From an uncultured Eubacteriales bacterium (GTDB taxonomy: Bacteria; Bacillota_A; Clostridia; Peptostreptococcales; Anaerovoracaceae): a stretch of 25,568 nt of DNA. Under the pieces are notes generated by a model. The model did no database searches. It had not been told where the DNA came from and worked only from the letters and a program-made list of their open reading frames with translations. Location of the stretch: positions 1-25,568 of the forward strand of contig CADATR010000005.1 in assembly GCA_902790885.1 (NCBI GenBank). Direction: 5' to 3'. A program made the position numbers and the translations under genes. The first letter of the stretch is position 1. Every line of letters starts with the position of its first letter. Below, piece after piece: positions 1 through 25,568 of the stretch.

Positions 1-257
1 TGATCCTTATATGTCCTGACTGCCGCGTATATTATGAGGCTCGGATCCTCGAGCTTCGAAACATCGAAAGGCTCGGTGAATATCGCTCCTTCTCTCTCAA
101 CAAATACGCGGTTCCTCGAATTTACCGACCGTCCCATAATAAAATATGCGATGACCGCTTTGGTGCCATCGCAGGACAGTCCGACTACGATGCCGCGGCC
201 GGGATATCTGTTTCCCTCTACCACATCACCGAATTTCATGACTTTATATGTGTCCAT
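1..257 (-). CDS. purO: IMP cyclohydrolase, stand-alone (PurO-like), 3' part missing
   Basis: The first 85 residues of a protein that runs off the left edge. It should close FAICAR to IMP, the last step of purine synthesis. What I see: a start ATG at 257 preceded by AGGAG, and near the N-terminus the block GNRYPGRGIVVG, followed by AYFIMGRSVNSRNR, which I recognise as the monofunctional IMP cyclohydrolase family (archaeal PurO type, COG3363) rather than bifunctional PurH. The start overlaps the end of purN by 14 bases, so translation is probably coupled. Position as the last visible gene of the pur operon fits the last pathway step. If this enzyme replaces the PurH cyclohydrolase domain, a separate AICAR formyltransferase is needed, possibly just beyond the edge. 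The symbol is borrowed from the archaeal enzyme. Confidence 0.82.
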   Translation of the reverse strand, partial: MDTYKVMKFGDVVEGNRYPGRGIVVGLSCDGTKAVIAYFIMGRSVNSRNRVFVEREGAIFTEPFDVSKLEDPSLIIYAAVRTYKD

Positions 258-867
258 GTCTCTCCTTTACTATTTTGCGGCAGATCTTTGCCACCGCTAC
301 CGGCAGAATAAGCCACTCGGCCTGTTCCATTACACGCCTCTGGAGCACTTCAGGCGTATCGCCCTCTTCAACACTGACTGCCTTCTGAGCGATGATCTCT
401 CCGCCGTCAGCGATCTCATTGACGTAATGGACCGTTGCGCCCGTCACCTTAACGCCTCTTTCGAGCGCCGCGATATGCGGTCTGAGCCCATAGAAACCGT
501 CTCCGCAGAACGCAGGTATGAGCGACGGGTGTATGTTGATGATCCTGTGATCGTAACGCGTCACGAATTCCTTGCTGAGTATCATGAGGAATCCGGCCAG
601 CACGATGATATCGATCTTTCTGGAATCGATGAGCTCGCCGCAGGCTTCCTCAAAGCCCGCCTGTCCCCCGCTCGCCTTGCGGGTTATGATGAAGGTCTCG
701 ATGCCTGCCTTGCGGGCACGCTCAACCGCGTACGCGTCTTCCCTGTTTGAGATGACGAGCACTATCTCACCTTTTTCTATGAGGCCGGAATTCTGGGCAT
801 CTATAAGAGCCTGCAGATTCGTGCCTCCGCCGCTTACCATTACGGCGATCCTTGCTTTATCTGACAT
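244..867 (-). CDS. purN: Phosphoribosylglycinamide formyltransferase (GAR transformylase)
   Basis: Transfers a formyl group from 10-formyl-THF to GAR in cytosolic purine synthesis. The product is 207 residues, normal for PurN. The N-terminal loop IAVMVSGGGTNLQAL binds the nucleotide substrate; catalytic residues fit N111 and H113 in NIHPSLIP and D154 in EIADGGEI. The segment after HPSLIP carries a short insertion (AFCGDGFYG), which I associate with clostridial PurN. I chose ATG 867 because GGAGG lies seven bases upstream; a start at 888 would lack this. It lies 119 bases after purM, with two hairpins in that gap, and overlaps the next gene by 14 bases. Confidence 0.96.
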   Translation of the reverse strand: MSDKARIAVMVSGGGTNLQALIDAQNSGLIEKGEIVLVISNREDAYAVERARKAGIETFIITRKASGGQAGFEEACGELIDSRKIDIIVLAGFLMILSKEFVTRYDHRIINIHPSLIPAFCGDGFYGLRPHIAALERGVKVTGATVHYVNEIADGGEIIAQKAVSVEEGDTPEVLQRRVMEQAEWLILPVAVAKICRKIVKERHGHI

Positions 868-986
868 GCGGATACCTCCACAATACAAATTTGTCCGGAG
901 GCGCCCCGCCCCCGAAGATCAATGGTTTCTCTATGAAACCATTATATAATATGTCCGCTCCGAATATCCATACGAAACTCTGTACT
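868..986 (-). other. purM-purN spacer with two hairpins
   Basis: Read on the minus strand, this spacer holds a perfect 9-bp hairpin (arms 935-943 and 921-929, five-base loop) and then a GC-rich 8-bp hairpin with one G-U pair (arms 907-914 and 896-903, three-base loop). There is no run of T after the second stem, so a factor-independent terminator is unlikely. A TATAAT lies at 941-946 on the minus strand but I see no acceptable -35 box. Possible roles are mRNA processing, a stability element or a site that lowers purN expression; none is shown. Confidence 0.5.
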
Positions 987-2048
987 CTATTCGATCACAA
1001 TCTTCTCGGATCCGCGCGCGATGACTCCTATCACATAAGAGTCCTCGCCGTTCTCCCTCAGCACATTCAGGGCCGTCGGAGCATCCTTGCGCGACACTAT
1101 TACCGTCATGCCGACTCCCATGTTGAAGGTGTTGAACATGTCGTGGTCGCTGATGACTCCCACCTTTGCGATAAGATCGAATATAGGCAGCACTCTGATC
1201 ATCTTGCGGGAGATTCTGGCCGTAAGGCCGTCAGGGATCGAACGCGGGATGTTCTCATAGAATCCGCCGCCTGTGATATGGGATATACCCTTTATGTTCT
1301 CTGCGCCGAGTCTGTCGATAAGTGCCAGAATTGGCTTTACATAGATCTTTGTAGGCGCGAGAAGAGTATCTCCGAGTGCTTTTCCGCCCAGCTCTGCATT
1401 GCTCGCCTTCAAAGCCATGACGTCAGGCTTGTCCAGAGCGAATACTCTGCGAACCAGCGAGAAACCGTTCGAGTGAACGCCGCTCGATGGAAGCGCCAGG
1501 ATCACATCGCCCTCAGCCATGCGGCTGTTGTCTATCATTTTGTCCTTATCTACGACGCCTGTGCAGTATCCCGCGAGGTCGTATTCGTTTACCGGATAGA
1601 AGCCCGGCATCTCCGCAGTCTCGCCGCCGATGAGAGCGGCTCCTGCCTGTACGCAGCCCTCGCATACTCCCGACACTATCTGCTCTATCTTTTCAGGATA
1701 GTTTTTGCCGCAGGCGATGTAATCAAGAAAGAACAACGGCTTTGCGCCCACGCAGATGACATCGTTGACACACATCGCGACGCAGTCGATGCCGATGGTA
1801 TCATGCTTGTCAAGCATGAACGCGAGCTTGAGTTTTGTACCTACTCCGTCAGTGCCGCTTACCAGCACAGGTTTGCTGATGCCCTCGAGATCGAGCTCAA
1901 ACAGCCCGCCGAATCCTCCGACCTGGCCCATCACTCCCGGGACCACAGTCCTGGCGATGTGCTTCTTCATGAGTTCGACCGCTTTGTAGCCCGCCGTTAT
2001 ATCGACTCCCGCTGCTTTATAACTGTTTGATGATGAATTCGTAATCAT
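987..2048 (-). CDS. purM: Phosphoribosylformylglycinamidine cyclo-ligase (AIR synthetase)
   Basis: Cytosolic ATP-dependent ring closure of FGAM to AIR. The 353-residue product has the family's N-terminal SYKAAGVDI block, then [16 protein letters not shown] (ATP/substrate loop), the [22 protein letters not shown] segment in two overlapping parts, and the [16 protein letters not shown] segment (here [14 protein letters not shown]). [10 protein letters not shown] and GISHITGGG are also present. It starts at ATG 2048, preceded by GAAGGT, 40 bases after purF. Nothing is missing and the length is normal. Confidence 0.97.
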
Positions 2049-2088
2049 TTAGTACCTTCTGTTCTCTCTGTGATGTGATTAACTGTCT

Positions 2089-3519
2089 CTAGTCATCCCT
2101 GCCTGTCCAGCAGTACTTGCAAAGCTTGCACGACGGAAGCCCGATAGCCTCAACTACTCCTTCAAGAGTCTGGAACTCCAGTGTTTCGAATCCCATTCTC
2201 TCCGCGATCACCTCGCGCATCCTGCGACCGCGCTCTGTATTTGCGTCCGAATACTCGTCTATATGCTCCAGTCCCTCTTCACCCTCGATCTCAACGATGA
2301 TCCTCCTTGAGAGCAGATCCATGTCGCTCTTGTTGCGCGAGAAGTTGAGATACTTACACGCGTACATGATAGGCGGGCATGCCGATCTCATATGCACCGA
2401 CTCAGCACCGTTGGCGTACAGGAAATCTACTGTCTCGCGAAGCTGCGTTCCCCTTACGATCGAGTCATCCACAAAGAGCAGTCTTTTGCCTTTTATGAGC
2501 TCAGTCACAGGGATCTGTTTCATCTTCGCCACCTTGTTGCGCTCCTCCTGCGTTGTAGGCATGAAGCTGCGCGCCCAGGTAGGCGTATATTTGATGAAGG
2601 CCCTCGCGAACGGCAGATGCGTTTCGTTGGAATAGCCTATCGCGTGAGGCGTGCCGCTGTCAGGCACACCGCCTACATAGTCGACCTGAGAAGTGTCGAA
2701 ACCGTGCTCCATGTCGTTGCGCGCCATGATGCGGCCGTTTCTGTAACGCATCACCTCGACGTTCTCGCCCTCATAGGTAGTCGTCGGATAGCCGTAGTAG
2801 CTCCACAGGAAAGCGCAGATCTTCATCTCGTCTCCCGGAGCCATGAGCTGCCTGCACCCGCCCGGCGTGAGTTCCACTATCTCTCCCGGGCCAAGATCGT
2901 GCAGTTCATCGAATCCCGCCTTGTGCAGGGCGAAGGACTCGAAGCTTACAGCCGAAGCGTTTTCGCCTGTCGCCACGCTCATAGGGAGCCTTCCCTTAAG
3001 ATCGCGTGCCGCGACTATGCTGCCGCCCTCTTTCAGCACGAGTATGGTGGCCGATCCGTCTATCGTCTCCTGAGCATATCTGATGCCCTCCACGAGATCG
3101 TCCTTTTCGGAGATGAGCGCCGCGAGGAGCTCTGTCTGGTTGATCCTTCCGCCTGTCATGGCTTCGAGATGCCCGTGCGAGCCCTTGAGCACTATGTCTG
3201 TGATCTCTTTGACGTTATTGATGATGCCGACTGTGCATATCGCGTACGTGCCGCTGACCGAGCGGAAGAGAAGCGGCTGAGGATCCATGTCGCTTATGCA
3301 TCCGATGGCAGCCTTTCCCTTCATCTTGCCGATAATCCCTCCGAACTTCGTCCGGAAAGGAGCGTTTTCAATATTGTGGATCTCGCGCTGGAAGCCGATC
3401 TCTTCGTCGTATGAGGCCAGTCCGCCGCGGCGCGTGCCGAGGTGGGAGTGGTAGTCTACGCCGAAATAGACGTCAAGTATGCAGTTTTCGTTCGATGTTA
3501 TACCGAAGAATCCTCCCAT
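2089..3519 (-). CDS. purF: PurF-like PRPP amidotransferase with a degenerate glutaminase site
   Basis: PurF makes phosphoribosylamine from PRPP and glutamine, the first committed purine step. This 476-residue homologue has an N-terminal Ntn/class II amidotransferase-like domain (about 1-230) and a C-terminal phosphoribosyltransferase domain with the PRPP loop FVDDSIVRGT (349-358). Four cysteines align with the Fe-S ligands of the Bacillus enzyme: C235, C388, C464 and C467, with an extra C470. The N-terminus reads MGGFFG where active enzymes have Cys-Gly-x-Phe-Gly, so the nucleophile is Gly2. By my alignment the oxyanion Asn is V97, the Asp of the SDTE block is Q128 and the Arg of HxRY is replaced too. 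No upstream start can supply the Cys, because the purC stop codon is in frame seven codons upstream. It is the only purF in the window and sits between purC and purM. It may use free ammonia or a partner glutaminase. Confidence 0.88.
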   Translation of the reverse strand: MGGFFGITSNENCILDVYFGVDYHSHLGTRRGGLASYDEEIGFQREIHNIENAPFRTKFGGIIGKMKGKAAIGCISDMDPQPLLFRSVSGTYAICTVGIINNVKEITDIVLKGSHGHLEAMTGGRINQTELLAALISEKDDLVEGIRYAQETIDGSATILVLKEGGSIVAARDLKGRLPMSVATGENASAVSFESFALHKAGFDELHDLGPGEIVELTPGGCRQLMAPGDEMKICAFLWSYYGYPTTTYEGENVEVMRYRNGRIMARNDMEHGFDTSQVDYVGGVPDSGTPHAIGYSNETHLPFARAFIKYTPTWARSFMPTTQEERNKVAKMKQIPVTELIKGKRLLFVDDSIVRGTQLRETVDFLYANGAESVHMRSACPPIMYACKYLNFSRNKSDMDLLSRRIIVEIEGEEGLEHIDEYSDANTERGRRMREVIAERMGFETLEFQTLEGVVEAIGLPSCKLCKYCWTGRDD

Positions 3520-3534
3520 ATATACCCTTTCTTC

Positions 3535-4215
3535 CTATGCAAAGAACAGCTCGTTCAGCTTGAGCGGCTCGATATATTCGCCGTTCTTGTATACGCGCAT
3601 GTTGCCGGATGCGATCTCGTCGATCAGCATTACCTTGCCGTCTGCGTCATATCCGAACTCGAACTTGATATCATAGAGGTCGAGTCCCTTTTCCTTCATG
3701 TCGTCTGCTACGATCTTTGTGATCTTCTGTGTCATGTCTCTGAGGTCGTCATACTGCTCTTCTGTCATGACTCCGAGAACCACCAGGCCGTCCTTTGTTA
3801 CCAGTGGATCGCCGAGTGCGTCGTTCTTGAAGGTCGTCTCGACATAGTAAGGCAGATCTGTACCCGGCTCTACGTATTCACCGTATCTCTTGATGAAACT
3901 GCCTACTGCCTTAAGTCTGCAGATGACCTCGAGTCCGTGTCCGAATACTTTGGCCGGCTTTACTTCCATTGTAGTGTCATCGAAGTTGGCCTGAACGTAA
4001 TGAGTCCTGATGCCTGCTTCATTGATCTTCTTGAAGTAGTAATCAGTCATCTGAAGGTTGATGTCGCCTACGCCTTCGATGGTCAGTCCGATCTGGTTCT
4101 CGCCCGGATCAAACTTTCCGTCCTTGCCTGTGACATCATCCTTGAACTTCAGAAGATAGTTGCCGTTCTCAAGTTCAAATACGTTTTTGGTCTTGCCTGT
4201 GTAAACCAGTTTCAT
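3535..4215 (-). CDS. purC: SAICAR synthetase
   Basis: Joins CAIR and aspartate with ATP to give SAICAR in the cytosol. The 226-residue product is of normal length and begins [14 protein letters not shown], the family's nucleotide-binding strand-turn. Further on it has [22 protein letters not shown] and, near the C-terminus, [20 protein letters not shown], the segment carrying the acidic metal/substrate residues. The start ATG at 4215 has a strong AAGGAGG site. Only 15 bases separate it from purF. The 207 bases upstream, before purE, contain a long inverted-repeat element. Confidence 0.97.
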
Positions 4216-4244
4216 CTTAGTCCTCCTTTTAACTATTTAGTTAT

Positions 4245-4388
4245 AGAGCAACCTGCAATATTATCGTCAGGCACGCTCTCGCTGACATTCGGACGCAGCG
4301 GTACTAGGCTCTGTCTGCGCCTTCGGCTTGCCAGTCGCCAAGTGCCGGCGTCCTCGAGTCACCTGCCGATATTATTGCAGGTTGCTCT
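4245..4388 (-). repeat. 144-bp inverted-repeat element between purE and purC
   Basis: The outer arms are 27 bases each (4245-4271 and 4362-4388) and pair at 25 of 27 positions, enclosing a 90-base centre that can fold further (GGACGC pairs with GCGTCC). A separate 14-base palindrome, TAACTATTTAGTTA, lies just outside at 4230-4243. I see no open reading frame of note inside. Possible explanations are a small non-autonomous mobile element or dispersed palindromic repeat, or a structured RNA acting within the pur transcript. No second copy is present in this window. Confidence 0.6.
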
Positions 4389-4422
4389 GTGATTGTTAAA
4401 TATGTCTGTCGTCGGATTGCTG

Positions 4423-4911
4423 TTAAATGCGGTCGGCTATGCCTGCATCTTTGGCCAGTACTGCTTCTGACTCTGCTTTGCGGCGGTCGATCAGTGCCTG
4501 TGCGAGGCTGTCGTCTGAAAGTGCGAGCATCTCTGCGGCAAGCAGCGCCGCGTTTTTACCTCCGTCGATCGCGACTGTTGCGACCGGGATGCCGCTCGGC
4601 ATCATCACGGTCGACAGAAGAGCGTCCATGCCGTCGAGAGCGGCGCTTTTGCATGGCACTCCGATGACCGGGAGCGTAGTGTTTGCAGCGATCGCTCCCG
4701 CCAGATGAGCTGCCATGCCGGCGAAGGCGATTATAACGCCGAAGCCTTCGTCCCTTGCCGCCTTAGTCCAGGCGCTTGCCTCCTCAGGCGTGCGGTGCGC
4801 GGAATATACATGCGCTTCAAACGGTATGCCAAGCGCTTTCAGCACGGATGCAGCCTTCTGCACTATCGGCAGATCGCTGTCGCTTCCCATGATAAGTCCG
4901 ACTTTCTTCAT
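4423..4911 (-). CDS. purE: N5-CAIR mutase / AIR carboxylase, PurE
   Basis: Supplies CAIR for PurC in the cytosol. At 162 residues it has normal PurE length. GSDSD (9-13) binds the substrate phosphate, SAHRTP carries the catalytic His39, and GMAAHLAG and [12 protein letters not shown] follow in the right order. The pattern fits the bacterial class I enzyme, which normally works with PurK; no purK is visible here. ATG 4911 follows the VanZ-like stop codon by two bases, and its AGGGGG ribosome site overlaps that stop, so the two genes are in one transcript and probably coupled. Confidence 0.95.
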
Positions 4912-4913
4912 CG

Positions 4914-5369
4914 TTACCCCCTGTTGTACCTGTCCAGATCTTCCCTTGAATAGACCTTGGTCTTTCTGTTATCGCGCTCTACCATCGCTCTTATGCCATT
5001 GTAAAGACCGCGTATCAGCGCGAATATTATGAACATCACCAGAAATCCGGCGATGCCGTATGCGATGTCTTCGCTCTCCATGGCGCCTGTCCCCGTGTAC
5101 CACTGCCCTATTTCTACAGCAAAGGCTATCACTATTATCAGGGTAAACACATACAGCCAGGTGATCACCATGGTATGGCCGCGATTCGCAAGCATCTTAA
5201 ACAACGGATACAGAATAAAAATAAGCAGCATGCCGGAGACACCGAAGGTTATAAAGTGCAGCTGTTTATCATCGAAATACCATCCCCCCGCGTCATTGAT
5301 GCGGAGCAGATGATCATGTATCCTTGCGACCCATGTCGTAAATATATAGATAAGATCCCACATAGTCAT
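4914..5369 (-). CDS. VanZ-like membrane protein leading the purine operon
   Basis: A 151-residue membrane protein with about four hydrophobic segments. VanZ-family hallmarks are visible: DDKQLHFITFG (D34, K35, H38) at the start of a membrane helix, EIGQ (E86, Q89), and DIAYGIAG (D101, G105). VanZ proteins are linked to low-level teicoplanin resistance, but for most members the function is unknown, so I do not assign one. It is the first gene of the purine transcript, two bases from purE. The start has no ribosome-binding site; a TATAAT box ends only nine bases before ATG 5369, so the message may be leaderless. An ATG two codons later (5363) is an alternative start. Confidence 0.75.
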   Translation of the reverse strand: MTMWDLIYIFTTWVARIHDHLLRINDAGGWYFDDKQLHFITFGVSGMLLIFILYPLFKMLANRGHTMVITWLYVFTLIIVIAFAVEIGQWYTGTGAMESEDIAYGIAGFLVMFIIFALIRGLYNGIRAMVERDNRKTKVYSREDLDRYNRG

Positions 5370-5378
5370 AATACAGAC

Positions 5379-5384
5379 ATTATA
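5379..5384 (-). promoter_or_regulatory. -10 box of the VanZ-pur operon promoter
   Basis: A perfect TATAAT on the minus strand, nine bases before the VanZ-like ATG. No good -35 box lies at 16-18 bases (the hexamer at 17 is ACAATT). Transcription would begin within about two bases of the start codon. No purine-box or guanine riboswitch sequence was recognised in the short space available. Confidence 0.5.
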
Positions 5385-5588
5385 ATACTTTGACAGGCCT
5401 GAATTGTGTTCTAATTGCGAAACCTTATCGCCTGAAAGCCTTGTTTTTGCAAATAAAATGACTATTCTGCAATGTATTTCATATTGTAAACCGCCTTTCC
5501 GGTATCATTGCCTGCTGATCAGCTTCAAATGGCACGGACAAAGCATTCTCTCTTATCAAATATATAGGTTTTTGTTTGTAAAGGTTTA

Positions 5589-5618
5589 TTGAGCGCTCAG
5601 TCCGTGTCTTTCTATAAT
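5589..5618 (+). promoter_or_regulatory. Promoter of the SH3b/propeller gene with overlapping palindrome
   Basis: TTGAGC (5589-5594), an 18-base spacer and a perfect TATAAT (5613-5618). The leader would be about 70 bases. The palindrome TGAGCGCTCA (5590-5599) overlaps the -35 box, which is where a repressor would bind; no regulator is identified. Confidence 0.55.
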
Positions 5619-5696
5619 TTGAATGGGCATATACCGGCCTTGCATGGAAAACGCTCAAAGCCGGTCAGTTCTCATCTGAAAAAAGGCGGGATCAAA

Positions 5697-7049
5697 ATGA
5701 ATTGTAAGAAACGCATTTCAACACACAAGTTCGTTACAGTGCTGCTCGCGGCTGCCATGGTATTTGCGGCTCTGCCGTTGTTCACCGCGCCTGCATTCGC
5801 AGACGGAAACATATCAGTATCAGCAAGCGGCAGAATCTCCGATGACGAGGTCAACCTCAGAAAGGGTACCAATACCTCAACGGAATCCCTGTGTACCCTG
5901 AGCAGGAATACCAAGCTGACCATCCACAGGGAAATATTCAAGGATGATACGGATACGTCAGCATCGCAGCGCTGGTACTATGTTACAGCGGGCAAAAGAG
6001 ACGGCTATGTCAGGGCGGATTTTGTGAAAGACATCAGCTACGGCAACGCTGCTGCCTCATCTACGGATGCCCTTAACTACAGGATCGGGCCGGCAGCCTC
6101 ATTCAGAAAGTTAGGCACCGTAGCTGAAGGCACCTCCATTACGCTCCAGCTTCCGGCAAGGCTCTCCGGACACAGCGATATATGGTACAGGGCTGTTATC
6201 AACGGAAGCACCGCATACATTAACGGCAGATACGCTGCTGCCCTCATCAGAAAATCCTCAGCGGACCTCAGCAGCAAGTCCGAGCTTGCGAAGGCTCTGC
6301 TCGCCAGCCCTACCCGCGGCGGCAAAGCAAGAGTCGTCTACACATTTACACCGGAAAACTGCAAGAAGCTGTTCCCTATCACCGGAACCAGGATCGCCAA
6401 AGTGCCTCAGGGTTTCACCTTCACGGGCAGCGAGTACCATATCGTGTACGGTATGGCTGCGGGCCAGTCCGTAGTCACATACTCCGCCGACGGCAAACGT
6501 CTGGGAGCGTCTGATTTCTCCTTCTGCATAGGTCATCCTAACGGCATCACCTGGGATCCTGTCACCAGAATGTGCTATGTCTTTAAGGGCAATCAGAAGA
6601 CCATATACACATGGAACCCGTCAACAAAAAAATTCGGCAAGGCAAAGACTCCATACTCATCGTCGGGCGTGGGCTATGACAATGCCACCGGCCTTATATA
6701 CGCAACATCGCATACCGGAATAAGAGCATACAGCGCGGATGGCAGTTTCGATCACAAGAGCCTCTTCTCCAGATGCTCTCCGGGCTTCTTCCACTACATA
6801 CAGGACTGCGGAGCCGGTGAGGGATTCATATTCCACGGCATCAGCGGTGCCAACAAGAGGACTCAGAATCAGCTGGATATCTACAGGGCAGCCGACAAAG
6901 CATATCTTGGATCCATCAAGATAGATCTGGGCGAGATAGAAAGCGCAGCGGTCGGCAGCGACGGTTATCTTAACCTCCTCATCAACACCATGGGTGACGA
7001 TACCGATTACATCTGGAGGACTCCGCTCAATGTAAAAGAGCTGAAATAG
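5697..7049 (+). CDS. Secreted protein, two SH3b domains plus propeller-like domain
   Basis: A 450-residue exported protein. I chose ATG 5697 rather than an upstream frame start at 5589 because it is preceded by AAGGCGGG and begins a classic signal peptide (basic KKR, hydrophobic core, cleavage after A35 in PAFA). Two bacterial SH3-like domains follow, about 46-112 (VNLRKG, GYVRADFV) and 118-182 (LNYRIGP, AYINGRY); such domains commonly bind peptidoglycan. Residues 210-450 form a domain shared with the minus-strand gene ending at 8134: VPQGFTFTG, IVYGM, GHPNG (279-283), GVGYD, QDCG and DYIWRTPLN recur in the same order. The repeating strand-turn pattern suggests a beta-propeller, by inference. 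No catalytic residues are evident. It stands alone on the plus strand with its own promoter and terminator. Confidence 0.85.
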   Translation: MNCKKRISTHKFVTVLLAAAMVFAALPLFTAPAFADGNISVSASGRISDDEVNLRKGTNTSTESLCTLSRNTKLTIHREIFKDDTDTSASQRWYYVTAGKRDGYVRADFVKDISYGNAAASSTDALNYRIGPAASFRKLGTVAEGTSITLQLPARLSGHSDIWYRAVINGSTAYINGRYAAALIRKSSADLSSKSELAKALLASPTRGGKARVVYTFTPENCKKLFPITGTRIAKVPQGFTFTGSEYHIVYGMAAGQSVVTYSADGKRLGASDFSFCIGHPNGITWDPVTRMCYVFKGNQKTIYTWNPSTKKFGKAKTPYSSSGVGYDNATGLIYATSHTGIRAYSADGSFDHKSLFSRCSPGFFHYIQDCGAGEGFIFHGISGANKRTQNQLDIYRAADKAYLGSIKIDLGEIESAAVGSDGYLNLLINTMGDDTDYIWRTPLNVKELK

Positions 7050-7069
7050 CATATAAACCATTACACCAA

Positions 7070-7096
7070 AAAGGGGGCGTCATCATCGCCCCCTTT
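7070..7096. terminator. Bidirectional terminator between convergent genes
   Basis: A perfect 10-bp stem AAAGGGGGCG / CGCCCCCTTT with a seven-base loop. On the minus strand it is followed by a run of five T, on the plus strand by only three, so it should serve the panE-like gene best and the SH3b gene as well. Confidence 0.85.
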
Positions 7097-7110
7097 ACAG
7101 TGCCTTATAT

Positions 7111-8037
7111 TTAACCCTTGCGCAGCTCAGCTATCTTCTGGCGTGCCGTTATTGCCAGATAAAGTATCTCATTTGCAGGCGTAGGAATGCCATGCTTTCT
7201 GCCCAGCCGTATCACCTCTCCGGCGTACTCATCTATCTCTATAGGTCTGCCCGCCTCGTAATCCTGCAGCATAGACATCTTCTTGTCAGGCGGGAAGTTT
7301 ACGAGTATCTCGATTATATCGTCACGGTCCTCCTCGGTGAGGTTCACGCCCTCAGCCCAGGCGAGCTCCAGTATCTCATCCATCAGCATCTTCATGAGAG
7401 ACCTTACCTCTTCTACCTGCCCGAAGAAGCCGCACTCGGCCTGCACCTCCACTGCCGTCTGGCTGGCACCGGTGTTCAGCATCCACTTGCGCCACTTTGC
7501 CCTGCGCATGTCCTCGTACACCTTCACATTGATCCCAAGCTCTTTCAGCCTCTCATAAGCCTCAGTCACCTCAGGCTTCGGGTCATGGTTATCCGCATAG
7601 CCGATCTGCATCTCTCCGAGCGTGCGGTAATAGACCCTGCGGCTCATCCTGTGAGCGTCAGTTCTGAGCACTACTCCGTAAAACACGCGGTTTTCCGGGA
7701 ACTCGCTTTCAAGACGGCTCGAGGTAGTTATGCCGTTTTCTATAGGAAGCAGAATGGTTCCCTTGTCGATCAGCGGCCGTATATCCTCTATCACGGAATC
7801 CATACTGTATGTTTTGGCAGCCAGTATGAGCAGGTCTATGTGTATGCCCTGCGAAGGATCCGAATACAGCTTCGGCGAGAAAACTTCATTATTGACAGAA
7901 ATACCCTTGGCCGCAAGGCGCGCAGCACGCTCACCTGTTGCAAGCAGGTAAACGTTCTCGGGATCTCTCTTATACATTTCATACATCAGCGCGCTGCCTA
8001 CAGAGCCTGCGCCGATAATGCCTACAGTCTTGATCAT
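7111..8037 (-). CDS. panE: Ketopantoate reductase-like (ApbA/PanE family) oxidoreductase
   Basis: A 308-residue NAD(P)H-dependent dehydrogenase of the 2-dehydropantoate 2-reductase family, which supplies pantoate for coenzyme A in the cytosol. The N-terminus has the Rossmann loop GAGSVG (9-14). K75 (ILAAKTYSMD), ENG (100-102), the KWRKWMLNTG block (K184, N188, matching the family's catalytic Lys and following Asn) and RPIEIDEYAG near the C-terminus all fit. ATG 8037 follows AAGGAAA. It stands as a single gene between two surface-protein genes, with no panB or panC nearby, so a related 2-ketoacid could be the substrate instead. Confidence 0.82.
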   Translation of the reverse strand: MIKTVGIIGAGSVGSALMYEMYKRDPENVYLLATGERAARLAAKGISVNNEVFSPKLYSDPSQGIHIDLLILAAKTYSMDSVIEDIRPLIDKGTILLPIENGITTSSRLESEFPENRVFYGVVLRTDAHRMSRRVYYRTLGEMQIGYADNHDPKPEVTEAYERLKELGINVKVYEDMRRAKWRKWMLNTGASQTAVEVQAECGFFGQVEEVRSLMKMLMDEILELAWAEGVNLTEEDRDDIIEILVNFPPDKKMSMLQDYEAGRPIEIDEYAGEVIRLGRKHGIPTPANEILYLAITARQKIAELRKG

Positions 8038-8076
8038 GTTTTGCTTTCCTTTTCAAATGGTGTTGTCTTATTAACG

Positions 8077-8106
8077 ATCTAAGGATATCAGATTATGACC
8101 CGTCAA
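8077..8106 (-). promoter_or_regulatory. Weak candidate promoter for the panE-like gene
   Basis: TTGACG (8101-8106), 18-base spacer, TTAGAT (8077-8082) on the minus strand. The -35 is good and the -10 is poor. I see no terminator in the 96 bases after the upstream surface-protein gene, so read-through from it is an alternative. Confidence 0.3.
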
Positions 8107-8133
8107 ATCCATCATAACAGGCAAATAATCGTT

Positions 8134-9672
8134 TTAGCTTCCCAGGCCTTCGCCCAGAGTTTCTATGTTAAGGTCTGTTTTCCAGATGTAATCGACACTG
8201 CTCGAATTGTTGGCGAGTATCTCGAGGAAGCCGTCCTTGTTGACTATACAGCTCTCCACCTCGGAAAGGTCGCACGAGATCGTTCCGAGATATCTGCCGT
8301 TCTTCATATCATAGATATCTATGTAATTTGTGCCGTGCTTGCTGCTGCCCGACAGGCATCTCAGCATTATGCCGGCATGGCCGCCGCAGTCCTGCGTGTA
8401 TGTTTTACCGCTGTGCTTCACTACCCCGCAGCTGTATTTGACGCTGAAGCCATCGGCCATGTCGTAAGCCACCATCGCCGTGCGTGAGCAGGTATACAGG
8501 AGCTTCTCCTTTCTGTCATAGCCTATACCCGAGCAGCCGTATGCCAGATTCTGCGTTCCGTAGCTGTCCGAAGTCGGTTCATATGTATATACTTTTGAGG
8601 TCCAGCCCTTTGCGCAGTAGCAGAGCCCGTTCTCATCGGCATACGCAAATCCGTTCGGATGCCCCATCGACACCTTCGGTACGCTTACCTCCTTGCCGTC
8701 TCCGTCAACATCAAAGCTGATGACGCGGTTAGGGCTGCCCATTCCGTATACTACGATGTACTTATCTCCGGTATATGCGAGGCCCTGCGGTATAACAGCG
8801 CCCCCGGCTCCCGTGATGCTCTTTGCCACCTCGCAGTTGTCAGGGCTGAGGTGATATATGACATGCGCCGATGCTCCGCCTGCACTAACGGGATACGAGT
8901 CGATTACCCTGAGACTTACGGTCTTGCTTGCGCTTTCATATTTTGAGGAAGACCTTGCCGTAGCAGTTATCTCGGTCTCTCCGGCTCCGGTTATCTTTAT
9001 CTCGTTCGTCTCCGGATCTACCACCGCGACCTCCGGATCCGCTGTCTCATACATGAGATCAGTCTCGGCGGAGAGATTCATACTGAAAGGTTCGCTGAAG
9101 GTGAACTTCGTAATCATCCTGCCGCCCTTTATCTCCTGCGTTCTCTTGGTCCTGAAGCTGCGAGGTCCGGTAAGAGTGCCCTCTTTTTCCTTGCTGTCAG
9201 CCCTTACGACGAAGGAATATGACGCGTTTTTTTTGAGATCTCCGACCGTTATCTCCGGCACGTCTGTCTCCAGCTCAGTCCAGCTGTCATCTATAACGAG
9301 TTCTTCCTCTTCCTCTTCTTCCTCATCAGATGCAGCGCCGTCTTCCGCAGCTTCTTCAGGCACGTCCTCTCTGTACCACACCTTGTAAACATCTGCGTTG
9401 CGCGCCTCGTCCCAGCTCACGATGATGTAGTCCGAGCCTCTGCCCGGAGAGCTGATCGAATCTCTTTTTACCTTGCCCGGATATGTATTGTAATGATTGA
9501 GTGCCGTGACAAATGTAAGAACGAGCATCACCACCAGCAGGATCGAAGCAATGGAAAAGAACCTGATCCATCTGTGCAGATCAGGCGGCCTGCGGTGCAG
9601 CTTGCGGCTCTCAGGCTCCCTCTTCTTTCTTTCCGCTTTTTTGACTTTTCTTCCGCGTATGTAATGCGGCAT
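8134..9672 (-). CDS. Membrane-anchored surface protein: FN3, Ig-like and propeller-like domains
   Basis: A 512-residue protein from ATG 9672, chosen because GGAGAG precedes it and the promoter predicts transcription starting near 9723. A GTG at 9723 would add 17 residues. A very basic N-terminus (1-34) and one membrane helix (about 36-58) predict a single-pass protein with its bulk outside. Then come an FN3-like domain (about 62-190: IIVSWDEARNADVYKVWYR, SYSFVVRA), a BIG2-like domain (about 195-265: ITGAGETEITATA) and the propeller-like domain (267-512). The FN3-like domain carries an acidic insertion with eight Glu in a row. The last domain repeats the blocks of the gene at 5697: IPQGLAYTG, VVYGM, GHPNG (337-341), GIGYD, QDCG, YLGTI and DYIWKTDLN. 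Function unknown; a structural or binding role at the surface is inferred. Confidence 0.82.
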   Translation of the reverse strand: MPHYIRGRKVKKAERKKREPESRKLHRRPPDLHRWIRFFSIASILLVVMLVLTFVTALNHYNTYPGKVKRDSISSPGRGSDYIIVSWDEARNADVYKVWYREDVPEEAAEDGAASDEEEEEEEELVIDDSWTELETDVPEITVGDLKKNASYSFVVRADSKEKEGTLTGPRSFRTKRTQEIKGGRMITKFTFSEPFSMNLSAETDLMYETADPEVAVVDPETNEIKITGAGETEITATARSSSKYESASKTVSLRVIDSYPVSAGGASAHVIYHLSPDNCEVAKSITGAGGAVIPQGLAYTGDKYIVVYGMGSPNRVISFDVDGDGKEVSVPKVSMGHPNGFAYADENGLCYCAKGWTSKVYTYEPTSDSYGTQNLAYGCSGIGYDRKEKLLYTCSRTAMVAYDMADGFSVKYSCGVVKHSGKTYTQDCGGHAGIMLRCLSGSSKHGTNYIDIYDMKNGRYLGTISCDLSEVESCIVNKDGFLEILANNSSSVDYIWKTDLNIETLGEGLGS

Positions 9673-9729
9673 ATACTGACTCTCCATTAATCTGTGCCGG
9701 CCCCTGACATCATAGCCAGACACTCTTCG

Positions 9730-9758
9730 ATTCTATGAAATAAACATGGCAAAGGCAA
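9730..9758 (-). promoter_or_regulatory. Promoter of the anchored propeller gene
   Basis: TTGCCT (9753-9758), 17-base spacer, TAGAAT (9730-9735) on the minus strand. Transcription would start about 9723, giving a leader of roughly 50 bases to ATG 9672. Confidence 0.6.
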
Positions 9759-9795
9759 GCCGTTTGCGCTATCGTTCACATAATCTCCGCAAAGA

Positions 9796-9828
9796 AACAG
9801 AGCCGCAGGCAATTCAGCCCGCGGCTCC
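9796..9828 (-). terminator. Terminator of rpsF-ssb-rpsR
   Basis: On the minus strand GAGCCGC (9821-9827) pairs with GCGGCTC (9800-9806), followed by a T-rich tail (TGTTTCTTT). It begins about a dozen bases after the rpsR stop codon. Confidence 0.8.
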
Positions 9829-9840
9829 TATCTTTTGTCT

Positions 9841-10092
9841 TTACTGATCTGCGTCAAATGGCAGTATTGCGACTACTCTTGCTCTCTTGATGGCCTTTGC
9901 AACAGCTCTCTGGTGCATTGCGCATGTGCCTGTGACTCTTCTAGGGAGGATCTTACCTCTCTCTGTGATGTATTTCTTAAGAGTCTCTGCATCCTTGTAG
10001 TCGATCTTCTTGTCCTGGTCAGCGCAGAACTGGCAGACTTTGCGTCTTCTGATGCCTGTATTCATGCGCTTAGGTCTTGAATTTCTTTCCAT
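9841..10092 (-). CDS. rpsR: 30S ribosomal protein S18 (zinc-ligand form)
   Basis: An 83-residue small-subunit protein that pairs with S6 on the platform. Family blocks [31 protein letters not shown] and [13 protein letters not shown] are intact. C20, C23, C57 and H60 form a CxxC...CxxH set, so this is the zinc-binding (C+) paralogue type; such genomes sometimes also carry a zinc-free copy elsewhere. The ATG at 10092 has GGGGAG upstream and lies 20 bases after ssb. A terminator follows directly. Confidence 0.98.
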
Positions 10093-10112
10093 GATTCGTG
10101 CTCTCCCCTTTC

Positions 10113-10592
10113 TTAGAATGGAATGTCGTCTTCAGCCGCCTGGAATGTATCAGGCATGTCGTCGAAACCTGTGAATGCAGGCTCCTGCGGTGCGCTGAAG
10201 CCGGTGTCCTGTGCAGCTCCTCCGAAGCTCGGCTCTCTGCCGGTGAACGTATCGCGGCTTACGCCCTGTCCACCATTGCCGCTGCCGAGGAATTCTACTC
10301 TGTCAGCTACGACGTCTGTCGTATAAACGGTGACACCTTCTCTGTTTTTGTAGCTTCCTGTCTGGATCCTACCCATAACGGCAACCTGTCTGCCTTTGCT
10401 GAGGTAGCGGTCACAAGTCTCAGCCTGTCTGCCCCATACAGTGATGCGGATGAAATCCGCGCCCTGATCTTCACCCTGTCTTCTCGGTCTGTCGACCGCA
10501 ATGGTGAAACGGCACATTGCCGTCTGTGTGTTGGCTGTGTAGCTGAGCTCAGGGTCTCTGGCAAGTCTTCCGATAAGTATTACACTGTTCAT
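10113..10592 (-). CDS. ssb: Single-stranded DNA-binding protein
   Basis: A 159-residue SSB. The OB fold fills about residues 1-108 ([52 protein letters not shown]). A low-complexity Gly/Phe-rich linker follows, and the acidic tip DDIPF recruits replication and repair partners. It sits between rpsF and rpsR as in most Firmicutes, with strong GGGAGG before the ATG and 19-20-base gaps on both sides. Confidence 0.98.
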
Positions 10593-10611
10593 AACTTACC
10601 TCCCCTTGTAA

Positions 10612-10899
10612 TTACTCCTCGTCCTGGCAGACGATGATGTGCCTCATTACGTTTTCATTGATCCTGAGTCTTCTGTCGAGTTCCTTCGGCAGATCTGCTT
10701 CGGCCTTGAACGGGATAACTACATAGTATCCTGTGTTCTTCTTGTTGATGCTGTAAGCAAGCTTTCTGTCGCCCCAAACATCAGCTTCACCGGCCTCGCC
10801 GCCTGCATTGATAACAGCCTTTACTGTCTCAACGAGGTTTGCCTTAGTCTCTTCGTCCAGGCTTGGATCAAGCACGAATAGAAGTTCATAATCTCTCAT
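10612..10899 (-). CDS. rpsF: 30S ribosomal protein S6
   Basis: A 95-residue S6 of the small-subunit platform. I placed the start at ATG 10899 (MRDYELLFVLDPSL), which follows AGGAGG by seven bases; the longer frame to 10971 would run through the leader hairpins. GDRKLAYSINKKNTGYYVVIPF and LRINENVMRHIIV are diagnostic. It is the first gene of rpsF-ssb-rpsR with its own promoter. Confidence 0.98.
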   Translation of the reverse strand: MRDYELLFVLDPSLDEETKANLVETVKAVINAGGEAGEADVWGDRKLAYSINKKNTGYYVVIPFKAEADLPKELDRRLRINENVMRHIIVCQDEE

Positions 10900-10924
10900 G
10901 TTGACACCTCCTGTGGTCTTTTTG

Positions 10925-10980
10925 GCGCAGGTTTGCCCTGCGCAGAAAGTAATAAATACCAGCGCGTCCATATGACGCGC
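10925..10980 (-). promoter_or_regulatory. Two-hairpin leader of the rpsF operon
   Basis: On the minus-strand transcript, GCGCGTC/GACGCGC (10974-10980 with 10962-10968, five-base loop) lies at the predicted 5' end. GCGCAGG/CCTGCGC (10937-10943 with 10925-10931, five-base loop) comes before the ribosome site. S6-S18 complexes are known to bind rpsF leaders in many bacteria, and this could be such a site, but I did not recognise the conserved bulge with certainty. The first hairpin could instead end transcription from the acyltransferase operon. Confidence 0.45.
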
Positions 10981-10986
10981 CCATAT

Positions 10987-11015
10987 ATTTTATGCAATCA
11001 TGCATGCAAATGCAA
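10987..11015 (-). promoter_or_regulatory. rpsF-ssb-rpsR promoter
   Basis: TTGCAT (11010-11015), 17-base spacer, TAAAAT (10987-10992) on the minus strand, starting four bases after the acyltransferase stop codon. The spacer repeats TTGCAT-like units. Confidence 0.6.
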
Positions 11016-11018
11016 GCT

Positions 11019-12158
11019 CTATTTTTGCTTTTTTACCGCCTTCGCAGCCAGCTTCATGAGATCTGCGCAAGGATGCTCAAACAGCTTCAGGCTGAAGAAG
11101 GCCGTCATGACAGCAGCGATCAGTATGTAGACAGCATATGAGGCTATCATCGCTCCCGTATGACCTGAAAAGGCCAGGCCCTTCACCTGCCCCGCCAGGG
11201 CCGCATCGTACTTTCCTCCGAAGAGCACGAATAGATTCGGAAGGACCGCCCAGTTGCGGAACAGATAGCACAGCGGCCTGTGCCAGAAGTAAACGTTCAG
11301 CGTACGCGAACCTACAGTTGTCACATAGCCCAGATCCTTATCCGGTATTACCGCAATGATGCAGAATGTGACCGCGATCGCGACCGCCCATACCGCAAGT
11401 CTGATCCACCAGCCGTTGTCATATGCATAGCTGAAGAAATCTGACAAAAATTCATATGAGCGCCTGCCGGTAAACCACTTGCGCCAGCTGTATATGCCCC
11501 ACCTTCCCAGGCAGCACACTGCCATTGAGACCGCGATGCCGGCCCATCCTGCGATCACAGGCCACTTCTTCCCTTCAAAGAAGGCATTGAACTTCTTCAT
11601 GTCGAAGAAATAGCCGAGCATGTAAATCGGCAGAAAGTTGATCATGCGCGAGAGACAGAACGCATCCCCTACAGCCGGGAAATACCCGATGACAGCGCTC
11701 AGGGCGAAGGCCCCGGTGATCATCATCCACGGCTTCAGCTTTCCATCCAGCCTTCGCATCAGGTAGAAAAGCAGCTCATACTCTGCCATTACGAAGAGAT
11801 ACCACGGTATGCCCGGTTCTTCTATCCAGTGCCAGAGAGGATTCTGCCCCATCAGCGTCCGGGTGAACTGCAGAAATATCTTGAGTCCATAGCCGCAGAG
11901 AAAGAATCCGAGGAACTTATCCCAGCGCATGCGCGTCTCACCCTTTATGCCCTGTGAAGCCCGCTCTTCCGTGATGTAGTGTTTATGCACCAGACCAGAA
12001 AGAAAGATGAACGCAGGCATGTGGAAGGAATAAATCCACAGCGTGGTCCATCTTACAAGATGCGAGTCAGACACATAATCCGTCGTCATATGCCCAAGCA
12101 CCACCAGAAATATCAGCAGTGCCTTTACGTTATCATATCTGTATATCCGTTGTTTCAT
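11019..12158 (-). CDS. Membrane acyltransferase (acyltransferase 3 / COG3594-like)
   Basis: A 379-residue polytopic membrane protein with about ten hydrophobic helices. The start YRYDNVKALLIFLVVLGH, with the Arg-Asp pair and conserved His, and the next block YSFHMPAFIFLSG mark the acyltransferase 3 family; DNVKALLIFLVVLGH is the form seen in fucose-4-O-acetylase-like members. These enzymes usually O-acetylate surface glycans or peptidoglycan using acetyl groups delivered across the membrane. It is the last gene of the glycopolymer operon, 23 bases after the LCP gene, so the operon's glycan is the likely acceptor. The ribosome site is weak, and the gap holds a perfect palindrome TTTTGCCGGCAAAA (12163-12176). 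Confidence 0.85.
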   Translation of the reverse strand: MKQRIYRYDNVKALLIFLVVLGHMTTDYVSDSHLVRWTTLWIYSFHMPAFIFLSGLVHKHYITEERASQGIKGETRMRWDKFLGFFLCGYGLKIFLQFTRTLMGQNPLWHWIEEPGIPWYLFVMAEYELLFYLMRRLDGKLKPWMMITGAFALSAVIGYFPAVGDAFCLSRMINFLPIYMLGYFFDMKKFNAFFEGKKWPVIAGWAGIAVSMAVCCLGRWGIYSWRKWFTGRRSYEFLSDFFSYAYDNGWWIRLAVWAVAIAVTFCIIAVIPDKDLGYVTTVGSRTLNVYFWHRPLCYLFRNWAVLPNLFVLFGGKYDAALAGQVKGLAFSGHTGAMIASYAVYILIAAVMTAFFSLKLFEHPCADLMKLAAKAVKKQK

Positions 12159-12181
12159 TTCATTTTGCCGGCAAAAGGCAT

Positions 12182-13477
12182 TTAACCTTTTGCACCGTGT
12201 GATTTTATGCTTTCGAGTGCCCTTCCGATCATATTGATCACAAAACTCCTGCTCGTGCTGCCGCCCGCTTCCTCAAGCTCGCTTACCGAAGGATTGGACA
12301 CATCGCGTATGGATGCGAGGCACTTGTTCACGGACTCAGCGTCAGGCCTGTAGACCGAGAACATCTGAGACTGTGTAAGCGAAGCAACATAATCCATGTC
12401 GTACTCGCCTTCTATCTTCTGCGTCTGCACGTCCCACGACACCAGCTCCGTTATCTGCATCTTGGCCAGCTCTGTCAGGGCCTCAGACGGCATATTGGTA
12501 GACATGTTATCACCTGCTGCCTCCATGATGTCCCCGTATTTCATGAGCAGCGTTGAGGATGAGGTCATCTTTTTTATGATCGCCTTTATTACGCGCTGCT
12601 GGTTTTCTACACGGATAGAGTCCTGCCCTTCGAAAGCCTTACGCTCCCTTGCAAAATAGAGAGCCTTGTCTCCGCCTATCCGGTTCCAGCCCTTCTCGTA
12701 TTTATATCCCTTAAGGCTGCTTTCGAACGCCACCGGCGAATAGACGGATATACCATCCATGGCATTGATGATATCCCTGGCAGCAGAGAAGTTCATCTTT
12801 ACGTAGTAATTAAGATCTATGCCGAGCCAGTCCTCTACCGTATTGATAGTCTCATCGACTCCGTATACTCCGGTATGTGTCAGCTTGTCCATCTGCTGAG
12901 CGGTATGCAGCTTCACATAAGTGTCACGTGGAATCGACGTGAGCAGTATCTTTTTTGTCTTCGGATTGACCGTCATTATCATGTTTACATCGCTTCGCTC
13001 AAGGTCGAGACCCTTCTCGCTCTCCCACTGGTCTATTCCCGTGATGTAGACGTTGAAAGGCTCTTCCGTTATGCTTACGCTTTTAGCTGCAGGCCCTGAA
13101 GCTCCGTAAGAACTGACGCTTATCTTGTCGAGCATGGCATACGTGCTTCCCGTAAAGTTGATCACAAACGCAAGGGCTCCGACAAATACACATGCAAAAA
13201 GGATACCCGCTGCTCTTACCCAGGCGCGTCTGCTTGCAAAGAGCACGCTTGTCATAAACAGCAGTGCAAGCACGGAGACCGCCAGTATGATGGTAAGATC
13301 AGGAGGCAGTATGTCTGTAAGTATCAGCATTACAAGGAATCCGGCAGCTGCCAGAGCCATCAGAAGAAAAGTTACTATGTAAAATGGCTTGCGCGGAAAG
13401 AGCCTCCTCTTTCCCGGTGTCATATGCTTTGCGCCTGCCGCTTTATTATGCCCGTCATTTTGCTTTTTCTGTTCCAA
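12182..13477 (-). CDS. LytR-CpsA-Psr (LCP) family glycopolymer ligase
   Basis: LCP enzymes move lipid-linked glycopolymers onto peptidoglycan at the outer membrane face. The product is 431 residues: three membrane helices (about 31-53, 60-82, 88-110) and an extracellular LCP domain (about 135-345). The domain has VYITGID, R161 and D163 in RSDVNMIMTVNP, ILLTSIPRD (R184, D185), KLTHTGVYG and the late Arg-rich block ALYFARERKAF...QDSIRVENQQRVI. The start is TTG 13477, with AAAGGG ten bases upstream; the nearest in-frame ATG is 18 codons later and has no clear ribosome site. It lies between tagO and the acyltransferase with ~20-base gaps. About 85 residues after the domain have no family I recognise. 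Confidence 0.93.
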   Translation of the reverse strand: MEQKKQNDGHNKAAGAKHMTPGKRRLFPRKPFYIVTFLLMALAAAGFLVMLILTDILPPDLTIILAVSVLALLFMTSVLFASRRAWVRAAGILFACVFVGALAFVINFTGSTYAMLDKISVSSYGASGPAAKSVSITEEPFNVYITGIDQWESEKGLDLERSDVNMIMTVNPKTKKILLTSIPRDTYVKLHTAQQMDKLTHTGVYGVDETINTVEDWLGIDLNYYVKMNFSAARDIINAMDGISVYSPVAFESSLKGYKYEKGWNRIGGDKALYFARERKAFEGQDSIRVENQQRVIKAIIKKMTSSSTLLMKYGDIMEAAGDNMSTNMPSEALTELAKMQITELVSWDVQTQKIEGEYDMDYVASLTQSQMFSVYRPDAESVNKCLASIRDVSNPSVSELEEAGGSTSRSFVINMIGRALESIKSHGAKG

Positions 13478-13497
13478 ATATCCTATACCCTTTCCGT

Positions 13498-14739
13498 CTA
13501 ATCGTCTGTCACGATGCCTGACGCTTCATTCTTCTCTTCAGCATCGACCATCTCTGCTGCGGCAGCCTTTGCCGCTTCACGCAGCTCCCTGCGTCTCTCA
13601 CGCTCATAGTTGAGATATTCAGTAAAATATTCCTTTTCCAGTTCGCTCGTATCCTGGGTGATTATCCTTTTGATCCCTTTTTTGCTTCTCTTAGGTACGA
13701 TGATGATACCCAGATACAGAACAGCGATCAGGAAGAGGAAGAACGCATCCTTATACAGCTCCCTGCTTATAAGCACCGCTACTATTCCCATTATGCCTAC
13801 TATGCCGTACATGATGAGCACCGAACGCCTCTGCCCGAAGCCCGCTGCCATCAGATGATGGTGCAGATGGCCTTTATCGGCATGCATTATTGACTGGTGC
13901 TTCAGAGTTCTTCTCAGCATTGCAAACAGTGTATCGAAGATAGGGACCGCAAGGGTCAGTATAGGTATGAGCGCTCCTACAACTGTCGCCCTCTTGAGCG
14001 GCGAGATCACAGACAGCACCGCTATCATGTATCCCAGATAAAGAGCTCCGCCGTCACCCATGAATGTCTTTGCCGGCGAAAAGTTGTACGGAAGAAATCC
14101 TATACAGCCTCCCGCAACAGCGATCAGGGCTATGCAGACCGGCATCGATCCCAGCCTCGCGCCATGTATATACGCTATATACGCAAGCGAAAGCGACATT
14201 ATCGCCGTCGAGCCCGCGGCCAGACCGTCGAGCCCGTCCATCAGATTTACAGCATTGGTGATGCCAACAATCCACAGCACCGTAATGAGATAAGCAACGC
14301 CCTCGCTCAGTATTACGTTGGCATGAGGCCCTGTAGCAGGTATGCCGAAGTAGTTGCTTATAAAGGATATCCGGATCCCCAGAGCGTAGACCAGACTGGC
14401 AACCGCAACCTGCCCCAGGAATTTGATAACCGGTTTTAGGTCATACAAGTCATCGAGTACGCCCAGGAGATACATGCAAAGACCTCCCAGCATAGCGACC
14501 ATGATCTTCTGATTCATCGCCGCAGGTATGGTCATGGCAACTGTGGAGCCCAGGAAGATCGACATGCCTCCGAAGCGCGGTATAGGTTTTTTATGCACCC
14601 TTCTGGCATCTTTCGGCTTGTCGATGATCCCCATCACGTTGGCTATCCTGATACTTAGCGGAGCAGTCACGAACGCGATCGCAGTGCTTATCAGAAACGC
14701 CAGTATTATCTTTTCCATGTAAAAACTTATTCCTGTCAT
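13498..14739 (-). CDS. tagO: Undecaprenyl-phosphate GlcNAc-1-phosphate transferase (TagO/WecA/MraY family)
   Basis: Transfers a sugar-1-phosphate, usually GlcNAc-1-P, from UDP-sugar to undecaprenyl phosphate to begin a wall glycan. The 413-residue product has about eleven membrane helices and all family blocks: HKKPIPRFGG, LGVLDDLYDL (catalytic/metal Asp pair), NLMDGLDGLAAG, NFSPAKTFMGDGGALYLGY and HADKGHLHHHL (His-rich loop of the GlcNAc-type). A charged, Ala/Glu-rich cytosolic tail of about 70 residues follows the last helix. The start follows the previous stop codon by five bases. ATG 14739 is the likely start, with ATG 14718 as the alternative. GlcNAc specificity is inferred. Confidence 0.93.
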   Translation of the reverse strand: MTGISFYMEKIILAFLISTAIAFVTAPLSIRIANVMGIIDKPKDARRVHKKPIPRFGGMSIFLGSTVAMTIPAAMNQKIMVAMLGGLCMYLLGVLDDLYDLKPVIKFLGQVAVASLVYALGIRISFISNYFGIPATGPHANVILSEGVAYLITVLWIVGITNAVNLMDGLDGLAAGSTAIMSLSLAYIAYIHGARLGSMPVCIALIAVAGGCIGFLPYNFSPAKTFMGDGGALYLGYMIAVLSVISPLKRATVVGALIPILTLAVPIFDTLFAMLRRTLKHQSIMHADKGHLHHHLMAAGFGQRRSVLIMYGIVGIMGIVAVLISRELYKDAFFLFLIAVLYLGIIIVPKRSKKGIKRIITQDTSELEKEYFTEYLNYERERRRELREAAKAAAAEMVDAEEKNEASGIVTDD

Positions 14740-14744
14740 TCTTT

Positions 14745-16118
14745 TCAGATCACGCCCAGGTCATAGACGTAATTGTCTCTTTTATAGTATCCTCCGGTCG
14801 TATGTCCGTAGTATTCCGACATGTAAAAGTGTTCTCTTCCGATTTTATCCGTCGTGTGATAAATATTCTCAGCCTCGTGCTTTGTATCTATTCTGATCAC
14901 GGCATCAGGCGTTCCGCTTCCGTTGTTGTTGCAGCACCATGGCTTTTCAACATATTTAGGATCCTTGCTCTTGCTGCCATTGACGACAGGAAGAAGATTC
15001 TCGCTGTTCCAGTCAAGCGCCAGGATTATATTGTAAGGCTGGGAGTTTCCCTTGCCGCTGTATGGACTCAGAAGCAGATATACGTATTTTTCATCCGCGT
15101 CCATGGCCTGATGTACGCCAGGATAAGTCGATCTGATGTTTGTGCGGACCATACCTATCGCCTCAAACGTGTCCGGATCGAAAATGATCAGGTTATGGTA
15201 TATTCTCTGAAGCACTATGTAGCAGTCATACTTTTCTACATATGCTATGGCTGCAAGGCCCTGTTCCTGATGTGTCTTGTTGAATGAATCGCTGCCGGCA
15301 TCAGCATAATTATTATACTTTACATTACCCTGTCTGGTGATTTTAAGGGTGTTGGCATCGATGACCGTAATCTCCTGCTTTCTGTGCTCGCGCGCGATAA
15401 CAACAAGCTTATTTCTTTTGCTGTCATAGGTCATACCGTTGCCGTGCCAGGTATTAAGTATGCCTGACCTCGCCGCGACCTTATTGTCACTGAGTCTTAC
15501 CTTCAGGACCCTGCCTTTCTGAGTATATGTTGAAACCATAAGGTAATAAGCATATGTACCGTCAGTGCAGCCGCCCTGAACGACAGCATATCCGTTATTC
15601 TTCTCCTGGATCAGCGAGGTGAGGTTGATATTCAGTCTCCTCACCGGTTTGACGGTCTTGCTTCTGAGCGTCCTGTATGATGATTCTTTAAATTCGACCT
15701 TGTATGGAGCAGTCTCTATCGAGACAGCGCTTTGCGCTATCCTTCTGCCCATGAAATCAAAGGCGTCGATCACAAAATCGTACTTGACACCATGTTCCAG
15801 TCCCGTGAATGTCTTCGACGTATTCACAGTCCTGACCGCAGTGCCCTTGTTGATGGCCGGAGACGAGATCTCATAATGATTTGCCTCATCATATTTGTCC
15901 CATCTTATTTCGACCGTCCCGCTCGGGTCTTCATTTATGGTTACATTCTCAAGGAACCCAACCATCGGTTCCAGCTGCTCGACTTTTGACGCAACCTTCC
16001 CGGACGGACGTTCAGCAGCCTGGTCAATGTTATCTGCAGCAAAAACTGCTGTCGGCAAAGCAAGCACCGCCGCCAGCATGACTGCTATTATTCTGCTAAA
16101 CATACGCCTTTTTTTCAT
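14745..16118 (-). CDS. Secreted FN3 plus propeller-like protein in the glycopolymer operon
   Basis: A 457-residue exported protein. It has a signal peptide with cleavage after A27 (TAVFA), a fibronectin type III-like domain about 52-138 (TVEIRWDKYDEANHYEI, KYDFVIDAFD), and a C-terminal region of about 280 residues with repeating propeller-like strands. Three blocks echo the other two propeller proteins here: VVQGG(C)TDGTYAYYL, WHGNGMTYD (224-231) and YLLLSPYSG, though similarity is lower. No catalytic motif is visible. AAGGAAA precedes ATG 16118. It sits between wecE and tagO with gaps of 10 and 5 bases, so it is made together with glycan enzymes; a role in handling or displaying that glycan is inference. 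Confidence 0.82.
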   Translation of the reverse strand: MKKRRMFSRIIAVMLAAVLALPTAVFAADNIDQAAERPSGKVASKVEQLEPMVGFLENVTINEDPSGTVEIRWDKYDEANHYEISSPAINKGTAVRTVNTSKTFTGLEHGVKYDFVIDAFDFMGRRIAQSAVSIETAPYKVEFKESSYRTLRSKTVKPVRRLNINLTSLIQEKNNGYAVVQGGCTDGTYAYYLMVSTYTQKGRVLKVRLSDNKVAARSGILNTWHGNGMTYDSKRNKLVVIAREHRKQEITVIDANTLKITRQGNVKYNNYADAGSDSFNKTHQEQGLAAIAYVEKYDCYIVLQRIYHNLIIFDPDTFEAIGMVRTNIRSTYPGVHQAMDADEKYVYLLLSPYSGKGNSQPYNIILALDWNSENLLPVVNGSKSKDPKYVEKPWCCNNNGSGTPDAVIRIDTKHEAENIYHTTDKIGREHFYMSEYYGHTTGGYYKRDNYVYDLGVI

Positions 16119-16128
16119 TTCTGTTTCC

Positions 16129-17256
16129 TTACCTGTAAAACTCTTTGATCTTGTCAGATATAAATTCGACCTCTTCAGGCTTCAGTCCGTAGTACATCGG
16201 AAGCCTCAGCAGGCGTTCGAAGGTATTTGTCGTATACCTGTCCTCTCCGTGGAACCTTCCGAATCTGGCCCCTGCAGGCGCGCTGTGGAGCGGCACATAA
16301 TGGAATACCGCAAGTATTCCGTTCTCCTTCAGGAAGGCCGCCAGAGCCGTTCTTTCCTCTATATCTTTAGTTTTGATATAGAACATGTGAGCGTTATGCT
16401 TACATTCCTCCGGGATCACCGGAAGCTCGATGCGTCCGTCTGAAGCCAGAGGGCTCAGAAGTTCATAATATGCGTTCCAGCTTGCAAGCCTGTTGTCGTT
16501 GATCATGTCCGCTTCGTCAAGCTCAGCAAGCAGATATGCCGCGTTCATCTCGCTCGGCAGATATGACGATCCCATGTCTACCCATGTGTATTTATCGATC
16601 TGGCCTCTAAGGAATTTGCTCCTGTCGGTGCCCTTCTCTCTGATGATCTCAGCTCTCTCTGCCTTATCGTCATCGCGGATCAGCAGGGCTCCGCCTTCAC
16701 CCATGCTGTAGTTCTTGGTCTCATGGAAGCTGTAGCAGCCGTAATCGCCAATACTTCCCAGACCTTTTCCCTTGTAGAAAGCGTTTACGCCCTGAGCTGC
16801 ATCTTCCACCACGAGAAGATCGTGTCTCTTTGCGATGTCCATTATGGTGTCCATCTCACAGCCGACTCCGGCATAATGGACAGGTGCGATTACCTTTGTT
16901 CTGTCAGTGATCGCGTCCTCTATCAGTTTTTCATCTATGTTCTGCGTATCAGGCCTTATATCCACAAATACCAGTGAAGCTCCTCTGAGCACAAAAGCGT
17001 TCGCTGTAGACACGAATGTATATGAAGGGAGGATCACCTCGTCCCCCGGGCCGACATCCGTAAGTATCGCCGCCATGTCGAGTGCAGTCGAGCCCGAAGT
17101 AGTCAGAAGAGCCCTGTGCGCGCCCATCTTCTCTTCGATCCACGCATTGCACTTCTTTGTAAACTGCCCGTCCCCGCAGATCTTGTGCGAGTCAACAGCC
17201 TGCATGAGGTATTCTTTTTCTTTTCCGATATACGGAGGTACGTTAAAACTGATCAT
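16129..17256 (-). CDS. wecE: dTDP-4-amino-4,6-dideoxygalactose transaminase
   Basis: A PLP-dependent DegT/DnrJ/EryC1 sugar aminotransferase of 375 residues. It follows the E. coli WecE/RffA sequence, as I recall it, almost block for block: KICGDGQFTKKC, LPSYTFVSTANAFVLRG, VFVDIRPDTQNIDE, APVHYAGVGCEMDTIM, VVEDAAQGV, SFHETKNYS with K181 as the PLP lysine, IIREKGTDRSKFLRGQ, DKYTWVDMGSSYLPS and FHGEDRYTT. It should aminate dTDP-4-keto-6-deoxyglucose at C4 using glutamate. The substrate is made by the gene directly upstream (rmlB, 21 bases away). No WecD-like acetyltransferase is seen, so the amine may stay free or be modified by another gene. GGGAG precedes ATG 17256. Confidence 0.93.
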   Translation of the reverse strand: MISFNVPPYIGKEKEYLMQAVDSHKICGDGQFTKKCNAWIEEKMGAHRALLTTSGSTALDMAAILTDVGPGDEVILPSYTFVSTANAFVLRGASLVFVDIRPDTQNIDEKLIEDAITDRTKVIAPVHYAGVGCEMDTIMDIAKRHDLLVVEDAAQGVNAFYKGKGLGSIGDYGCYSFHETKNYSMGEGGALLIRDDDKAERAEIIREKGTDRSKFLRGQIDKYTWVDMGSSYLPSEMNAAYLLAELDEADMINDNRLASWNAYYELLSPLASDGRIELPVIPEECKHNAHMFYIKTKDIEERTALAAFLKENGILAVFHYVPLHSAPAGARFGRFHGEDRYTTNTFERLLRLPMYYGLKPEEVEFISDKIKEFYR

Positions 17257-17277
17257 CTCTGTTCTCCCTTTTCTTCT

Positions 17278-18300
17278 TTAGCGGTTGCCGTACATTTTCT
17301 CGTAGTACTGCTGGTATTCGCCGCTGATTATATTTTTCCACCAGTCTTCGTTATCAAGATACCACTGTATGGTCTTGCGGATGCCGTCCTCGAACTTCGT
17401 CTCCGGCAGCCAGCCAAGCTCGTTATGGATCTTTGTAGGGTCAATGGCGTAGCGCTGGTCGTGTCCTTTGCGGTCTGTCACGTATGTGATGAGGCTCTCA
17501 GGCTTACCGAGCTGCTCAAGAATGATTTTTACCACCTCTATGTTGGCCTTCTCATTGTGTCCGCCGATATTATATACTTCACCGACTCTTCCGTTATGGA
17601 TCACGAGATCGATAGCTCTGCAGTGATCCTCAACATAGAGCCAGTCTCTTACATTGAGACCCTCGCCGTATACAGGCAGCGGCTTGTCGGCTGTAGCATT
17701 TGCGATCATCAGCGGTATCAGCTTCTCCGGGAACTGGTAAGGCCCGTAGTTGTTGCTGCATCTGCTGATAGTGACAGGCAGTCCGTATGTGCGGTGATAT
17801 GCCATCGCGAGCAGATCTGCCGAAGCCTTCGATGCCGAATAAGGGCTCGACGCCGTCAGAGGCATGGTCTCAACAAAGAAGAGGTCAGGTCTGTCAAGTG
17901 GCAGGTCTCCGTATACTTCGTCCGTGCCTACCTGATGGAATCTCTCAACACCATATTTTATCGATGCATCCATCAGCACCTGTGTACCGAGGATATTGGT
18001 GCGCAGAAAGAGCCCCGGATCCTCAATAGATCTGTCTACATGGGACTCCGCAGCGAAGTTGACTACTATATCAAACTTCTCTTCAGCAAAGAGCCTGTCG
18101 ATCGCTTCAGCATCAGTTATGTCAGCTTTTACGAATTTAAACTGCGGATCATCTATTGCCGGTGCAAGGGTCTCCAGGTTGCCTGCGTATGTGAGAGCAT
18201 CAAGTCCGACGATCTCATAGTCAGGGTGAGCCTCAAGCATGTGAAAAACGAAATTGCTTCCTATAAATCCGGCTGCGCCGGTCACAAGTATCTTCTTCAT
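17278..18300 (-). CDS. rmlB: dTDP-glucose 4,6-dehydratase
   Basis: Converts dTDP-glucose to dTDP-4-keto-6-deoxyglucose in the cytosol; an NAD-bound short-chain dehydrogenase of 340 residues, normal length. It has GAAGFIGSN (NAD loop), [16 protein letters not shown] with T126-D127-E128, YSASK with Y154 and K158, [18 protein letters not shown] and the sugar-binding block [16 protein letters not shown] 18300 follows AGAGGAAA. It heads the glycopolymer operon. No rmlA, rmlC or rmlD is in the window, so rhamnose synthesis is not implied here; wecE next door uses the product. Confidence 0.97.
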
Positions 18301-18335
18301 ATTTTCCTCTCTGTATATACTGAGTGCCTGTTTTC

Positions 18336-18352
18336 GGCAGGGCCGCCCTGCC
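18336..18352. promoter_or_regulatory. 17-base palindrome in the rmlB leader
   Basis: GGCAGGGC-C-GCCCTGCC, a perfect 8+1+8 inverted repeat, lying about 7-23 bases after the predicted rmlB transcription start. It could be an operator or a leader hairpin. Confidence 0.45.
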
Positions 18353-18365
18353 CATAGTTATAGGT

Positions 18366-18395
18366 ATTGTATATTAATTGTTGCTTCTTTTGCAA
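18366..18395 (-). promoter_or_regulatory. Promoter of the rmlB glycopolymer operon
   Basis: TTGCAA (18390-18395), 18-base spacer, TACAAT (18366-18371) on the minus strand; leader of about 60 bases. Confidence 0.55.
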
Positions 18396-18424
18396 GATGC
18401 ACGGGGCTGAACATGCGGCAGTAC

Positions 18425-18453
18425 TTGAGTTTGAGGCTGATGCATTGTAATAT
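18425..18453 (+). promoter_or_regulatory. Promoter of the lipoprotein/GT-C operon
   Basis: TTGAGT (18425-18430), 17-base spacer, TAATAT (18448-18453), about 30 bases before ATG 18484. It is divergent from the rmlB promoter, 30 bases away. Confidence 0.5.
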
Positions 18454-18483
18454 ATAGATACTTTATAGAAAGGGGGCATTATA

Positions 18484-18984
18484 ATGAAGACTTCTCTGAG
18501 AAAAATCCTCTGCATGATACTTGCGGTAACCATGATTCTGCTCCTTGCCGGATGTAAAAAAAATGCTGAACAGAACACAGACTCTGAAGGCGAAGTCAGC
18601 ATGGAAGAAATAGCGGACGAGCAGGCAGAAGGAACCGAGGACTATGACAACGGTATCTACTTCGATGAAGAAGCGGACGGTGCAGAGATCGTGGCTAAGA
18701 AAAAGAGCTCTGACGAATTTGTCGGATCCTGGAAGGCTACATCCGGGCAATCTATATATCAATACGGTAATGTTGATATCGAAGTGAAAGAAGATGGTAC
18801 ATGGTCAGGTAATGTCTCCCGAGAGCCCCTCACGGGCAAGTGGAGCGAAACAAACGAAGGCCTGCATCTTACAAGCGACCTTTTTGACTGTGATCTCATG
18901 TTTACCGAAGACAACGTCCTTGTAATGCGCTACTCGCCTAATGAGGACGGCGAATACTTAACTACAGTTCTCACCAAAAAATAG
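18484..18984 (+). CDS. Acidic lipoprotein with small C-terminal beta domain
   Basis: A 166-residue lipoprotein. The signal peptide ends in LLAGC, with C24 as the lipidated residue. An acidic, flexible stretch (about 28-70, many Glu and Asp) leads to a domain at 75-166 (FVGSWKA, IEVKEDGTWSG, LTGKWSE, EGLHL, YLTTVLTKK). Its alternating strands and GxW motifs resemble small lipocalin-like or copper-resistance-like beta barrels; I do not recognise the family. AAAGGGGG precedes the ATG. It is the first gene of a two-gene unit, two bases from the large membrane protein, so it may be that protein's outer-surface partner. Confidence 0.8.
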   Translation: MKTSLRKILCMILAVTMILLLAGCKKNAEQNTDSEGEVSMEEIADEQAEGTEDYDNGIYFDEEADGAEIVAKKKSSDEFVGSWKATSGQSIYQYGNVDIEVKEDGTWSGNVSREPLTGKWSETNEGLHLTSDLFDCDLMFTEDNVLVMRYSPNEDGEYLTTVLTKK

Positions 18985-18986
18985 CT

Positions 18987-21110
18987 ATGAGCAAAACATC
19001 TGCAACAGCAAATAATGTATTGAGCACAGCAGTCAGACTATTATGCCTGACTGCTGTTATAATAATGCTTTATATCAGCGTCCATGTATACGGAGCATCT
19101 CTATCCGGGCTGGCCATTCTTGCGGCTTTCGCGCTGGTATATGTTCAGCTGCCGGGTCTCTTACTGCTGAAAGCAGCATCCCTCAGGCCGAAATATATGT
19201 CCACCACTCTGGCTCTGGGATTCTTCTCGGGCTGGATCATCGAACTGTGTGTTTACTTTCTTGCGGACTGGCTCCGCTCAGAAGTGCTCCTCTATGCAGC
19301 CGGTCCGGCTCTGGCGATACTCTATCTGATCAGCAGCATAATCGATGGCAGGCGCGGCCTGCAGAAGCGCATCCGCATAAACAGGATCCCGGTTTTATTC
19401 TGCATCTTTCTGGTGCTGATATTGTTCTACTGCATAATCAACACACAGTATATCTATCTGTCCCCTACGATAAGCGAGCTGACATACATGAATCCGGACA
19501 AGGCCTATCACATGGGGCTGATCAATTCGCTTTCTCATGACTATCCTCTTGAGAGTCCATGGATCAAGGGAGTTTTCATCAATTATCACATTTTCAGTGA
19601 GATCCTGATGTCCATTCCGGTAAGGCTTTTCGACCTTTCCGCAGATCTTCTCACCCTGTCATTTGGGCCTTTCCTGACAGCGTACTGCTTCGGAATATCC
19701 CTGTACAGCTTCTTCCGCGAAATGTCCGCGAAGCCGAACCGCGCCGGGATATACTGCATGATCGTTCTGCTGTCAAATTTATATGTAACGAGAAACACCA
19801 CTTCCTCGCTGGCTTTCAAGTTCATTCTTATCAACGACAACTCCGCCGGATACGGAATGGCTGCAGCCCTCATGACCATAGTCATTTTCAGGATGTGGTA
19901 TGACGCTTTCACAAGCAAGGCATCCAACAGATACCGTCTGCTCGTGCTCCTGACGCTGTTCGTAATGCTTACCGCAGGCATCAAAGGCCCTATGGGTGCT
20001 GTTGCTGTTGCCGGTATGTGGGGCACAATGATTCTCGGCATGCTCCTGAGAAAGGTATCCCCAAAGGCACTCCCTGCATTAATAACCATCACCGCAGGGT
20101 TCGTCCTGATATACGTCACTGTACTGGGCTCCAAGGGTCAGAGCAATGCCTCCGGCAATTCCGTTATAGAGTTTGCCACGATAACAGACATCGCTTTCTG
20201 GAAGAAACCGCTGATCGAACTTCTCAAGTCTTATTCGATCCCTACAAGCATACGGCTGGGGATAGTTCTTCTGGTATTTGCGATGTTCTTCCTGAGCGCG
20301 TTCTTTATCCCGTTCTGCATAGGATATCTGCGCGAGCTCATACTTGTGCTTTCAGGGCGCAAGGCGTTTGAACCTGCAAAAGTGCTGGTATACGCAGAGT
20401 TTGTTATCGGTTTCGTTGCCATGTTCGTGCTGAACTACAGCGGACACAGTCAGGTCTACTTCGGGCTTGTAAGTGCATTCCTTGCTCCGATGATCGCCTT
20501 CTGGCTGATCGAGGACCTTGAAGATAAAGCTCCTTCGTCCAGACTGTCCAGATACTCGCTGCGTGTGATCGTCTTTCTTTCCGCCCTGGTTCTTGTGGTA
20601 TCGTCATACTCACTTCTTAAGTACTACGATATCCATATCAAAGAGGCTGCCAGGAATGCCAACCCTGCTATCGCATACAATGAATACGAGAGCATTTCAC
20701 GGGAAGAATATGAGGCGATGCAGTGGATAGAGCACAATACAGAGGATGATGCCCTCCTGGCTACAGACCGCTACTACAGCGTTTCACCTGATGAGTATTC
20801 ATACAAGGACAGATGGGCAAACAGGTTCTTCCTGTATGCCGTATATTCCAACAGATTCAGTTATATTTCCGGATCCGGCTACAATCTGCCGAAAGATGAC
20901 TGGCCGGTGCGTCAGGAGATGATAGAGACCAACAACCTTCTGTATGATGAAACTTATGAGGACCGCGGCGATCTTGCACGGGAGCTCGACATAGATTACG
21001 TAGTCGTATCTAAAAGATTTACGGAGGTCGGCGACCTGTCAAATGATGATTACGAGCTTTGCTATTCAAACGACGATGTCGATATATACAAAGTTGATGC
21101 GAATCAGTGA
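18987..21110 (+). CDS. Large polytopic membrane protein, GT-C glycosyltransferase-like
   Basis: A 707-residue protein with about twelve or more membrane helices across residues 15-550 and a soluble extracytoplasmic C-terminal part (about 560-707). An external loop with acidic residues (ISELTYMNPDKAYHMGLINSL) is followed by INYHIFSEILMSIPVRLF, a layout found in GT-C transferases that use lipid-linked sugars outside the membrane. The late EAMQWIEHNTEDDALLATDRYY block is also typical of that class. The precise family is not recognised. It has no ribosome site, and the start lies two bases after the lipoprotein stop, so it probably relies on coupled translation. It could add side sugars to, or polymerise, the glycan built by the neighbouring operon. 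Ends at a strong terminator. Confidence 0.75.
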   Translation: MSKTSATANNVLSTAVRLLCLTAVIIMLYISVHVYGASLSGLAILAAFALVYVQLPGLLLLKAASLRPKYMSTTLALGFFSGWIIELCVYFLADWLRSEVLLYAAGPALAILYLISSIIDGRRGLQKRIRINRIPVLFCIFLVLILFYCIINTQYIYLSPTISELTYMNPDKAYHMGLINSLSHDYPLESPWIKGVFINYHIFSEILMSIPVRLFDLSADLLTLSFGPFLTAYCFGISLYSFFREMSAKPNRAGIYCMIVLLSNLYVTRNTTSSLAFKFILINDNSAGYGMAAALMTIVIFRMWYDAFTSKASNRYRLLVLLTLFVMLTAGIKGPMGAVAVAGMWGTMILGMLLRKVSPKALPALITITAGFVLIYVTVLGSKGQSNASGNSVIEFATITDIAFWKKPLIELLKSYSIPTSIRLGIVLLVFAMFFLSAFFIPFCIGYLRELILVLSGRKAFEPAKVLVYAEFVIGFVAMFVLNYSGHSQVYFGLVSAFLAPMIAFWLIEDLEDKAPSSRLSRYSLRVIVFLSALVLVVSSYSLLKYYDIHIKEAARNANPAIAYNEYESISREEYEAMQWIEHNTEDDALLATDRYYSVSPDEYSYKDRWANRFFLYAVYSNRFSYISGSGYNLPKDDWPVRQEMIETNNLLYDETYEDRGDLARELDIDYVVVSKRFTEVGDLSNDDYELCYSNDDVDIYKVDANQ

Positions 21111-21116
21111 TCATAA

Positions 21117-21153
21117 AAAATAATGCGGAAGGCTGAGCCTTCCGCATTATTTT
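21117..21153. terminator. Strong bidirectional terminator
   Basis: A perfect 17-bp stem (21117-21133 with 21137-21153) with a three-base loop, GC-rich inside and A/T at both ends, so it has a T run in each direction. It separates the convergent GT-C and deacetylase genes. Confidence 0.95.
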
Positions 21154-21164
21154 ATTTGTACTGA

Positions 21165-22016
21165 TCATACTTCCGGATTTATATGCTCCTCGGAGTCCCC
21201 GTTCACTATCTTTTTAAACTTTTTCATTTCCATTTTTCCGCTTATCTTGATCCTGTTTATGGCATACTGGTCATCACTGCGGGTCGCATAATAGAAAGGA
21301 TCATAAGCAAAGGCCATTTTATAGCCGCTGTCTGCAAGCACCTGTCTGAACGTCTCATTGTTATCTCCCCACGGATAAGCTAAATAACTGAATCCGTAAG
21401 GCGCGTTCTTTTCGGTATCTTCTTTCATCTGGTCGTATGTATAAACATCAACCGGGTGTTCTCCATCTATCTTGCGGTGCATGTCAAAGGTATGACTTTC
21501 GAAAGCGAATTTCGGATATTCTTTCGGCATGCTCTGGATAAGGTCAGCACCGATATGATGATCTTCCCTGTCATCCGGATCCCATTCGGGTGTTACGTCC
21601 TCGATATGATGACCGATGCAGAACACCGTAGCAGCCAGATCATATTTTTTGATTATCGGATATGCAAGATAGTATGTGCCATAATAACCATCATCAAAAG
21701 TTACTACAACGCTTTTCTCAGGTACTTCTGTCTTTCCCGTGTACCAGTCATAGAATTCATCAAGGGTAAGGGTAGTGAAGCCGTTATCGTGCAGATACTT
21801 CATCTCGGCATCAAAGGTATCTTCCGCTATCAGCAGCCCGCTGTCAAACTCCGTTCCCGCAGGAACTATCTTATGGTAAGTCAGTATAGGTATCTTTGTT
21901 GCTGTTGCTGTTGCCTCTGCCTCCGGCTCCCCGCCGCAGGCAGACAGCACGCACAGGGAAACAACCACTGACAGAATGAGCGAAATAAGCTTAGCTGTTT
22001 TATTTCTGATTTTCAT
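21165..22016 (-). CDS. Lipoprotein polysaccharide deacetylase (NodB/CE4 family)
   Basis: Removes acetyl groups from N-acetylated surface sugars outside the membrane. I set the start at ATG 22016 (AGGA nine bases upstream), giving 283 residues with a signal peptide ending LSAC (C27 lipidated). A short Ala/Thr/Glu linker leads to the NodB domain: IPILTYHKI, VVVTFDDGYYG (D108, D109), SHTFDMH (H175, H180; metal ligands) and YPWGD. The ILTYHKI opening and SHTFDMH form recall PgaB/IcaB-like deacetylases. The substrate here is unknown; the glycan made by the nearby operon is the obvious candidate. The gene follows the flippase by 36 bases on the same strand. Confidence 0.9.
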   Translation of the reverse strand: MKIRNKTAKLISLILSVVVSLCVLSACGGEPEAEATATATKIPILTYHKIVPAGTEFDSGLLIAEDTFDAEMKYLHDNGFTTLTLDEFYDWYTGKTEVPEKSVVVTFDDGYYGTYYLAYPIIKKYDLAATVFCIGHHIEDVTPEWDPDDREDHHIGADLIQSMPKEYPKFAFESHTFDMHRKIDGEHPVDVYTYDQMKEDTEKNAPYGFSYLAYPWGDNNETFRQVLADSGYKMAFAYDPFYYATRSDDQYAINRIKISGKMEMKKFKKIVNGDSEEHINPEV

Positions 22017-22052
22017 TAACGCACTTCCTGATGACTTAGATCTGAACAATAA

Positions 22053-23318
22053 CTACTTTTTTGTTTTCACACACACTATCAATACAACAGCAAAGACGAG
22101 AGCAAGCAGCGTCATCAGTCCCGTATACAGCACTGTTGCTCCCATTATATTGTACTTTGCTACAAAATGATTGGACAGCAGCCTGGCGACTACTGCAGCA
22201 GCTACATATCCTACCATAAGGTGCTTCTGCCCTCTGACTACTGTGACCACAACAGTGAAGAAGTTGACAAGCGCCAGCATACCTCCCCCTACCATCAGGA
22301 TAGTCAGATGCACCTTGTATTCATGCAGATCTGCATTGTAAAGCCATCCTAATACCGGGCATCCGATAGTCAGCGCCACAGCGATCGCCAGCAGCGTGAT
22401 TGCAGCAATAACGCCCAGCTGCCTCACAACGATCTTTGTGAACACCTTCATTTCACGCCTGTCCCATTTATGGGCAAGCTTTACCAGAATTGGATTGAAT
22501 ACAAAATTAGCAAGCAGCCCTATTACGAACACCGGCATGAAAATGAAATTGTAGCATGCCTGAGCAGTGTCATCAAGAGCAGCGTCTATCGCATATTTCG
22601 GCGCATTTCCGATATACAGCAACAGGAAGCTTCCGACAAACAGAGGGAAGCACTCCTTTGTAAGTTTTACGAGAGCGTCCTTGTTGATCCTGAAATGAAT
22701 CCCGCCGAATTCAGGCGCAACAAGCAGGCTCGACATGCACATCGTTATCAGGGCAACGGCAAACCATATTATCACCGAGATCAGCAGATTGTGTGTTATG
22801 ACCAGCGAAATCATGCACGCGATCATCGCAAGGCCGATTCTGAAAGTATTTGTTTTGGCTGCTACATCCAGCCTCCTTGACTGCTGATATCTGGCATAAT
22901 AGACATCTGAAAAAGCTTCGACCAGTTTAAGAAGGCAGACAAAAATAATAACCCAGAACTTGTACGGACTGTATTGTCCCCTCAGATACCCGGCCAGAAC
23001 ATACACAGTAAATACGACCGTCATTATCAGGCAGGTCAGCACTCTGTGTGACTGATAATCAGTAAAGCTTACTTTTTCATTGATGTCGCTTACCTGATAC
23101 TTTCTGACGCCATACTCACCTATAAACGACATCAGACTTCCTATAGCATATGCAATAGAAAAAACTCCCGCATCTTCAAGTCCGTTGGTTCTCGTGATCA
23201 CGATCAGCATCACTGCCGACTGCATCGCGAACATCAGACCCGAAAAGGAGTTCCAGGCATAAGCTGATTTTTCTACATCTTTTGTATTAAGGAATAGCCC
23301 TTTTAATCTTTCTGTCAT
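22053..23318 (-). CDS. Wzx-like polysaccharide flippase
   Basis: A 421-residue membrane protein with about twelve helices, of the MOP superfamily polysaccharide transporter type. The opening YAWNSFSGLMFAMQSAVMLIVITR, in two parts, and the early GVFSIAYAIGSLMSFIGEYGVRKYQVSD resemble Wzx O-antigen/teichoic flippases, which turn lipid-linked units across the membrane. Some helices are long and poorly conserved, so family rank is moderate. I chose ATG 23318 because a GTG at 23339 lies inside the promoter spacer. No ribosome-binding site is present and the -10 box ends eight bases before the ATG, so the message may be leaderless. Deacetylase gene follows. Confidence 0.82.
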   Translation of the reverse strand: MTERLKGLFLNTKDVEKSAYAWNSFSGLMFAMQSAVMLIVITRTNGLEDAGVFSIAYAIGSLMSFIGEYGVRKYQVSDINEKVSFTDYQSHRVLTCLIMTVVFTVYVLAGYLRGQYSPYKFWVIIFVCLLKLVEAFSDVYYARYQQSRRLDVAAKTNTFRIGLAMIACMISLVITHNLLISVIIWFAVALITMCMSSLLVAPEFGGIHFRINKDALVKLTKECFPLFVGSFLLLYIGNAPKYAIDAALDDTAQACYNFIFMPVFVIGLLANFVFNPILVKLAHKWDRREMKVFTKIVVRQLGVIAAITLLAIAVALTIGCPVLGWLYNADLHEYKVHLTILMVGGGMLALVNFFTVVVTVVRGQKHLMVGYVAAAVVARLLSNHFVAKYNIMGATVLYTGLMTLLALVFAVVLIVCVKTKK

Positions 23319-23326
23319 ATACAACA

Positions 23327-23356
23327 ATATTAAAAGCACCGCGGCAGTATTGTCAA
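23327..23356 (-). promoter_or_regulatory. Flippase promoter embedded in a terminator hairpin
   Basis: A perfect TTGACA (23351-23356), 18-base spacer, TAATAT (23327-23332) on the minus strand. The -35 sits in the loop region of the hairpin at 23336-23377 and the -10 overlaps its T-rich tail. Predicted transcription start is one to three bases before ATG 23318. Confidence 0.6.
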
Positions 23357-23377
23357 ATACTTATTGTACCACGGTGC
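23336..23377 (-). terminator. Terminator-like hairpin after the CWB2 protein gene
   Basis: On the minus strand a 9-bp stem with one G-U pair (23369-23377 with 23336-23344) is followed by TTTTAATATT. The 24-base loop holds a second palindrome, AGTATT-TGAC-AATACT. It begins about six bases after the stop codon. Confidence 0.6.
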
Positions 23378-23383
23378 CTCAAT

Positions 23384-25568
23384 CTATCTGCCCATGATCG
23401 CTTCTACAGCTTCATCTGAGATCAGTGCAGGGCCACCCAGGGTGATCGATCTGATCGCGCCCGCACCTTTTATATAATTTTTTGCAGTTTCGGTGTTAAC
23501 GGAATCCGTCAGGATGATTGGTGCGCTTTCCTGCATCGCCAGAGGTCCGCCTGAAAGTCCGTCCGGGAAGTTCAGTGCATATGCCAGCACTACTGTTTCT
23601 GTCTTCTTGAAGAACTTCTTTGCTACCGCTGCAGATGTCTCATATCTGGTCTGCCCTGCAAGCCGCACTGTAGTTAAACCAAGGTCTTTAAGGCCTTTCT
23701 CTACAGCTGGCCTGACCGCTCCTGTCCCCCCTATAAGGTAGAACTGTTTTGACCGCAGACCCTTGATATATTTCTTTTGCGCATCTGTAAGAGAGTTGCC
23801 TACCAGAAGGATAGGCTTGCCTGCTGCTGATGCCGACAGGCTGTCTGCATATCCGTTCCCCGTGCATACAAGAATGTCCTCAGCCTTAGCGCCCGCAGCC
23901 CTGAGGATAGCCAGATTTGTATCGTACCGGGTCTTTCCTCCGAGTCTTGTTGTTGATATTCCTTTAGCTCTTACTTTGCTCTCGAACTCGGAACTCACTA
24001 CTCCTGTTCCGCCAAGAATGTATACCGTTCCTATAGGCAGGATGTTTTCACTGATATAGTCAACTATTCTGTCTTCTTCGTTCGGTTCTACCAGGAGTAT
24101 CGGTGCGTTCTTCACCTTTGCCAGATATCCGCCGGACAGTGCGTCAGGGAAGTTTTTTCCATATGCTACTATAACATTATCGAATTTCGATCCTGATGCG
24201 GACTCATACATTTCTGCCGCATTCACAGCTGTATCATATCTTGTATCTCCGTAGATCCTGATATCTTCCTCCCCTTCTTTGTCAGAAGTATCCTCTCTGA
24301 CTTTGCCTGGTATCAGCAATTCGCTCTTGTCATAAGTGCTCAGACAATCATCGTCATAGGTATAGGTATAATTATAAGTGTATGCCTTTCCAAGCCTACG
24401 AAAACAGTAGTCCGGATATATTCCTGAATACGGTGATTTGCACATAAACAGACCTTCCTCGGCAAGGCTAGTACCACTATCACTGTGTGTCACATCAACC
24501 AGATAGTTATATCCATTATCTAAGCTGACAACGTTCCACATATGCCCGCCGTTCATCAGCGGTGTAGTTAACATTCCGGTGGCAACGATACAATTGACAT
24601 TACCGGTGAAGTCAGTGAGATCACAAAGAAACTTGAAGGCTTTTGAATAGCCTTCGCATACGACATTGGTCAATGGATCCCCGTCAAAAACCCATATGAG
24701 CTGCCAGGGATCCCCATAGGGTTCATTCTTGCTCAAAGTACGATTGTAATCAACCATCCGGCAGATCTCGTCTCCGTATTTAGATAGTCTCTCTCTGTCT
24801 CCGAGCCCATCATACTTACTGACAATATTACACGCGGTTTCTACGATTTCTATAGATGATTGTCCGATTTCCGTGTCAAATTCATATGTTCCCTCCAGCT
24901 TTGTTCCTGTCTCTGTCTTTATCTCCGAGTATGCTGCTGCTACAGGCAGTTTATAGCACATTTTTCCTTCAGCATATATCCTTTCTTCTGTTATATCCAG
25001 TCTTAAAGTGAATCCGCGACATTCTGTACCGTAGGTTTTGTCATACCAATACAGACTATACGGGTTGTCGGCCAGCAATGCATTGATGACCGCTTTGAAG
25101 TCCTGACATTTTTTCTCGGCTGTTTCGATATTTCCATTATAATCTGTCAGGGACGCAAGCCCGAGGTCAGCTGCAGTCCAGTAGTTTTTATTGCCAAATA
25201 CATCTTCAGCTGACATCTCAAAAATAGTGGATGATCTTTTTCCCGCAGCTACTTTGGCAATCTCTGCATTGAGATAATCGTATGCACCTTTATTGGCTCC
25301 CTTCAGCCTGTTTCCGGCAGTCTTTCTGATTCCGGAGCCATATGCCTTCATCTTAAGATAGCCGTCATACAGCTCCTCAGGTTCATCTCCACTGTCTTCC
25401 AGAACGATCTTCTCGTTCTGAGGCTCCACTATGTCGGTCAAATCCTCGCCGTCAGCATCTTCAACGTTATCTGGCAGTTGCTCTGCTTCAAATGACTGAG
25501 CTTCACTCTCTTCAACCGCCTTATCAGTTTCAGCGTCCGGAGTCTCATCCTGATCAGATGACTGAAAA
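23384..25568 (-). CDS. Transglutaminase-like protein with three CWB2 repeats, 5' part missing
   Basis: The frame stays open to the right edge, so the true start (and probably a signal peptide) lies outside; a TTG at 25441 is just an internal Leu. The visible 727 residues begin with an acidic Glu/Asp-rich stretch. A transglutaminase-like domain follows, with a plausible triad: Cys in NVVCEGYSKAF (codon 24656-24658), His in GGHMWNVV (24542-24544) and Asp in YLVDVTHSD (24494-24496). The last ~290 residues are three cell-wall-binding type 2 repeats, each with a TRYDT/TRYET and an NFPDALSGG-type block plus an ILGG/LIGGTG strand. Such repeats hold clostridial surface proteins to the wall by binding anionic polymers. 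The enzyme part may be a protease or cross-linker; its substrate is unknown. Confidence 0.9.
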   Translation of the reverse strand, partial: FQSSDQDETPDAETDKAVEESEAQSFEAEQLPDNVEDADGEDLTDIVEPQNEKIVLEDSGDEPEELYDGYLKMKAYGSGIRKTAGNRLKGANKGAYDYLNAEIAKVAAGKRSSTIFEMSAEDVFGNKNYWTAADLGLASLTDYNGNIETAEKKCQDFKAVINALLADNPYSLYWYDKTYGTECRGFTLRLDITEERIYAEGKMCYKLPVAAAYSEIKTETGTKLEGTYEFDTEIGQSSIEIVETACNIVSKYDGLGDRERLSKYGDEICRMVDYNRTLSKNEPYGDPWQLIWVFDGDPLTNVVCEGYSKAFKFLCDLTDFTGNVNCIVATGMLTTPLMNGGHMWNVVSLDNGYNYLVDVTHSDSGTSLAEEGLFMCKSPYSGIYPDYCFRRLGKAYTYNYTYTYDDDCLSTYDKSELLIPGKVREDTSDKEGEEDIRIYGDTRYDTAVNAAEMYESASGSKFDNVIVAYGKNFPDALSGGYLAKVKNAPILLVEPNEEDRIVDYISENILPIGTVYILGGTGVVSSEFESKVRAKGISTTRLGGKTRYDTNLAILRAAGAKAEDILVCTGNGYADSLSASAAGKPILLVGNSLTDAQKKYIKGLRSKQFYLIGGTGAVRPAVEKGLKDLGLTTVRLAGQTRYETSAAVAKKFFKKTETVVLAYALNFPDGLSGGPLAMQESAPIILTDSVNTETAKNYIKGAGAIRSITLGGPALISDEAVEAIMGR

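Follow-up and report, generated by a model that had tools for sequence, protein, structure and literature searches.

The window, i.e., the whole stretch of 25,568 nucleotides analysed here, carries at one end a set of purine biosynthesis genes encoded on the minus strand in the order purE-purC-purF'-purM-purN, with purF' in the slot of purF. These are purE (AIR carboxylase; 4423..4911; PF00731), purC (SAICAR synthetase; 3535..4215; PF01259), purF' (2089..3519), purM (AIR synthase; 987..2048; PF00586 and PF02769) and purN (GAR transformylase; 244..888; PF00551), followed on the same strand by purO (IMP cyclohydrolase; 3..257; PF07826), which is cut by the window end and was recognized by tblastn with the purO of locus L047. 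The product of purF' is a glutaminase-dead PurF homologue of 476 aa that starts with MGGFFG and scores 157.8 bits against TIGR01134 (NCBIfam), below the cut-off of 350 for canonical PurF. Elsewhere in the window, 5589-7049 on the plus strand and 8134-9723 on the minus strand encode two paralogues that are identical at 33% of 320 aligned positions; the former product has an SH3_3 domain, and the part common to both is without a Pfam match. The product of 23384-25441 on the minus strand contains three cell wall binding 2 stretches (CWB2).

Residues were counted in an alignment of 148 distinct PurF' and 51 distinct canonical PurF proteins from the fetched loci; the former remained after length filtering and removal of duplicates from 168 PurF' open reading frames, two of them N-terminally truncated (L041 and L186). 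An earlier note on this DNA had read a glycine in place of the catalytic N-terminal cysteine and had excluded a longer start, and both points hold. The position of the nucleophile (Gly2; 3514..3516, minus strand, as for all residues below) is occupied by Gly in 147 and by Ser in one of the 148 PurF' proteins, whereas all 51 canonical proteins have Cys, and a cysteine hidden behind a mis-called start is ruled out since the frame offers just five codons upstream of MGGFFG. The three further glutamine-site changes named in the same note were likewise recovered. Val97 (3229..3231) lies at the position of the oxyanion Asn, which is present in 51/51 canonical proteins and replaced in PurF' by Val (95), Ile (44) or Thr (9). 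Gln128 (3136..3138) stands for the glutamine-binding Asp, turning SDTE into NQTE. The Arg of HxRY is lost together with the entire canonical glutamine loop HxRYxTxG, which is deleted in 148/148 PurF' proteins at residues 74-79 (3283..3300). In addition, the Arg of the HRGQ motif, found in 51/51 canonical proteins, is Leu in all 148 PurF' proteins (Leu27; 3439..3441).

The same picture emerges from two database searches, in each of which approximately 8000 candidates were scored and the best 120 examined. The nucleophile position is taken by Gly or Ser in 239 of the resulting 240 homologues, the remaining one being too short, and the pattern H[VIT]RY was found in none of the 240. The statement in the earlier note that similar starts occur in other Clostridia proved well founded, with matches including Desulfoscipio gibsoniae, Pelotomaculum propionicicum and Syntrophomonas; Peptoclostridium acidaminophilum and Bacteroides finegoldii also have members of the class. 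A sequencing error or a lone mutant is ruled out, as the loss is shared by the 148 relatives and the 240 homologues. In a Peptoclostridium-like branch, Ser takes the nucleophile position in 32 of the best 120 of about 8000 candidates (M/L-S-G-F-F-G and similar starts). Serine functions as a nucleophile in other Ntn hydrolases, and these proteins, along with the single Ser-bearing member of the 148, might be taken to mean that PurF' still hydrolyses glutamine, with Ser, the N-terminal amine or water replacing the Cys. However, PurF' has also lost the glutamine loop, the Arg of HRGQ, the oxyanion Asn and the Asp that binds glutamine, and, according to PMC3261824, the Cys-to-Ser mutant of Escherichia coli PurF is without detectable glutamine activity, such that residual glutaminase activity appears highly improbable.

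The phosphoribosyltransferase half of the protein presents a different aspect. The PRPP site, described as kept in the earlier note, is conserved for the most part: the acidic pair and the loop DDSIVRGT (residues 351-358; 2446..2469) are present in 148/148 PurF' proteins, save for an Ile-to-Val exchange in two. Of the four Fe-S cysteines listed in that note, C235 (2815..2817), C388 (2356..2358) and C467 were borne out, each being conserved in 148/148; C464 turned out to be a neighbour of the ligands but no ligand itself, and the fourth is C470, equally invariant (C467 and C470; 2110..2121). A predicted structure has the two-domain PurF fold and aligns with the Bacillus subtilis enzyme (1ao0) at 30% identity. 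The residue directly behind DDSIVRGT is Thr in 51/51 canonical proteins and Gln (Q359) in 148/148 PurF' proteins, and the flexible loop carries a class signature of its own, KYTPTW (residues 310-315; 2575..2592); residues 313-318 in this region have a pLDDT below 50 in the predicted model. The invariance of Q359 and the reshaped flexible loop suggest that substrate handling may differ from that of the canonical enzyme.

The earlier note had proposed aligning homologues to see whether the loss marks a clade, and it does: the 148 relatives are alike, and in a FastTree reconstruction a single branch with support 100 separates 119 PurF' from 13 canonical rows, albeit in a tree with long branches and only these two groups (13 of the 51 canonical rows were used, and L066 was omitted). 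Along the PurF' part of this tree the presence of canonical PurF switches 28 times, of which at least 14 to 16 are forced by the starred branches; a part of these switches may be assembly noise. In the N-terminal domain, 90 pairs give a median dN/dS of 0.112, and in the C-terminal domain 85 pairs give one of 0.095, these values being drawn from pairs with dS above 0 and below 2 that share sequences, and are hence non-independent, and that include some loci that are copies of each other. The N-terminal domain further contains class-specific invariant residues, e.g., H48, R56 and D77. Purifying selection on both domains and these invariant residues rule out a decaying duplicate, and the possession of its own invariant residues suggests that the N-terminal domain does more than admit ammonia.

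Genomic neighbourhoods were annotated by tblastn, and the layout set comprises 83 loci, i.e., 82 from genomes with PurF' as the only PurF and the window itself. The placement of the gene between purC and purM, pointed out in the earlier note, is a recurrent one: in 50 of the 83 loci PurF' has purM on one side and purC or purE on the other, mostly with gaps below 100 bp, and some pur neighbour is present in 77. A second layout, with PurF' between purN and purH, purO or purD, accounts for 25 loci; two have another pur arrangement and six are without a pur neighbour. In genomes with PurF' alone, it is mostly surrounded by purM, purN, purH and purL. IMP formation is often split in the pur operons (L004-L083 and L144-L203) between a PurO-type IMP cyclohydrolase (PF07826) and a short PurH, the latter being in L034 a protein of 394 aa with PF01808 only and no MGS domain; in the other operon layout PurH is full-length and has the MGS domain.

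These layouts bear on the source of the amino group. Separate glutaminase subunits are common among amidotransferases, and the residues conserved in the dead domain could form a docking face, which would suit a two-subunit amidotransferase in which PurF' makes phosphoribosylamine (PRA) with ammonia from a glutaminase acting in trans. Against this, no such gene adjoins PurF'. The short gaps in the 50 loci of the first layout leave no room for a partner gene, making a glutaminase within the operon unlikely. In the second layout, a stretch of about 630 bp behind PurF' was considered as a candidate partner and rejected, as it is the start of purH in 10/10 loci read (five of them with MGS and AICARFT domains by Pfam). 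Moreover, the Sinanaerobacter genome G104 has a single GATase_6 protein, which at 616 aa is GlmS-sized. Judged by these neighbourhoods and by GATase_6 in this one genome, a glutaminase in trans is considered unlikely. Of the two ammonia sources offered in the earlier note, free ammonia or a separate glutaminase, the latter thus loses ground as far as the operon is concerned.

The occupancy of the purF slot itself is informative. It is filled by canonical PurF in four of the five canonical-only genomes read (L218, L219, L222 and L223), whereas the fifth, G058, carries canonical PurF twice (L220 and L221), both times at a distance from pur genes. In three PurF'-only genomes (L156, L158 and L163), PurF' is found elsewhere, and purE-(purC)-purM are contiguous without purF, with about 36, 23 and 29 bp between purE or purC and purM in the respective operons (L210, L211 and L212). 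Canonical PurF and PurF' stand side by side, in both orders, in 7 of 80 loci (L040, L061, L064, L068, L069, L071 and L074) and share one pur operon in L192 and L201. Thus, a single slot may hold canonical PurF, PurF', both or, with PurF' elsewhere, neither, which is the pattern expected of interchangeable enzymes.

The distribution over genomes was surveyed in the family to which the nearest MAG belongs (120 genomes; Anaerovoracaceae judging by its named members), with genome completeness unstated; canonical PurF was called by TIGR01134 above the family cut-off. By these measures, 44 genomes have canonical PurF only, 18 have both, 51 have PurF' only and 7 have neither, so that 62 genomes exceed the cut-off, 113 show a match and 51 of the 69 PurF' carriers are without the canonical enzyme. 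In all 51 PurF'-only genomes the class was confirmed on the gene itself, one being cut at the N-terminus. A second set, sharing three genomes with the first, was taken from at least 593 relatives found by contig scan, of which the best 80 loci were kept and the genomes of 50 among them searched: canonical PurF passes in 16, and PurF' is the sole PurF in 34. In a class-wide survey of 195 genomes based on scores only, 149 are above the canonical cut-off; read from the table, 18 have a best match in the PurF' score range and two more have only partial matches near 1e-80, as against an automatic tally of 19 below the cut-off. These score-based matches were left out of the PurF' counts.

PurD consumes PRA, the product of PurF, and its gene was searched for in 80 of the 120 family genomes (match at E <= 1e-40). 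A match was found in 50 of the 51 PurF'-only genomes (47 above the family cut-off and three partial), in 18/18 genomes with both PurFs, in 3/7 with neither and in 4/4 canonical-only genomes tried. As only three of these 75 purD-bearing genomes are without any PurF, missing assembly is an unlikely cause of a sole PurF'. PurF'-only genomes include Evtepia gabavorous KLE1738 (L065/G040) and, with identities inferred, Sinanaerobacter sp. ZZT-01 (G104; 3.4 Mb, essentially one contig of 3,370,808 bases), Anaerovorax sp. IOR16 (G133) and A. odorimutans (Anaerovorax; G079), while Clostridium aminobutyricum (G125, identity likewise inferred) has both enzymes. When seven PurF'-only genomes (Evtepia gabavorous, G104, G133, G079, G093, G159 and G165) were queried with canonical PurF, each returned only PurF' (30-35% identity) and a GlmS-sized frame of 610-627 aa.

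The absence of a passing canonical PurF from 51/120 family genomes and from 34/50 genomes of the second set makes a purely regulatory role, one of the options raised in the earlier note, unlikely; a role in purine synthesis is supported. A narrower version, that PurF' joins canonical PurF in a mixed oligomer and has a regulatory or structural function there, could be entertained for genomes with both. The side-by-side genes and shared operons described above would suit such a partnership, and crenarchaeal purF and purF' are likewise close neighbours (PMC3261824). With canonical PurF missing in 51 of the 69 family carriers, it cannot be the general role, and it is rated as improbable overall.

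A further alternative is that PurF' has another task, e.g., as a PRPP or nucleotide sensor or in transfer to another amine, with PRA being gained otherwise or purines imported. The class-specific Q359 and flexible loop would accord with this, as would members that lie beside pepT and distant from pur genes. Two such loci are those of Peptoclostridium acidaminophilum (L001; 808-kb replicon) and Bacteroides finegoldii (L002; 45-kb replicon), in both of which PurF' directly precedes pepT (peptidase T), and in the latter also gcvT; neither locus has an annotated pur gene in its vicinity. However, the retention of a purD match in 50 of the 51 PurF'-only genomes and the prevalence of purM, purN, purH and purL around PurF' speak against another task, as does the fact that no other PRA-forming enzyme of comparable flux is known. 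It is accordingly rated as improbable.

Taken with the kept PRPP loop, the finding of PurF' as the sole PurF in genomes in which the remaining pathway is present indicates that its product is most likely PRA, a point that the genomics supports well, and in the absence of a glutaminase gene beside it free ammonia would be the simplest donor. Hence, we consider it fairly probable that PurF' is a PRA synthase working on free ammonia, in which the use of glutamine has been permanently given up. In such an enzyme, PRPP would bind the kept phosphoribosyltransferase site, and NH3 would enter via the N-terminal domain as remodelled by the removal of the nucleophile and the deletion of the glutamine loop; its attack on C1' would yield PRA and pyrophosphate, with PRA then being handed on to PurD. 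Certain observations sit less easily with an ammonia-using PRA synthase. Q359 and the KYTPTW loop are unaccounted for by it, as are the PurF' genes without a pur neighbour (6/83 loci, and those beside pepT in L001 and L002), and the inclusion of MAGs among the PurF'-only genomes and the 28 switches of canonical PurF on the tree count against it. The ammonia-dependent asparagine synthetase AsnA, sampled in 40 of the 51 PurF'-only and 40 of the 44 canonical-only genomes, is no commoner in the former group (32/40 vs 34/40), and its frequencies offer no support for an ammonia economy in PurF'-only genomes. The physiology of A. odorimutans does not count as a point for ammonia, given that PMC11362086 reports the opposite too.

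On a broader scale, PurF' would have replaced canonical PurF in many Clostridia, with both being kept elsewhere, possibly as ammonia- and glutamine-dependent isoenzymes. It appears moderately probable that purine synthesis starts from ammonia in much of the anaerobic Clostridia, an old glutamine-independent PurF having replaced the textbook enzyme many times over and coexisting with it in other genomes as an isoenzyme pair. Gut and sediment anaerobes with PurF' as their only version probably start purine synthesis from ammonia and not from glutamine. In textbooks, purine synthesis depends on glutamine at its first committed step, one at which glutamine-analogue inhibitors are aimed. If the above proposal is true, metabolic models of gut anaerobes would change with respect to glutamine demand and sensitivity to glutamine analogues, the question of the archaeal PurF' would become testable in cultured bacteria and a natural system would be at hand for an ammonia channel without a glutaminase. 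In databases, PurF' proteins are mostly named "amidophosphoribosyltransferase", which hides the difference. Our literature search, with most subscription papers and preprints lying outside it, found no account of a bacterial PurF' class, the sole precedent being PMC3261824.

Relative to canonical PurF (EC 2.4.2.14; B. subtilis 1ao0/1gph and E. coli 1ecf), PurF' is distinguished by being without the nucleophile, the glutamine loop and the oxyanion Asn. A parallel might be struck with the asparagine synthetases, wherein the ammonia-dependent AsnA exists beside the glutamine-dependent AsnB and yields the same product; however, the fold of AsnA is unrelated to that of AsnB, whereas PurF' comes from the same family as the glutamine-dependent enzyme. 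The AsnB framework has itself taken on other chemistry in the beta-lactam and carbapenam synthetases (1jgt and 1q15). The closest likeness is to the crenarchaeal PurF', which PMC3261824 (Biol Direct 2011) describes as a PurF homologue near pur genes without the N-terminal Cys (many members having Ala or Val) and for which it names an ammonia-dependent PRPP aminotransferase as one putative possibility; the bacterial class is also without the nucleophile and near pur genes, the comparison being with this published description only. The same paper records that E. coli PurF with Cys1 changed to Ala or Ser loses the use of glutamine and retains that of ammonia, which is akin to the behaviour proposed here for PurF', although the mutants are engineered single changes, whereas in PurF' a whole site has been lost in evolution. 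A Cys-less PurF is thus known from crenarchaea, every one of which in the sample of that study also has a Cys-bearing PurF; what is new in the bacterial class is the frequent occurrence of PurF' as the sole PurF, with no canonical enzyme accompanying it in 51 of the 69 carriers of the family.
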